A stretch of 64,000 nt of DNA from Streptomyces sp. ML-6 (lineage in GTDB: Bacteria > Actinomycetota > Actinomycetes > Streptomycetales > Streptomycetaceae), in assembly GCF_030116705.1 (NCBI RefSeq), contig NZ_JAOTIK010000001.1:434001-498000 (forward strand), read 5' to 3'. The notes under the pieces were generated by a model that was not told where the DNA came from, did not search any database, and saw only the letters and a list, made by a program, of their open reading frames with translations. Made by a program: the position numbers and the translations under genes. How positions within the stretch are numbered: position 1 is the first letter of the stretch; every line of letters starts with the position of its first letter. Positions 1 through 64,000 of the stretch are shown in pieces.

Positions 1-1099
1 TCGAGCCGAGCCGGGCATCGCCCTCGGGCACGCAGTCGAGCACCCGGGGGCGGGGCCGTCCGGACGCGTCGAAGAGTTCCTCGGGCCGGTAGGAGCGCAG
101 CCACTCCTCCAGTTGCCGCAGGTGGTCGGGGTCGTCCCGGACTCCGGAGAGCGGGACCTGGTGGGAACGCCAGGTGCCTTCGACGGGCACCCCGTCGACC
201 TCGGCCGGGCCGGTCCAGCCCTTGGGGGTGCGCAGCACGATCATCGGCCAGTGCGGGCGCCGGGTGTCGCCGCCGCCTCGGGCGGCGGCCTGGATCTCCC
301 GGATGCGGTCGACGGCCCGGTCCGTCGCGGCGGCCATCGCCCGGTGGACGTTGAGCGGTTCGTCGCCGCCGACGTACAGGGGGTCGTGCCCGTAGCCGCG
401 CAGCAGCGCGTCGAGTTCGGTCTCCGGGAGGCGGGCGAGCAGGGTCGGGTTGGCGATCTTGTAGCCGTTGAGGTGGAGGATCGGGAGGACCGCCCCGTCG
501 TGCACCGGGTCGAGGAACTTGTTGGAGTGCCAGGACGCGGCGAGCGGCCCGGTCTCGGCCTCGCCGTCGCCGACGACGCAGGCGACGAGCAGGTCCGGGT
601 GGTCGAGGGCGGCGCCGTAGGCGTGGGTGAGGGCGTAGCCGAGTTCGCCGCCCTCGTGGATGGAGCCGGGGGTCTCCGGTGCCACGTGGCTGGGCACGCC
701 GCCGGGGAAGGAGAACTGCCGGAACAGCCGCCGCATGCCTTCGGCGTCGCGCCCGATGTCGGGGTACGTCTGCGAATAGCTGTCCTCCAGCCAGGAGTTG
801 GCCAGGACGGCGGGGCCGCCGTGGCCGGGCCCCCAGACGCAGAGGCAGTGCAGGCCGCGGGACTTGATGGCGCGGTTGAGGTGGGTGTGGACCAGGTTCA
901 GTCCGGGTGAGGTGCCCCAGTGCCCGAGCAGCCGCGGCTTGATGTGTTCCGGGGCGAGCGGCCGGGTGAGGAGCGGGTTGTCCATCAGGTAGATCTGGCC
1001 GACGGTCAGGTAGTTGGCGGCCCGCCAGTGCGCGTCGAGTGCCGCGATCTCCTCGTCGGACGGGCCCGGTACGTGGGCCGGGCCGGCGCCGTCGTTCAT
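1..1099 (-). CDS. xfp: Phosphoketolase (XFP), N-terminal part
   Basis: Thiamine-diphosphate enzyme that splits xylulose-5-phosphate or fructose-6-phosphate with phosphate to acetyl phosphate plus an aldose phosphate, in the cytoplasm. The visible ~366 residues read as the family N-terminus, with [15 protein letters not shown], the cofactor-region motif [20 protein letters not shown], and later [19 protein letters not shown]. Start is the ATG at 1097-1099, which overlaps the stop of the upstream aldehyde dehydrogenase by four bases (ATGA), so the two are probably translated together. The family is usually about 790-800 residues, so over half of the gene, including the C-terminus, lies beyond the left edge. 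Family assignment is firm; substrate preference cannot be read from this part. Confidence 0.95.
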
Positions 1100-2532
1100 G
1101 CGGTCTCCCGGAACGTGGGGCCGACGGGGTCGGGGCCGTACCAGACCGTGGTGGCGTTGCAGAATTCACGGATGCCGTGACCGGCGAGTTCCCGCCCGTA
1201 GCCGGAGTGCTTGACGCCGCCGAAGGGCAGGGCGGGGTGGGACGCCGTCATGCCGTTGAAGAAGACCCCGCCCGCCTGCAGGTCGCGCACGCAGCGGCCG
1301 GCCTCGTCCGGGTCCCTGGTCCATACGTTGGAGCTGAGGCCGAAGGGGGTGTCGTTGGCGAGGTCCACGGCCTCGTCGAGCCCTTCGACGCGGTAGAGCG
1401 TGGCGACGGGGCCGAAGGTCTCCTCGCGGTGGATGCGCATGGCGGGGGTGATGTCGGTGAGGACGGTGGGGGCGTAGAACCAGCCGCCCCTCAGTTCCGG
1501 GTCCAGGCGTTCGGGGCGGCCCCCGCCGCACAGCACGTCCGCGCCCTGCCGTACCGCGTCGTCCACCAGTTCCTCCAGGTCGGCGCGGCCCTGCCGGGAG
1601 GCCAGGGGGCCGATGTCGGTGGACTCGTGGAGCGGGTCGCCGACCGTCAGGTCGCGCATGCCGACGGTGAACCGCTCGGCGAACTCCTCGTACACGTCCG
1701 CGTGCACGATGAAGCGTTTGGCGGCGATGCAGGACTGTCCGTTGTTCTGCGCCCTGGCGGTCACGGCGGTGCGGGCGGCCCGGACGACGTCCGCGGACGG
1801 CATGACGAGGTACGGGTCGCTGCCGCCCAGTTCCAGGACGGTCCGTTTCACCGCGTCGCCGGCGATCGAGGCGACCGAGCGGCCGGCCGGTTCGCTGCCG
1901 GTGAGGGTGGCGGCGGCGACCCGGGGGTCGCGCAGGATCGACTCGACCGCGGCGGACCCCACGAGGAGGGTCTGGAAGCAGCCCTCGGGGAATCCCGCCC
2001 GGCGGAACAGGCCCTCCAGGTACATCGCGGTCTGCGGGACGTTGGAGGCGTGCTTGAGCAGGCCGACGTTCCCGGCCATCAGTGCGGGGGCGGCGAACCG
2101 CACGACCTGCCACAGCGGGAAGTTCCACGGCATCACGGCGAGGACGACGCCGAGCGGCCGGTAGTGGACGTGGACCCGGGAGGCGCCGGAGTCCCGCACG
2201 TCGTCCGGGGAGGGGTGTTCGTCCGCGAGGAGTTCCTCCGCGTGCGCCGCGTACCAGCGCATCGCCTTGGCGCACTTGGCGGCCTCCGCGCGGGCCGCGG
2301 TGATGGGCTTGCCCATTTCGACGGTCATGGTGCGCGCGATGTCCTGCCGGTCCTCGTCGAGCAGTTCGGCGGCTTGTTCCATCAGCCGGGCCCGTTCGGC
2401 GAATCCGGTGGTCCGGTACTGCCTGAACGCGGTGTCGGCGGCCGCGATCCGGCGTTCGATCTCCGCCTCCCCCAGCGCGTCGAACGTTCTGAGGGTCTCG
2501 CCGTTCGCGGGGTTGACCGTCGCGATGGGCAT
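1096..2532 (-). CDS. NAD(P)-dependent aldehyde dehydrogenase, succinate-semialdehyde type
   Basis: Oxidises an aldehyde to its acid; the closest family look is succinate-semialdehyde dehydrogenase. The 478-residue protein has the general-base motif LELGG near residue 232 and the catalytic cysteine in [12 protein letters not shown] near 267, plus the fold marker [10 protein letters not shown]. Start is an ATG with AAGGAGG eight bases upstream. It overlaps the phosphoketolase start by four bases, so the pair is an operon. In that setting it could oxidise glycolaldehyde or other short aldehydes linked to the phosphoketolase pathway, but this is inference from position only. Confidence 0.9.
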
Positions 2533-2715
2533 GGCTGGGTCCTCCTTGCCTGGGTCCTTCGACCGTGCCGTGCCCCGCGCCGCGCCGCAACGCGGGCCCG
2601 CCGGGCGGGTGCCCGGCGGGCGCGGACGGGACGTGCGCAGGTGCGCGCCGTCCGCGCCGGAAGGGATGGGACGTCCGGCGGGCGCGGGGCCCGCGGGGCG
2701 GGTGCGGCGGCCGTC

Positions 2716-3246
2716 TCAGACGAGGGCGGCGTCGGGCTCGGGGACGGTCGCGGTGCTGAGGACGTCGGCGGTCGCGGAGCCGGGGAGGTCGGCGGTCGTG
2801 ACGGGCGGGCGGCGGAATTCGTCCACGCCGGGCATCGGCGACAGCGGCACCAGATCGACGCGGTTCGGTTCCTTCGCGTACCGGGTGAACCAGACGACCT
2901 TGCCCTCGTCGGTGCGGCAGGTGCCCCAGCTGTCGCTCAGGGCCATGATCCGGCTCAGTCCCCCGCCGCCGGTGCTGAGCAGCCGCGGCATGCCGGAGCC
3001 GTTGTCGGCGACGGAGACCGTCAGATGTCGTCCGGACCACCGGAGTTCGACGACGCAGTTGTTGTCCTCACCGACGTGCCGGTGGACATTGGTCAACAGC
3101 TCCTCCACACCGCGGCACACCGGCCGGATATGGAGTTCGAGACTCCAGTGGCGCAGGTGCGCGGCGATTATTCGCCGCAGCTGGGACACGCGCTCTGCCG
3201 AAACCTGGAGTTCGACCAGATAGTGCCGGTCGAGTGGAACGGTCAT
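2716..3246 (-). CDS. RsbW-like ATP-binding protein (anti-sigma kinase family)
   Basis: A 176-residue protein with a GHKL/HATPase fold. The N box is VEELLTNVHRH and the G1 box is DNGSGMP, followed by a glycine stretch GGGGLSRI. Streptomyces encode many such small kinases that bind sigma factors or anti-anti-sigma factors; the partner cannot be told from sequence. The last ~45 residues are low-complexity and unlike the fold. It stands alone: no STAS-domain partner or sigma factor is adjacent, although a SigB-type sigma factor lies 50 kb away in the same window. Start ATG at 3246. Confidence 0.85.
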   Translation of the reverse strand: MTVPLDRHYLVELQVSAERVSQLRRIIAAHLRHWSLELHIRPVCRGVEELLTNVHRHVGEDNNCVVELRWSGRHLTVSVADNGSGMPRLLSTGGGGLSRIMALSDSWGTCRTDEGKVVWFTRYAKEPNRVDLVPLSPMPGVDEFRRPPVTTADLPGSATADVLSTATVPEPDAALV

Positions 3247-3411
3247 CGTCGAGGCTCCTCACATCGAGGCCCACTGGCTTCGCCCCGTTGAACCAACGAC
3301 CCCCGAGAACTCGAAGAGTGAGCAGATGTCTCTTCTGGGTCACTGACAGCGTGGCCCGGCGGGGCCCGGCGCGCAACACGAGAGGGTGCCGGCCGGTCCC
3401 GCCCGGCATGT

Positions 3412-5511
3412 TCACAACAGGTAGGGCAGCAGCTTGTCCGGGGTGAGCGGGAGGTCGCGCAGCCGGATTCCGGTGGCGTGACGGACCGCGTTGCCGACCG
3501 CGGCGGCGGCGCCGACGATGCCGATCTCGCCGATGCCCTTGCTGCCCATCGGGTTGAGGTGCGGGTCGTCCTCGTCGATCCAGTGCGCCTCGATCTCCGG
3601 CACGTCGGCGCAGACCGGCACGTGGTAGGAGGCGAGGTCGCTCTCGGTGAAGTCCCCGAAGACGGGGTCGAGGGTGCTGCCCTCGGTCAGGGCCATGCCG
3701 ACCCCCATGGTCATGCCGCCGATGAACTGGGAGCGCGCGGTGCGGGGGTTGAGGATGCGTCCGGCGGCGAAGACTCCGAGCATCCGGCGCAGCCGGGCCT
3801 CTCCGGTGCGGGAGTCGACGGCGACCTCGGCGAAGTGCGCGCCGAAGGCGTGCCGGGCGTACGGGGACTTCCCGGCGGTCTCCTGCCGGGTGTCGGCGGT
3901 GGCCGTGAGGCCCGGCGCGGGGAGGGGGCCGGGGTGCTCGCCCAGTCGCCGCAGCAGGAGGGTGGCCGCCTTGTGCACGGCCCAGCCCCAGGAGGCGGTG
4001 CCCGCGGAGCCGCCGGCCACCGGGGCGTCGGACAGATCGCTGCTGCCGATGTCGATCCGGACGTTGTCCAGGGGGGTGTCCAGTGCGTCGGCCGCGATCT
4101 GGGCGAGCACGGTGCGGGCGCCGGTGCCGATGTCGGTGGCGTTGACCCGGACGTGGTACGAGCCGTCGGGGGCCGCGTGGGCCGAGGCGCCGCAGGGGGC
4201 GATGTACACGGGGTAGGTGGCGGCGGCGACGCCCGTGCCGATGAGCAGCGGCCCCTCCTCGCGGATTGCGGGGCGCGGGTCGCGGTCGTACCAGCCGAAG
4301 CGTGCGGCGCCCGTCTCCAGGCAGGTGGTGAGGCCGCGGCTGCTGAACGGCAGGCCGGAGTCGGGTTCGTGCGCCGGGTCGTTGCGGATGCGCAGTTCGA
4401 CGGGGTCCAGGCCGAGGGCGGAGGCGAGTTCGTCCATGGCGGATTCGAGCGCGTACATGCCGGGGGCCTCGCCCGGCGCGCGCATCCAGGAGGGGCTCGG
4501 CACGTCCAGGGCGGCCACCCGGTGGACGGTGCGGCCGGCCGGGGACCCGTACATGACCCGGGCCGGTACGGCGGCCTGTTCCACGAACTCCTTGACGGTG
4601 GAGGTGTGGGTGAGGACCTCGTGGTCGACCGCGGTGAGGATGCCGTCGAGTCCGGCGCCAAGCCGGACGCGCTGCACGGTGGGGGCCCGGTGGCCGACCG
4701 CGGCGGCCATCTGGCGGCGGGGCAGGGCGATCTTGACCGGCTGTCCGGTGCTGCGGGCGGCCATGGCGGCGAGGACGGCCTGGGGGCGCGGGGTGCCCTT
4801 GGAGCCGAAGCCGCCGCCGATGTGTTCGGAGACCGCGGTGACCTGCTGCGGCTTCAGCCCGAACACGGCGGCGAGGGCGTCGCGCACCGCCGTGGAGCCC
4901 TGGCTGGAGTCGTGGACGGTCAGGTGTCCGTCCGCGTCCCACCACGCCGTCGTGGCGTGCGGCTCCATGGGGTGGTTGTGCAGGGGGCCGATGGTGTACG
5001 TGGCGTCGATCTGCACGGGGGCCGTGCGCAGGGCCCGGTCGGTGTCGCCGCGTTCGCGGAGGGCGGGGTAGCCGCCGTTGACCGTCGCGGGGACGTACAG
5101 GCCGGGGTGGTCCTCGGTCAGGACGACGTCGTGCCCGGCGCTCTCGTACGTGATCCGCAGCGCCCCGGCCCCGGCCCGGGCGGCTTCGGGGGTGTCGGCC
5201 ACCACGAGCGCGACGTACCAGCCGCGGTGCGGGACCCGGTCGTCCTGGAGGACGGCGAGGGTCGGGTCGTCGGGTTCCTCGAGCCGGGGGGCGTTGTCGT
5301 GGGTGAGCACGGCGCGCACGCCCGGCAGGGCCAGCGCCTCGTCCGCGTGGACGGCGGTGACCCGGCCGCGGACGATCGTGGCGGGGACGGGCCGCCCGTA
5401 CAGGCAGCCGGGCGGGGTGTGCTCGGCGGAGTACCGGGCGGCGCCCGTGACCTTGTCCCGGCCCTCGCGGCGGACGACGGGGGTGCCCAGTGGCGACGGG
5501 GCCTGGCTCAT
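3412..5511 (-). CDS. Molybdenum hydroxylase large subunit (xanthine dehydrogenase / aldehyde oxidoreductase family)
   Basis: Molybdopterin-binding catalytic subunit of a three-part hydroxylase, 699 residues. The N-terminal 'hammerhead' domain begins VRREGRDKVTGAARYSAEH. Cofactor-binding segments include GGGFGSKGTPRPQ near residue 235, and the active-site glutamate lies in MGSKGIGEIGIVGAA near 665. No export signal is visible, so it is probably cytoplasmic. It is the third gene of the operon, 42 bp after the FAD subunit, with an AGGTGAGGA ribosome site before the ATG. The companion FAD subunit carries a PaoB/YagS-type cysteine motif, which argues for an aldehyde oxidoreductase rather than a true xanthine dehydrogenase. 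Confidence 0.92.
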   Translation of the reverse strand: MSQAPSPLGTPVVRREGRDKVTGAARYSAEHTPPGCLYGRPVPATIVRGRVTAVHADEALALPGVRAVLTHDNAPRLEEPDDPTLAVLQDDRVPHRGWYVALVVADTPEAARAGAGALRITYESAGHDVVLTEDHPGLYVPATVNGGYPALRERGDTDRALRTAPVQIDATYTIGPLHNHPMEPHATTAWWDADGHLTVHDSSQGSTAVRDALAAVFGLKPQQVTAVSEHIGGGFGSKGTPRPQAVLAAMAARSTGQPVKIALPRRQMAAAVGHRAPTVQRVRLGAGLDGILTAVDHEVLTHTSTVKEFVEQAAVPARVMYGSPAGRTVHRVAALDVPSPSWMRAPGEAPGMYALESAMDELASALGLDPVELRIRNDPAHEPDSGLPFSSRGLTTCLETGAARFGWYDRDPRPAIREEGPLLIGTGVAAATYPVYIAPCGASAHAAPDGSYHVRVNATDIGTGARTVLAQIAADALDTPLDNVRIDIGSSDLSDAPVAGGSAGTASWGWAVHKAATLLLRRLGEHPGPLPAPGLTATADTRQETAGKSPYARHAFGAHFAEVAVDSRTGEARLRRMLGVFAAGRILNPRTARSQFIGGMTMGVGMALTEGSTLDPVFGDFTESDLASYHVPVCADVPEIEAHWIDEDDPHLNPMGSKGIGEIGIVGAAAAVGNAVRHATGIRLRDLPLTPDKLLPYLL

Positions 5512-5553
5512 GACGGGATCCTCACCTCTGCGGGTCGGCCGGTGCGGTGCGGT

Positions 5554-6540
5554 TCAGCTGGCGGCGGCGAGTTCGGCCAGCGCGTCCACGGCCAGGGCGC
5601 GGGCGAGGCCCACCTTGAACGCGTTGTCGCGCAGTGGCCGGGCCGCGGCGAGTTCGGCGTCCACGGCCTGTTCGAAGGTTTCGGGGCGGGCCGGGGCGCC
5701 CCGGAGCGCCGCTTCCGCGGTGTGCGCGCGCCAGGGCCGGTGGGCGAGCCCGCCGAAGGCCAGCGCCACGTGCTCGATCCGGCCGCTGCGGACGCTCAGC
5801 ACGGCGGCCACCGATGCGAGGGCGAAGGCGAAGGAGGCCCGGTCGCGGGCCTTGCGGTAGAGGGAGGCGGCACCGTCCGGGGGCGGGGGCAGGAGCACCT
5901 CGGTGACGAGTTCGCCGGGCCGGGCCTCGGTGTCGCGGTGCGGGGTGTCGTCCGGCAGCCGGTGGAATCCGGTGGCGGGCACGGTCCGTTCGCCGTCCGG
6001 TCCGCGCAGGTGGACGGTGGCGTCGAGGGCGGACAGGGCGACGGCCAGGTCGGACGGGTGGGTGGCGACGCAGTGCTCGGAGTGCCCGAGCACTGCGAGG
6101 TCTCGGTGGGCGCCCTCGCGGGCGGGGCAGCCGGTGCCGGGCTCCCGCTTGTTGCAGGGTTTGGAGGTGTCCTGGAAGTAGGGGCAGCGGGTGCGCTGGA
6201 GCAGGTTGCCGCCGGTGGTGGCGGTGTTGCGGAGCTGCCCGGAGGCGCCGGACAGCAGCGCCTGCGACAGGGCGGGGTAGCGGGTGCGCACCGCGGGGTG
6301 GGCGGCCAGGTCGCTGTTGCGCACGGTGGCGCCGATGCGCAGTCCGCCGTCGTCGGTGTCGGTCACCCGGTCCAGCGGCAGCCGGCTGACGTCGATGAGC
6401 AGGGTGGGGGTCTCGACGCCGAGTTTCATCAGGTCGACGAGGTTGGTGCCGCCGCCGAGGAAACCGGCGCCCGGGTGGGCGGCGTGCTCGCGGACGGCCT
6501 CCTCGGCGGACCGGGCCCGGAGGTAGCCGAAGGGCTTCAT
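5554..6540 (-). CDS. Molybdenum hydroxylase FAD-binding subunit, 4Fe-4S (PaoB) type
   Basis: 328-residue FAD subunit that carries electrons from the molybdenum centre. It starts [16 protein letters not shown] and has the FAD contact [13 protein letters not shown] and the loop [12 protein letters not shown]. Cysteines in [17 protein letters not shown] and TGCPA around residues 115-140 match the extra 4Fe-4S cluster known in Escherichia coli PaoB (YagS). ATG at 6540 overlaps the stop of the iron-sulfur subunit by four bases, so translation is coupled. The order small-FAD-large subunit matches paoABC. Confidence 0.92.
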
Positions 6541-7103
6541 GACGCCACGTCCTCGATCGCCTCGACGATGCGGGGGTAGGCGCCGCAGCGGCACAGGTTG
6601 CCGCTCATCCGCTCGCGGATCTCCGCGGCGTCGAGGGCGGCCGGGACGGCGACGGGGGCGGTGCGCCCGGTGGCGTGGGACGGGAAGCCCTCCGCCGCCT
6701 CGCCGAGCATGCCGACGGCCGAGCAGAGCTGGCCGGGGGTGCAGTAGCCGCACTGGAGGGCGTCGCGTTCCAGGAACGCCGCCTGGAGCGGGTGGAGCCG
6801 GTCGCCGTCGGCGAGGCCCTCGACGGTGGTGACGGCGGCGCCGTCGTGGACGACGGCCAGCAGCAGGCAGCTGTTGGCGCGCCGGCCGTCGACGAGGACG
6901 GTGCACGCCCCGCACTGGCCGTGGTCGCAGCCCTTCTTGGCGCCGGTCAGTCCGAGGTGTTCGCGCAGGGCGTCCAGGATCGTGGTGCGGTGGTCGAGCG
7001 TGAGGGTCCGCGCGGTTCCGTTGACCCGCAGCGTCAGGGTGGAACGGTCGGCGGTCGCCGTCTGCTGCCGGGCGCCGTCGTCCCGTCCGTGGGAGGGGTC
7101 CAC
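6537..7103 (-). CDS. Molybdenum hydroxylase 2Fe-2S subunit
   Basis: 188-residue small subunit with two [2Fe-2S] clusters that passes electrons from the molybdenum cofactor to FAD. The plant-type ferredoxin motif [16 protein letters not shown] lies near residues 62-77, and the second cluster uses [10 protein letters not shown] and [11 protein letters not shown]. Unlike E. coli PaoA there is no twin-arginine leader at the N-terminus, so export is unlikely. Start is GTG at 7103 with AAAGGTG upstream; it is the first gene of the operon. Confidence 0.93.
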
Positions 7104-7187
7104 TCACTCGCACCTTTCAAGGGGTGACTTCCGGGTGTTTCCTCATGGATGGTCCGTTTTCTACCAGACGGGGAGCGTGTTCCCGGT

Positions 7188-7619
7188 TCATTGCCCCGCG
7201 CCCGGGCCGTGCCCCGCCGGACGGTCGCCCGACCGGCTCCGCAGGCGCAGGCGCACCTCTTCCTCCTGGTCGCCGGAGACCGCGCCGACGACCTGGACGT
7301 CGAAGGCGTGCGCCAGGCTCTGCCTGAGCCGTTCGACCGCCCAGTAGCCGCCCTGCACGTCGACGCTCACGGGCGCTTCGAGCGCGACCGCCCCCGAGAC
7401 CACCCTGGCCTCGGTGACGTCGACGGTCACCGCCCACACCGTGGGGCGCTTGCCCGCGAGGTGCTGCGGGACGTCGGCCGAGGCCCGGTCGGTGGTGAAC
7501 GCCGCCCGCAGCACGTCGAAGACCATCCGCGCGTCGTCCTTCCCGCACCCGCTGATGACGACCGACACCTCCTGGCCGTATCCGCTCGCCGCCGTCTGCT
7601 TCTCCTTGATCGTGTTCAC
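7188..7619 (-). CDS. Conserved hypothetical protein (143 aa)
   Basis: I do not recognise a named family. The protein starts VNTIKEKQTAASGYGQEV and has alternating strands and helices (VSVVISGCGKDDARMVFDVL, VWAVTVDVTEARV) with no signal peptide or membrane span. The C-terminus is basic and low-complexity. GTG at 7619 is chosen because GGAAGGAACC sits just upstream; a longer reading to 7904 has no ribosome site and is Arg/Gly/Pro-rich. It is divergent from the DUF6479 gene. Confidence 0.7.
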   Translation of the reverse strand: MNTIKEKQTAASGYGQEVSVVISGCGKDDARMVFDVLRAAFTTDRASADVPQHLAGKRPTVWAVTVDVTEARVVSGAVALEAPVSVDVQGGYWAVERLRQSLAHAFDVQVVGAVSGDQEEEVRLRLRSRSGDRPAGHGPGAGQ

Positions 7620-7880
7620 CGCGGTTCCTTCCGGTCGGTGCGGCGCCGCACGTTCCCGCGCCGGGGCCGGCCCACCGGCCGGGCGGATCCGGCGCCCGTC
7701 ATTCCGCTCAGGCCCCTTTGACGATCCGGGGGCTGTCTCCAGCCTCGCTCCGCGAGGGCGCGACAGCGACACGAGGGCCCCGTCGGCGCGGGCTCCTCCG
7801 CCCGCCGGAACCCGCCGATCGGGCGGGCCCGCCGCCCTCGCCCCGTGCCGCCCGCGGGGGCCTGCCCGGACCCTCAAGCG

Positions 7881-7928
7881 AAACACTTTTCGCCCCATAT
7901 CCACTTAAAATATGAATTCATAGTGTTT
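7881..7928. promoter_or_regulatory. Nested AT-rich dyad upstream of the DUF6479 gene
   Basis: The 346-bp gap between 7619 and 7966 is G+C-rich except for this island. AAACACT (7881-7887) is mirrored by AGTGTTT (7922-7928), and the inner TATGAATTCATA (7911-7922) is a perfect 12-bp palindrome. Such a low-G+C double dyad in a divergent gap is typical of an operator or promoter; the regulator is unknown. Confidence 0.45.
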
Positions 7929-7931
7929 GTC

Positions 7932-7956
7932 GAGTGCGGGACCCGCCTCGGGGTAT
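7932..7956 (+). promoter_or_regulatory. Possible SigB-type promoter
   Basis: GAGTG (7932-7936), a 14-base spacer and GGGTAT (7951-7956) fit the Streptomyces SigB consensus GNNTN-14 to 16-GGGTAY. Transcription would begin near 7963, leaving almost no leader before ATG 7966, or an 18-base leader before ATG 7981. The -35 part is weakly constrained, so only the -10 carries real information. Confidence 0.4.
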
Positions 7957-7965
7957 CCGGCACAT

Positions 7966-8313
7966 ATGGACGGATCACACATGGATCTATCGCAGATGGA
8001 CCTGAATGCGCTGGCCTCCACCCTCGCCGACGGCCGGGGCGCGACCGGAGTGGTGATGGGCGTCGTCGGGGTGGCGCTGGTGGGCATGCTGATCGGCGGC
8101 TTCTGGCTGGGCAAGCGGCGCCGGGACCAGGAGCTGCCACCGCCCAAACCCGAGGAACAGCCACCGCAGCCGGATCACCGGAGCCACGTCGAGGCGCATG
8201 ACGTGCACGGGGACGACAGTTTCCCGCCCGACGGCAGGGGGCTTTCCCCCTACGAGCTCGGGGACCACGGGAACGAGGTCCTGCGCCGCAACGGCGACGA
8301 ACGCCGCGAATGA
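7966..8313 (+). CDS. DUF6479-like small membrane protein
   Basis: 115 residues. After a Met/Asp-rich N-terminus (MDGSHMDLSQMD) there is one membrane segment, GVVMGVVGVALVGMLIGGFW, then KRRRDQE and a hydrophilic tail ending GNEVLRRNGDERRE. This layout matches the short Streptomyces DUF6479 family, whose function is not known. Start ATG 7966 follows the putative SigB promoter by nine bases; ATG 7981, with GGACGGA upstream, is an equally good start. Its stop overlaps the next gene (ATGA), so they form an operon. Confidence 0.7.
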   Translation: MDGSHMDLSQMDLNALASTLADGRGATGVVMGVVGVALVGMLIGGFWLGKRRRDQELPPPKPEEQPPQPDHRSHVEAHDVHGDDSFPPDGRGLSPYELGDHGNEVLRRNGDERRE

Positions 8314-9194
8314 ACCCCGGGCTCCCTCACGACGGCTCCCCCGGGCGCGCACCGATGCCGGCGCCGCTGACCGGGGCGGCGGCGCCCTGCTGGGTCAACC
8401 TCATGACCCGCGACCTGGGGGCGGCGCAGGAGTTCTACAGCGCCGTGCTGGGGTGGTCCTTCCGGCCGGGCAAACTGGGGCAGGAGTTCTCGGTCGCGCG
8501 CCGCGGCGACGTACCGGTCGCCGGGATCGGCGCGATGGCGACCGCCTACCGGGTGGCCGTGGCCTGGACGCCCTACTTCGCCGTTCCCGACGCGAACGCG
8601 GCCGCCTCGCGCATCCGGGAACGCAGCGGCACGGTCGCGGTGGGACCGCTGGCGCTCGGCGAGGGGCGCGGGGCCCTGGCGGCGGACCGCGACGGCGCGG
8701 TGTTCGGCGTATGGGAGCGGACCGAGCCCGCCGCGGCCTCGCCGCCCGCGCCGGACGACCGCTCGCACGCCTGGCTCCGGCTGCACACCAGGAACGCCTT
8801 CGACGCCGCGATCTTCTACGGGGAGGTACTCGGCTGGGCGAGCGGGCGCCCGGGGTGCTGCGAGGTGTCGTACGAGAAGGACGAGGTCGTCGTCGACTGC
8901 CGCGGCCGACGGCTCGCCCGCATCGGGTCGGGGGCGGTGGAGGCGGCGCCCGATCCGATGCTCCGCCCGCACTGGCAGGTGTACTTCCCGGTCGCCGACG
9001 TGACGGCCACGGTCGCCGCGGCGCGGGAGAACGGCGGCGCCCTGGTCGAGCGGCGGCCGCTGGACGGGGGCTCCGAGGCGACCCTGATGGACCCGGACGG
9101 GGCCCTCTTCACGGTCACGGACGTCCCGGAGATCGCCGTGGCGGACCCCGCCGACCGGACCGCACGCGCCCAGGACCGTCCCCCGCGATCGTGA
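8310..9194 (+). CDS. Double VOC (glyoxalase-fold) protein
   Basis: 294 residues with two glyoxalase/bleomycin-resistance folds in tandem: one from about 25 to 135 (CWVNLMTRDLGAAQEFYSAV) and one from about 155 to 280 (WLRLHTRNAFDAAIFYGEVL). The second ends with TLMDPDGALFTVTDVP. Such proteins are metal-dependent lyases, dioxygenases or drug-binding proteins; substrate unknown. Start overlaps the DUF6479 stop by four bases. The last 20 residues are a disordered acidic/basic tail. Confidence 0.85.
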   Translation: MNPGLPHDGSPGRAPMPAPLTGAAAPCWVNLMTRDLGAAQEFYSAVLGWSFRPGKLGQEFSVARRGDVPVAGIGAMATAYRVAVAWTPYFAVPDANAAASRIRERSGTVAVGPLALGEGRGALAADRDGAVFGVWERTEPAAASPPAPDDRSHAWLRLHTRNAFDAAIFYGEVLGWASGRPGCCEVSYEKDEVVVDCRGRRLARIGSGAVEAAPDPMLRPHWQVYFPVADVTATVAAARENGGALVERRPLDGGSEATLMDPDGALFTVTDVPEIAVADPADRTARAQDRPPRS

Positions 9195-9234
9195 CCGTGG
9201 TCGTGCCCCGCACCCTGCCCCGTTCCCGCTGCTC

Positions 9235-9262
9235 CCCCGGGCCGGCTCATTCCGGCCCGGGG
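9235..9262. terminator. Hairpin between convergent genes
   Basis: CCCCGGGCCGG (9235-9245) pairs perfectly with CCGGCCCGGGG (9252-9262) around a six-base loop. It lies just after the VOC gene and overlaps the stop codon of the converging DUF6328-like gene. No T-run follows, as is common for Streptomyces terminators. Confidence 0.6.
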
Positions 9263-9768
9263 CGCTCCTCCCCACCGGGCGACGAGGAGCGGACCAGGGC
9301 CCAGGCCGGGAACACGAACCAGCAGGCCAGGAACCACGCCGCCATGCCGCCCACCAGCCACAGGGCCACGGAGTCGTGCAGGGCCACCCGGAGGATGAGC
9401 AGCAGGGCGGAGCACATGGTGCAGAACAGCAGGATGAGCCCGAGCAAGGTCATCCGGGACGCCCAGGTGACCGTCTGCGGTTTGAGCCGCCGTCCGGTGA
9501 GCAGCCGGTGGTACGAGACGGGTCCGATCAGGGCGGCGGCGGTGGCCGAGCCCAGCATCACGGTGACCACGTAGATGTTGCGGTCGGTGTCCGAGAGCTC
9601 GGCGAAGCGTGGCTGGAAGACCACGGCGAGCAGGAAGCCGAACAGGATCTGGACGCCCGTCTGGGCCACCCGCAGCTCCTGGAGCAGGTCCGTCCACCGT
9701 CGGTCCGCCCGTTCCTCGGGGGTCTCGTGGCGGCCCGAACCGCCGAAGGGGCCTGCTGTCGGGGTCAC
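9247..9768 (-). CDS. DUF6328-like membrane protein
   Basis: 173 residues with a cytoplasmic acidic N-terminus (RHETPEERADRRW) and about four membrane segments: TGVQILFGFLLAVVF, NIYVVTVMLGSATAAALIG, TLLGLILLFCTMCSALLLIL and VALWLVGGMAAWFLACWFV. The segment LLQELRVAQTGVQILFGFLL is characteristic of the DUF6328 family. Function unknown. GTG at 9768 is preferred because GGAGG lies six bases upstream; the longer reading to 9870 has no ribosome site. Confidence 0.75.
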   Translation of the reverse strand: MTPTAGPFGGSGRHETPEERADRRWTDLLQELRVAQTGVQILFGFLLAVVFQPRFAELSDTDRNIYVVTVMLGSATAAALIGPVSYHRLLTGRRLKPQTVTWASRMTLLGLILLFCTMCSALLLILRVALHDSVALWLVGGMAAWFLACWFVFPAWALVRSSSPGGEERPGPE

Positions 9769-9880
9769 CAGGAGCCTCCGTCCGAATACCCGGCCGTACG
9801 CGCCCCCTCCTCCCTCACCGTAGACCCGGCGGCGGGCGCGAGCATGTTCATGCCCCTCGGCCCGCGGCACGGCGCCGGGG

Positions 9881-10441
9881 TCACCCCTCGCGCGGATCCG
9901 CGCCGCGGTCCGGGCCGGTTGCCTCCCCCGGCGCCCCGACCGGCAGCAGCAGCTCGGGCCGGTCCCACATCACCGCGGGCGGGCGGGCCGCCGACATGCC
10001 GGTGCGCAGGGCGCCCATGCTCCGGTAGAAGCCCTCGGCCGGCGGGTGCGAGACGACGCGGACGCCGCTCAGCCCGGCCCGGCCCGCCTCGCCGCGCAGA
10101 TGCCCGATGAGGAGCCGTCCGATGCCGAGCCCCTGCGCGTCGTCGGCGACGAACATGAGGTCGAGTTCCGGCGGCGAGAGGATGAGCGAGTAGAAGCCGA
10201 GCAGCCGGTCGGTGCCGGTCTCGACGGCCGCGAAGACCCGGTGGGTCTCGATGTAGTCGGGGCCCACCCGGTAGCCGGCGACCATCGCGGCGTAGTGCCC
10301 CTCGTAGGCGCTGGAGGTCCTGACCAGTCGGGTGAGCCGCTTCGCGTCCCGGGCGGTCGCCCGCCTGACGTGCACGGCCGCCCGGCGCGATACCCCGCCC
10401 GGACGCGTAATGCTCGATGTCATGGGCCGAGTATTACTCAT
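9881..10441 (-). CDS. GNAT-family N-acetyltransferase
   Basis: 186 residues. The GNAT core runs from about 23 (VHVRRATARDAKRLTRLVR) to 145, with the acetyl-CoA loop in DDAQGLGIGRLLIGHL near residues 98-113 and the final strand near FYRSMGALR. The substrate cannot be predicted. The C-terminal 35 residues are Pro/Gly-rich. Neither ATG 10441 nor the in-frame ATG 10423 has a clear ribosome site, so the start is uncertain. Confidence 0.85.
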   Translation of the reverse strand: MSNTRPMTSSITRPGGVSRRAAVHVRRATARDAKRLTRLVRTSSAYEGHYAAMVAGYRVGPDYIETHRVFAAVETGTDRLLGFYSLILSPPELDLMFVADDAQGLGIGRLLIGHLRGEAGRAGLSGVRVVSHPPAEGFYRSMGALRTGMSAARPPAVMWDRPELLLPVGAPGEATGPDRGADPREG

Positions 10442-10480
10442 CCGGGCCCGGGGGCCGGACGGCCGTCGCCCGGCAGGCCC

Positions 10481-10885
10481 TCACGCGGAGTCGCGCGCGG
10501 CGCGCCACTCCTCGACCACGGCCTCGACGTCGAACGGCCGGAGGTTCAGCAGCGGTCCCGACGGCGGCCGCCTGATGGCCGCCCGGATCTTCTCGTTGAC
10601 CTCGGTGAGCATGCGCCGCACCTCGGCCTCCGTGCGCACCCCGGGAACGGCCGCGGACACCTCCTCGGCCTCCTTGCGCAGGGCCAGCGCCGGGGGGAGC
10701 ACCGACACCCCTTCGCGCTGCATCTTCCGCTTGATCCACCAGTTCTCGTCGTAGGGGGCCTCGACGCTGTCGAGCGGCTTCCCGAAACCCGGCAACTGCG
10801 AGAAGTCTCCCCGCTGTTCGGATTCCCGGATCTGCTTGTCGACCCATGACTCGAAGCTGACGTTCGGGGGTTTGCGCTCGGTCAA
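10481..10885 (-). CDS. DUF1992 (DnaJ-subfamily-C-28-like) protein
   Basis: 134 residues matching the DUF1992 domain: SFESWVDKQIRESEQRGDFS and LPGFGKPL near the N-terminus, then DENWWIKRKMQREGVS and LPPALALRKEAEE. The role is unknown; there is no J domain. The TTG at 10885 is chosen because GGAAGGGG precedes it by six bases and the product then starts with TERKPP, usual for the family. Confidence 0.85.
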   Translation of the reverse strand: MTERKPPNVSFESWVDKQIRESEQRGDFSQLPGFGKPLDSVEAPYDENWWIKRKMQREGVSVLPPALALRKEAEEVSAAVPGVRTEAEVRRMLTEVNEKIRAAIRRPPSGPLLNLRPFDVEAVVEEWRAARDSA

Positions 10886-10960
10886 CGTACGCCCCTTCCG
10901 GAGTTTCGTAATCCGTGCTTTCACGATACCCGGGGCCGGTACGCGGCCGGGGCGGCCGGG

Positions 10961-11935
10961 TCAGTGCGCGTGCCCGGCGCCACCCTCGTCCTTGCTCTTG
11001 TTCCCGCCCTCGCTCCTGCTTTCCTGGTGGTCGCCGCCCTTCTCGGCGGATGCCGGCACCCGGAGGGTGAAGGCGGCCGTGCGCACCTTGCCCTCGTGCT
11101 GGAAGTCGAGGAAGAGGCGGTACGTGCCCGCGCTGGGCGCCGTGGCGGTGAAGGACACCTCGGGGCCCGGGCCCCCTTCGTTCGGGTGGACGTGGAGGTA
11201 GGCCAGGTCGCCCGAACGCAGGGCGACCAGGTGCCCGTACGCACCGAGGTAGCGCTGGAGGTCGGTGACGGGGCGGCCGTTCCGGCTGATGGTCAGTTTC
11301 AGTTCGCCCGACCGGCCGGCCCGGAGGTCGCCGTCGAGCGCGACGTCGTATCCGTCGGTCCCGGCGGTGGCGCGCGGGGCGGGCAGTGCGGCGGGGCGGT
11401 ACGCGCCGGAGACGGCCAGGTCCGCGCCCAGGGTGAGGTTCCCGGCCCCCGGGGCGGCGGGGGTGAAGTCGGCGAACGCCCGGTAGCCACCGGCCTCGGG
11501 CAGGTCGACGGAGGTCGACCAGGTGCCGTCGGCCGCGCGGACGGGGTGCAGGTGCCGGTACTGGGTGAGGTCGCTCGACGCGAGGATGAAGTGCAGTTCC
11601 TTGCCGTGCTCGCGCCGGTAGGCGGTGACCTTGCGTCCGCTGTCGTCCTTGACGGTGAACCGGATCTCGCTGCGGGCCCCGGCGCGGATCACCGGGTTCT
11701 CGAGCGCCAGCGTGTATCCGCCGTCGGATATCCCCAGGCCACCGGCCGCATGGTCCGCCGCCTTCCGCTTCTCCTCCCCCCCGCCCGCCCCCTCTCCCCC
11801 GCCGTGGCCGCCGTGCTGCGCGGGGCGGTCCTCGGCCGCCACCAGCGGGTCGACGCTCCTGCCCACGCCGTACGCGGTTCCGAAGGTCGCGGCGAGTGCG
11901 GCGGCGAAGGCGGTGATCCTCAGGGCGTTGTTCAT
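10961..11935 (-). CDS. Exported His-rich protein, probable copper-handling protein
   Basis: 324 residues. The N-terminus (NNALRITAFAAALAATFGTAYGVG) is a signal sequence or anchor. It is followed by a flexible HGGHGGGEG stretch, two beta-rich domains that both carry His motifs (YRHLHPVRAADGTW near 145; AYLHVHPNEGG near 260), and a tail ending GGAGHAH. The clustered His residues suit metal binding outside the membrane. A CsoR-like operator lies 54 bp upstream of the ATG, which supports copper induction. No CopC/YcnJ assignment can be made. Start ATG has GAGGAGG upstream. Confidence 0.75.
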   Translation of the reverse strand: MNNALRITAFAAALAATFGTAYGVGRSVDPLVAAEDRPAQHGGHGGGEGAGGGEEKRKAADHAAGGLGISDGGYTLALENPVIRAGARSEIRFTVKDDSGRKVTAYRREHGKELHFILASSDLTQYRHLHPVRAADGTWSTSVDLPEAGGYRAFADFTPAAPGAGNLTLGADLAVSGAYRPAALPAPRATAGTDGYDVALDGDLRAGRSGELKLTISRNGRPVTDLQRYLGAYGHLVALRSGDLAYLHVHPNEGGPGPEVSFTATAPSAGTYRLFLDFQHEGKVRTAAFTLRVPASAEKGGDHQESRSEGGNKSKDEGGAGHAH

Positions 11936-11988
11936 GACGGTTTCCTCCTCGGGTGGACCGGGAGGCCGCGCCCCCCGACACACCACAA

Positions 11989-12007
11989 GATACCCCCTAG
12001 GGGTATC
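11989..12007. promoter_or_regulatory. CsoR-type copper operator
   Basis: GATACCCC-CTA-GGGGTATC: perfect 8-bp arms around three bases. It closely resembles the G/C-tract operators with TA-rich ends bound by the copper-sensing repressor CsoR in Streptomyces. It stands upstream of the His-rich exported protein and of no other gene within reach. Confidence 0.7.
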
Positions 12008-12085
12008 AAGTCAACCCGGGAGGGCGGCTTCGTCCCCCGTCCTCGCGAAAGGCGGGGTCCGCCGGTACGCGCCGGGGCGTCCGGC

Positions 12086-12883
12086 TCAGGCGGGCACCAC
12101 GAGTCCGCCGCGCAGCCGCTCCAGCGCGGCCTGCGGGATCCGCAGGCCGTCGCGCACATAGCCCTCCAGCCCGCCCCACCGCTCGTCCATGGCGTCCAGC
12201 GCCGTGTCCAGGTACCGGGGCCGGACCTCGCTGATCGCGGACGCGATGTCCGGGTCGCCGCCCGCGTCGAGGAAGTCCTGCACGTAGGGGGCGAAGGCGA
12301 CCCGCACCACCGGGTTCACCGCGAGGAACTCGGCCCGGACGGCCTCGCGCGAGGCACCGAGCACCATCAGGAGGAGGGCGGTGGCCCAGCCGGTCCGGTC
12401 CTTGCCCGCCGTGCAGTGGAAGAGCACCGGGCGGGCCCGGTCGTCGGCGACCGTCTCGACGAAGGCCCGGTGGGCGGCCGCGGCACCCGGCGAGAGGACC
12501 ATCTGCCGGTAGGTCCCGGCGAACATCTCCTCCGCCTTCCCGCCCCCCAGCAGCCGCTCGGCCTCGACGGGGTCGGCGAGCAGTGCGCGCAGCCGGGCGG
12601 GCGCCACCCCCGGGTTGCCCCCGAGCACGTCGGCGACGAACAGCCGCGCCCCGGGAGGCAGCCGGTCCGGTGCCGCGGAGCGCTCGTCGGCGGTCCGCAG
12701 GTCGACGACGGTGCGGATGCCGAGCGCGGCCACCTCCGAGTCCTGCGCCGCGTCGAGCCCGCTGAGCTGACCGGAGCGCAGTACGACCCCGGGCCGCACC
12801 CGCTGCCCCCGCCCCAGGGCGATACCACCCAGGTCGCGCAGGTTGAGAACGGTGGATGCCGGGACGGCCCTGGCGGTCTGCAC
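12086..12883 (-). CDS. Tyrosine-protein phosphatase (Y_phosphatase3 type)
   Basis: 265 residues. The PTP-loop motif HCTAGKDRTG near residue 155 contains the catalytic Cys and Arg, and the N-terminal signature is LNLRDLGGIALGRGQRVRPG followed by RSGQLSGL. This family includes secreted lipid/tyrosine phosphatases such as PtpB of mycobacteria, but no signal peptide is seen here. GTG at 12883 is preferred because AGGGGA lies nine bases upstream; an ATG at 12967 would add 28 residues without a ribosome site. Confidence 0.88.
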   Translation of the reverse strand: MQTARAVPASTVLNLRDLGGIALGRGQRVRPGVVLRSGQLSGLDAAQDSEVAALGIRTVVDLRTADERSAAPDRLPPGARLFVADVLGGNPGVAPARLRALLADPVEAERLLGGGKAEEMFAGTYRQMVLSPGAAAAHRAFVETVADDRARPVLFHCTAGKDRTGWATALLLMVLGASREAVRAEFLAVNPVVRVAFAPYVQDFLDAGGDPDIASAISEVRPRYLDTALDAMDERWGGLEGYVRDGLRIPQAALERLRGGLVVPA

Positions 12884-13198
12884 GATGAAATTCCCCTGTT
12901 CCCGACGCGTGTGCGCATTGATTCGGCCTGGCCGGTCAAACGTCGCACGCGCCCGGTGAATCGACAAAGTAAAACGCCGGGCGGCGGCGATCGGGAACCC
13001 CTATGGAGATAAAGGAAATGTGAAATCAACCCCTTGCATGCCCAGGTCAGGAGCGTTTTCACAGGGAAAAGCAACTCTTTCCCAGACCTCCCGGTCGACC
13101 TTCCACCCTTTTGCCGTACGGGTCGGCCGGAGAGAATCGAATTTCCGCCCCCTTTTTTTCCTGCCGTACGCGTCCGGTCCGGATCAAGGCCGGTCCGT
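12884..13198. other. Intergenic region with nested dyad
   Basis: No coding sequence is evident and the G+C is lower than in the flanks. AGGTC (13044-13048) and GACCT (13085-13089) enclose GGGAAA (13064-13069) and TTTCCC (13078-13083). This may end the modBC transcript or serve the phosphatase leader. A T7 run lies near 13152. Confidence 0.4.
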
Positions 13199-15145
13199 TC
13201 ACCGGGTGACGACGGTGACCTCGGTGGCCTTGACGCTCGCCCACACGGCCGTTCCCTCGCCGAGGCCCAGCTCGGCCGCCGCCTGGGGGGTGATCTCGGC
13301 GACCAGGTCCGGTGCTTCGTCGAGGACGACGGCCACCCTGATCCGGCTGCCCACGGCGGTGAGTTCGCGGACGATGCCGGGCCAGACGTTGCGCGGGCTC
13401 CCGGCCGGCCGGTCGCGGTGCACCGCGACCGCTTCCGGGGCGATGACCGCGAGGACGGCCGTCCCCTCGGCGGGCGCGTCCGCGACGACCAGCCGGCCGC
13501 CGTCCGCGAGGGCGAGGGTGCCGTCACCGGCCGCGGTGCCCGCCCAGGCGTTGCGGCCGAGCATCCGGGCGACCCACGGCGAGCGCGGGTGCCGGGTCAC
13601 CTCGGCCGGGGTCGCGTACTGGAGGGTGCGGCCCTCGTCGAGCACGAGCACCCGGTCGGCCAGCGAGGCCGCTTCGACGGGGTCGTGGGTGACGATCAGG
13701 CAGACGCCGCCGAACCCGGCGAGGTGGGTGCGCAGGGTGCGCCGGACGTGGGCGCGGGTGGTCTGGTCGAGGGCCGCGAGGGGCTCGTCGAGCAGCAGCA
13801 GCCGGGGGCGGGCGGCGAGTGCCCTGGCCAGGGCCACGCGCTGGGCCTGGCCGCCGGAGAGCTGGGCGGGTCTGCGGTGGGCGAGGTGGCCGACGCCCAG
13901 CCGGTCGAGCCACCGTTGCGCCTCGCGCCGGGCCTCGGCCCGGGGGACGCCGCGGGCGCGGAGCCCGTACGCGGTGTTCGTCAGCGCGCTCAGGTGCGGG
14001 AAGAGCGCGCCGTCCTGCGGCACCCAGGCGACCTGGCGGCGGTGCGGGGGCAGTGCGGTGACGTCGGTGTCGCCGAGGCGCAGCCGGGCGCGGGCGCGCG
14101 GGGTCAGGCCGAGCAGGGCGCGCAGCAGGGTCGTCTTGCCCGCGCCGTTGGGGCCGACGACGGCGATCGTGGTGCCGGCTCCGGCGTCGAGGGTCAGCCG
14201 GTTGAAGCCGGTCACCTCGGCATGCAGCGACCAGTGCTCCTGCCGGGCGGGGGACGGCACCTCCCGGTCGGCCGGGGGCTCCGTCGCTGCCGGGTCCTTC
14301 GGGTCGTCCGGGACGGGGCCGGGGGCGCGCGAGCGGTCGCGCGGCGTTCCGGTCCAGCGCCCGCGCAGGGCGACGAGTACGGCCATGGCGATGGCGAGCA
14401 GCAGCAGCGAGACGGAGGTGGCGGCCTCCGGGGACTCCTGGAGCAGCAGATAGACCTGGAGGGGCAGCGTCTGCGTGGTGCCCGGCAGGTTTCCTGCGAA
14501 GGTGATGGTCGCCCCGAACTCGCCGAGTGCGCGCGCCCAGGTGAGGGCGGCCCCGGCGGCGAGGCCGGGGGCGACCATCGGAAGGGTGACGGTCCGGAAC
14601 ACCCGGACCGGCGGGGCCCCGAGGGAGGCCGCGGTCTCCTCGTACGCGGGGCGCAGGCCGGCCAGTGCCCCTTCGAGGCTGATGACGAGGAACGGCATCG
14701 CCACGAAGGTCGCCGCGACCACCGCGCCCGATGTGTGAAAGGGCAGGGTGATGCCGAAGGCGTCCTCCAGCCAGGGGCCCAGCAGCCCCCGTCGGCCGAA
14801 GCCGAGGAGGAGGGCCACGCCCCCGACAGTGGGCGGCAGCACCATCGGCAGCAGGACCAGGGAACGGACGAGCGCCTTGCCGGGGAAGTCGACCCGGGCC
14901 AGCAGCCAGGCCAGCGGCACCCCGAGCAGCAGGGACAGTCCCAGCGCCCAGAAGGAGACGAGCAGGGACAGCCTGAGCGCCCGGGTGACGTCCGGATCGG
15001 TCAGGTGGGCGCCGAGGTCGGCCCAGGGGGTGCGGGCCAGGATGCCGATCAGCGGCACCAGCAGGAACGCGACGGCGAGCAGGGCGGGAAGGGCCAGGGC
15101 GACGGGGGTGCGCACGCCGGGCACACGGCTGCGGAGGGCTCTCAT
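13199..15145 (-). CDS. modBC: Molybdate ABC transporter permease-ATPase fusion (ModB-ModC)
   Basis: A single 648-residue protein joins both inner components of a molybdate importer. Residues ~1-270 are a ModB-type permease with about six membrane spans and the EAA-like loop AYEETAASLGAPPVRVFRTV. A Pro-rich linker (~270-310) leads to a ModC-type ATPase with Walker A GPNGAGKTT (~331), signature LSGGQAQRV (~426) and Walker B LLLLDEPLAALD. Residues ~570-648 form a MOP molybdate-binding domain. It follows modA. ATG 15145 is chosen over ATG 15151 because AGGGA is then spaced six bases away. Confidence 0.93.
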   Translation of the reverse strand: MRALRSRVPGVRTPVALALPALLAVAFLLVPLIGILARTPWADLGAHLTDPDVTRALRLSLLVSFWALGLSLLLGVPLAWLLARVDFPGKALVRSLVLLPMVLPPTVGGVALLLGFGRRGLLGPWLEDAFGITLPFHTSGAVVAATFVAMPFLVISLEGALAGLRPAYEETAASLGAPPVRVFRTVTLPMVAPGLAAGAALTWARALGEFGATITFAGNLPGTTQTLPLQVYLLLQESPEAATSVSLLLLAIAMAVLVALRGRWTGTPRDRSRAPGPVPDDPKDPAATEPPADREVPSPARQEHWSLHAEVTGFNRLTLDAGAGTTIAVVGPNGAGKTTLLRALLGLTPRARARLRLGDTDVTALPPHRRQVAWVPQDGALFPHLSALTNTAYGLRARGVPRAEARREAQRWLDRLGVGHLAHRRPAQLSGGQAQRVALARALAARPRLLLLDEPLAALDQTTRAHVRRTLRTHLAGFGGVCLIVTHDPVEAASLADRVLVLDEGRTLQYATPAEVTRHPRSPWVARMLGRNAWAGTAAGDGTLALADGGRLVVADAPAEGTAVLAVIAPEAVAVHRDRPAGSPRNVWPGIVRELTAVGSRIRVAVVLDEAPDLVAEITPQAAAELGLGEGTAVWASVKATEVTVVTR

Positions 15146-15251
15146 CGGCATTCCCTGGAGGGATCGGTACGGGGTACGGGGAACCTGGCTCCCCCGGACG
15201 GGCCGGCCGTCGCGCCGTCGGCACATCGGCAGGACGGCCGGCCGCGGCGGG

Positions 15252-16040
15252 TCACGGCTGCTGGAAACCCGCCGCCCGGAGGATCTTCTGGGCGGCGGGG
15301 GTGCTCAGCCACTTCACGAACGCCGTCGCGGCCTTGCCGTCACCGGACTGGCGCAGGGTGGCGGCCGGGTAGGAGGCGACGGCGTTCTGCGCGTCGGGGA
15401 TGTCGACGGCGTCGATCTTGTCGGGGACCGTGGCCGCGTCGGTCCGGTAGACGATGCCCGCGTCCGCCTCGCCGAGTTCGACCTTGCTGAGGACGGCGCG
15501 GACGCTGGGCTCCTGGGAGACCGGTTTCACGGTGAGCTTCCGGGCGTCGAGGACCTGCTCGCTGTAGCGGCCGACCGGCACCTCGGGGGCGGCCAGGACG
15601 ACCTTCAGGCCGGGGTCCGTCAGGTCCTCCAGGCCGCCGATCTTCTTCGGGTTCCCCTCTTCGGTGGCGATGACCAGGCGGTTCTTCGCGATGACGGTGG
15701 GAGTCCCGGTCTCGTCGCCCAGTCCGTCCATCGTCCTGGTGTCCGCCGTGACCAGTACGTCGGCGGGGGCGCCCTGCTTCACCTGGGCGGCCAGTTCCTG
15801 GGAACCCGCGAAGGAGAAGGTCACCTTCGTGCCCGGGTGCTCCTTCTCGTACGCGGCGCCCGCGGTCTCGAATACGTCGGTGAGGGAGGCCGCCGCGAGC
15901 ACCGTCAGCCGGGCGCCGGAGGACGGCGCGGACTTCCCGGCGGGCTGCTCCTCATTGCTGCCGCAGGCGGCGAGCGGGAGCAGCAGGGCGGCGGTCGTGG
16001 TCGCGGCGGCGACGCGGCGCCTGCCGGGGGTGGTCGTCAT
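15252..16040 (-). CDS. modA: Molybdate-binding lipoprotein ModA
   Basis: 262-residue solute-binding protein that captures molybdate outside the membrane. It has a lipoprotein signal ending LAAC (Cys 26), then the ModA opening [20 protein letters not shown], the oxyanion site [19 protein letters not shown] and [14 protein letters not shown]. It lies between the Mop-type regulator (47 bp gap) and the ModBC fusion (106 bp gap), all in one direction, so the three probably form one operon. Confidence 0.95.
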
Positions 16041-16087
16041 GGTGACGGTGGCTCCTTGGGAAGGGGGCGTGTCCTGGGCGTGCGTGG

Positions 16088-16483
16088 TCAGACGCGGTCG
16101 ATGTGCACGTTGGTGGATTTCACCCGGGCGGTGGCCCGCATGCCGACTTCCAGCCCGAGTTCCTCGACGGCCTCCCGGGTGAGCAGGGAGACCAGCCGGT
16201 GCGGGCCCGCCTGGATCTCGACCTGTGCCGCGACGTCGCCGAGCTTCACCGCGGTGACGATGCCCGGGAAGGCGTTGCGGGCCGAGGTGTACGAGGGCTC
16301 GTCCTCGCCCCCGCCGCCCTGGCCGACCTCGATGGAGAACGCGGCCAGGTCGCGGCCGTCGATGACCCTGCGGCCGCTTTCGTCGCGGTGGGTGGCGACC
16401 CTTCCGGCGTCCGCCCAGCGGCGGGCCGTGTCGGGGCTCACGCCCAGCAGGCGCGCCGCCTGCCCGATGGTGTAGGACTGCAT
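16088..16483 (-). CDS. Mop-domain DNA-binding protein (molybdate-responsive regulator candidate)
   Basis: 131 residues. The first ~50 form a MerR/excisionase-type helix-turn-helix ([20 protein letters not shown]), and residues ~65-131 form a TOBE/MOP domain that binds molybdate ([37 protein letters not shown]). It heads the mod operon and faces an AT-rich dyad directly upstream, so it probably senses molybdate and controls the operon. ATG 16483 is used; an upstream ATG at 16525 would lie beyond the dyad. Confidence 0.9.
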
Positions 16484-16490
16484 GTGCGAC

Positions 16491-16510
16491 AAGATATTCG
16501 AATTAATCTT
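16491..16510. promoter_or_regulatory. AT-rich operator of the mod operon
   Basis: AAGAT (16491-16495) and ATCTT (16506-16510) flank the palindrome ATTCGAAT (16496-16503). It begins eight bases before the regulator's start codon and is strikingly AT-rich for this genome, which fits a binding site that blocks transcription. It may be autoregulatory. Confidence 0.5.
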
Positions 16511-16690
16511 GCATCTGCAACGCACTGTGGCGTTCTGTGGGGCAAATGCCAGGAGCCCTGGAGGAACCGACGGGCGTCTGCGGCGACCGGGCTACGCCAC
16601 GGTGCGTGAAGGATCAAGTGCGGTCGGCAGAGTGCAAGGTCACAAGCGGAACCCATGCTGCCCTATAGCGACCTGACCTAGCATCTGGGC

Positions 16691-18550
16691 ATGACGGTCC
16701 TGCCTGCCGACGGGCTTTCGTTGGCCGCCGAATTCCCCGCCCCTGCCCATGAGCAGTGGCAACGCCTCGTCGAGGGCGTGCTGCGCAAGTCGGGCAAGGA
16801 GGCCGCGGGGACGGCCGCCGAGGAAGCACTGTCCACCACGGTGGAGGACGGGCTCATCACCCGCCCTCTCTACACTTCGCGCGACAGCGCGCCCGATGCC
16901 GGATATCCGGGTTTCGCCCCCTTCACCCGCGGCGGCACGGCCGAGGGCAACGCGGCGGGCGGCTGGGACGTACGGCAGCGGCACACCCTCGCGGATCCCG
17001 CGCGGCTCAACGAGGCGGTGCTCTCCGACCTGGAGAACGGCGTCACCTCGTTGTGGCTGACCGTGGGCGGCGCCGGGGGCGTACCGGTGTCCGGTCTGGC
17101 GAGGGCGCTGGAGGGCGTCCTCCTCGACCTGGCCCCCGTGGTTCTCGACGCCGGGGGCGAACTCGACGCCGCCGCGACGGAGTTGCTGCGCATCGCCGCG
17201 GAGCGCGGGGTCGGCGCCCCGACCCTCCGCGGGAATCTCGGCGCGGACCCGTTCGCCCTGGCGGCCCGCGGCGGCACCGAGCCCGACACCTCGGACGCGG
17301 TCCGCTGGGCGCTGCGGTGCGCGCGGGAGTTCCCCGGGCTGCGGGCGCTGACCGTGGACGCGCTGCCGTACCACGAGGCCGGCGGTTCGGCCGCCGAGGA
17401 GCTGGGCGCCTCGCTGGCGACCGGCGTCGCCGTCCTGCGGGACCTGACGGAGGCCGGTCTCACGGTCGAGCAGGCCTGCGGGCAGCTGGAGTTCCGGTAC
17501 GCGGCGACCGCCGACCAGTTCCTGACCATCGCCAAGCTGCGGGCCGCCCGACGGCTGTGGTCCCGGGTGGCCGAGGTGTGCGGGGCCGCCGGGTCCGGTG
17601 CGCAGCGCCAGCACGCGGTGACGTCCCCGGTGATGATGACGCGGCGCGATCCGTGGGTGAACATGCTGCGGACGACGCTGGCCTGTCTGGGCGCGGGGGT
17701 CGGCGGGGCCGGCTCCGTCACCGTGCTGCCGTTCGACCACGCCCTGGGGCTGCCGGACGCGTTCGCCCGGCGCATCGCCCGCAACACGTCGACGATCCTG
17801 CTGGAGGAGTCGCATCTGGCCCGGGTGATCGACCCGGCCGGCGGTTCCTGGTACGTGGAGCGGCTCACCGCCGAACTCGCCGATGCCGCGTGGTCGTTCT
17901 TCCAGGAGATCGAGCGCTCCGGCGGTCAGGCCGCCGCCCTGCGCTCCGGGATGATCCGCGAGCGCCTCGCGGCGACCTGGGCGGCGCGCGGCAAGGACCT
18001 GGCGCGCCGCAAGGAGCCGATCACCGGGGTGAGCGAGTTCCCGCTGCTGGCGGAGCGTCCGGTGGAGCGCGAGGCCGCCCCCGCCGATCCGGTGGCCCCG
18101 GGCGGTCTGCCCCGGGTCCGTCGCGACGAGGCGTTCGAGGCGCTGCGCGCCCGGTCGGACGCGCACCTCGCGGCGACCGGGCAGCGGCCGAAGGTGTTCC
18201 TCGCCGCGCTCGGGCCCGCCGCGGCCCACACCGCGCGGGCGTCGTTCGCCGCCAATCTGTTCCGGGCGGGCGGCATCGAGCCGGTCCACGACCCGGTCAC
18301 CGTCGACGCGACGACGGCCGCCGGGGCGTTCTCCGCCTCCGGGGCCACCGTGGCGTGCCTGTGTTCCAGCGACGCGCTCTACGCCGAGCAGGCCGCGGCG
18401 GTCGCCGGGGCGCTGCGGTCGGCGGGCGCGCAGCGGGTGTTCCTCGCGGGCCGGCCCGGTGAGCACGCCGGTGTCGACGAGTACGTCTTCGCCGGCTCCG
18501 ACGTGGTGGCCGTGCTCTCCTCCCTCCTCGACCGTATGGATGTGGCGTAA
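16691..18550 (+). CDS. mutA: Methylmalonyl-CoA mutase small subunit
   Basis: 619-residue alpha/small subunit of the B12-dependent enzyme that interconverts methylmalonyl-CoA and succinyl-CoA. It has the mutase-fold start [18 protein letters not shown], the conserved [16 protein letters not shown] near residue 380 and a degenerate C-terminal cobalamin-like domain without the DxHxxG motif, as expected for this subunit. The stop overlaps the mutB start by one base. TAGCAT at 16679-16684 is a possible -10, which would make the message nearly leaderless; no good ribosome site is seen. Confidence 0.95.
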
Positions 18551-20751
18551 TGCGTATCCCCGACTTCTCCGGGATCGACCTCGGTCCGGGCGATGCCGCC
18601 GAAGTGTCCGAGGACCAGTGGCGTGCCTCGCTGAAGGAGTCCTCCGGCGGGTCGGACGACGACCTGCTGTGGCAGACCCCGGAAGGCATCGCGGTCAAGC
18701 CGCTGTACACCGGGCGCGACCTGGAAGGGCTCGACTTCCTCGACACGTACCCGGGCATCGCCCCGTACCTGCGGGGCCCGTACCCGACGATGTACGTCAA
18801 CCAGCCCTGGACGATCCGGCAGTACGCCGGTTTCTCCACCGCCGAGGAGTCCAACGCCTTCTACCGCCGCAATCTCGCGGCCGGTCAGAAGGGCCTGTCC
18901 GTCGCCTTCGACCTGCCGACCCACCGCGGCTACGACAGCGACCACCCGCGGGTGACCGGTGACGTCGGCATGGCGGGCGTGGCGATCGACTCCCTCTACG
19001 ACATGCGTCAGCTCTTCGACGGCATCCCGCTGGACCGGATGTCGGTGTCGATGACGATGAACGGCGCGGTGCTCCCCGTGCTCGCCCTGTACATCGTGGC
19101 CGCGGAGGAGCAGGGCGTCGGGCCGGAGAAGCTGGCCGGAACCATTCAGAACGACATTCTGAAGGAGTTCATGGTCCGCAACACCTACATCTATCCGCCC
19201 AAGCCCTCGATGCGGATCATCTCCGACATCTTCGCGTACACCTCGCAGAAGATGCCGCGCTACAACTCGATCTCCATCTCCGGCTACCACATCCAGGAAG
19301 CGGGTGCGACGGCCGATCTGGAGCTGGCGTACACCCTGGCGGACGGGGTGGAGTACCTGCGGGCCGGGCGGGAGGCGGGGCTGGACGTGGACGCGTTCGC
19401 GCCGCGGCTGTCGTTCTTCTGGGCGATCGGCATGAACTTCTTCATGGAGATCGCGAAGCTGCGGGCGGCCCGGCTGCTCTGGGCCAAGCTGGTCGGGCAG
19501 TTCGAGCCGAAGAACGCCAAGTCCCTTTCGCTGCGCACCCATTCGCAGACGTCCGGTTGGTCGCTGACCGCGCAGGACGTGTTCAACAACGTGACCCGGA
19601 CCTGTGTGGAGGCGATGGCCGCCACCCAGGGGCACACCCAGTCGCTGCACACCAACGCGCTCGACGAGGCGCTGGCCCTGCCGACGGACTTCTCGGCACG
19701 GATCGCCCGCAACACCCAGCTGCTGCTCCAGCAGGAGTCGGGCACCGGCCGGGTGATCGACCCGTGGGGCGGCAGCGCGTACGTGGAGAAGCTGACGTAC
19801 GACCTGGCGCGCCGGGCCTGGCAGCACATCGAGGAGGTCGAGGCGGCGGGCGGCATGGCGCAGGCCATCGACGCGGGCATCCCGAAGCTCCGGGTGGAGG
19901 AGGCCGCGGCACGCACCCAGGCGCGGATCGACTCCGGGCGCCAGCCGGTGATCGGGGTCAACAAGTACCGGGTGGAGAGCGACGAGCAGATCGAGGTGCT
20001 CAAGGTCGACAACTCCTCGGTGCGCGCCCAGCAGATCGAGAAGCTGCGCCGGCTGCGCGAGGAGCGCGACGAGGCCGCGTGCCAGGCGGCGCTGCGGGCG
20101 CTGACGGCCGCCGCCGGGCGTGACCCCGGCCCCGGTCTCGACGGCAATCTGCTGGCGCTGGCCGTCGATGCGGCCCGCGCGATGGCGACCGTGGGCGAGA
20201 TCTCGGACGCCCTGGAGAAGGTGTACGGACGGCACGCCGGCCAGATCCGTACGATTTCCGGTGTGTATCGCAACGAGGCAGGTGAGTCCCCCTCCGTGGA
20301 CCGGACCCGGGCGCTGGTGGACAGGTTCGAGGAGGCCGAGGGGCGCCGTCCGCGCATCCTGGTCGCCAAGATGGGGCAGGACGGTCACGACCGCGGCCAG
20401 AAGGTGATCTCGACGGCCTTCGCTGACCTGGGCTTCGACGTGGACGTCGGCCCGCTGTTCCAGACGCCGGCCGAGGTGGCGCGGCAGGCGGTGGAGGCGG
20501 ACGTGCACATCGTGGGCGTCTCCTCGCTGGCCGCCGGGCACCTCACGCTCGTCCCGGCGCTCCGCGAGGAGCTGGCGGCCGAGGGGCGCGAGGACATCAT
20601 GATCGTGGTGGGTGGGGTGATTCCGCCGCAGGACGTGGACGCGCTGCGCGAGGCGGGTGCCACGGCCGTGTTCCCGCCCGGCACGGTGATCCCGGACGCC
20701 GCGTACGACCTGGTGACGCGGCTCGGCACCGAGCTCGGCCACGAGCTGTGA
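18550..20751 (+). CDS. mutB: Methylmalonyl-CoA mutase large (catalytic) subunit
   Basis: 733-residue beta/large subunit that binds substrate and adenosylcobalamin. The TIM barrel begins [20 protein letters not shown], and the segment [20 protein letters not shown] lies near residue 240. The C-terminal cobalamin domain has [13 protein letters not shown] with the cobalt-ligand His near residue 613. Start overlaps mutA by one base. It supplies methylmalonyl-CoA for polyketides or disposes of propionyl-CoA. No epimerase gene is nearby. Confidence 0.97.
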
Positions 20752-20763
20752 GCCGCTGACCCG

Positions 20764-21753
20764 ATGGCCGTGAAGATCGACATCGACAGTTACGCGAAGG
20801 GGGTGCTCGACGGGAGGCGCGCGCAGATCGCGCGGGCCATCACCCTCGTCGAGTCCACCCGCCCCGATCACCGGGTGCTGGCCCAGCAGTTGCTGCGCGA
20901 ACTGCTGCCGCACTCCGGTGCGGCCCGGCGGATCGGCATCAGCGGGGTGCCGGGCGTGGGCAAGTCCACCTTCATCGACGCGCTGGGCACGATGCTCACC
21001 GGGCTCGGGCACCGGGTCGCGGTGCTGGCCGTCGACCCCTCCTCCACCCGTACCGGGGGCTCCATCCTGGGCGACAAGACCAGGATGGAGCGGCTCGCGG
21101 TGGACCCGGCGGCGTATGTGCGCCCGTCCCCCACGGCCGGCACGCTCGGCGGGGTGGCGAAGGCGACCCGGGAGTCCATCGTGGTGATGGAGGCCGCGGG
21201 GTACGACGTGGTGCTGGTGGAGACGGTCGGCGTCGGCCAGTCGGAGACGGCGGTGGCCAACATGGTCGACACGTTTCTGCTGCTGACCCTGGCCCGTACC
21301 GGCGATCAGCTCCAGGGCATCAAGAAGGGCGTCCTGGAGCTGGCGGACGCCATCGCGGTCAACAAGGCCGACGGTCCGCACGAACGCGACGCGCGGGCGG
21401 CGGCGCGCGAACTGGCCGGGGCGCTGCGGCTGATGCACCCGGCGGACGCGGCGTGGAAGCCGCCGGTGCTCACCTGCAGCGCGCGCGAGTCCACCGGTCT
21501 CGACACCCTGTGGGAGCGGTTGGAGCAGCACCGCGCGCTGCTCGAATCGACCGGCCGGCTCGCCGCGAAGCGGCGCGACCAGCAGGTCGACTGGACGTGG
21601 ACGATGGTGCGGGACGAGCTGCTGGAGAGCCTGCGCGGCCATCCGGCGGTGCGTTCGCTCGCCCCGGAGCTCGAACAGCGGGTCCGGGACGGCGAGTTGA
21701 CGGCCACGCTCGCGGCCGAGCAGATCCTGGACGCGTTCCGGGGCACGGCCTGA
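20764..21753 (+). CDS. meaB: MeaB/ArgK-type GTPase, methylmalonyl-CoA mutase chaperone
   Basis: 329-residue G3E-family GTPase that loads and protects the cofactor of methylmalonyl-CoA mutase. Walker A is [12 protein letters not shown] near residue 60, followed by [20 protein letters not shown], the switch region [10 protein letters not shown] and the guanine motif NKAD. It lies 12 bp after mutB in the same operon. The family used to be misnamed LAO/AO transport kinase. A strong hairpin follows. Confidence 0.95.
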
Positions 21754-21764
21754 TCCGGAGGACG

Positions 21765-21799
21765 GTCCGGTGGCCGGGGCCCCGCCCCGGCCACCGGAC
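21765..21799. terminator. Perfect 16-bp hairpin, bidirectional terminator
   Basis: GTCCGGTGGCCGGGGC (21765-21780) pairs with its complement at 21784-21799 around a CCC loop. It sits between the converging meaB and acetyltransferase genes, 11 and 9 bases from their stops. Confidence 0.8.
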
Positions 21800-21808
21800 G
21801 GGCGGCCC

Positions 21809-22690
21809 CTACAGATCGAGCTGGTACTCGATCGAGGTGTGCGTCGGCTCGTAGCCGAACTCGTCGTTGATGCGCCGCATGTGCGTGTTGCTGTCGGCGG
21901 TGTCCGCCAGCAGCCCCTCCAGGTCCGGGTGGCTCTCCCGGGCCCACAGCACGGACCGGGCCTTCATCCACCGGCCGAGGCCGTGCCCCCGGTGCTCGGG
22001 AAGGACTCCGGTGCCGTAGTGCTGGGCGTCGCCCTTCCCGTCGCCCGGGACGACGAGTTCCGTGAAGCCCACGATCGTGCCGTCGGAGTCGTCGACCGCC
22101 GCGACCGTGTGGAGCAGGTCGCCGCGTGCGGCTACGGCCGCCGCGGCGGACCTGACCCGTTCCACGTCCCAGACGACCGTGCCGAAGTCGGTGTCGTCCA
22201 TGGGCATGTCGTCCATGGCCCGGCGAGACGCGGCGAACGTCGGCGCGAGTCCGTCCGGGACGGTGCCGTCCCAGGAGATGAGCCGGTAGCCCGGATGCGG
22301 TTGCCCGACGGTCCGGCGCAAGGCCCCGGTGTCGGTGCTCGCCAGCGGGAGCCGGACGTACGTGAGGGTCAGTACCCTGCGCATCCCCTTGGCCCGCAGG
22401 AAGAGGTCGCCGGGGGAACCGGCCCCGGTCTGCGCGATGACGCTGCGCCTCCCCTCCTCGCGGGCGGCGGCGACCGCCGCGTCGAACAGCCGCGAGCCGA
22501 CTCCCCCGCGGCGCTCCGCCGGGTGGACGTGGAGTTCCAGTTCGGCGAGGTGGCCCTGGCCCTCGCGGGTGAAGACGCGCAGGAACGCCGAGCCGACCGG
22601 GCCGCCTTCCGGGTCGGAGGCGAGCCAGGCCAGGCGGTGGCTGCCACCGGACCGGTCGGGGTCGGTCAGTGCAGTGATGCGTAGCGACAA
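21809..22690 (-). CDS. Tandem-domain GNAT acetyltransferase
   Basis: 293 residues with two GNAT-like halves. The first (about 10-150) has the cofactor loop VHPAERRGGVGSRLFDAAV. The second (about 150-290) has GVLPEHRGHGLGRWMKARS and ends with HMRRINDEFGYEPT, a pattern seen in MshD-like and streptothricin-type double GNATs. The substrate is unknown. TTG at 22690 is chosen because GGAGG lies seven bases upstream; the in-frame ATG at 22780 has none. Confidence 0.85.
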   Translation of the reverse strand: MSLRITALTDPDRSGGSHRLAWLASDPEGGPVGSAFLRVFTREGQGHLAELELHVHPAERRGGVGSRLFDAAVAAAREEGRRSVIAQTGAGSPGDLFLRAKGMRRVLTLTYVRLPLASTDTGALRRTVGQPHPGYRLISWDGTVPDGLAPTFAASRRAMDDMPMDDTDFGTVVWDVERVRSAAAAVAARGDLLHTVAAVDDSDGTIVGFTELVVPGDGKGDAQHYGTGVLPEHRGHGLGRWMKARSVLWARESHPDLEGLLADTADSNTHMRRINDEFGYEPTHTSIEYQLDL

Positions 22691-23070
22691 GGTGAGGCCT
22701 CCGCGCCCGGGGCGCCGGTCGGAACGGGTGTACGGGCGAGTGGCCCGGAGAACCACATCACTTCGCGAACGCCGCGGCAACCGGATATCGGGGCCCGATC
22801 CCCCTTGCCTCCCCTCACACCCGAACGTCGTGCTATCGTGCGATCAGCACACGTGTATGCCTCGTTTCAAGGCACCGGTGCCGATTCACCTCTCCGGAGC
22901 CGCCGCGCCCGTCCTCTTCCGACCGGCGATCCGGCTTTTCGTTTCATCTCACCCAGTTCGGACCCGGTTCTCCCCGTCCGAGCTTTCCCGCCCGTCGTGC
23001 GCGGCGTGATCCCTTCCGCCCGCGCCGTCCGGCACCTTCGTTCGCCATGTCCGCGAAAGGACCGCCCTCC
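22691..23070 (+). promoter_or_regulatory. Structured leader of the second rho gene
   Basis: The 380-bp divergent gap holds two overlapping hairpins: TGCCT (22858-22862) with AGGCA (22870-22874), and the palindrome GGCACCGGTGCC (22871-22882). Because they share 22871-22874, only one can form at a time. A further dyad (TGCT...AGCA, 22831-22849) lies just upstream. A long leader with exclusive structures is consistent with attenuation of a termination-factor gene. Confidence 0.4.
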
Positions 23071-24246
<1,176 letters not shown>

Positions 24247-24298
24247 CATGGCCGGGCCATCGCACGACGCGCCCCACGAACGCAGGGAGAGCAGTCAC

Positions 24299-25297
24299 AT
24301 GGAGTTCCGCCGGCTCGGCCGCAGCGGCCTGACCATCAGTGAGATCGCTTACGGAAACTGGCTCACCCACGGCTCCCAGGTGGAGGAGGACACGGCCGCC
24401 GCCTGCATCCGCGCCGCCCTGGACGCCGGAATCACCACCTTCGACACCGCGGACGTCTACGCCGAGACCCGGGCCGAGGCCGTCCTGGGCCGGGCGCTCA
24501 AGGGCGAACGCCGCGAGGGCCTCGAAGTGTTCACCAAGGTCTACTTCCCGACCGGTCCCGGACACAACGACCGGGGGCTCGGCCGCAAGCACATCATGGA
24601 ATCCATCGACAACTCGCTGCGCCGCCTGCAGACGGACTACGTGGACCTGTACCAGGCCCACCGCTACGACCACTCGACGCCGCTGGAAGAGACCATGGAG
24701 GCGTTCGCCGACGTCGTCCGCTCCGGGAAGGCCCTCTACATCGGCGTTTCGGAGTGGACCGCCGATCAGTTGCGCGCCGCGCACGGGCTGGCCCGCGAGC
24801 TGCGGGTGCCGCTGATCTCCAACCAGCCGCAGTACTCCGCGTTGTGGCGGGTCATCGAGAGCGACGTGGTGCCCGCGTCCGAGGAACTGGGCATCGGCCA
24901 GATCGTCTGGTCCCCGATCGCCCAGGGCGCCCTCACCGGCAAGTACCGGCCCGGCGCGCCGCTCCCGGCCGGTTCGCGGGCGACGGACGACAAGGGCGGC
25001 GCGAACATGGTGGCCGGCTGGCTGCGCGACGAGGTGCTGGAACGCGTCCAGCGCCTGCGGCCGCTCGCCGACGGTGCCGGTCTCAGCCTGGCCCAGCTCG
25101 CGGTCGCGTGGGTGCTGCAGAACCCGAACGTCTCCGCCGCGATCATCGGCGCGTCCAGGCCGGAGCAGGTGACGGAGAACGTCGGGGCGGCCGGGGTGAC
25201 GCTCGACGCGGAGCTGCTGAAGGGGATCGACGACATCCTGGACCCGGTGGTGGAGCGGAATCCCGCGCTGACGGCGGGGCACGCGGGCGACAGCTGA
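24299..25297 (+). CDS. Aldo/keto reductase
   Basis: 332-residue NADPH-dependent oxidoreductase with a TIM barrel, related to potassium-channel beta-subunit-type AKRs (YghZ group). Catalytic residues are recognisable as the Asp and Tyr of FDTADVYAETRAE (~45-57), Lys in VFTKVYFP (~81) and His in YQAHRYDHSTP (~121). The C-terminal cofactor segment is IGASRPEQVTENVGAAG. The start has AGGGAGA upstream. It is 52 bp after rho in the same direction. Confidence 0.92.
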   Translation: MEFRRLGRSGLTISEIAYGNWLTHGSQVEEDTAAACIRAALDAGITTFDTADVYAETRAEAVLGRALKGERREGLEVFTKVYFPTGPGHNDRGLGRKHIMESIDNSLRRLQTDYVDLYQAHRYDHSTPLEETMEAFADVVRSGKALYIGVSEWTADQLRAAHGLARELRVPLISNQPQYSALWRVIESDVVPASEELGIGQIVWSPIAQGALTGKYRPGAPLPAGSRATDDKGGANMVAGWLRDEVLERVQRLRPLADGAGLSLAQLAVAWVLQNPNVSAAIIGASRPEQVTENVGAAGVTLDAELLKGIDDILDPVVERNPALTAGHAGDS

Positions 25298-25306
25298 CCG
25301 GATCGG

Positions 25307-25348
25307 CCGTCGTCCCGGCGCCAATCGCGGCCGGCGCCGGGACGACGG
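25307..25348. terminator. 16-bp hairpin between convergent genes
   Basis: CCGTCGTCCCGGCGCC (25307-25322) pairs perfectly with 25333-25348 around a ten-base loop. It lies between the aldo/keto reductase and the converging NADH dehydrogenase and can end both transcripts. Confidence 0.8.
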
Positions 25349-25385
25349 GCCTCGGTTTCAGGCGCCGGGACGGCGGGCCGCGGTT

Positions 25386-26747
25386 TCAGGTGCCGGTGTG
25401 CAGCGCGGCGGTGTGCTCGCGGACCTGGGCCGGGGTCAGATAGGCGTCCGTGTACTCGAAGTCGCGCAGCTTGGCCGGGTTGCGGGACTGGAAGCCGGTG
25501 CGGACGAAGTCGTCGCCCGCGACGGCGTTCAGCACCCAGTTGGTCATGACCCGGGCCTTGGCGACGTTGGTCCGCAGCGCCGACCAGTGGTAACCGCGGG
25601 CGACGGCCTGCGCGGCGATCCCGTGCATCTCGACGCCGAGCGGCTTGGAGACGGCGTCCTTGCCGCCGAGGTCCACGACGAGGCCGAGGTCCTTGTGGAC
25701 GTACGGCCTCAGCGGCTGGTTGCGCAGCGTCGCGATGAGGTTGGCGGCCGCCCGGCGGCCCTGGCGCATGGCGTGCTGCGCGGTGGGCGGGCAGACCGCC
25801 CCGTCGCCCTTGCTGAGGTCCGGCACGGCCGCGCAGTCGCCGAGCGCGAAGACGCCGTCGAAGCCGGGCAGGCTCATCTCGGCGGTCACGGCGAGCCGGC
25901 CGCGCACCGTCTCCGCGTCGAGGGTGGCGACGAGTGGGCTGGCGGTGACCCCGGCCGTCCAGATCAGGGTGCGGCAGGGCAGCACCCGGCCGTCGGTGAA
26001 GGTGACCGTCTCGGCGGTGGCCTCGGCCACCGAGACGCCGAGCGACACCTCGATGCCCCGGCTGCGCAGCACCTCCAGGGCGCTGCGGCCGAGCTTGTCC
26101 CCCAGCTCGGGCATCAGCTTCGGGGCGATGTCGATGAGGTGCCACTTGATCAGCTTCGGGTCGAGCCGGGGGTAGTGCTTGACCGCGCTGCTGGTGAGGC
26201 GTTGCAGGCAGGCGGCCGTCTCGGTGCCCGCGTATCCGCCGCCGACCACCACGAACTGCAGGCGCGAGGCCCGCTCGTGCTCGTCGTGGCTGGCGTCGGC
26301 GAGGTCGAGCTGGGCGATCACGTGGTCGCGCACGTACGCGGCCTCGGCCAGGGTCTTCATGCCCCGGGCGTGGTCCAGCAGGCCGGGGATGTCGAAGGTG
26401 CGGGTGACGCTGCCGGGACTGAGCACGACGTAGTCGTAGGGCTCGTAGACGATCTCGTCGGTGATCTTGCGGATGATGCAGATCTTCGCCTCGGGGTCCA
26501 CCCCGACGGCCCCGCCGGGAATGATCCGGGTGCGGTGCTTCTGGCTGCGGCGCAGCGAGACGGCGACCGACTGCGGGGTGAGCACACCGGCCGCCACCTG
26601 GGGCAGCAGGGGCAGGTAGAGCTGGTACGAGAACGGGGCGACGAGCGCGATCTCCGCCTCGCCGGGAATGAGGCCGCGCTCCAGACGGCGTACGCATTCC
26701 ACTCCGGCGAATCCGGCGCCGACAACGAGAATTCTGGGTCGTGCCAC
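25386..26747 (-). CDS. ndh: Type II NADH dehydrogenase
   Basis: 453-residue single-subunit, non-proton-pumping NADH:quinone oxidoreductase on the inner membrane face. The FAD site is ILVVGAGFAGVECVRRLE at the N-terminus, and the NADH-binding fold has FVVVGGGYAGTETAACLQR near 170. The FAD contact is GDCAAVPD near 295, followed by PPTAQHAMRQGRRAAANL. GTG at 26747 with AGGGA nine bases upstream is used; a longer start at 26816 would add 23 residues not found in the family. Confidence 0.92.
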   Translation of the reverse strand: MARPRILVVGAGFAGVECVRRLERGLIPGEAEIALVAPFSYQLYLPLLPQVAAGVLTPQSVAVSLRRSQKHRTRIIPGGAVGVDPEAKICIIRKITDEIVYEPYDYVVLSPGSVTRTFDIPGLLDHARGMKTLAEAAYVRDHVIAQLDLADASHDEHERASRLQFVVVGGGYAGTETAACLQRLTSSAVKHYPRLDPKLIKWHLIDIAPKLMPELGDKLGRSALEVLRSRGIEVSLGVSVAEATAETVTFTDGRVLPCRTLIWTAGVTASPLVATLDAETVRGRLAVTAEMSLPGFDGVFALGDCAAVPDLSKGDGAVCPPTAQHAMRQGRRAAANLIATLRNQPLRPYVHKDLGLVVDLGGKDAVSKPLGVEMHGIAAQAVARGYHWSALRTNVAKARVMTNWVLNAVAGDDFVRTGFQSRNPAKLRDFEYTDAYLTPAQVREHTAALHTGT

Positions 26748-26878
26748 GGTCTTCGTCCCTTCTCGGGCCTGCACGGTCGTCCGTTCGCCTGCCACGTCGC
26801 ACGCGCCCGTCGTCACTCATCCTGACGAGTCGGCGCGGACTTCGCCTGCTGGGGGCGGCGGACGGACGACACCGCGCG

Positions 26879-27253
26879 TCAGCGGGACAGCAGGGCGAGC
26901 GCCGCGCAGGTGCCGCAGGCCGCGCCGACGAGCACGACCCCGGTGGCCACGCAGCGCGTCCTGAGCCTGCGGTAGCGCGCCTCGTACTCGCCGCGCAGCG
27001 CGGTGGACCTGGTGGCGATCCGGGTCAGCGCGGCCCGGGAGGCGGCGAGCCGGTCGGCCGTGTAGGCCCGTTCCACGTCCTCCCGCTGAGCGGTGGTGAG
27101 CCAGGGCAGCCCGTCGGTGAAGCGGGCCGCCCGGCGGCGGGCCTCCTCGATCTCGGCGCTCCACAACAGGTAACCCTGCAGTTGTGCCAGTCCGCGGGCG
27201 GTGTCCTCGCCCGGGTCCACTCGCTCCTCCCCGTCCCGGGACGCCGTGCTCAC
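26879..27253 (-). CDS. Small membrane-anchored protein coupled to ctaD
   Basis: 124 residues, not a recognised family. It has a soluble helical part ([40 protein letters not shown], then [20 protein letters not shown]) and one C-terminal membrane span, [21 protein letters not shown] 27253 overlaps the ctaD stop (GTGA), so it is almost certainly translated with ctaD. A role in assembling or holding this oxidase subunit is inference from position. Confidence 0.75.
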
Positions 27254-28980
27254 GTCCGGTCGTCCCCCGGGAGGTCGGCCGGTGCGCCGCCGGGGCGGTT
27301 GAAGGACTTGTGGAGTTCGCGGAGCGAGGGGTGGTGCAGCTCGAAGGCCGGGGACTCGGAACGGATCCGGGGCAGGGTGAGGAAGTTGTGCCGCGGCGGC
27401 GGGCAGGAGGTCGCCCACTCCAGCGAGCGGCCGTAGCCCCACGGGTCGTCGGTGCCGACGTACGTGCCGTACTTGGCGGTCTTCCACACGTTGTAGAAGA
27501 ACGGCAGCATCGACAGCCCGAGCAGGAACGAGGAGATCGTCGAGACCGTGTTCAGCGCGGTGAAGCCGTCCGCCGCGAGGTAGTCCGCGTAGCGGCGCGG
27601 CATGCCCTCGGCACCGAGCCAGTGCTGCACCAGGAACGTGCCGTGGAAGCCCACGAACAGCGTCCAGAAGGTGATCTTTCCGAGCCGTTCGTCGAGCAGT
27701 TTCCCGGTGAACTTGGGCCACCAGAAGTGGAATCCGGCGAACATCGCGAAGACCACGGTGCCGAAGACGACGTAGTGGAAGTGCGCGACGACGAAGTACG
27801 AGTCCGAGACGTGGAAGTCCATCGGCGGGGACGCCAGGATCACCCCGGTCAGGCCGCCGAACAGGAAGGTGACCAGGAAGCCGATCGACCAGAGCATCGG
27901 GGTCTCGAAGGACAGCGAACCGTGCCACATCGTGCCGATCCAGTTGAAGAACTTCACACCGGTCGGTACGGCGATCAGGAAGGTCATGAACGAGAAGAAC
28001 GGCAGCAGCACAGCGCCCGTGACGAACATGTGGTGGGCCCACACGGTCACGGAGAGGCCCGCGATGGCGATCGTCGCACTGATCAGGCCGACGTACCCGA
28101 AGATCGGTTTCCGGCTGAAGACCGGGATGATCTCGCTGACGATGCCGAAGAACGGCAGGGCGATGATGTACACCTCCGGATGGCCGAAGAACCAGAAGAG
28201 GTGCTGCCAGAGCAGGGGGCCGCCGTTGGCGGCGTCGAAGACGTGGGCGCCGAACTTGCGGTCCGCCTCCAGCACCAGCAGGGCCGCGGCGAGGACCGGG
28301 AAGGCCATCAGGACCAGGACGGCGGTCAGCAGGACGTTCCAGGTGAAGATCGGCATGCGGAACATCGTCATGCCGGGGGCGCGCATGCAGATGATCGTGG
28401 TGATGAAGTTGACCGAACCGAGGATCGTGCCGAAGCCGGAGAAGGCCAGACCCATGATCCACATGTCGGCGCCGATCCCCGGCGAACGGACCGCGTCCGA
28501 GAGCGGGGAGTAGGCGAACCAGCCGAAGTCCGCCGCGCCCTGCGGGGTGAGGAAGCCGGCCACCGCGATGATCGAACCGAAGAGGTACAGCCAGTAGGCG
28601 AACATGTTCAGCCGCGGGAACGCCACGTCGGGCGCGCCGATCTGCAGCGGCATGATCCAGTTGGTGAATCCGGCGAACAGCGGGGTCGCGAACATCAGCA
28701 GCATGATCGTGCCGTGGATGGTGAACGCCTGGTTGAACTGTTCGGGCGACACGGTCTGGATTCCCGGCCGGGCCAGTTCGGCGCGCATGACCAGGGCCAG
28801 TACCCCGCCGAGGACGAAGAAGGCGAACGACGTCACCAGGTAGAGCGTGCCGATCGTCTTGTGGTCGGTGGTGGTCAGCCACTTGACGACGACGTTCCCC
28901 GGTTCCTTGGCGTGGACCGGGAGTTCGTTCGCGTACGCCTCCTCCGCCTCGGTTTCCCCTGCTGTGCCCGTCGTCGTCAC
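27250..28980 (-). CDS. ctaD: Cytochrome c oxidase subunit I (CtaD paralog)
   Basis: 576-residue heme-copper oxidase catalytic subunit with twelve membrane spans. The low-spin heme ligand lies in [15 protein letters not shown], the CuB ligand and cross-linked Tyr in [15 protein letters not shown], the two further CuB His in WAHHMFVTG, and the heme ligands in [15 protein letters not shown]. All are intact. GTG 28980 has AAGGAG seven bases upstream. Subunits II and III (ctaC, ctaE) are absent here, so this is a stand-alone paralog that must borrow partners. Confidence 0.96.
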
Positions 28981-29230
28981 TGGGACGCTCCTTCGATCGT
29001 CGTGCACGGTGGGCCGGGCACCCGGCAGGGGCGCCCGGCCGGCCCGCGGACCGGCCCACGCGCGTCACCCCGGATTCCAGGTGCAGCAAATCAGCCGTGC
29101 GGCGGCTGTGCGCGGCCCTGCGCCCGCCGTCGCGCGACTTTCACCCATCAGGGCGCCGCCGGACGCAGGGGGTGTCCGGGGTGTCCAGGGTGTCCGCGAC
29201 CGGTGCCGTCACCGGCCTCCCGGGCGACGC

Positions 29231-29977
29231 TCAGGCCAGTCCGCCCGTGGCCCGCAGGTTCTGGCCGGTGAGCCAGCGCCCGTCGTGGCCGACGAGGAAG
29301 GCGACCACGTCGGCCACGTCGGCGGGCTCCCCCAGCCGGCGCAGGGGCGTCATGCCGACGACCGCCTCCAGTGCCTGCGGCGGGTTGGCGGCGCGCAGCA
29401 TGTCGGTGTCGGTGGCGCCGGGCGAGACGGTGTTGACGGTGATCGAGCGGGCGCCGAGTTCGTGGGCCGCCACGGCGGTGAGCTGTTCGAGCGCACCCTT
29501 GCCCGCGGCGTAGGCGGAGATGCCGGGGCCCGGTCGCACGGTGTTGGCCGTGGAGATGTTCACGATGCGTCCGCCGTCGCGCATCCGCAGGGCCGCGTGG
29601 CGGATCGTCAGGAAGACCGCCCGGGTGTTGACCGCAATCACCCGGTCGAAGAGTTCCGGGTCGGTGTCCACGATCAGGGAGGGGATGGGGCAGAGGGCGG
29701 CGTTGTTCACCAGGATGTCCAGCCCGTCGAGCTCCTCCTCGGCGACCGCCATCAGGCGCTCCGCGCCGTCCGGGTCCGCGAGGTCCTGCCGGACGGCCCG
29801 CGCCTCGCCGCCGTTCTCCCGTACCGTGCGGACGACCTCCTCGGCCGCCTCGTCGTCGGTGGCGTAGTTGAAGACCACGCGCGCCCCGTCGCGGCACAGC
29901 CGCTCGACGACGGCGCGTCCGATGCCCCGCGATCCTCCGGTGACCACGGCGTTCTTGCCTGTCAGCCCTGCTGGCAC
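29231..29977 (-). CDS. SDR-family oxidoreductase
   Basis: 248-residue classical short-chain dehydrogenase. The cofactor loop is VVTGGSRGIGRAVVERL, then VNNAAL, the Ser region IVNISTANTVRPG and YAAGKGALEQLTAVAAHE with the catalytic Tyr and Lys. The C-terminus is FLVGHDGRWLTGQNLRATGG, as in 3-ketoacyl-ACP reductase-like family members. The substrate is unknown, and the gene stands alone. Confidence 0.9.
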   Translation of the reverse strand: MPAGLTGKNAVVTGGSRGIGRAVVERLCRDGARVVFNYATDDEAAEEVVRTVRENGGEARAVRQDLADPDGAERLMAVAEEELDGLDILVNNAALCPIPSLIVDTDPELFDRVIAVNTRAVFLTIRHAALRMRDGGRIVNISTANTVRPGPGISAYAAGKGALEQLTAVAAHELGARSITVNTVSPGATDTDMLRAANPPQALEAVVGMTPLRRLGEPADVADVVAFLVGHDGRWLTGQNLRATGGLA

Positions 29978-30092
29978 GGTTCCTGCCCTCCCCTGGTGGT
30001 CCGGTCGGTCCGGGTTGCGAACCTACCGGCCGGGGCGGCTCCTCGTACCCGGTTCGCGCGGATCGCCCGGCACCGGCCCGGGACACGGGAGC

Positions 30093-30157
30093 GCCCCGGC
30101 CGGGCGTGGTGCCGGCCGGGGCGGGGGAAGGGGTGCCGCGTCGGCCGCACCCCTTCC
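30093..30157 (-). terminator. Tandem hairpins after isocitrate dehydrogenase
   Basis: GGAAGGGGTGC (30126-30136) pairs with GCACCCCTTCC (30147-30157). A second stem GCCCCGGCCGG (30093-30103) pairs with CCGGCCGGGGC (30112-30122). Both lie within 90 bases downstream of the icd stop on the minus strand. Confidence 0.7.
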
Positions 30158-30181
30158 GCGGTCGTTCCCGCGGTCGTTCCG

Positions 30182-32700
<2,519 letters not shown>

Positions 32701-32735
32701 GGTTGTCCCATCTGCCTGCCCGAAGGAGTGCGCAC

Positions 32736-33665
32736 ATGCCTGTCCCGATCGGTCTCGGTCTTCCGCAGATGAAGCAGTACGACATCGGCCGCGACGTGGC
32801 CGCCGTGGCGCGCGCGGCGGAGGAGACCGGCTACGAGAGCCTGTGGGTCTTCGAGCGGATCATCTTCCCCGAGGCCCCCACGCAGGGGCTGTACGGCGTA
32901 CCGGGGCTGCCGTGGCCCGACCAGTACCGCGGTGTCGCCGACCCGCTGGTCACGCTCGCGCTCGCCGCCGGGGCGACGGAGCGGGCCCGGCTGGGCACCA
33001 GTGTCCTGGTCGCACCGCTGCACCTGCCGTTCCAGCTGGCCCGTTCGCTGGCCTCGCTCGACGCGGCGAGCGGCGGCCGGGTGGTTGCGGGGATCGGCAC
33101 GGGCTGGTCGCTCGACGAGTACGCGGCGGCCTCCGTGGCCCCCTTCGAGAAGCGGGGCGCGGTCCTGGACGAACTGCTGGACGTGTGCGCGGCCGTCTGG
33201 GGCCCGGACCCGGTCTCCTACCGGGGCGAGCTGACCACGATCGTCCCGTCCGAGGTCGGCCCGAAGCCCGCACGGCCCATTCCGGTCTACCTGCCGGCGA
33301 CCGGTCCGCGGGCCATGCGCCGGCTGGTCGACCGGGCGGACGGCTGGATGCCCGTCGCGATGGGGGCCGCCCGGCTGGCCGAGCAGTGGAAGCAGGTCCA
33401 GGACCTGGCGGCCGAGCGCGGCCGGGAGCGGCCGCTCCACGTCTGTGTGCGGGTCAACGCCAGGTACAGCGCCGAGCCGGTCGCCGGGGCGGGCCGCGAG
33501 GCGTTCCACGGCGATGTCGCCCAGATCGTCGAGGACCTGGCGGCCCATGCCGCGACGGGCGTCCCGGAGTTCCTGATCGACCTCCAGGGCACGACGCGCG
33601 ACGCCGCGGAACTGATCGACGTGGCGGCCGAGGTGTACGCGGCGGCCCGCGCGGCAGGCGTCTGA
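32736..33665 (+). CDS. LLM-class (F420-dependent type) oxidoreductase
   Basis: 309-residue luciferase-like TIM barrel that normally uses reduced F420 or FMN. It begins MPVPIGLGLPQMKQYDIG, then ARAAEETGYESLWVFERI and TSVLVAPLHLPFQLARSLAS, and has GGRVVAGIGTGWSLDEYAA near residue 112. It ends with a dihydroorotate-like barrel segment. GAAGGAG precedes the ATG. The substrate is unknown. Confidence 0.92.
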   Translation: MPVPIGLGLPQMKQYDIGRDVAAVARAAEETGYESLWVFERIIFPEAPTQGLYGVPGLPWPDQYRGVADPLVTLALAAGATERARLGTSVLVAPLHLPFQLARSLASLDAASGGRVVAGIGTGWSLDEYAAASVAPFEKRGAVLDELLDVCAAVWGPDPVSYRGELTTIVPSEVGPKPARPIPVYLPATGPRAMRRLVDRADGWMPVAMGAARLAEQWKQVQDLAAERGRERPLHVCVRVNARYSAEPVAGAGREAFHGDVAQIVEDLAAHAATGVPEFLIDLQGTTRDAAELIDVAAEVYAAARAAGV

Positions 33666-34042
33666 CCGGCACTGCACCGAGTGCGGGCGCCGTACGTACG
33701 GGGCCCGGCGCTTCTCCCCTCCGGGTCCGGGCACTCCTCCCGTCCGGCGCCGGGGTCGGACGGGCTGGCGTCTCGCTCCGGGCGGCCCGGGCGCATCCGG
33801 CGCAGAGGGGCCAGAGGGGCCACGGCCTTCGCCGAGCCGTCAGGCCGGACCCCGTTTCATCCGCATGCTCCCCTCTCGCCACCGCACCAGGACACGTACC
33901 GGGCCAGGCTAATACTCCAGTCGCAGATCGCGACCTGACATAGCGTCATCTATGTTGAATCGGCTACCGGGGACGGTGGCTGGGTGCATCGACACGTTCC
34001 GGATCTGTTGTTTGTTCAGCGGACGCCCCAGTTGGGTCGACT
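33666..34042. other. Gap at the left edge of the accessory island, with a lone dyad
   Basis: No gene is supported. ACATAG (33938-33943) and CTATGT (33950-33955) form a perfect dyad with a six-base loop in a low-G+C patch. No start codon with a ribosome site follows. It may be the orphaned operator of a gene lost when the island to the right arrived. From about 33940 the sequence is visibly less G+C-rich than before. Confidence 0.4.
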
Positions 34043-34699
34043 TCACGGCTGGGCGTGTTGCTCGGCGGCGTCGAACGCGGGCGCGAGCGGGGCCAGCGCC
34101 GTGCGGAGCTGGTCGGGCAGTGAGCCGGAGGGCACGACCAGTCCTCCGGCGGCGCAACTCTCGGCGACCTCTGCGTTCCGGGCCGGCCGGAGCCAGCCCT
34201 CCAGCGCGATGCGAACTGCCGCGGCCACGCTTGCCGCGAGGACGCGGGCCGTGTGCGCTCCGGCATCACCCAGGCGTTCGGCGATCACCGCCGTGAGAGG
34301 GGGCTCGATGCCGGCGGTGGTATCGAGGAACGCGTCGCGCAGCGCGGTCCGGGCGGTGATCAGCAGCAGCGCCTTGTGTTCGCGCTCGCCGGTGTTCGCG
34401 TACTGCTCGACCACTGCTTCGGTGACGGCGTCGGCCAGGCGCACTCCTGCGGGCCGGGCCGCGACCGCAGCCGCGATGCGCGCCTCCCGGTCCGCGGTGA
34501 CAGCGGAGACGATCGCCTGCTCGCGGCTGGCGAAGTAGTTGTTGTAGGTGCGAGGCGAGACCCCAGCCGCTTCGGCGATGTCCTCGACCCGCACCTGGTC
34601 CGCTCCGCGCTCTACAGCCAGGCGCAGGGCCGCCTCGCGAAGCGCCTCGCGCGTGGCCTGTTTCTTCCGCTCCCGCAGCCCTGATGGTGGTGTCGTCAC
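34043..34699 (-). CDS. TetR-family repressor
   Basis: 218 residues. The N-terminal HTH is complete: REALREAALRLAVERGADQV, RVEDIAEAAGVSPRTYNNYF, ASREQAIVSAV. The rest is a helical ligand-binding domain that cannot be assigned. It diverges from the TIM-barrel protein gene at 34801, and two copies of a TTGCG-N4-CGCA dyad lie between them. GTG 34699 has no clear ribosome site and lies 23 bp from the first dyad, so a leaderless message is possible. Confidence 0.9.
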   Translation of the reverse strand: MTTPPSGLRERKKQATREALREAALRLAVERGADQVRVEDIAEAAGVSPRTYNNYFASREQAIVSAVTADREARIAAAVAARPAGVRLADAVTEAVVEQYANTGEREHKALLLITARTALRDAFLDTTAGIEPPLTAVIAERLGDAGAHTARVLAASVAAAVRIALEGWLRPARNAEVAESCAAGGLVVPSGSLPDQLRTALAPLAPAFDAAEQHAQP

Positions 34700-34721
34700 G
34701 GTGCCAGGATTCCACACAGGA

Positions 34722-34751
34722 TTGCGCACACGCAAACTTGCGCGCACGCAC
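34722..34751. promoter_or_regulatory. Tandem TetR operators
   Basis: TTGCG-CACA-CGCAA (34722-34735) is a perfect dyad. TTGCG-CGCA-CGCAC (34738-34751) repeats it 16 bp further on with one mismatch. The pair sits in the divergent gap and could govern both genes. Confidence 0.6.
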
Positions 34752-34800
34752 TTTTCCTGTCAGTCTCGACCCTCCCGAGACCGGCAGAGAGGACGTCACC

Positions 34801-35826
34801 ATGCGAGCAAGAGGAATGACCTACGACACCGGATTCGTCGTGCACGGCCAGATCTCCCACGAGCACTTCGACCCCGGGGTGGTCCGGCGCGAGCTCGCCA
34901 TCATCCGCGACGACCTCCACTGCAACGCGGTCCAGATCATCGGCGGCGACCCGGACCGACTGGAGCTGGCCGCCGGCGCCGCCGCCGAGCTCGGCCTGGA
35001 GGTCTGGTTCTCGCCCTATCCGCTGGAGCTGGATCCGGAGCAGATCCTCATGCTCTTCCGCGACTGCGCCGAGCGAGCGGAACGGCTCCGGCAGCAGGGG
35101 GCCTCAGTCGTGTTCGTCGCGGGGGTCGAGCTGAGCGTGATGAACCGCGGGTTCCTGCCCGGAGAGAGCCCCGAGGAACGGGTCGAGCAGCTGATGAGCC
35201 AACCCGAGCGGCGGGCCGAAGCGATGCGCGAGCTCGGCGTGCGCATGAACGCATTCCTCCGTGATGCCGCGGCCACGGTCCGCGAGCGCTTCCAGGGCAG
35301 GCTCACCTACGCATCCATCCAGTTCGAGCAGGTCGACTGGACTCCCTTCGACATGGTGACGTTCGAGCTGATCCGCTCCACCGAGGTCGCCGACCGGTTC
35401 CGGGACGCGGTGCGCACCCTGGCCCAAGGCCCGAAGCCGCTCGCCATCACCGGGTTCGGCACCGCGGCCTACCGCGGCGCTGGAGACCGCGGTGGGCGGG
35501 TGATGGAAGTGGTCGAGCACGACCCGACGACCAAGGCCCCGGTACGGCTGAACGGCACATACGAGCGTGACGAGGCCGGCCAGGCCGCGTATCTGAGTGA
35601 ACTGTTGGAGATCTTCGAGACCGAGGGCGTGGACAGCGCGTTCGTGTTCCTGTTCGCCCTGCCCGGCTACCCGCACCGCCCGGACGGCGACCCCAGGGAC
35701 GACTTGGACCGGGCCGGCCTGGGCATCGTCAAACTCCTCGAAGGACGCCGGGGACAGACCTACCCCGACATGGAATGGGAACCCAAGGCCGCCTTCACGG
35801 CAGTGGCACAGCAGTATCGGAGGTGA
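34801..35826 (+). CDS. TIM-barrel-like protein, family labelled 'abortive infection protein'
   Basis: 341 residues. It opens TYDTGFVVHGQISHEHFDPG and then IIRDDLHCNAVQIIGGDPDR, continuing with GLEVWFSPYPLELDPEQILM, ASVVFVAGVELSVMNRGFLP, FEQVDWTPFDMV and a glycosidase-like FLFALPGYPHRPDGDPR. It resembles actinobacterial proteins often named 'abortive infection protein', but the fold looks like a glycoside-hydrolase barrel and no defence role is shown. As I recall the family, the segment LAITGFGTAAYRG usually reads TEFG, so a Glu may be lost here. Its control by the divergent TetR is inferred. Confidence 0.7.
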   Translation: MRARGMTYDTGFVVHGQISHEHFDPGVVRRELAIIRDDLHCNAVQIIGGDPDRLELAAGAAAELGLEVWFSPYPLELDPEQILMLFRDCAERAERLRQQGASVVFVAGVELSVMNRGFLPGESPEERVEQLMSQPERRAEAMRELGVRMNAFLRDAAATVRERFQGRLTYASIQFEQVDWTPFDMVTFELIRSTEVADRFRDAVRTLAQGPKPLAITGFGTAAYRGAGDRGGRVMEVVEHDPTTKAPVRLNGTYERDEAGQAAYLSELLEIFETEGVDSAFVFLFALPGYPHRPDGDPRDDLDRAGLGIVKLLEGRRGQTYPDMEWEPKAAFTAVAQQYRR

Positions 35827-35850
35827 CAGGCCCCACGCACGGTGACCACG

Positions 35851-35889
35851 GCTCGGGATCTGCACTGCGGCGCAGTGCAGATCCCGAGC
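35851..35889. repeat. Perfect 18-bp hairpin
   Basis: GCTCGGGATCTGCACTGC (35851-35868), loop GGC, and its exact complement (35872-35889). It begins 24 bases after the stop of the TIM-barrel gene and ends two bases before the IS701 remnant. It could be a strong terminator or an insertion boundary; no T-run follows. Confidence 0.75.
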
Positions 35890-35891
35890 AC

Positions 35892-36860
35892 ATGGACGCG
35901 GTATTCGCCGAACTCGCCGCAGACCTCGCGCCGGTCCACCGCCGCCGCGACCTGCGGGCCAACGGAGTGTTGTACCTGCGCGGGTCACTGATGCCGGACG
36001 TTGCGGGCAACTGCTGGTCGATCGCGGAGGCAGTCGGCCGGGCCGGCCATATCGCCTGCACCACCTGCTCGAACGCGCCCGCTGGGAGGAGGACACCGCG
36101 AGAGACGTGGTGCGCGTTCCTGACCCGGCATCTCGGCGCCGACGGCGGGGTCCTGACCTTCGACGAGACGGGGCAGTCGAAGAAGGGGACGAAGACCGCG
36201 GCCGTGGGGCGGCAGCATTCCGGCACGATGGGCCGGGTCGAGAACGTGATCGTCGCGGTGTACACGACGTACGCGACCAAGCGGGCCACGCCCTCATCGA
36301 CCGGGACCTGTACGTTCAGGCCGACTGGTTCGACGATCCGGCGCGGCTGGCGACGACGGGTTTCCCCGAGGATCACGCATTCGCCACCAAGTCGGCGCTC
36401 GCCCTCACGCAGGCGAAACGGGCACTGGCCGCCGGGATCAGACCGCAGTGGGCGACCGGGGACGAGGTGTACGGACGCAGCCGGGAGTTGCGCGAGTTCC
36501 TGGAAGCCGCAGGCATCGGCCATGTGTTCGCGGTGCCCGCCAACCGCCAGGTCACCACCTCCGGCGGCGGACGCATGCGCGCGGACCAGGCACTGCACCT
36601 GGTCGAGCCGAATGGGTGGAACCGCCGCTCGTGGGGAGCGGGCGCAAAGGGCCCTCGCCACTACGACTGGGCCTGGATCGCCACCGACCACCCGCGCCGA
36701 TGGCTGCTCATCCGCCGCTCCATCGCCGACCCGAGCGGGATCGCGTACTTCTCCGCCCACGCACCCAAGGACCATCCCTGCCCCCTGACCGACCTGGTCA
36801 AGATCGCCGGGATGAGATGGAAGGTGGAGGACGGCTTCCAGGACTCGAAATCCACCGTCT
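35892..36860 (+). pseudogene. IS701-family transposase remnant
   Basis: Starts MDAVFAELAADLAPVHRRRD and reads as a DDE transposase through FDETGQSKKGTKTAAVGRQ and AIAGMRWKVEDGFQDSKSTV-like sequence. The reading frame breaks at least three times: near 36045 (GRAGHIA versus GRPYRLHHLL), near 36112 and near 36280 (KRATPSS versus AGHALIDRDLY). The last ~50 residues of the family are missing because another transposase fragment begins after DSKSTV. It cannot be active. Confidence 0.85.
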
Positions 36861-37125
36861 CCCTCGCCCGGCTCACCGGCGAGTTCGCCGCGCTACTGGC
36901 CCCGGCCCAGGCCAACGACGACAAGCTCACCCAGTGGATCCTCACGGTCCGCACCGCTGGCCTGCCCCACCTGCACAGCTTCTGCAACGGCCTCGAACCC
37001 GACCGCGCCGCCGTGAACGCCGGCCTCACCACCACGGCCGGACAGAAGGCGTCAATACCCGAACCAAGAAGATCATGCGGCAGATGCACGGCCGAGCAGG
37101 ATTCGACCTCGGGGCCTGTCCCCGG
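36861..37125 (+). pseudogene. ISL3-family transposase C-terminal fragment
   Basis: Joined in frame to the IS701 piece: FAALLAPAQANDDKLTQWIL and LPHLHSFCNGLEPDRAAVNA, then, after a frameshift and small deletion near 37025, GRTEGVNTRTKKIMRQMHGR and AGFDL. These are hallmark C-terminal residues of ISL3 transposases. All of the catalytic N-terminal two-thirds is absent. Confidence 0.75.
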
Positions 37126-37510
37126 GCAGGCCGCAGGTTCCTGGCCAGCAGGCCCTGTGCGGGATTCTGCTCGTGCTCCGCACCGGCATCCAGTGGGAGT
37201 ACCTGCCCCAGGAGCCCGGCTTCGGCTCAGGCATGACGTGCCGGCGGCGGCCTGCCGCACGGAACGAGGCCGGGGTGCGGGACCGGCTCCACGCGGCCCT
37301 ACTGACGAAGCTTCGGCGGCGAAGCAGCTGGACCAACCGAGGGCGGTGACCGGCTCCGGTCATGTCCGGACTGCCCGGCAGGGCCCAAAAGCGGTCCCAG
37401 CCCGGTCGACCGCGCACGGCCGAGCAGCAAACACCACATCCTCCTCGACGGGCGGGGCATTCCACTCGCTGTATCCCTGACCGGCGGAAACCACAACGAC
37501 ATCACACAGC
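37126..37510 (+). pseudogene. IS5-family transposase fragment
   Basis: Translating in shifting frames gives GILLVLRTGIQWEYLPQEPG, FGSGMTC, VRDRLHAALLTKL, then further on ARQGPKAVPARSTA-like sequence, HHILLDGRGIPLAVSLTGG and NHNDI, all typical of IS5 elements found in Streptomyces. Several frameshifts are present and the catalytic C-terminal half is missing. Confidence 0.75.
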
Positions 37511-37842
37511 CGCCGCCCCCGCTCGCGCAGGTCCCCTCCCTCTCCGACCCTGCGCCCTCGGACTCGGAGCGCCCGAGATCGCCCCGATCCCGCTGATGTC
37601 GCACCAGTGCGCACCCGCCCCCTTCCATCGATAATTGCGCCGTGATGCGCATTCGCAAAGGCTGTCCGCACCAACTCGGCCATGACACTTCATCAGGAAA
37701 CTCAGCATTCGGTCAGCATCAGTACCGCGCGGAACCGCCACCCAGCACCATGGAGCGCCAAGATCAAGAAATCGATACATCCACTCTGCCCTGCTAAGAC
37801 CCAGCTGGGCAGCTTGCCTGCCAATCTCACCAGGAGGTATCC
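37511..37842. other. Non-coding tail of the insertion-sequence remnants
   Basis: No gene is supported. The stretch from ~37690 (ACTCAGCATTCGGTCAGCAT) to ~37790 is AT-richer and looks like the end of an IS, but no inverted repeat could be paired with certainty. The last 30 bases hold the ribosome site of dhaK. Confidence 0.4.
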
Positions 37843-38835
37843 GTGAAGATGCTGATCAACGTTCCCGAGACCGTTGTCGCGGACGCGCTGCGCGGTATGG
37901 CCGCGGTTCACCCCGAGCTGACCGTGGATGTCGAGAGCCGGGTCGTCGTGCGGCGTGACGCGCCCGTGGCCGGGAAGGTGGCGCTCGTCTCCGGCGGGGG
38001 TTCCGGGCACGAGCCGCTGCACGCGGGGTTCGTCGGCCCCGGCATGTTGTCCGCGGCCTGTCCCGGGGAGGTGTTCACCTCGCCCGTGCCCGATCAGATG
38101 GTGCGGGCGGCGGCCGCGGTCGACAGCGGGGCGGGGGTGCTGTTCGTGGTCAAGAACTACACGGGTGACGTCCTGAACTTCGAGATGGCCGCCGAGCTCG
38201 CCGAGGACGAGGGGATCCAGGTGGCCCAGGTGCTCGTCAACGACGACGTGGCGGTGACCGACAGCCTGTACACGGCCGGCCGGCGGGGCACGGGAGCGAC
38301 CCTGTTCGTCGAGAAGATCGCGGGGGCGGCGGCCGACGAGGGCGCCCCGCTGGACCGGGTGGCGGCCGTCGCCCGGCGGGTGAACGAGTCGTCGCGGAGC
38401 TTCGGGGTGGCCCTCGGCGCCGTCACCACACCGGCCAAGGGCTCCCCCACCTTCGACCTGCCGCCGGGCGAGCTGGAGCTCGGCATCGGGATCCACGGCG
38501 AGCCGGGGCGGGAGCGGCGGCCGATGATGACGTCGGGGGAGATCGCGGACTTCGCGGTGGACACGGTGCTGGAGGACCTGCGGCCGACCGGGCCGGTGAT
38601 CGCGCTGGTCAACGGCATGGGGGCGACGCCCCTGCTGGAGCTGTACGGGTTCGGGGCGGAGGCCCATCGGGTGCTCTCCGAGCGGGGTGTGGTGGCAGCT
38701 CGTACGCTCGTGGGGAACTATGTGACCTCGCTCGACATGGCGGGCTGTTCGGTGACGCTCTGCCAGGTGGACGAGGAACTGCTGCGGCTCTGGGACGCGC
38801 CGGTGGAGACACCTGCGCTGCGCTGGGGCCGCTGA
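37843..38835 (+). CDS. dhaK: Dihydroxyacetone kinase subunit K (PTS type)
   Basis: 330 residues. DhaK binds dihydroxyacetone covalently on a His, found here in GIGIHGEPG near residue 216. The opening is GKVALVSGGGSGHEPLHAGF, followed by VFTSPVPDQM and VKNYTGDVLNFEMA. GTG 37843 has a full AGGAGG six bases upstream. It is the first gene of dhaK-dhaL-dhaM, which phosphorylates dihydroxyacetone with phosphoenolpyruvate. It sits directly beside the decayed insertion sequences. Confidence 0.96.
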   Translation: MKMLINVPETVVADALRGMAAVHPELTVDVESRVVVRRDAPVAGKVALVSGGGSGHEPLHAGFVGPGMLSAACPGEVFTSPVPDQMVRAAAAVDSGAGVLFVVKNYTGDVLNFEMAAELAEDEGIQVAQVLVNDDVAVTDSLYTAGRRGTGATLFVEKIAGAAADEGAPLDRVAAVARRVNESSRSFGVALGAVTTPAKGSPTFDLPPGELELGIGIHGEPGRERRPMMTSGEIADFAVDTVLEDLRPTGPVIALVNGMGATPLLELYGFGAEAHRVLSERGVVAARTLVGNYVTSLDMAGCSVTLCQVDEELLRLWDAPVETPALRWGR

Positions 38836-38888
38836 TCCGTCCGTACCGCATTCCGCATTCCACCGTGCCGCAGCGACAAGGAGATCAT

Positions 38889-39521
38889 GTGCTCGACGCC
38901 GATTTCTTCCACCGTTGGATGACCGGGGCCGCCGCCCTGGTCGGCCGTGAGGCGGCCCGTCTCACCGAGCTCGACTCGGCGATCGGGGACGCCGATCACG
39001 GCAGCAACATGCAGCGCGGGTTCACCGCGGTGACCGCCGTGCTGGACGAGGAGCGGCCGGGGACGCCGGGCGCCGTGCTGATGCTCGCCGGCCGGAACCT
39101 GATCTCGACGGTCGGCGGTGCCTCGGGCCCGTTGTACGGGACGCTGCTGCGCCGTACCGGAAAGGCCCTGGGCGATGCCCCCGAGGTGACGCCGCAGCAG
39201 CTGGCGGACGCCTTCGGGGTGGGGGTGGCGGCCGTGGCGCAGCTGGGCGGGGCGCAGGCCGGGGACAAGACGATGCTCGACGCGCTGCTGCCGGCCGCCG
39301 AGGCGCTGGGCACCTCGTTCGGGGCGGCCCGGGAGGCGGCGGAGAAGGGGGCCGCGGCGACGGTGCCGATGCGGGCCCGCAAGGGCAGGGCGAGTTACCT
39401 GGGCGAACGGAGCATCGGCCATCAGGACCCGGGGGCGACGTCCTCGGCCCTGCTGATCGCCGCACTGGCCGACGCCGGGGAGAAGACGGACGGGGAGAAG
39501 ACGGACGGGGAGCGGGCATGA
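38889..39521 (+). CDS. dhaL: Dihydroxyacetone kinase subunit L
   Basis: 210 residues. ADP-binding subunit; the Asp/His metal site is in LDSAIGDADHGSNMQRGF, followed by STVGGASGPLYGTLLRR and MRARKGRASYLGERSIGHQD. GTG 38889 is chosen for the AAGGAG five bases before it. The C-terminus carries a small tandem repeat, EKTDG-EKTDG (15 bp twice). It overlaps dhaM by four bases. Confidence 0.95.
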   Translation: MLDADFFHRWMTGAAALVGREAARLTELDSAIGDADHGSNMQRGFTAVTAVLDEERPGTPGAVLMLAGRNLISTVGGASGPLYGTLLRRTGKALGDAPEVTPQQLADAFGVGVAAVAQLGGAQAGDKTMLDALLPAAEALGTSFGAAREAAEKGAAATVPMRARKGRASYLGERSIGHQDPGATSSALLIAALADAGEKTDGEKTDGERA

Positions 39522-39928
39522 GCGAGGGGAAACAGGTCGGGATCGTGCTGGTCTCGCACAGCGGGCCGGTGGCCGAGTCCGTCGCCGAGCTGGCCAGGGG
39601 GCTCGCGGCGGGCGGTGCGACGGCGCCGGTGGCGGCGGCCGGCGGTACTCCCGCGGGCGGTCTCGGGACGAGCGCGGAGCTGATCACCGAGGCCGCCAGG
39701 TCGGTGGACTCCGGTGCGGGTGTCGCGCTGCTGGTGGACCTGGGCAGCGCGGTGCTCACGGTCAAGTCGTTGCTGGCCGAGGGCGACGAGTTGCCGGAGG
39801 GCTCGCGGCTGGTGGACGCGCCGTTCGTGGAGGGCGCGGTGGCCGCGGTGGTCACTGCCTCGGCGGGCGGCGACATCGCGGCGGTGGAGGCCGCGGCGGC
39901 GGAGGCGTACGGCTACCGCAAGGTGTGA
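39518..39928 (+). CDS. dhaM: PTS-type phosphotransferase subunit DhaM (EIIA-like)
   Basis: 136-residue EIIA-mannose-fold protein that takes phosphate from HPr and gives it to DhaL-bound ADP. The phosphorylated His is in VSHSGPVAESV (His 14), followed by LLVDLGSAVLTVKSLL and VEGAVAAVVTASAG. The fused HPr and EI domains of E. coli DhaM are absent, as in other actinobacteria. ATGA overlap with dhaL. Confidence 0.94.
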   Translation: MSEGKQVGIVLVSHSGPVAESVAELARGLAAGGATAPVAAAGGTPAGGLGTSAELITEAARSVDSGAGVALLVDLGSAVLTVKSLLAEGDELPEGSRLVDAPFVEGAVAAVVTASAGGDIAAVEAAAAEAYGYRKV

Positions 39929-40166
39929 GGCGGACGGAAACCCGCGACGGGCGGGCCGCACCGGGTGTCCTGGGTGCAGCCCGCCTGTCCGTCGTGCCGG
40001 GGCGGGGCAGGGCGGGTGCGGCCCGGTACGCCCGTACGCCGTCGCGGGGCCGACCGGCTTCCTGCACGCCGTCGCGCGGGGAAGGCCGTCGTACGGGCGG
40101 CCCGGTACCGCCCGCGCCGGATCAGGGGCGCGGGACGGCGTCGGGCCGCCGGTGGGGCCTCGGCCG

Positions 40167-43100
40167 TCAGGCCGCCGGTGCGGTCCCGGTCGCCGTGATC
40201 CTGAGCTGGGTCCGCTGCGTCGTGCCGTTGACCGTCACGGCGAGGGTGATCGTGCCCGGCCGGAGCGCGGTGAGCGTTCCGGTGGACGGGTCGAGGACCG
40301 CGGTGTGCCGGGGGCGAACGCCGCTGAGGTCACCGACGTGGACGTTCGGGGAGCCGGTCCAGTCCGCGGCCATCGGGAAGCCGACCGGGACGGCCCGGGC
40401 GCCCTGGGTGACCGTCGCCGTCACCTTCGTACGGCTTCCCGCGCCGAGCACCGGGGGCGCGTCGATGTCCAGCGCGTCGACGTGCGCCCGGGTCTGCACG
40501 GAGACCCAGTCGGGTCCGCCCCGCCACGGCCGCAGGCGTGCGGCGGCCTGCTCGCCCGCGGTGACGCGGTCGGCGCCGACCAGCGACCAGCCGGTGAAGC
40601 CGCCCTCGTCCGCGGCCCCGGCCGGAGCCTTGCCGGAGTTGCCGTTGATCAGGTACGGCACCCCGTCGACGTGCGAGGCGTGGAAGACCCCCACGTGGCT
40701 GCCGATGAGGGCCGCGCCCTTGCCCGTCGTGCGGCGGAAGTCGGTGAGCCACTGCTCGACCAGGGCCGCCTCCTTGCGGTCCCCCAGCTGGCTTCCCTTC
40801 TGCACGGTCGGGTCGCGCGGCGGCACGTGCTCGATCAGCATGACCGAGTCGACGGCGCGGTCCTTCGCCGCCGCGTCCAGCTGGGCGCGCAGCTGCCGGA
40901 TCTGGGCGAAGCCGCCGCCGCGCAGGCTGAGGCTGGAGGTGTCGAGCGTGACGAAGCGGGTGCCCTTGTGGTCGAACGTGCGCTGGGCGGGCCCGAATTC
41001 GCCGACGAAGTTGTCGATCTTCCCGCCCATCACCTCGTGGTTGCCCGGTACGTAGTACCAGGGCAGGGCGTCGCCGAGTTCCTCGGTGAGGACGCGGCGG
41101 GCGAAGGCCAGGTCCTCGGGTGCGCCCTCGTCGACGAGGTCTCCGTTGACGACCAGGAAGTCGGGAGCCGCCGCCTTGATCTCGCGCAGGGTGCGACGCG
41201 CCTGGGCGACGATCGCGCTGTCCGGGTCGCGGGCGACGAACTGGGCGTCGGACATCACCGCGAACCGCCAGTCCCGGCGCCCGGTCACGGCCGCGGTGTC
41301 GATCAGGTCGTCGGCGGGCGCGGCCTGTTCGGGCAGGTCGACGGGGGGCGGCACCTGGGCGGTGAGGTCGTCGATGACGATGTCGCCCGTGTACTGCTGG
41401 GCGGCCCCGGTCTCGGCGAGGTAGAAGCGGTGCACGGAGAGCGGCATGGCGGCTCCCTGCGGCACGGCGAAGGTGACCTCCCGCCAGCCGGTCCAGGTGA
41501 CGTACGGGCCGCGCAGCAACTGGTCCGATCCCGCGGCGTCCTTGAGGTGCAGGGTCGGCCAGGCGCCCTTGCCGTCGCCCTTGATCCACAGCTTGAACGA
41601 CTGGGGCTGGCCGTCCACGGTGACCGGCTCGGGCGGGGTGGCGTAGGCGGCGCGGGTGGCGGTGGAACCGGTGAAGTCGTAGCGGAGCCGCAGTCCGGTG
41701 CCGGTGCGGCCGTCGGGGGTGGCCTCCAGGGATCCGCTCGCGCGGGCCTGGCTGAACTTCCAGGACCCGGCGTCGTCGAAGGAGGAGACCGGTTGTTCGG
41801 TGAGGCCGACACTGGCGGCGAGGACGGTGGTGGTGCCCGCCACGGTCGCCCTGATCAGTCCGGCGCCGGAGCCGGTGCGCGAGGTGACGGTGAAGGAGCC
41901 CTGGCCGTCGTCGCGGATGTCGAAGAGCGCGCGGTCGTAGTCGAGTACGACGTCGCGCGGTTCGACGGGGGCGCTGGTGCCGTGGGCGTCGAGTCCGACG
42001 ATGCCGAACGTGCCGGTGGCCTTGGCGTCGGCGAGTCCCACCCGCTGCGTGGTGGGCTGGATGCGGGCCAGTTCGTCCAGGACCGTCAGGGTCGTGCTGC
42101 CACGCGCCGGCCCGTTCGCGGCGCTCACGGTGGTGGTGCCGCCGCGGCGTGCGGTGAAGAGCCCGCCGCCGTCGACCGTGCCGACCGAGGCGGGTGCGGT
42201 GCGCCAGCGCGGGGTGCCCCGTGCGGGGCCGTACGTCTCGTCGTACCCGGTCGCGGTGAGGCGTCGGGTGAGGCCGGGGAAGACCCGGTCGGGGTGGCCG
42301 CCCTTGACGGGGTCGACGCCGGGCGCGGTGGCCGCAGGTGTGCGGGGCTGCACCCAGAAGCCCTTGAGCCGGCCGCTGCCGTCGGGAGCGGTGAGGGCGA
42401 GGCCGTTGGGCACGGTGCGTTCGCTGCCGTCGGACGGGCTGTTCTCCACCCGGAGCGCGTCGCTGCCGGGTTCGCGCGCGACGAGGGTCGACGATCCGCC
42501 GCCGTCCAGGTTGAGGGCGCTGTACGAACCGGCGCGCCGCATCATCAGGCCGAGTTCGGTGAGGGTGACGCCGCCGCTGTCGGCCTGTCGTCCGTCGACG
42601 GTGAGGACCTGCATGGTCCGGCCGTCCTCGGAGAAGCCGACGGCGGTGCGGGGCGCGGCGGTGTTGTTGCCCTCGCCGTCGTGGTTCTGCGCGACCCCGT
42701 CGACGACGAGGAGTTCCCGGCCGCCGACGGCGGTGCGCGGCACGGACCCGGCGTCGGTGCGGGCCCGGTAGGTCAGGGAGACCGGGTCGCCGGGCTCCAG
42801 GGCGTCGAGTGCGGCGGCTCCGGCCTCGCGGCCGACCAGGACGGTGGTGCCGTCGGGGACCGCGCCCGATCCGGGGGTGTGCGAGACGGAGACGACCTTG
42901 CCGTCCCGTACCGTCGCTTCGGCGACCGGGCTCGCGTTGTCCACGGTCAGGGCGCGGTCGGCGGTTCCCCAGGCGGAGGTGTACGCGCCGACTCCGCCGG
43001 GCGGCACGTTGGCGGCGTTGTACGCGGTGAGCGGCCGTTTCCCGGTCGGCAGGGTGAGCGTTCCCTCGAAGTACAGGTTCAGGATGCGGCCCGCGCTGTC

Positions 43101-43700
43101 GGGGCCGATGCCGACGGCCCGGTTGACGCCGGGGGCGGGCGACTGGACAGGGGCCCCGTCCTTGACGCCGATCCCCTCGGGTGCGCCGGTCTGGTTGATG
43201 TCGAAGAAGTCGGCGTTGATCGCGGCGACGGTGCGGCGGCCCCGGCCCGGGTCGTGGCCGGCGGCGAGTTCGGAGACGGTGCGCCGGTCGGAGACCTTGC
43301 CGGAGGAGAGGTAGTCGGCACGTACCCCGCTGCCGGCCAGGTCGACGGAGAGGTGGTCGACCCGCAGCCACTTGTCGGATTCGAGCCGGTCGTACGAGTC
43401 GAGGCGGATGCCGGGGGCGATCGGGCGGGAAGTGCGTGCCGTCTCGATGCCGTCGCCGTCCGCGACCGAGCGGGGCTCCCCCGCCGGGTTGCTCGCGGGC
43501 GGCGGGGCGACCGGTTCGAGTGCCTCGGCGGCGGTGCGGGGGCGGGGATCGGGGCCCGGGTCGGCGAGGGCGGGGGCGATCGTGCCGACGGTCATCGCGG
43601 ACACGGTCGCGAGCAGTACGAGCGATCTTGTCGCCGTCCCGCGCCCGCGCGCGGCCCTCCTTCGCGACCCGGTTGTCCGGCCGGCTGTGCCAAGAACCAC
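40167..43700 (-). CDS. Large secreted phosphodiester glycosidase-metallophosphoesterase
   Basis: 1177 residues. A signal peptide ends near ALA-DP (residue ~46). Residues ~110-410 form a phosphodiester-glycosidase (NAGPA/DUF2233) domain with AAINADFFDI and LNLDGGGSSTLVARE. Middle parts resemble Ig-like and carbohydrate-binding modules (SFDDAGSWKFSQ near 647). Residues ~812-1045 form a calcineurin-type phosphoesterase with MSDAQF, NGDLVDEG, VPGNHEVMGG and GSHVGVFHASHVDG. A final Ig-like domain follows. It probably acts on cell-wall or environmental phosphodiester glycans. GTG 43700 is chosen for AGGAGG just upstream. Confidence 0.88.
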   Translation of the reverse strand: MVLGTAGRTTGSRRRAARGRGTATRSLVLLATVSAMTVGTIAPALADPGPDPRPRTAAEALEPVAPPPASNPAGEPRSVADGDGIETARTSRPIAPGIRLDSYDRLESDKWLRVDHLSVDLAGSGVRADYLSSGKVSDRRTVSELAAGHDPGRGRRTVAAINADFFDINQTGAPEGIGVKDGAPVQSPAPGVNRAVGIGPDSAGRILNLYFEGTLTLPTGKRPLTAYNAANVPPGGVGAYTSAWGTADRALTVDNASPVAEATVRDGKVVSVSHTPGSGAVPDGTTVLVGREAGAAALDALEPGDPVSLTYRARTDAGSVPRTAVGGRELLVVDGVAQNHDGEGNNTAAPRTAVGFSEDGRTMQVLTVDGRQADSGGVTLTELGLMMRRAGSYSALNLDGGGSSTLVAREPGSDALRVENSPSDGSERTVPNGLALTAPDGSGRLKGFWVQPRTPAATAPGVDPVKGGHPDRVFPGLTRRLTATGYDETYGPARGTPRWRTAPASVGTVDGGGLFTARRGGTTTVSAANGPARGSTTLTVLDELARIQPTTQRVGLADAKATGTFGIVGLDAHGTSAPVEPRDVVLDYDRALFDIRDDGQGSFTVTSRTGSGAGLIRATVAGTTTVLAASVGLTEQPVSSFDDAGSWKFSQARASGSLEATPDGRTGTGLRLRYDFTGSTATRAAYATPPEPVTVDGQPQSFKLWIKGDGKGAWPTLHLKDAAGSDQLLRGPYVTWTGWREVTFAVPQGAAMPLSVHRFYLAETGAAQQYTGDIVIDDLTAQVPPPVDLPEQAAPADDLIDTAAVTGRRDWRFAVMSDAQFVARDPDSAIVAQARRTLREIKAAAPDFLVVNGDLVDEGAPEDLAFARRVLTEELGDALPWYYVPGNHEVMGGKIDNFVGEFGPAQRTFDHKGTRFVTLDTSSLSLRGGGFAQIRQLRAQLDAAAKDRAVDSVMLIEHVPPRDPTVQKGSQLGDRKEAALVEQWLTDFRRTTGKGAALIGSHVGVFHASHVDGVPYLINGNSGKAPAGAADEGGFTGWSLVGADRVTAGEQAAARLRPWRGGPDWVSVQTRAHVDALDIDAPPVLGAGSRTKVTATVTQGARAVPVGFPMAADWTGSPNVHVGDLSGVRPRHTAVLDPSTGTLTALRPGTITLAVTVNGTTQRTQLRITATGTAPAA

Positions 43701-43752
43701 AAATCCTCCTGGGATCACGCGGGTTGCGCGGCCCTTCGTACGGGCGGCGCAC

Positions 43753-43768
43753 GCTGTCGGCGGACAGC
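43753..43768. promoter_or_regulatory. Dyad upstream of the secreted phosphoesterase
   Basis: GCTGTC-GGCG-GACAGC, 53 bp before the start codon of the large secreted enzyme. It resembles PhoP or repressor half-sites only loosely; it is a candidate operator. Confidence 0.3.
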
Positions 43769-43991
43769 ATGGCCGTGCACACCGCCGCGCACCAGAGGGC
43801 ATCGGGAACCGCACGGCGAACAGGGCACGTCGGTCCGATGACGACAACGATCTTCGTGGGAGGGGCGTCCGGGAGGCCGGGAAGAGCTTCTCGTCGCCCG
43901 GCCGGGCGTGTTCCCCGACGGCGTTCCCGGGGGTCTTCGCGCAGGGGCGGATCGAGGTGTCACGCGGGGAAACGGACCGGCCGACGGTTCG

Positions 43992-44504
43992 TCACTCGTC
44001 GTCGGTGCCCTGCACGTCGACGGGCCGGGTTCCGTCGAAGGTGACGAGGATTCCGTACGGGTCGCCCATGCGGAGCCCGCTCTCGGCGAAGCGGATCATC
44101 CAGCTCCGGTCGGTCCACACCGTTGCCTCGGGGAGTCCCCACGGCGGCTCCGGAAGGTCCAGCCGGTCCAGTTCCTCGGCCGTGAGTCCGTACTGCTCCT
44201 CCCGGAGCCGGGTGCGGCAGTACTCCTCGGCCCGGGCGACGAGGATGTCGAACCGGCTCACGACGTCGTGGGCGCGCCGGAGGGTGGCCGGCGGCGGCGG
44301 GGCGGACGGTTCGATCACCAGGCTGACCCCGACCGGGTCGGCGCCCGTCGGTACCGGGAAGCCGCCGCTCCAGCAGGCCAGTGAAGGCGGGCTCTCCACC
44401 AGGCTCAGGGCGAGCCCGGCGATGTGCAGGGTCGCGGGCAACTCCGCGCCGGAGCCGGGCTTCTCGCTGTCCCGGTCGTTCGGCGGCACTTCATCGGCGG
44501 GCAT
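43992..44504 (-). CDS. Conserved hypothetical protein (170 aa)
   Basis: Not a family I can name. It has a mixed alpha/beta sequence with LHIAGLALSLVESPPSLACW and VGVSLVIEPSAPPPPATLRR, then an acidic helix (YCRTRLREEQYGLTAEELDR) and TVWTDRSWMIRFAESGLRMG, ending GILVTFDGTRP. There is no signal peptide or membrane span. Start ATG 44504; divergent from the small protein at 44695. Confidence 0.75.
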   Translation of the reverse strand: MPADEVPPNDRDSEKPGSGAELPATLHIAGLALSLVESPPSLACWSGGFPVPTGADPVGVSLVIEPSAPPPPATLRRAHDVVSRFDILVARAEEYCRTRLREEQYGLTAEELDRLDLPEPPWGLPEATVWTDRSWMIRFAESGLRMGDPYGILVTFDGTRPVDVQGTDDE

Positions 44505-44658
44505 TCGCCCAGCATAGGCCGGGCCCGCACCCGCGGAGGCCGCACCGGCGGGTCCGCCCAGCCCCTCCCGGTTTGCCCCGGCTAGTCCGGGTCAGGCTTT
44601 TTCTTCACCTTCGCGCCAAGTTCGATCAACATCGTTTACTTTAGTCTCACTTGGCTGC

Positions 44659-44672
44659 AACTTGTGCAAGTT
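44659..44672. promoter_or_regulatory. Palindrome before the small-protein gene
   Basis: AACTTG-TG-CAAGTT, perfect 6-bp arms, in an AT-rich promoter-like patch (44600-44690) 22 bases before the start codon. It is a likely operator. Confidence 0.5.
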
Positions 44673-44694
44673 TCTTTACGTCAGGAGATCAGGC

Positions 44695-44949
44695 ATGTCC
44701 GTTCCCGCAGGTGCCTACGCTGTTCAGTTCACGTTCACGGCTTACTCCGACAACGTCGAGATCGGCACCACCTTCGAGATCCCACTCAGCTCGTCCCCGT
44801 CCCAGCTGCCGCACGAGGATGCCGCGGCGCAGGCCGCCGCCGAGGCCTACAGAGCCGCCATAGCCGCCGCCTACCCGGCCGTTCCGGTGCACGCGAACCG
44901 CGTCTACCTGTGCCGTCAGCAGGGCGATACCTGGCCGGCTTCCGCCTGA
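44695..44949 (+). CDS. Small protein of unknown function (84 aa)
   Basis: 84 residues: SVPAGAYAVQFTFTAYSDNV, then EIGTTFEIPLSSSPSQLPHE, an Ala-rich helix DAAAQAAAEAYRAAIAAAYP and a final strand NRVYLCRQQGDTWPAS. It has no signal peptide. AGGAGA precedes the ATG by seven bases, and a perfect palindrome stands just upstream, so it is probably a tightly controlled single gene. A hairpin follows the stop. Confidence 0.75.
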   Translation: MSVPAGAYAVQFTFTAYSDNVEIGTTFEIPLSSSPSQLPHEDAAAQAAAEAYRAAIAAAYPAVPVHANRVYLCRQQGDTWPASA

Positions 44950-44955
44950 TCACGC

Positions 44956-44999
44956 CCGCGGGGATGCCCCCACGCACCGTCGTGGAGGCGTCCCCGCGG
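44956..44999. terminator. Hairpin between convergent genes
   Basis: CCGCGGGGA (44956-44964) pairs with TCCCCGCGG (44991-44999). The interior (CCCAC with GTGG) extends the stem. It separates the small-protein gene from the converging SDR. Confidence 0.7.
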
Positions 45000-45032
45000 A
45001 CCGGCCGGCCCGGTCCTGACGGTGTGTCGGGT

Positions 45033-45812
45033 TCAGTGGACGGACAGGCCGCCGTCGACGAAGAGCGCCTGTCCGGTGACGTAGCCGGAGGCGCGGCCGG
45101 CCAGGAACACCGCCGCTCCGGCGAAGTCCTCGGCCAGGCCGTTGCGGCCGATCATCGTGCGCGCGGCCAGTGCGGCCACCTTCTCCGGGTCGGAGGACAG
45201 CCGCGCGTTGAGCGGGGTCATGACGAAGCCGGGTACCAGCGTGTTGCAGGTGACGCCGTGCGGCGACCACGCCTCGGCCTGGGAGCGGGCCAGCGACTCC
45301 AGCGCCCCCTTGGAGACCCCGTAGGCGCCGCTCTGGACGAACGCCCGGTGCGCCTGTTGGGAGGTGACGTGGATGATCCGCCCGAAGCCCCGCTCGGCCA
45401 TGCCGGGCCCGAACCGCTGCCCCAGCAGGTAGGGCGCCTCCAGGTTCACCGCCATCGTGGCGTCCCACACGTCCTCGTCCAGCTCGTCCATGGGCGGCCG
45501 CAGGTTGATTCCGGCGCTGTTGACGAGGATGTCGGGCTCGCCGAACACCTCCACCGCCCGCTCCGCGGCCGCACGCACTCCGTCCCGGGTGCTCAGATCG
45601 GCGCTCACCCAGGCCGCCCGGCAGCCCTCCGCGACCAGTTCGTCGGTCGCGGCGGCCAGTTCCGGCTCCTTGCGCGCCACGATCACGACGCGCGCCCCCG
45701 CCCTCGCGAGGGCCCCGGCGATCGCACGGCCGATCCCGGAACTGCCGCCCGTCACCACGGCGACCCGGTCGTCCAGGGAGAAGAGTTCGGAGAGATAGCG
45801 CTGCGAGGTCAT
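45033..45812 (-). CDS. SDR-family oxidoreductase, coupled to a P450
   Basis: 259 residues, classical SDR: VAVVTGGSSGIGRAIAGALA, VNSAGINLRPP, the Ser segment IIHVTSQQAHR and YGVSKGALESLARSQAEAW with Tyr and Lys. The N-terminus resembles gluconate 5-dehydrogenase-type SDRs. The ATG overlaps the P450 stop by four bases. The two could oxidise the same substrate in turn. Confidence 0.92.
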   Translation of the reverse strand: MTSQRYLSELFSLDDRVAVVTGGSSGIGRAIAGALARAGARVVIVARKEPELAAATDELVAEGCRAAWVSADLSTRDGVRAAAERAVEVFGEPDILVNSAGINLRPPMDELDEDVWDATMAVNLEAPYLLGQRFGPGMAERGFGRIIHVTSQQAHRAFVQSGAYGVSKGALESLARSQAEAWSPHGVTCNTLVPGFVMTPLNARLSSDPEKVAALAARTMIGRNGLAEDFAGAAVFLAGRASGYVTGQALFVDGGLSVH

Positions 45813-47077
45813 GTCCGCACCCTAGAGGGCACGTCCACGGCGCCAGGACCCGGGTGGGCGTTTCGGGCGAGACGCACCGGAAGGGTGGCGAAGCCGTACG
45901 AGATGAAGGTCTCCAGCGGCTCGGCCGGTGCCGCCCCGTCGTCCAGGGACAGGCCGGGGAAGCGGTCGAACAGGGCGGGAAGGGCGATCGACGCCTCCAG
46001 CCGGGCCAGCGGGGCGCCGATGCAGAAGTGGACGCCGTGGCCGAAGGAGAGGTGCTCCTTGTCGGCGCGGGAGAGGTCGAACCGGTCCCCGGCCGGGCCG
46101 TGCCGTCGGGGGTCCCGGCCGGCTGCGGCGTAGGTGGCCAGGATCGCGTCGCCGCGCGCGAGGGTGACCCCGCCGGGGAGCTCGATGTCCTCGACCGCGT
46201 AGCGCAGCGGCAGGTTGGCGACCGGCGGGGACCAGCGCAGGGTCTCCTCGATGACGTCGTTCCAGGAGAACTCGCCGTCCCGTACCCGGGCGAGCTGTTC
46301 GGGGTGGGTGAGCAGGGCGTGGACGGCGTTGCCGATCAGGTTGACGGTGGTCTCGTGGCCGGCGGAGACGACCAGGAGGAGGGTGTCGACGAGTTCGTCC
46401 TCGGTGAGACGGGAGCCCGCCTCGTCGCGGGTGGCGATCAGGGCGCTGGTGAGGTCGTCGGCGGGCCGTTCGCGCTTGGCGGCGACCAGGCCCGCGAGGA
46501 GTGCGTACGCCTCGTGCAGGGTGGCGAGGGCCGCCTCCGGCGCCGCGGTGGTGTCGAAGATCTCGCTGACCAGGCGTGCGCTGTCGGTCCTCCGGTCCTC
46601 GGGGATGCCGAAGAGTTCGCAGATGACGGCCACCGGCAGCGGGTGGGCGAAGGCGGCCCGCAGGTCGGCCCGGCCGTCGGGGGCGGCGGTCATCCGGTCG
46701 AGCAGCGTCGCGGTGATCTCCTCGATGCGGGGCCGCAGCGCGTCGGTCCGCCGTTTGGTGAAGGCGGGTGCGACGAGCCCGCGCAGCCGTCGGTGGTCGG
46801 CGCCGTGGGCGGTGAACATGTTGGTCACGCCCACCCAGGTGTTGATCCAGCCGTCCCGGTGTTTTCCCTCCTGCCAGGCCGGCCAGTGCCGGTTCGGGTC
46901 CTTGGACACGCGGTCGTCGGTGAGGAGTTGCCTGAGCACCTCGAATCCGGTGGGGGCCCATGCCCTGATCCCGCCGGGGAGTTCGACCGGGGCGACGGGT
47001 CCGTGGCGCCGGAGCTCCGCCGCCTCGCCGTGGATGTCGCGGCCCGCGGGGTCGATGACGATCGGCTGCTGTCCCAT
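45809..47077 (-). CDS. Cytochrome P450
   Basis: 422 residues, bacterial class I P450. The I-helix is AGHETTVN (~239), the K-helix EETLRWSPP, and the heme loop FGHGVHFCIGAPLARLEA with the Cys ligand near 352. The N-terminus is short and soluble. It resembles the CYP107 group, but the subfamily is uncertain. No ferredoxin gene is adjacent. GGGAGA precedes ATG 47077. It forms an operon with the SDR. Confidence 0.95.
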   Translation of the reverse strand: MGQQPIVIDPAGRDIHGEAAELRRHGPVAPVELPGGIRAWAPTGFEVLRQLLTDDRVSKDPNRHWPAWQEGKHRDGWINTWVGVTNMFTAHGADHRRLRGLVAPAFTKRRTDALRPRIEEITATLLDRMTAAPDGRADLRAAFAHPLPVAVICELFGIPEDRRTDSARLVSEIFDTTAAPEAALATLHEAYALLAGLVAAKRERPADDLTSALIATRDEAGSRLTEDELVDTLLLVVSAGHETTVNLIGNAVHALLTHPEQLARVRDGEFSWNDVIEETLRWSPPVANLPLRYAVEDIELPGGVTLARGDAILATYAAAGRDPRRHGPAGDRFDLSRADKEHLSFGHGVHFCIGAPLARLEASIALPALFDRFPGLSLDDGAAPAEPLETFISYGFATLPVRLARNAHPGPGAVDVPSRVRT

Positions 47078-47314
47078 GGAGATCTCCCGTCTGCGTTGCG
47101 GCACGGCCGGAACGGGTGTCTGCGGTACAGGAGTTCATCGTCGGGGTAGCGCGACGGAGCGTGGAAGGGCGTGCGACGGCGCGCAGCGGCCGAGCGGGCG
47201 GCCCGCGCGCCCCCGGGTGGCGATGCGGTGACCGGCGGGCCCGGCCGTACGGCGGGCAGCGGGCAGCGCGGGCGGGTCGTGGGCATCGGCCGCAAAGAGG
47301 CGGATCCGGTCCGC

Positions 47315-47797
47315 TCAGCCGTGGGGGGGAGGACGACCGCACGACCGTTGATCCTGCCCTGGTGGAGTCGCTCGTACGCCTGCGGCGCCTCGTCCAGACC
47401 GTACGTCTCGATGTCCACCTCGACCGCTCCGGAGGGGGCGAGTTCGAGCACCTCGGCGGGTTCGGCGCGCGAGCCCCGGCACGGGGAGGTCACCGTCGTG
47501 TTGTACGGCAGGGTGCCGAAGCCGACCGGCAGTGCCCCGCCACCGGGGCCGACGACGGTGGCGTCGGAGTCGATGGCCGCCGAGCGGCACCAGACGGCGC
47601 GGGTCGTCGACGATCATGTACTCGGCCATGGCGCCGGGCGGGCCGGGTCCGGGCGGCATGATGCCGAGTTCCCCGGCGCGCAGGCAGTGGTTCTCCCTGC
47701 CTGCGGCGGTCACCTCGAGCAGCACCTGGCCGGGGCCCGGTTCCGGGTCGGGTACGGCGACCTCCTCGGCCGTGCCGGGGTGTCCGGCGCGAAGTGC
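47315..47797 (-). pseudogene. Zinc-type alcohol dehydrogenase, broken by deletions
   Basis: Three separate pieces of one NAD(P)-dependent alcohol dehydrogenase are left in order: EEVAVPDPEPGPGQVLLEVT; then ENHCLRAGELGIMPP and AMAEYMIVDDPRRLVPLG; then, in another frame, AAIDSDATVVGPGGGALPVG and AEVLELAPSGAVEVDIETYG, ending GRAVVLP. Relative to the family about 60 residues (with the zinc ligands) and about 100 residues (the Rossmann core) are missing. A C-run near 47325 returns the frame to the TGA at 47315. Confidence 0.8.
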
Positions 47798-47849
47798 CGT
47801 GGAGAACGGTCGCGGGGCCCGGGAGCGGCCGGTCCTCCGGGTCCGGCGG

Positions 47850-49073
47850 TCACCGGGCGCCGAACACCTCGGCGGCCCGGCGGGCGCCGTGCCCCGGCTC
47901 CCCGGTCCGGTGCGGTGCGGCCGCCGTCGTCGTCCGGCTCAGGGCGAGCGCGGCGATGTCGTCCCGCCGCACGCCGCCGGAGAACGCCTCCAGGTCCGCG
48001 TGGAGCGCGTCCAGGACCTCGTGGGGCTCCCGTCCCGTCCAGCGGGGCAGCCGGGTGTCCAGCGGGTAGAAGGCGCCGGACGCGTCGCGGGCCTCGGTGA
48101 CCCCGTCGGTGAAGAGCAGGAGCGTGGCGCCGGGCGGGAAGTCCAGCGGTTCCGAGGCCCGGGCCTCGGGGCTGAGTTCCGCCATGCCCAGCGGGACGGA
48201 GGTGCGGCGCAGCGGCAGCGCGCGGGCCGTGCCCTCGTGCAGCAGCCGGGGCGGCAGGTGGCCGCAGTTGACGGCCCGGACCCGGTCGCTCCCGTCGAAG
48301 CCGAGCACCAGGGCGGTGACGAAGCGTTCGGTCTCGCCGGTCTGGGCGGAGAACACGTTGTGCCGGGCGACCGCGTCCTCCAGGGCGTCGACCACCCCGG
48401 TCAGGTCGGGCTCGCGGATGGCCGCCTCCCGGAACGCCCCGAGCACGGCGAAGCCCGCCCCGATCGCGGCAAGCCCCTTGCCCTGGACGTCCCCGATGAT
48501 CACCCGGGTCCCGTAGGGCGACTCGACGACCTCGTAGATGTCACCGCCGACCAGGCCGTCCTCCTCGATCGGCGTGTAGATGCCGTGGGCGAGGATCTGC
48601 CCGGTCGGGATCGGCAGCGGGCGCAGGATCTGGCGCTGGAGCGCGCCGGCGGCGGAGCGCAGCCTGGCTATCTCGGTGGCGTGGCGGATCCGCAGCGCGC
48701 ACGAGCCGACGCCGAGGAAGCAGGCCAGTGCGGTGAAGGCGACGCTGATGGCGACGTCCCAGAACGTCCCGCTGGTGACCAGGCGCGAGCAGACGACGAC
48801 GGTCATGGTCCAGGTGGCCACGCCCACGGTCTGCCGGATCGTCCCGAAGACGGAGACCAAGGCGGGGACGACCACCAGCAGGGGTACGAGGTGCAGGTCC
48901 TCGCCGGTCTCGATGTCCAGGAGGAGGACCAGGGCGGTCAGCAGGGCCAGCCCCGCGAACAGCGCCGGGGTGCCGACCCGTGGTGCGCGTGCGGCGGCCT
49001 CCCCCGCGTCCGCGGTGCCCGGGAGCGCCGCTCCACGTGTCGCACGCCGACGCCGACGACGCCCGATCGTCAC
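47850..49073 (-). CDS. SpoIIE-type (PP2C) membrane phosphatase
   Basis: 407 residues. About four N-terminal membrane spans (TPALFAGLALLTALVLLLDI, VPLLVVVPALVSVFG, ATWTMTVVVCSRLV, AISVAFTALACFLGVG) are followed from ~165 by a PP2C/SpoIIE domain with IIGDVQGKGLAAIG, VNCGHLPPRLL, LLLFTDGVTEARD and RRDDIAALAL. It probably dephosphorylates an anti-anti-sigma factor. GTG 49073 has GGAGGAG six bases upstream. Confidence 0.93.
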   Translation of the reverse strand: MTIGRRRRRRATRGAALPGTADAGEAAARAPRVGTPALFAGLALLTALVLLLDIETGEDLHLVPLLVVVPALVSVFGTIRQTVGVATWTMTVVVCSRLVTSGTFWDVAISVAFTALACFLGVGSCALRIRHATEIARLRSAAGALQRQILRPLPIPTGQILAHGIYTPIEEDGLVGGDIYEVVESPYGTRVIIGDVQGKGLAAIGAGFAVLGAFREAAIREPDLTGVVDALEDAVARHNVFSAQTGETERFVTALVLGFDGSDRVRAVNCGHLPPRLLHEGTARALPLRRTSVPLGMAELSPEARASEPLDFPPGATLLLFTDGVTEARDASGAFYPLDTRLPRWTGREPHEVLDALHADLEAFSGGVRRDDIAALALSRTTTAAAPHRTGEPGHGARRAAEVFGAR

Positions 49074-49206
49074 AACTGACTCCTCCCGCGCGCGGCCGGC
49101 TCCGTGCCGGTGTCCGTTCCCAGTCCACCCGGTCCGGCGGGGGCGGGTCACGAGACTTACGGCCTGTGGAACCCCGCCGAAGGTCCCCGTGCGCGACGGG
49201 TACGGT

Positions 49207-49235
49207 CCTTCGGCCCGGGTGTTCCGGGCCGAAGG
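49207..49235 (-). terminator. 12-bp hairpin after the GNAT gene
   Basis: CCTTCGGCCCGG (49207-49218) pairs perfectly with CCGGGCCGAAGG (49224-49235) around GTGTT. It lies 100 bases downstream of the acetyltransferase stop. Confidence 0.65.
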
Positions 49236-49337
49236 TCCCTCACCGGACGCCCCCGGGGGCCGGGACCGGGGCGACGGATGCCGACCGGCGGGCGTCGTGC
49301 CGTCGGGGCGGTCCGCGAGGCGCGCGGCGGTCCGGGG

Positions 49338-50060
49338 TCAGTGTGCGGCGGCCCCGGCGTGTTCCGGTACGAGCGCCCCGAGGAAGGACGTCCGGCGACG
49401 GAGCACGAATCCCAGCGATTCGTAGAGCCGGACGGCGCCGGTGTTGGAGGCCGCGGCGTGCAGGAACGGCGTTTCGCCGCGCTGCCTGATCTCGTGGGCG
49501 AGGGCGCGCACGAGGCCGGTGCCGAGCCCCTGGCCGCGTACCGACTCGTCGGTGCAGACGGCGCTGATCTCGCTCCAGCCGGGCAGGCGCAGCCGTTCGC
49601 CGGCCATCGCGACGAGCACTCCTTCGCGCCGGACGCCGAGGTAGGTGCCCAGCTCGACGGTGCGGGGCAGGAAGGGCCCGGGCCGGGTGCGCTCGACCAG
49701 GGCGAGCATGTCGGGCACGTCGGCGGGCCCGAGCCGTACGGCCTGCGGGAACGGGGCGGCCGCGACGCCGGCGTCGACGAGCTGGACGCCCTCGGCGTCG
49801 AAGAAGACCTCCCAGTCCTCCGGCGGCGGCTCCCGGAAGGCGGTGATGGCGATGGCTCCCCCGGGTCCGGCGAGCGCCGCGGCGTCGGCCCAGTCCTCGG
49901 CCTCCGGCTCCTCCGGGAGGGCGACCCAGGGGGCCACGTCCACCGGGTAGCGCAGGATGCGGCCGCGGCGCTCGGCGAAGTGGCCGTGCGGGCCGGTCAG
50001 CGCGGCGCGGACCGGGTTGTCCAGGGGGTGCGGGGCGGCGGCGGGGTGCCGGGGGCTCAC
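49338..50060 (-). CDS. GNAT-family acetyltransferase (FR47 type)
   Basis: 240 residues. The first ~115 form a variable domain (VDVAPWVALPEEPEAEDWAD), and the C-terminal half is a FR47-like GNAT with AVCTDESVRGQGLGTGLVRA and SNTGAVRLYESLGFVLRRRT. The substrate is unknown. The ATG overlaps the stop of the preceding quinone-reductase-like gene (ATGA), so they are co-translated. Confidence 0.88.
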   Translation of the reverse strand: MSPRHPAAAPHPLDNPVRAALTGPHGHFAERRGRILRYPVDVAPWVALPEEPEAEDWADAAALAGPGGAIAITAFREPPPEDWEVFFDAEGVQLVDAGVAAAPFPQAVRLGPADVPDMLALVERTRPGPFLPRTVELGTYLGVRREGVLVAMAGERLRLPGWSEISAVCTDESVRGQGLGTGLVRALAHEIRQRGETPFLHAAASNTGAVRLYESLGFVLRRRTSFLGALVPEHAGAAAH

Positions 50061-50977
50061 CGGGCCACCTCGATCACGATCTTGCCGAGCGCGTGCCCGT
50101 CCTCCACGGCGCGCAGCGCCCGTTCCGCCTCGGCCAGCGGGAAGGTGCGGGCCACCCGCGCCCGCAGGACGCCGGAAACGGCGAGGTCCGCCACCGCTTC
50201 GAGGACGGCGGAGTTGCGGGCCCGTGCGACGGCCGCCCCGCCGAGCTCCACGGCCAGCGGCTTGCCGCCCGCGCTGATCAGTGCGGCCGGGTCCGCGAGC
50301 AGCGAAGCCGCGGTCCTGAGGGTGTCGCCGCCGACCAGGTCGAAGACCGCGTCGACGCCGTCGGGGGCCGCCGCCCGGACCCGTTCGTCGAAGCCGGGAC
50401 CGGATGCGACGTGGATCGCGCCGAGCGACTCGACGAAGTCCTTCTTGGCGGCGCTCGCGAGGCCGATGCCCCGGACACCCGCGTGCCGGGCGAGCTGCAC
50501 CGCCGCCGTTCCCACCCCGCCCCCGGCCCCGGTGACCAGGAGGGTGGCGCCGGGGGCGAGGCCGAGCTGCCGGATGCCGTCGTACGCGGTGGCCGCCGCG
50601 ACCGGGAGCACCGCCGCGTCGACGAACGACAGCCCGGCCGGCTTGTGCGCCGTCACCCCCACGGGCAGCAGGGTGTACTCGGCGTACCCGCCGGCCACCG
50701 GGTTGCCGAAGACCTCGTCCCCGACCGCGAAGCCCTCGACCCCCGGTCCGACGGCCTCGACGACCCCGGCGGCCTCGCTGCCGAAGACGGTGGGGAACGG
50801 CTGTGGTTCGCCGCCCGGCCGGACGTACCCGGTGCGCAGCTTCCAGTCGACCGGGTTGACCCCGGCCGCCCGGACCGCGACGAGCAGTTCGCCCGGCCCC
50901 GGCACCGGCACCTCCCGCTCGACGAGTGCCTCCACCTCCGGTCCGCCGTTGCGGGTGAACACGTACGCCTGGGGCAT
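50057..50977 (-). CDS. NADP-dependent medium-chain oxidoreductase (quinone reductase type)
   Basis: 306-residue zinc-free medium-chain dehydrogenase/reductase: VRAAGVNPVDWKLRTGYV, FPTVFGSEAAGVVEAVGPGV, the cofactor loop LVTGAGGGVGTAAVQLA and a C-terminus typical of quinone oxidoreductases. ATG 50977 is used. It heads an operon with the GNAT gene. Confidence 0.92.
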   Translation of the reverse strand: MPQAYVFTRNGGPEVEALVEREVPVPGPGELLVAVRAAGVNPVDWKLRTGYVRPGGEPQPFPTVFGSEAAGVVEAVGPGVEGFAVGDEVFGNPVAGGYAEYTLLPVGVTAHKPAGLSFVDAAVLPVAAATAYDGIRQLGLAPGATLLVTGAGGGVGTAAVQLARHAGVRGIGLASAAKKDFVESLGAIHVASGPGFDERVRAAAPDGVDAVFDLVGGDTLRTAASLLADPAALISAGGKPLAVELGGAAVARARNSAVLEAVADLAVSGVLRARVARTFPLAEAERALRAVEDGHALGKIVIEVAR

Positions 50978-51164
50978 GGGTTCCCTCTCCTGTTCCCGGT
51001 ACCGGCGGCCGGGCCGGTCACCGGCCGCTCCAGCAACAGCAAAGCCCGCGTGCCTGCGGGTATTCCCCGGGAACGAGGTGTTCATCGATCCGAAACGACC
51101 GGGCCCCGTCCGGGTCGTGCCGGGCCCGCGGGTCCGGCACGCGCCGCGGCCGGGCGGTCCGGGG

Positions 51165-52595
51165 TCAGCCGGTCGGGCCCGCCGGGCGGGGGTCGACCGG
51201 GGTGAGCACTCCGAGCCGGTCCTCGACCGCCCGGGCCGCGTCCAGGCACAGGTCCTCCCGGAAGGCGCGTCCGACGATCTGGACCCCGCAGGGGAGCCCG
51301 TCGGCCAGGCCCGTGGGAACAGCCACGGCGGGCACGCCCACGAAGCTGGTCACGGTGCACAGGCGCATGCCCGAACCGACCCGGGCCCGGCCCGCTTCGT
51401 CACGCGACTCCAGTCCCGGCTCGACCGGCGGTTCGGTGAACGAGGGGCCGAGCAGCAGCGGGTACGCGTCGAGGAACTCGGCCCAGGAGCGGCGGATGCT
51501 CATCCAGGTGCCCATCAGTTTCATGAACTCGTCCGCGCTCGCGGGCGGGGTCCGTTCCATCGCCCCCGCGATGTAGCGGTCCCCGCCGTCGCCGAGCAGC
51601 TTGCGCACCACCGGCCAGGTGGGGGCGAACTCGGTCACGGTGATCCGGCCGTACGCGTCGAGCGCCTCGTCGAGCCGGGGCACGTCCTCCACCTCGCACA
51701 CCTCGTACCCGGCGTCGCGAAGGGCGTCGGCGGCGGCCTGGACGGCCCCGCGCACGGCGGGGTGGACGCCGTGCCCGCCGGGGTCCGCCACTACCGCGAC
51801 CCGCACCGGGCCGGGCAGCGGTTCGCCGCGGAGGGGCACCGGCACGGCCCTCGGGTCGCGCGGGTCGGTCCCGGCCAGCACCTCGTACGCCAGCCGGAGG
51901 TCGGCCACGCTCCGGGCCAGCGGGCCGTCGGTGACCAGCATCTGGGAGGCCGGGCCCGGGTCGTCCGGGCCGAGGATGCGGTGGTCGGCCGGGAAGCGGC
52001 CCGTGGAGGGCTTCAGCGCCGCCACGCCGCAGAACTGGGCCGGGATGCGCACCGATCCCCCGGAGTCGTTGCCGAGTCCCAGCGGTGCCATGCCCGTGGC
52101 GACGGCCACCGCGTCGCCGCCGCTGGAGCCGCCCGGGGTCAGGCCGGGGTGCCACGGGTTGGCCGTGTCGCCGAACAGTTCGCTCCGCGTGTGCATCCCC
52201 GCCAGGATCAGGGTCGGCATGTTGCTGTGCCCGATGGGGACGGCCCCGGCCGCGCGCAGCCGCGCCACCGGGAGCGCGTCGGCCCGGGCGACCAGATCGC
52301 GGAACCGCTCCGCGCCGAACGTGGTCGGCACGCCCTCGACCGGGGTGCTCTCCTTCACCGTGAACGGCACGCCCGCGAGCGGCCCCAGCTCCTCGCCCGC
52401 GGCTCGCCGCCGGTCCGTCCGCGCGGCGTCCGCCCGGGCGCGCTCCGCCAGGATCTGGGTGACCGCGTTCACCCGCGGGTTCACCTCGGCGATGCGCTCC
52501 AGGTGGCTGTCGATCAGTTCGACGGCCGAGATCCCGGCGGTGCGCACCGCCTCCGCCTGCTCGGTGGCGGACATCTTCCACAAGGGGTCCCGCAC
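51165..52595 (-). CDS. Amidase (amidase-signature family)
   Basis: 476-residue amidohydrolase. The Ser-cis-Ser-Lys triad is present: Lys in PFTVKES near 78, Ser in GGSSGGDAVAV near 155 and the nucleophile in GNDSGGSVRIPA near 178. It is not the GatA type, since no gatB/gatC genes are near. GTG 52595 has GGAAGGA eight bases upstream. It diverges from a TetR gene across twin operators. Confidence 0.92.
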   Translation of the reverse strand: MRDPLWKMSATEQAEAVRTAGISAVELIDSHLERIAEVNPRVNAVTQILAERARADAARTDRRRAAGEELGPLAGVPFTVKESTPVEGVPTTFGAERFRDLVARADALPVARLRAAGAVPIGHSNMPTLILAGMHTRSELFGDTANPWHPGLTPGGSSGGDAVAVATGMAPLGLGNDSGGSVRIPAQFCGVAALKPSTGRFPADHRILGPDDPGPASQMLVTDGPLARSVADLRLAYEVLAGTDPRDPRAVPVPLRGEPLPGPVRVAVVADPGGHGVHPAVRGAVQAAADALRDAGYEVCEVEDVPRLDEALDAYGRITVTEFAPTWPVVRKLLGDGGDRYIAGAMERTPPASADEFMKLMGTWMSIRRSWAEFLDAYPLLLGPSFTEPPVEPGLESRDEAGRARVGSGMRLCTVTSFVGVPAVAVPTGLADGLPCGVQIVGRAFREDLCLDAARAVEDRLGVLTPVDPRPAGPTG

Positions 52596-52656
52596 GGCGG
52601 TTCCTTCCTCCCCGGCGCGCGCCCGAACGGCACGCGGTCTCCTCGGACACACGTTC

Positions 52657-52705
52657 CGATGCGTCCGTATCGGAACGGTACCCCGGAACCGATACGAACG
52701 CATCG
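52657..52705. promoter_or_regulatory. Twin TetR operators between amidase and tetR
   Basis: CGATGCGTCCGTATCG (52657-52672) and CGATACGAACGCATCG (52690-52705) are each imperfect palindromes and are inverted copies of one another (one mismatch in 16). This gives two binding sites 17 bp apart over the divergent promoters. Confidence 0.75.
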
Positions 52706-52762
52706 AATAAACTGCGTCCCGGACAGGAGTCACCGGGGAACACGGACAGAAGGCGGCCGGAC

Positions 52763-53440
52763 ATGCCCAAGCAGGTGGATCACGCGGGTCGGCGTCACCT
52801 CATCGCCGAGGCGGTCTGCCGCCTCGCCGACGAACGCGGGCTGGAGGGCGTGACCCTTCGCGACGTCGCCGCCCGCGCCCAGGTGTCGATGGGCGCCGTC
52901 CAGCGGTGCTTCCGCACCAAGGAGGAGATGCTCGTGTTCACGCTCGGGCACATCGGCGAACGGGTGGGCGAGCGGGTGCGCGCCCGCCTCGTCAGGAGCC
53001 CGGCCCAGTCGGCCCGTACCGCCCTGGGGCACGCGGTCACCGAGGTCTCGCTGCTCGAGGAGGAGCACCACGCCGAGGCCAGGGTCTGGCTCGCCTTCCT
53101 CGCGCAGGCCGCCGTGGACGAGTCGCTCGCCCGGACGCTCCGGTCGAACTACGCGGCCCTGCAAGGGGCGTTCGTCCGTCTCGCCACGGAAGCCGCACGG
53201 AGCGCCGAGGACGGCGGGAGCACCGAGGACGGCGAGAACGCCGGGACCGCCGAGGGAGCCGACGGCGCCGCGCCGTTCGATCCGCTCGTCGAGGCCCGCG
53301 CGCTCCTCGCCCTCGCGGACGGCCTCACCGCACACGTCCTCATCGGCCATCTCGCACCGCAGGAGGCGCGGGAGGTCGTCCACACCCACCTGGAGAACCT
53401 CTGGGAACGCCTCTCCCGGCCTGCCCGCACCGCATCCTGA
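52763..53440 (+). CDS. TetR-family repressor of the amidase
   Basis: 225 residues. The HTH is GRRHLIAEAVCRLADERGLE, GVTLRDVAARAQVSMGAVQR and CFRTKEEM, resembling the PfmR/BetI-like TetR_C group. The C-terminal domain has an acidic low-complexity insert (SAEDGGSTEDGENAGTAEGA). It faces the amidase across twin dyads, so it probably represses both the amidase and itself in answer to an amide or acid ligand (inference). Confidence 0.9.
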   Translation: MPKQVDHAGRRHLIAEAVCRLADERGLEGVTLRDVAARAQVSMGAVQRCFRTKEEMLVFTLGHIGERVGERVRARLVRSPAQSARTALGHAVTEVSLLEEEHHAEARVWLAFLAQAAVDESLARTLRSNYAALQGAFVRLATEAARSAEDGGSTEDGENAGTAEGADGAAPFDPLVEARALLALADGLTAHVLIGHLAPQEAREVVHTHLENLWERLSRPARTAS

Positions 53441-53587
53441 CTGATCATCAGGCATAGCGGGCACGGTCGGTACAGTGACCGGCGGCCGGGATCCATGGGG
53501 TGCCGCACCGTCGATTTCGACTCAACTACCGTTGGATATGCGCCGATCGATCCCCATTGTGCCGGTGGCTGTGGCAGTCTGAGGGAG
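53441..53587. other. Stretch before the terminator; possible small RNA
   Basis: No ORF is supported. It is lower in G+C than its surroundings and ends in a strong terminator. It may be the 3' end of the tetR message or a separate short transcript; TACAGT near 53472 is a weak -10 candidate. Confidence 0.3.
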
Positions 53588-53627
53588 ACCGCCCCACCGG
53601 GCTCCCCCGTACCGGTGGGGCGGTTTT
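53588..53627 (+). terminator. Rho-independent terminator
   Basis: ACCGCCCCACCGG (53588-53600) pairs with CCGGTGGGGCGGT (53612-53624) around an 11-base loop and is followed by TTTT (53624-53627), the most classical terminator in the window. Confidence 0.85.
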
Positions 53628-53682
53628 GCCGTCCCGGTCGTCCCGCCCGCCCGTCCCGCCTTCCTCACGTGCGGATGTGACG

Positions 53683-53688
53683 GGGTAT
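53683..53688 (+). promoter_or_regulatory. SigB-type -10 before the sigma factor gene
   Basis: GGGTAT matches the -10 of SigB-family promoters and stands 122 bases before the sigma factor start, which would suit autoregulation. No GNNTN -35 is found at the right spacing, so support is weak. Confidence 0.25.
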
Positions 53689-53810
53689 CACGGCGATTCC
53701 CGGCCATTGCCGCCGCGCGACCCGACCGACTTCCCGTTTCTCCGCATGGGTTCTCCCTCCCGGGGCAGGCGCTCACACCTCATGGCCTTCGACCAGGGGA
53801 GCGTGACGAG

Positions 53811-54791
53811 ATGACGGCGCACACTGCGCGGACCGCCGGTGCCGAGCGGGCCGGGAGCACGGACCGCGCGCGACCGGTACCGGACGACGCACCGGCCGGC
53901 ACCGACGCGGATCCGGCGGCCGGCCCGGAGCCCGACGGGGGCGCACCGGCCGCGGGGACGGCCGGGGACAACGGCGGACTGCCGTGGATCGAGGACGCGG
54001 GGAAGGTCGCCCCGGCCGACGCGCGCGAGCTGTCCCGGCTGTTCTTCGAGCGGCTGCGGGTCCTGGAGGAGGGGACCCCCGCCCATCAGTACGCGCGCAA
54101 CACCCTCATCGAGATGAACCTCTCCCTCGTCCGGTTCGCCGCGGGGCGGTTCCGCGGCCGGGGCGACGACATGGAGGACATCGTCCAGGTCGGCACCATC
54201 GGGCTGATCAAGGCCATCGACCGGTTCGACCTCTCCCGCGAGGTCGAGTTCACCTCCTTCGCGGTCCCGTACATCACCGGGGAGATCAAACGATTCTTCC
54301 GCGACACCACCTGGGCGGTGCACGTCCCGCGCCGCCTGCAGGAGTTGCGGGTGGACATCGCCCGGACCAAGGAGTCGCTGATCACCACGCTCGACCGCGA
54401 CCCCACCGTCCCGGAGCTCGCCGAGCGGCTCGGGCTGAGCGAGAACGAGGTCACCGAGGGCATCGTGGCGGCCAACGGGTACGCGGCGGGCTCGCTGGAC
54501 ACACCGGCCGACCCGTCCGGCCCGGGGCGGGCCGGCAGGCAGGGGCGCACCTTCGCCGATGTCCTCGGCGGCCCGGACCCGGCCCTGGAGACGGTCGAGA
54601 ACCTGCACACGCTCGCGCCGCTCATCAGCTGCCTCGACAGCCGGGAACGACGCATCATCGACATGCGTTTCGGCCAGGAGATGACGCAGGCCCGGATCGG
54701 CGAGGAGCTGGGCATCTCGCAGATGCACGTGTCCCGGCTGATCGGCCGGATCCTCCACAAGCTCCGCAGCGGGATGTTCGTGGAGGAATGA
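53811..54791 (+). CDS. RNA polymerase sigma factor of the SigB/SigF family
   Basis: 326 residues. A disordered N-terminus of ~55 residues precedes region 2 (NLSLVRFAAGRFRGRGDDM, EDIVQVGTIGLIKAIDRFDL, EFTSFAVPYITGEIKRFFRD), region 3 (RLQELRVDIARTKESL, LAERLGLSENEV) and region 4 (DSRERRIIDMRFGQEMTQAR, IGEELGISQMHVSRLIGRIL). This layout fits stress and development sigma factors. It has no adjacent anti-sigma gene, but an RsbW-like kinase and a SpoIIE-type phosphatase are in the window. Confidence 0.94.
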   Translation: MTAHTARTAGAERAGSTDRARPVPDDAPAGTDADPAAGPEPDGGAPAAGTAGDNGGLPWIEDAGKVAPADARELSRLFFERLRVLEEGTPAHQYARNTLIEMNLSLVRFAAGRFRGRGDDMEDIVQVGTIGLIKAIDRFDLSREVEFTSFAVPYITGEIKRFFRDTTWAVHVPRRLQELRVDIARTKESLITTLDRDPTVPELAERLGLSENEVTEGIVAANGYAAGSLDTPADPSGPGRAGRQGRTFADVLGGPDPALETVENLHTLAPLISCLDSRERRIIDMRFGQEMTQARIGEELGISQMHVSRLIGRILHKLRSGMFVEE

Positions 54792-54805
54792 CCCCCGCCG
54801 CGACG

Positions 54806-54837
54806 GCCCGGGGCACCCGGCGCCGTGCGCCCCGGGC
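54806..54837. terminator. Hairpin between convergent genes
   Basis: GCCCGGGGC (54806-54814) pairs with GCCCCGGGC (54829-54837), between the sigma factor and the converging dehydrogenase. Confidence 0.55.
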
Positions 54838-54845
54838 GCCGGGGA

Positions 54846-55754
54846 TCAGCCGGCGGTGGCGCCCGGGGCGCGGCCCGCGTAGTACGTGGCGATCATGTCC
54901 TCGCCGCCGTGTCCCGCCGCCTCGGCCCGTGCGAAGCGTGCGGCCGACGCCTCGACCAGGTCCAGCCGCACCCCCGTCGCCCGCGCCGCGTCCAGGATGA
55001 GCCGGGTGTCCTTGAGCGCGGTGGACAGGGCGAAGCTCGGGGCGAGGTCGCCGGAGAGGAGCGCGGCGGACTTCCCCTGCAGATAGGCGGTGTCCAGCGG
55101 GCCGCCCTTCATGGCGTCGAGGAAGGTCCACGGATCGACGTCCAGCGCCTCGGCGAGGTTGAGGCACTCGGCGATGTTGTTGACCATGGTGATCACCCAG
55201 GTGTTGACCACGAGCTTGAGCCGCGAGGCCGCCCCCGGGGTCTCGTCGACCCAGACCGTGCGCCGCCCGATCGCGTCCAGCACGGGTTCGACCTTCTCCC
55301 GGACGGCCGTGGGGCCCGCGACGAAGACCGTCAACGCGCCTTGTTCCGCGGGCTGCTTCGTACCGGAGACCGGGGCGTCGAGATAGACCGGTCCCAGCTC
55401 CGCCGTGCGCCGGGCCAGATCGGCGGTGGCGTCGGGTCCGACCGTCGTGCTCTGGAGCAGCACCTGACCGGCGTGCAGCCCCCCGGCGGCGGCGTCCAGC
55501 GCGGCGGCCACGGAGGATCCGTCGTTGAGCATGGTGAGGACGACGTCGGCGCCGCGCACGGCTTCCTCGGCCGTCTCCGCGACCGTGGCGCCGTCGTCCG
55601 CGAGCGGGACCGCCCTGGCGTGCGTACGGTTCCAGGCGCGGACGTCGAGTCCGGCCCCGAGCAGGCTCCGGGCCATGCCCGAGCCCATGGTTCCGGTGCC
55701 GAGGACGGCGACGACCGGCCGTTCCCGGGCGGTGTCGGCGGCGCTTGGGGTCAT
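54846..55754 (-). CDS. Beta-hydroxyacid dehydrogenase family (NAD-binding 6PGDH-like)
   Basis: 302 residues. The Rossmann motif VAVLGTGTMGSGMARSLLGA is at the N-terminus, the substrate-binding signature is DAPVSGTKQPAEQGALTVFV, and the catalytic Lys lies in ASRLKLVVNTWVI. It belongs with 3-hydroxyisobutyrate/tartronate-semialdehyde-type or imine-reductase-like enzymes. It stands 55 bp upstream of cbiZ on the same strand, but no functional link is evident. Confidence 0.9.
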   Translation of the reverse strand: MTPSAADTARERPVVAVLGTGTMGSGMARSLLGAGLDVRAWNRTHARAVPLADDGATVAETAEEAVRGADVVLTMLNDGSSVAAALDAAAGGLHAGQVLLQSTTVGPDATADLARRTAELGPVYLDAPVSGTKQPAEQGALTVFVAGPTAVREKVEPVLDAIGRRTVWVDETPGAASRLKLVVNTWVITMVNNIAECLNLAEALDVDPWTFLDAMKGGPLDTAYLQGKSAALLSGDLAPSFALSTALKDTRLILDAARATGVRLDLVEASAARFARAEAAGHGGEDMIATYYAGRAPGATAG

Positions 55755-55809
55755 GCGTGAGCTCCTTCCGTCGGCCGCGCCCCGGGGGTGGTGCGCGGCG
55801 CCGTGGTGC

Positions 55810-56526
55810 TCAGGATTGCCGCCGCGCCCCCTCGAGCACGGCAGCGTGCACGGCCCTGGCGAGTCGCGCGCCCCAGCGGGAACGCGGCCCGGCGAAGGGT
55901 TCGGCGGGGTGGGGCCCCGGGGCGGGCGCCGCGACGCACACCGCGTCGGTGGGGGTGCCCGAGCAGTCGAGGCCCGCGTCCAGGAGCGCCTGGACCTTGG
56001 CCTCGGTGGCCGTGGCGACCGCGTTGACGAGCGCGGCGTCGGAGAGCGGGACGGGGAGGGTGACGACGATGTTGATCGTGCCCGGGGGCGGCGGCCCCTG
56101 GGTCCCCTCCGCCGGGGCGGCCGCCCAGCCCCGCACGCCCAGGCCGCAGGTGGCGGTCGCGGTCGCTCCCCCGTCGCTCGCGCGGGTGTGCGCGGTGACG
56201 TCGGCGGCGGTCATCAGTCCCGCGCCGGGGCCGGTGAGGCGTTCCGCGGCGGCGATCTCCGCGAGGTGCCGGTCGGGGTCCAGGCGCGGGTAGCCACCGG
56301 GCACCTGGGCGTTGAGGATCCATTCGCGCGGGCCGCCGCCGAGCACGGCGCTGGAGCACACCCGCCACCCCGGGCCGAGGCGCCACATCAGATGGTGGAG
56401 GTCCGCGCCGTCCTCGTGCCGGGCCAGCAGTTCGCCGCGCTGCTCGGGCAGCCGGATGCGTACGGAACCGATGGGGGCACCTCCGGTGGCGCGGCTGGAC
56501 GGGGTCGGCTGTGGCCCGTCGATCAT
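55810..56526 (-). CDS. cbiZ: Adenosylcobinamide amidohydrolase (CbiZ)
   Basis: 238 residues. CbiZ hydrolyses adenosylcobinamide to adenosylcobyric acid, letting imported cobinamides enter B12 synthesis. Family features: REWILNAQVPGGYPRLDPDR, GPGAGLMTAADVTAHTRASD, GTINIVVTLPVPLSDAALVN, TEAKVQALLDAGLDCSGTPT and DAVCVA. A short N-terminal part precedes the domain. No clear ribosome site exists for ATG 56526. It may support the B12-dependent mutase 35 kb away. Confidence 0.88.
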   Translation of the reverse strand: MIDGPQPTPSSRATGGAPIGSVRIRLPEQRGELLARHEDGADLHHLMWRLGPGWRVCSSAVLGGGPREWILNAQVPGGYPRLDPDRHLAEIAAAERLTGPGAGLMTAADVTAHTRASDGGATATATCGLGVRGWAAAPAEGTQGPPPPGTINIVVTLPVPLSDAALVNAVATATEAKVQALLDAGLDCSGTPTDAVCVAAPAPGPHPAEPFAGPRSRWGARLARAVHAAVLEGARRQS

Positions 56527-56815
56527 ATGTGCCGGGATCCGGTGGCCGGGCGGGCCGCCCGCGGCGGTCGTACCGTGCCGGCGGCGCCGGACTCCCGGCC
56601 CGGGCCCGCCCCCACATCACCCGATCGGCCTAATCCCGGGCGGGCGTGTGCACCGCCGCGGCGGGCGGTCAGCGCCGAACCGCCACAGGTGCGGCAGTCG
56701 GCTGCCGGGGGCCGGGAGGTTGCAGCGTCCATCCGGGTGAGGCGCGATGGAATCCGGACGCGCCTCACCTGATGGACCGAGCCACAGGACGCGCCCGGGC
56801 GAGGAGGAATCGGTC

Positions 56816-57838
56816 ATGGGAGCCGCTGACGGTTTCACGGATTCCGGAGAACTCGACGGCCTGACGGTGTACGACACCGACGGTGAGAAGGTCGGCAGTG
56901 TGGGCCGGGTGTACGTCGACGACAACACCGGCCGTCCGGACTGGATCACGGTGAAGACCGGACTGTTCGGCATGAAGGAGAGTTTCGTCCCGCTGGCCGG
57001 AGCCCGGCGGGTGGGGTCCGACCTGCACATCTCGCACTCGAAGGAACGGGTCAAGGAAGCGCCGCGGGTGGACGCGGACGCGCATCTGTCCGTGGCGGAG
57101 GAGGAAGAGCTCTACAACCACTACGGCCTCCCCAGGAACACCGCCACCTCGTTCGGCGAGCGGCGGGGAACGGGCACCACGGGAACGGCGGGAGCGGCCG
57201 GAACCGGCGCCATGGGCGCTGCCGGCACCGGACGCGCCGACGGACCCGGGCGGACGCCCATGCCCGGCACCACCGCCTCCGGCACGGGAACGGCCCGCAC
57301 CACCTCGTCCGGCATGTCCGGCACCGGCATGGGGAAGGGCGGGCGCCGCGAGACCGGGGCGGCCGGCACCGCCCGTCCGCTCGTCGGCGCCGGGGCGGGC
57401 TCCGAGCGGTCCGCCGCCGACCTGGGCGGCAAGGAGGAGATGATCCGCTGCGAGGAGCAACTGCACGTCGGCACCGAGGAGTACGAGAGCGGGAAGGCCC
57501 GGCTGCACAAGTACGTGGTCACCGAGAACGTCACCCGGACCGTGCCCGTGACGCACGAGGAGGTACGCCTGGTCCGCGAACCGCTGCAGCCCGGCGACCG
57601 GCCTGCGGGGCGCGCGGAAATCCGTGACCAGGACGTCGAGGTCACCCTGCACGCCGAGCGCGCCACCACCCGCAAGGAGACCGTGCCCGTGGAGCGGGTG
57701 CGCATGGAGACCAGGAGGGTGACCGAGCAGAAGGAGGTCTCCGCCGAACTCCGCAAGGAGCAGATCGACTACGCGGACGACACGCAGACCGGTGGCAAGG
57801 ACATGGGAGGCGAATTCGGCCGGGGACGCCACCGCTGA
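56816..57838 (+). CDS. PRC-barrel and DUF2382 stress-type protein
   Basis: 340 residues. An N-terminal PRC-barrel domain (LDGLTVYDTDGEKVGSVG, DWITVKTGLFGMKESFVPLA; residues ~10-85) is joined by a long Gly/Thr/Ala linker (~110-205) to a C-terminal DUF2382 domain (IRCEEQLHVGTEEYESGKAR, VPVTHEEVRLVREPL, VPVERVRMETRRVTEQK). Such proteins are common in desiccation- or stress-related actinobacterial sets. GAGGAGG lies seven bases before the ATG. Confidence 0.92.
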   Translation: MGAADGFTDSGELDGLTVYDTDGEKVGSVGRVYVDDNTGRPDWITVKTGLFGMKESFVPLAGARRVGSDLHISHSKERVKEAPRVDADAHLSVAEEEELYNHYGLPRNTATSFGERRGTGTTGTAGAAGTGAMGAAGTGRADGPGRTPMPGTTASGTGTARTTSSGMSGTGMGKGGRRETGAAGTARPLVGAGAGSERSAADLGGKEEMIRCEEQLHVGTEEYESGKARLHKYVVTENVTRTVPVTHEEVRLVREPLQPGDRPAGRAEIRDQDVEVTLHAERATTRKETVPVERVRMETRRVTEQKEVSAELRKEQIDYADDTQTGGKDMGGEFGRGRHR

Positions 57839-58009
57839 CCTCCCGGGCCGGGTCCGCGAGATCCCGCCGTACGCCCGCAGGGCGTGGCCCGCGGTGTCCG
57901 GCGTGTGCCGGGCGCCGCGGGCCGTACGGGACTCCACGGAGACGGCCCGGGGACGGCCTCGCGCACCGCGGCCGTCGGCCGGGCCGGGGCCGGTGGGCGC
58001 CGCCGCGGC

Positions 58010-59233
58010 CTACGGGCGCTGGAGGGCGAGCACGGCGTTGTGCCCGCCGAATCCGAAGGAATGGCTGACGGCGCGCCGGACGGTCCGGTGCAGGGGCCGC
58101 TCGGTGACGCAGTCGATGTCGAACCCGGGCGCCGGGGCGTCCAGGTTGGCGATCGGCGGTACGACACCGCGCTGGAGCGTGAGGACCGTCAGCCCGGCCT
58201 CGATCGCCCCGGCCGCCCCCATGCAGTGCCCCAGCACGCCCTTGGGCGCGGTGACGGGGGGCCGGTGGGGGTAGACCCGGGCGATGAGGGCGGCCTCGGT
58301 GGCGTCGTTGGCCGGGGTCGCCGTGCCGTGGGCGTTGACGTGTTCGACGTCCTCGGCCGCCCAGTCCGCGTCGCGCAGCGCGGCCTCCACCGCCGCCTGG
58401 GCGACCGCGCCGGACGGATGCGGGCGGATCGGGTGGTGGGCGTCGGTGGTGGCGCCGGTGCCGGCCAGCAGGGCCCGGGGCGCGGCGCCCCGGGCATCGG
58501 CGTCGTCCGCCCGTTCCAGCACCATGACGGCGGCGCCCTCGCCCATGACCAGCCCGGCGCGGTCGGCCGCGAAGGGCCGGCAGAGCAGGGCGGGGTCGCC
58601 GTCCTTCCGGGCCCCGGCCCCGGACCGGGCGAACCCGGCCATGGCCACCGGGTAGACGATCGACTCGGTGGCTCCCGCGAGGGCGATGTCGCACTGCCCG
58701 GTGGCCAGCAGGTCGCGGGCGACGGACAGCGCGGTGGCGCCGGACGAGCAGGCGGTGCAGGGCGCCAGGCTGGGTCCGGTGGCCTTCATCTGGATCGCGA
58801 TCTCGGCGGCGGGCATGTTCGGGATCGTGAGCAGGATGCCCGACGGGGAGGTGGCCCCGGCCCCCGCCCGTTCGAGCACCACGGCCTGCTCGGTCAGTGA
58901 GGCCGACCCCCCGCTGCTGGTGCCGACGACCACCGCGACCCGGCCGCCGTCCCACCGGGCCGGGTCGAGTCCGGCGTCGGCGACCGCCTCCCGGGCGGCG
59001 AGGACGGCGAACTTCACGTATCTCCCCATGCGGAAGGCCGCACGGCCGCCGATCGCGGCGTCCAGGTCGATGCCGTCGACGACGCAGGCGAAGTCGATCT
59101 CGCACCCGTCCAGTTCCGCGACGGTCCGGGCCGGCGAGACACCGGCGCACACGCCGTTCCAGGTGGACTCGGTGTCGTTGCCGACCGGGGTGATCATGCC
59201 CAGGCCGGTGACGGCGATGGCCGGTTTGTTCAT
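58010..59233 (-). CDS. Beta-ketoacyl-ACP synthase (FabF type) KS1
   Basis: 407-residue condensing enzyme with an intact Cys-His-His triad: Cys in CTACSSGATALS near 161, His in VNAHGTATPAND near 301 and His in PKGVLGHCMGAAGA near 338. The sequence ends with SHSFGFGGHNAVLALQ. The ATG overlaps the ACP stop by four bases. It is strikingly similar to KS2 (61666-62943), including the DGIDLD segment, as if the two arose by duplication or form a KS/chain-length-factor-like pair. Confidence 0.93.
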   Translation of the reverse strand: MNKPAIAVTGLGMITPVGNDTESTWNGVCAGVSPARTVAELDGCEIDFACVVDGIDLDAAIGGRAAFRMGRYVKFAVLAAREAVADAGLDPARWDGGRVAVVVGTSSGGSASLTEQAVVLERAGAGATSPSGILLTIPNMPAAEIAIQMKATGPSLAPCTACSSGATALSVARDLLATGQCDIALAGATESIVYPVAMAGFARSGAGARKDGDPALLCRPFAADRAGLVMGEGAAVMVLERADDADARGAAPRALLAGTGATTDAHHPIRPHPSGAVAQAAVEAALRDADWAAEDVEHVNAHGTATPANDATEAALIARVYPHRPPVTAPKGVLGHCMGAAGAIEAGLTVLTLQRGVVPPIANLDAPAPGFDIDCVTERPLHRTVRRAVSHSFGFGGHNAVLALQRP

Positions 59234-59505
59234 CGGGCGCCGCTCATCGCGCTCTCGCCGCCCACCAGCGCCCCGCCGTCGGTCGCCTCGATGAACCGGG
59301 TGATGTCGGCGAGGGTGGCGTTCTTGGGGAGGCGGTCGAAGTCCTGGTCGCCGCCGACGGTCTCCCTGAGGAGGACGGCGAACTCGGCGGCGGCCAGGGA
59401 GTCCATCTCCAGGCTGTCCATCGTGGAGTCCGGGCGGATCTCGCCGACGGGCACTTTGAAGGTGTGCGTCAGCACCTCGGTGATCTTGGGATGAATCGCA
59501 CTCAT
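59230..59505 (-). CDS. Acyl carrier protein
   Basis: 91 residues. The phosphopantetheine Ser 36 lies in LEMDSLAAAEF, preceded by VGEIRPDSTMDS; the remainder fits the four-helix ACP fold with a longer C-terminal tail. It is coupled to KS1 and belongs to a four-gene set rather than to primary fatty-acid synthesis, as no fabD/fabH are here. GAGGAAG precedes the ATG. Confidence 0.9.
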   Translation of the reverse strand: MSAIHPKITEVLTHTFKVPVGEIRPDSTMDSLEMDSLAAAEFAVLLRETVGGDQDFDRLPKNATLADITRFIEATDGGALVGGESAMSGAR

Positions 59506-59592
59506 GATCTTCCTCTTCGTCGTTCGGCCGTCGTCCGGCCGTCTTTCGGTCCGGCTGCCGGGCCCGGCGGAGCATCGTCCCGACGTCGAATC

Positions 59593-59642
59593 AACTGGGC
59601 GGAGTGCCTCCAGTTACGCCTTGTGCCGAACCGATTCGGCAC
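59593..59642. promoter_or_regulatory. Two dyads upstream of the ACP gene
   Basis: GTGCCGAA-CCGA-TTCGGCAC (59623-59642) is a perfect dyad. AACTGG (59593-59598) pairs with CCAGTT (59610-59615). Both lie in the 281-bp gap before acp-KS1 and may be operators or a terminator of the upstream oxidase transcript. Confidence 0.5.
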
Positions 59643-59786
59643 CACTTTCCCCACGCCCCGCGCAGCATCGGGCCAGAACCGTCGTCGTCCCCCAGAAAGC
59701 CAGCAGGACAACCCGGGTCCCGAGGGCCCCGGCAACCTCCCGGACCCGGCGGGGACGCACAGGCGTTCCCGTCTCCCCCGGGGTTC

Positions 59787-61652
59787 TCATTGCTCCTCCG
59801 CAGCCGTCGTCCGCTCCCCGTCCGTGTGCCAGGGGGCAGCCGGATCGTCGTACGCCTCCAGGTAGTCGGCCCCGGCGATGGGCCAGTCGGCGAGCACCTG
59901 CGGCGGCAGCGCGAAGGACTCGACGAGGTCCGGGAGCCGGGCGGCGACGGCGGTGACGAGCTCCTCCACCGCGTCCGGCAGCCCCTTGACCTGACCGGTC
60001 GTCAAATACCCTGCGGCCAGCAGATCACCGCTGTTGCGGGCGACGACGTCGAGCGCGAACAGCCGTTGCAGTTCGTCGAGCCGGTCCCTGGCGGGTCCCT
60101 CGGGCAGGGCGGCCACCGCCTCCGCGTACGCCTCGGCCGCCTGGCTGCACGCGTGCGCCTCGACGCCGCGCAGCGCGGGCCCGGCCGCCGCGTTCCAGCG
60201 GGCCAGCCGGTCGCCCCGCGGGGCGAGAGCGATCCGTTCCCCGGCCCGCGCGAACCAGATCCGTTCCAGGGCCGCGAGCAGTCCGCCGAGGAACCGGGGG
60301 TCGTCGAGCGCGCCGGTGGTCGCGGCGGGGGGATCGTCGTACCCGGCCGGCGGGGCGGCGAACAGCATCTCGGCGGCCGCCTTGGCGTGGATGGCCACGT
60401 TGTCGCCCTCGGCGGTGATGGCGCCCTCCACCCCCGTGACCAGTTCGCTCATGCCGTTGTGTTCCAGGAGCGCCTGGGCCCCGCAGCGTTCCCGGCACTC
60501 GACGATCACGGACCTCGCCCGCCAGGTGATCCATCCCTTGGCGACGGCGACCAGCCGCTCCGCCTCCTCCCGCCCCTCCCCCGGCCCCTCCCGCTCCCAG
60601 CGGTCCAGGGCCCTGCGGTGCAGCAGGCTCATCGCGAAGACGGTGGCCATGGCGTGGGCGAGCGGGCCGTGGTGGCTGCGGTGGGCGATCACCGGCACCG
60701 GCCGCGAGCCGCGGGGGCCCGAGATGTACCGGTGCCCCCCGTAGCGGACGGCGACGGCGAGCGTCGCGCGGGCCGAGCCGACCGCGCAGGCGGTCATCGA
60801 GATCTTGCCGGAGGTGACCCGGCCGATCGAGGCCAGGAAGCGGCGCCTCCGGTTGGCCACGGCGCTGCTGAACTCCCCGTCGTCATCGATGCGTCCGTGC
60901 TCCCCGCCGAGCAGCGCCGCGCGCTCCACGAAGACCCGGTCGAAGGAGGTCAGGCAGTGGTCCACCGGACTGCCGGTGCGGGCGGGCAGCCGGCGCACCC
61001 GGATGCCGGGCAGGGCCCGTTCGGCGTCGGTGAGCGGCACGAGGAAGAGGAAGACGCCGTGGTCGTCCCCCTCGACGATCAGCCGGGCCGCCACCAGTCC
61101 GGTCTTGGGGCCGCCGACCGGGCTGGTGTTGGGCATGAACTTCTGGGCCCCGGCGTGCGGGGTGTGCAGCACGAACCCGTCGCGTCCGCGGTCGTAGGCG
61201 GCCGTGGTCTCGACGGCCGCGGCGTCGTTGCCGTGCGCCACCTCCGTACAGAGGAAGGTGCCGACGCTGCGCAGCCGGAGGAAGTCGGAGAGGTCGCGGG
61301 AGGTGTCGCCCCCGTGGTCGAGGAGGCTGCCGAGGAAGAGGTTGTAGTGGATTCCGGCCACCGTGGCGAGCGCCGGGTCGACCGGGCCGAGCCACTCGTG
61401 CAGGGCCGCGAGGGCGCGCGCGTCGGCGGCCAGCCGGGCGCCGCTGTCCAGGCATTCGTTGAGGACGCGCAGCCGCTCGTACACGAGGGCCAGGCGCTCG
61501 TCGGGGGTGCGCAGGTCCGGGCGGCGGAACGGTTCCGTGCTGATCATCCGTTGCCAGAAGCCGTGCTCCCGGCGGAAGTCGTCGCCGAGGAGGACACCGG
61601 TGAGCAGATCCGTGGACCGTTCGGCGGAAGGGCTGTCGATCGTTGCGGTCAT
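59787..61652 (-). CDS. Acyl-CoA oxidase
   Basis: 621 residues, four-helix/beta/helix acyl-CoA oxidase family, which makes trans-2-enoyl thioesters with FAD and oxygen. Features: a flavin-region stretch LCTEVAHGNDAAAVETTAAY, the substrate segment KFMPNTSPVGGPKTGLVAA, and the catalytic Glu in AITAEGDNVAIHAKAA. It starts 14 bases after the KS2 stop and precedes acp-KS1 by 281 bp. In a biosynthetic set it may install a double bond on an ACP- or CoA-bound chain. Confidence 0.9.
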   Translation of the reverse strand: MTATIDSPSAERSTDLLTGVLLGDDFRREHGFWQRMISTEPFRRPDLRTPDERLALVYERLRVLNECLDSGARLAADARALAALHEWLGPVDPALATVAGIHYNLFLGSLLDHGGDTSRDLSDFLRLRSVGTFLCTEVAHGNDAAAVETTAAYDRGRDGFVLHTPHAGAQKFMPNTSPVGGPKTGLVAARLIVEGDDHGVFLFLVPLTDAERALPGIRVRRLPARTGSPVDHCLTSFDRVFVERAALLGGEHGRIDDDGEFSSAVANRRRRFLASIGRVTSGKISMTACAVGSARATLAVAVRYGGHRYISGPRGSRPVPVIAHRSHHGPLAHAMATVFAMSLLHRRALDRWEREGPGEGREEAERLVAVAKGWITWRARSVIVECRERCGAQALLEHNGMSELVTGVEGAITAEGDNVAIHAKAAAEMLFAAPPAGYDDPPAATTGALDDPRFLGGLLAALERIWFARAGERIALAPRGDRLARWNAAAGPALRGVEAHACSQAAEAYAEAVAALPEGPARDRLDELQRLFALDVVARNSGDLLAAGYLTTGQVKGLPDAVEELVTAVAARLPDLVESFALPPQVLADWPIAGADYLEAYDDPAAPWHTDGERTTAAEEQ

Positions 61653-61665
61653 GAAAATATAACGA

Positions 61666-62943
61666 TCAAGCAATGGCGAGGACACCCGGTTCCGTGCGCG
61701 GCGGGCCGTCCCCGGAGAACCGCTGGAAGGCGAGCACGACGTTGTGCCCGCCGAAGCCGAAGGAGTGGCTCAGCGCCCGCTCGACGTGCTGGAGGCGGGG
61801 CTCCTTGACCACGCAGTCCAGGTCGAACCCGTCGGGCAGCGAGTCCAGATTGGCGATGGGCGGTACGAGGCCGTGCTCCAGGGTCAGTACGGTGGCGGCC
61901 GCCTCGATCGCCCCGGCCGCGGCGAGGGTGTGTCCGAGTACCCCCTTGGGGGCGGTCACCGACGGGCGGTGGGGGAAGAGCGACGAGATCAGGGTGGTCT
62001 CCATCGCGTCGTTCAGCACCGTGGACGTGCCGTGCGCGTTGATGTGGTCGACCTCGTGGGCCGCCCAGCCCGCCTCCGCCAGCGCGGACTCGACGGCCCT
62101 GCGCGCCCCGCCGCCGTCCGGCGGCGGGGCCGTGGGGTGGTGGGCGTCGGTGGCGGCGCCCGCACCGGTCAGCAGGGCGCGCGGGCGGGCGCCGCGGGCG
62201 AGCGCGTCGTCCGTGCGCTCCAGTACGAGCACGGCGGCGCCCTCGCCGATCACGAAGCCGTCCCGGTCGGCGGCGAACGGCCGCGAGGCCCCCGCCGGGT
62301 CGTCCCCGCGCAGGGAGAGCGCGCCCATCCCCGCGAAGGCGCTCACCACCAGCGGGGTCAGCACGGACTCCGCGCCGCCGGCCACCACCACGTCGCACCG
62401 GCCGCTCGTCAGCAGGTCGCGGGCGACGGCGAGCGCAGTCGCCCCGGACGCGCAGGCGGTCGCCGGGGCCAGGCTGGGGCCGTGCGCCCGCAGGGCGATG
62501 GCCACCTCCCCGGCGGCGGCGTTGGGCATCATCATCGGGACCAGGAGCGGCGAGACCGCGTCCGGTCCGCCGCCGTCGAGCCGGCGCACGTTGTCGACGA
62601 GGACGGAGACCGCACCCACCCCGACGCCGAGCACCACGCCGACCCGGTCGCCGTCCCACCGCTCGGGCGAGAGGCCGGCGTCCGCCACCGCCCGGCGGGC
62701 GGCGACCAGCGCCATCTTCACGAACCGCGCCATGCGCCAGACCGTCCGCCCGCCGACGGCCCGGTCCAGGTCGATCCCGTCCACCGGACAGCCGAAGTCG
62801 ACCGGCAGCCCGGCCAGTTCGTCGCAGCCCCGGGCCACCGAGACCCCGGCGCACAGCCCCTCCCAGAAGGTCTGCTCCTCCGCGCCCGCGGGCGTCACCA
62901 GCCCCAGTCCCGTCACCGCGACCCCCATGCCGACCCGCGCCAT
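61666..62943 (-). CDS. Beta-ketoacyl-ACP synthase (FabF type) KS2
   Basis: 425 residues. The triad is Cys in ATACASGATALAVA near 164, His in INAHGTSTVLND near 303 and His in PKGVLGHTLAAAGA near 336, all intact. A chain-length factor would normally lack the Cys, so both KS proteins could condense. ATG 62943 is used; an upstream GGAGGAGG is somewhat far (11 bases), and the in-frame Met two codons later is possible. It is the first gene of the cluster. Confidence 0.93.
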   Translation of the reverse strand: MARVGMGVAVTGLGLVTPAGAEEQTFWEGLCAGVSVARGCDELAGLPVDFGCPVDGIDLDRAVGGRTVWRMARFVKMALVAARRAVADAGLSPERWDGDRVGVVLGVGVGAVSVLVDNVRRLDGGGPDAVSPLLVPMMMPNAAAGEVAIALRAHGPSLAPATACASGATALAVARDLLTSGRCDVVVAGGAESVLTPLVVSAFAGMGALSLRGDDPAGASRPFAADRDGFVIGEGAAVLVLERTDDALARGARPRALLTGAGAATDAHHPTAPPPDGGGARRAVESALAEAGWAAHEVDHINAHGTSTVLNDAMETTLISSLFPHRPSVTAPKGVLGHTLAAAGAIEAAATVLTLEHGLVPPIANLDSLPDGFDLDCVVKEPRLQHVERALSHSFGFGGHNVVLAFQRFSGDGPPRTEPGVLAIA

Positions 62944-63131
62944 GTTCCGCCCCCTCCTCCGTAATCGATCACGCCTACCGGTTGTCGAACGGCAGTAGCC
63001 CCGGAGAGGATGCGGCCGATTACCCGAACGGGTCATTGACACCCCCGACGGGTCGAACGGCTGCGCGTGTCATGGAGGAGGTGTTCCCACCCGGCCGCAG
63101 CAGGGGCGGAGTGCGGTGGCGCCCGGGTGTG

Positions 63132-64000
63132 TCAGGCCCGGGCGGTCCGATCGAGTGCCGTCGCCAACTCCCTCGCGTCCGGCGGGTTGGCGCCGGCCCG
63201 GGAGACGGTCACGGCGGCGGAGGCCACCGCATGGCGCAGGACGTCGGCCACCGTGTCCCGGTCCGTCGCGCGCAGCCGTTCCCGGCCGTCGGCGCCGAGC
63301 AGCCCGTGCGCGGCCAGGGCGTGCAGGGTGCCCGACATGAAGGCGTCGCCCGCCCCCACCGTGTCCACGACCTCGACGGGCAGGGCGTCGACCGTCACCC
63401 GCGCACCGGGCAGGACGGCCAGCGCGCCGTCGCCTCCCCGGGTGACCAGGACGAGGGCCGGGCCGGTGGCCAGCCACCGTTCCGCGACCCGTCCGGGGTC
63501 CTGGCCCGGGTGGAGCCACTCCAGGTCCTCGTCGCTCGCCTTGACCACGTCGGCGAGCGCGACGCACCGCTCGACCCTGCGCACGGCGTCCCGGTGCTCC
63601 CCCATCAGTCCGGGCCGCACGTTGGGGTCGTAGCTGACGGTCGCGGACGCCCGCAGCGACTCGACGGCGCCGAGGACGGTCGCCGCGCCCGGTTCCATCA
63701 CCGTCGCGACGGAGCCGATGTGGACGTGGTGCGGGGTCCGGTCCGGGGCGACCGGGCCGAGCGTCCAGGTGATCTCGAAGGTGTACTCGGCCCGGCCCCC
63801 GGCGTCCAGGGTCACGGCCGCGGACGGGGTGGCGGCCGTGGCTCCGTCCGTGCGCACCTCGACGCCGGCCCCGGTCAGGTGGTCCCTGATCAGCCGCCCG
63901 TTGTCGTCCGGGCCGAGCTGGGTGAGCAGGGTGGTGTCGTGGCCGAGCCGGGCCAGGCCGAGGGCGACGTTGGCCGGACTGCCGCCCGGGTGGACCCGGT
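63132..64000 (-). CDS. PfkB-family carbohydrate kinase, N-terminus cut by the window
   Basis: The visible ~289 codons include GGSPANVALGLARLG near the N-terminal end, the NVRPGLMGEHRDAVRRVE substrate region and the ATP/anion-hole motif DTVGAGDAFMSGTL. It is probably a fructokinase or ribokinase-like enzyme. The N-terminal ~20-30 residues lie beyond the right edge. It is 188 bp from KS2 and probably unrelated to it. Confidence 0.92.
   Translation of the reverse strand, partial: RVHPGGSPANVALGLARLGHDTTLLTQLGPDDNGRLIRDHLTGAGVEVRTDGATAATPSAAVTLDAGGRAEYTFEITWTLGPVAPDRTPHHVHIGSVATVMEPGAATVLGAVESLRASATVSYDPNVRPGLMGEHRDAVRRVERCVALADVVKASDEDLEWLHPGQDPGRVAERWLATGPALVLVTRGGDGALAVLPGARVTVDALPVEVVDTVGAGDAFMSGTLHALAAHGLLGADGRERLRATDRDTVADVLRHAVASAAVTVSRAGANPPDARELATALDRTARA

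Follow-up and report, generated by a model that had tools for sequence, protein, structure and literature searches.

The last 6 kb of a 64,000-nt stretch of the Streptomyces sp. ML-6 genome contain a compact minus-strand operon of two ketosynthases (KS1 and KS2), an acyl-CoA oxidase, an ACP and a small ORF, which, judged from its sequence and by analogy with described systems, we consider to be a dedicated chain-extension and desaturation unit making a 2-enoyl chain with partners from the house FAS (probability about 0.6). The proposal rests on the observed gene set, gene order, catalytic residues, family placement and co-conservation, and the chemical steps are inferred. The kinship of the operon is divided, the oxidase grouping by sequence with Aco and the ketosynthases with KASIII-linked sets. 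Since chain-building enzymes of its own are combined with an oxidase related to the avenolide synthase, an unsaturated fatty chain is its probable product and might serve as a signal. It is compact and hence testable in one strain.

Organisation of the operon

The window (the whole stretch of DNA analysed, 64,000 nt, C1:434001-498000) was taken from the 9.1 Mb genome of Streptomyces sp. ML-6, which is available in 5 contigs. The operon is read in the order KS1, oxidase, 58-aa ORF, ACP and KS2. Its genes and the two flanking genes are as follows.

61666-62943, minus strand: KS1, FabF-type ketosynthase of 425 aa, Cys-His-Lys-His intact
59787-61652, minus strand: acyl-CoA oxidase of the Aco superfamily, 621 aa from the ATG at 61652 (GTG at 61685 as alternative start), catalytic Glu415
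59614-59790, minus strand: small ORF of 58 aa, overlapping the oxidase stop (ATGA), homologous to the fused C-terminal tail of the oxidases of the S. griseus group
59230-59505, minus strand: ACP of 91 aa, phosphopantetheine motif EMDSL, overlapping the KS2 start (ATGA)
58010-59233, minus strand: KS2, FabF-type ketosynthase of 407 aa, sister of KS1
63132-64000, minus strand: flanking PfkB-family kinase, running off the window; many relatives have a KASIII gene between the kinase and KS1
56747-57838, plus strand: flanking PRC-barrel/DUF2382 protein, convergent to the operon

The gap between KS1 and the oxidase ATG is 13 bases. Searches against Pfam identified the N- and C-terminal ketoacyl-synt domains in both KS1 and KS2, PP-binding in the ACP, and ACOX_C_alpha1 and ACOX, above the cut-off, in the oxidase. 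The original prediction, made from the letters of the window, had placed two ketosynthases, an ACP and an acyl-CoA oxidase together between a PRC-barrel gene and a sugar kinase, with no ketoreductase, acyltransferase, thioesterase or regulator in the cluster. All four genes and both borders were found, and none of the listed functions is present in the cluster; nor is a thioesterase, P450 or receptor linked to the operon. The 58-aa ORF, the kinship of the oxidase with Aco and the KASIII gene that comes first in many relatives had been overlooked.

Conservation and distribution

A locus scan with KS2 as the query retained 79 loci, including 52 from Streptomyces (L009-L060); in the remaining 27, only a KS was matched among the eight window proteins searched. 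The synteny in other Streptomyces that the original prediction had proposed to look for is borne out, the same genes standing in the same order beside KS2 in all 52 loci as far as the contigs reach. KS2 identity ranges from 74 to 98% among the complete copies, the KS2 of L058 being cut by a contig end. The operon is thus real and old and not a chance grouping. Both flanks (PfkB and PRC) are visible in 31 of the 52 loci; some of the others show a single flank or reach the end of their contig. Seven loci (L028, L035, L038, L045, L055, L057 and L060) occupy other genomic positions, five of them with an SDR gene downstream, and in two an MFS gene is found upstream. Around the operon of some relatives there are also FecB/FecCD-like genes and a membrane protein, which come and go and were not counted as its parts.

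In an even sample of Streptomyces, the window-type oxidase (at least 62% identity, one copy split over two matches) was found in 16 of 121 genomes, own genome included, and among 394 genomes of the class, matches of at least 72% were found in 4, all of the same genus. NG86 dN/dS values between the window and six relatives are 0.18-0.35 for KS1, 0.25-0.39 for the oxidase and 0.15-0.22 for KS2; those for the ACP (0.38-1.02) are noisy, the gene being short, and its phosphopantetheine motif is kept in 52/52.

The ketosynthases KS1 and KS2

The two ketosynthases share 59% identity; against E. coli FabF, KS1 reaches 39% and KS2 34%. In an alignment restricted to rows of more than 380 aa and including the window, the Cys-His-Lys-His set shows no variation in KS1 (49/49) or KS2 (52/52), in agreement with the earlier claim that both carry an intact catalytic set. 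KS1 and KS2 form a joint clade (100/100) composed of a KS1 clade (98/98) and a KS2 clade (100/100) with broadly matching branching, and the joint clade sits inside a 100/100 clade of KSs mostly found beside KASIII or ACP genes.

The original prediction had proposed a phylogeny against type II PKS and named an ordinary primary FabF as the outcome that would speak against it. The pair is set apart from the FabF of its own genome, from E. coli FabF and from the type II PKS KS/CLF-like pairs of its own genome, a label assigned from gene pairing. The reference KSs of this tree were drawn from the same genome, from plasmids, from distant genomes and from E. coli, without authenticated FabF3 or RedR. 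Both scores (KS1 419, KS2 369) fall below the fabF equivalog cut-off of 493.75 bits; against PRK07314, a looser model of the KAS II subfamily (cut-off 387), KS1 passes with 413.5 bits and KS2 fails with 363.9. The placement and the equivalog scores thus do not describe ordinary primary FabF enzymes.

At the site of F133 of mature E. coli FabF (alignment column F134), which presumably lines the acyl pocket of the partner subunit at the dimer interface, Leu is found in KS1 (49/49) and Gly in KS2 (52/52). The contrast points to different chain preferences or to a mixed pocket and decides nothing on a heterodimer. An obligate KS1-KS2 heterodimer, resembling a type II PKS pair and condensing with both subunits, is conceivable and to our mind doubtful: the two proteins co-occur wherever the contigs reach, form sister clades and differ at the F133 equivalent, but the full catalytic sets in both are what two homodimers of different chain lengths would be expected to have, and the two genes are not adjacent. 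Two KS-fold proteins with an ACP do recall the KS/CLF pairs; however, the active-site Cys is kept in both KS1 and KS2 and their tree placement is another one. KS/CLF makes a poor comparison for a pair that clusters with partners of KASIII.

The acyl-CoA oxidase

Acyl-CoA oxidases are FAD enzymes that remove the alpha and beta hydrogens, with a Glu as the base. The window oxidase matches solved acyl-CoA oxidases by sequence (E 1e-28), and its predicted model, at a mean pLDDT of only 68, has the acyl-CoA oxidase fold (TM 0.74); its ACOX domains, catalytic Glu and predicted fold assign it to this family. The catalytic Glu is present in all the Aco-superfamily rows (54/54, 14/14 and 17/17), while the aligned Glu is missing in four of five outside oxidases from other KASIII/KS sets, in an alignment at about 30% identity. 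A PHROGs search with the oxidase gave no match.

In the plasmid collection, the matches listed include Streptomyces oxidases of 50-56% identity that lie outside the window-type family, and the two annotated plasmid oxidases examined both adjoin a P450 and ScbR-family receptors. From 32 full-length whole-genome oxidase places of 48-55% identity, 28 (L096, L106-L132) were taken. A P450 and a receptor stand beside the oxidase in 11 of these, and also in 3 plasmid loci, and not in the other 17, which include one (L120) whose contig begins beside the oxidase, so that the absence may reflect the contig end. The window oxidase is 47-56% identical to 14 receptor-linked oxidases, that is, those with a Cyp17-type P450 and an ScbR-family receptor as neighbours. 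In a tree of 52 oxidases, which includes 16 window-type rows (L060, L023, L137 and L040 were excluded as partial), the window-type (100/100), receptor-linked and P450-less oxidases form one clade (100/99); authenticated S. avermitilis Aco and HxcO are absent from this tree and the Aco type is recognised through the P450 and receptor neighbours. Within this Aco superfamily the window clade is separate from two receptor-linked clades, the deepest forks being without resolution, and oxidases of other KASIII/KS sets (29-35% identity to the window oxidase) lie across a long branch. A paralogue in the own genome (51%, C2:969232) has no neighbour family common to at least 3 of its 8 clade loci.

The small module

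The oxidase of 22 of the 52 relatives, mainly of the S. griseus group, is about 50 residues longer, and its tail (LLAYWGT..VL.RW......ESVRxKA) is the same piece that forms a separate ORF in the window and in 21 relatives. A four-base overlap with the oxidase stop, ATGA or GTGA, is seen in all the 20 relatives with a full oxidase that were checked, including L011, where the small ORF is frameshifted. Shortened kin of the module occur in L055-L057; with tblastn, L035 gives a weak match (E 4e-4) and L028, L038, L045 and L060 give none better than E 0.12. Among the 14 receptor-linked, 17 other Aco-superfamily and 6 outside loci, tblastn found no match better than E 0.1, the best in the receptor-linked loci (E 0.13) lying away from the oxidase.

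For the final 30 codons, pN/pS comes to 0.28 in the 22 fused and 0.65 in the 21 split copies, with wrong frames at 1.02-1.30, which supports the small ORF being constrained and protein-coding. A conserved 28-nt DNA element upstream of the ACP was considered as an operator and rejected, since it is the 3' end of the small ORF (ESVRxKA-stop) with pN/pS of a coding sequence; in Rfam it has a single sub-threshold match (22.5 bits vs 71). A database search returned six homologues of the small ORF, unnamed or hypothetical, and the hydropathy of its middle part is borderline for a membrane helix.

One relative (L141) has the oxidase at the same place, with the small module directly after it (74% identity, E 2e-8 by tblastn), and without KASIII, KS1, ACP and KS2. 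The oxidase may therefore not need these four, and the retention of the two genes alone suggests that they are the core and can take their acyl chains from the house supply. An interaction between the small module and the oxidase is proposed because the two are fused or coupled and are retained together. The module, fused or split and kept with the oxidase in the one relative whose KS genes are lost, provides a new starting point for understanding these oxidases.

The KASIII gene

A KASIII gene, identified by both KASIII domains of Pfam in the L050 copy, precedes KS1 in 29 of the 52 Streptomyces loci, is absent in 19 and cannot be read in the 4 where the contig ends first (29/48 readable); it is absent from the window operon. 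On the KS1+KS2 tree, with 28 members having KASIII and 20 lacking it, window included, one change explains the pattern, on a weak branch (70/11), and the distribution fits a single loss of KASIII in the lineage of the window. The best match to the operon KASIII in the own genome reaches only 43%, and most copies of the other loci fall at 68-95% identity with the query. Together with the single change, these values make it probable that the KASIII-less form is derived and has been maintained.

Proposed function and alternatives

As the oxidase keeps an intact catalytic Glu, an unsaturated chain made with house FAS partners, as the original prediction had it, is the natural reading of the sequence. 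A starter would be loaded on the ACP, formerly by the operon's own KASIII and, in the lineage of the window, by a house KASIII. KS1 and KS2 would elongate it with malonyl-ACP, and FabG, the dehydratase, the enoyl reductase and FabD would be borrowed from primary FAS. The Aco-type FAD oxidase would then remove the alpha and beta hydrogens with Glu415 as the base, to give a trans-2-enoyl thioester and H2O2. The small module may assist the oxidase, either fused to it as a tail or coupled to it as a subunit, with the membrane as a possible site, and the 2-enoyl chain would be released or handed to unlinked enzymes. That the oxidase is instead a catabolic enzyme of beta-oxidation in an incidental gene grouping would account for its acyl-CoA oxidase residues and predicted fold, but is very improbable, given that 52 loci, not all of them in the same genomic context, keep the grouping and that the oxidase, unlike a core catabolic enzyme, occurs in only a fraction of the Streptomyces sampled (16/121).

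The closest described oxidases belong to the avenolide system. An avenolide-type butenolide locus has been defined as a TetR_N receptor, a P450 and an ACOX gene (PMC7347384), and in the published arrangement aco / cyp17 / avaR1 the oxidase lies beside the P450 and the receptor. Aco is described as the proposed source of the C2-C3 double bond of avenolide, and the published Aco homologues are given as 46-63% identical among themselves. Genome mining at a 50% identity threshold is reported to have found Aco-type butenolide synthases in 74 of 415 genomes (PMC5575351). The window-type family lies at this threshold but has different partners, and counts of Aco by identity alone may thus mix two systems. 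The window oxidase shares with the oxidases of the Aco loci (S. avermitilis and relatives) the superfamily clade, the catalytic Glu and the TAEGDN motif; the operon differs from these loci in having no adjacent P450 or ScbR-family receptor, in its dedicated KS1, KS2 and ACP (with KASIII in relatives) and in the extra small module, for which the 14 receptor-linked loci gave no match better than E 0.13. One tentative possibility is a diffusible signal, an avenolide-like butenolide or another: the KS/ACP set would fix the chain, the oxidase would introduce the C2-C3 double bond, and C4 would be hydroxylated for lactonisation by an unlinked P450. The joint clade and an identity to receptor-linked oxidases within the range of the published Aco homologues speak for it, as do 26 own-genome matches to the Aco-linked P450, the best of which (48%) lies within the window (match 45866-47068). 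Against it, the window-type oxidases form a clade apart from the receptor-linked ones, and the operon has no linked P450 or receptor. No Cyp17-type P450 is next to the operon, the nearest P450 (45809-47104; 48-51% identity) being 11 kb off; such closeness is seen in 4 of the 52 loci and in only 2 of 16 genomes (L010 being one of the two, and G028 too fragmented to judge). Since the closeness is not conserved, this P450 was rejected as the missing partner of the operon. The own genome has four matches to ScbR/ArpA-family receptors, the best at 45% and none on the contig of the window, and no such receptor stands beside the window-type loci L139-L143 (none in 5/5; L140 duplicates L010 and L142 duplicates L042). 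The TetR gene at 52763 is BetI-like. A bolder and rather doubtful extension is that the operon represents a FAS-coupled branch of the avenolide hormone system, in which an Aco-type synthase with its own chain builders and a small partner module, fused or split, would make an undescribed 2-enoyl or butenolide signal in about one in eight Streptomyces (the window-type oxidase is in 15 of 120 genomes sampled, own genome not counted). Should the product be a signal, the dedicated KASs would let its chain length and starter be deduced from the genes.

The ketosynthases lead to another comparison. For CDA, with the fab genes fabH4, fabF3, hxcO and hcmO, and for cystargamide, 2,3-epoxy chains are proposed in the published descriptions to arise from KASIII, KASII, ACP and an HxcO-like oxidase, ctmA-D being the proposed route to the 2,3-epoxyacyl chain of cystargamide. 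By these descriptions, the operon resembles both sets in bringing together KASII, ACP and an acyl-CoA oxidase or dehydrogenase, joined by KASIII in 29 of the 52 relatives and not in the window, and KSs of similar KASIII-linked sets share the clade of KS1 and KS2; it differs in having two KSs, in an oxidase on another branch than those of other KASIII/KS sets, and in having no NRPS within about 86 kb, the distance to the nearest condensation domain in the own genome. These gene kinds and the KS clade, together with 56 condensation-domain matches in the genome, would suit a module supplying a 2,3-unsaturated or epoxy acyl chain to an NRPS lipopeptide made elsewhere in the genome. This is unlikely in view of the distance to the nearest condensation domain and of the oxidases of other KASIII/KS sets (putative HxcO kin), which are remote in identity, stand across the long branch and mostly lack the aligned Glu. 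A known characterised cluster with full synteny, which the original prediction had also named as evidence against itself, did not come to light: in the titles and abstract beginnings of the openly licensed literature, no characterised KAS-Aco cluster of the same make-up was found. The fatty-acid cluster C12-2 (fasA-K) of Streptomyces sp. NP10 differs, according to its published description, in having an A-factor hotdog gene, two KASIII, reductases and an exporter, and its published table has no acyl-CoA oxidase; it resembles the operon in that its KASIII, ACP and KASII genes are not part of the main FAS locus, the strain being a relative of S. griseus.

Variants of the operon among relatives

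Genes for a FecB-like lipoprotein and a FecCD-like permease, labelled as such by eye from sequence, lie between KS2 and the PRC-barrel gene in many relatives (L010, L012, L017, L050 and others); both are missing from the window. At the relative locus L141 (genome G065), KASIII, KS1, ACP and KS2 have all been lost and the window-type oxidase and the small module remain, flanked by an MFS gene on one side and FecB-like genes on the other.

Oxidase paralogue and other window genes

L096:11191-13080 (own-genome contig C2), Aco-superfamily oxidase paralogue, 51%
45033-47104, minus strand, pair of overlapping genes, one for a 431-aa P450 and the other for an SDR
52763-53440, plus strand, BetI-type TetR regulator

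The paralogue locus carries neither a P450 nor a receptor, and the enzyme groups with those of L117, L119, L121, L122, L125, L130 and L131 in a clade of oxidases without either, in which no neighbour family is common to at least three loci. The window P450 is the closest own-genome relative of the avenolide-locus P450s (48-51%); its proximity to the operon is not conserved. No connection to the operon was found for the TetR regulator, which is adjoined by an amidase/ADH/GNAT run.

Distant KASIII/KS sets

A distant oxidase (29-35%) is carried by the KASIII/KS sets at L133 and L135-L138, and an ACP was seen in three of the five. Each of L135-L138 includes two KASIII genes and an SDR, and no large ORFs (>1,200 aa) were called nearby. 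The catalytic Glu is missing from most of the aligned oxidases of the five sets, which possibly represent another undescribed lipid cluster type.
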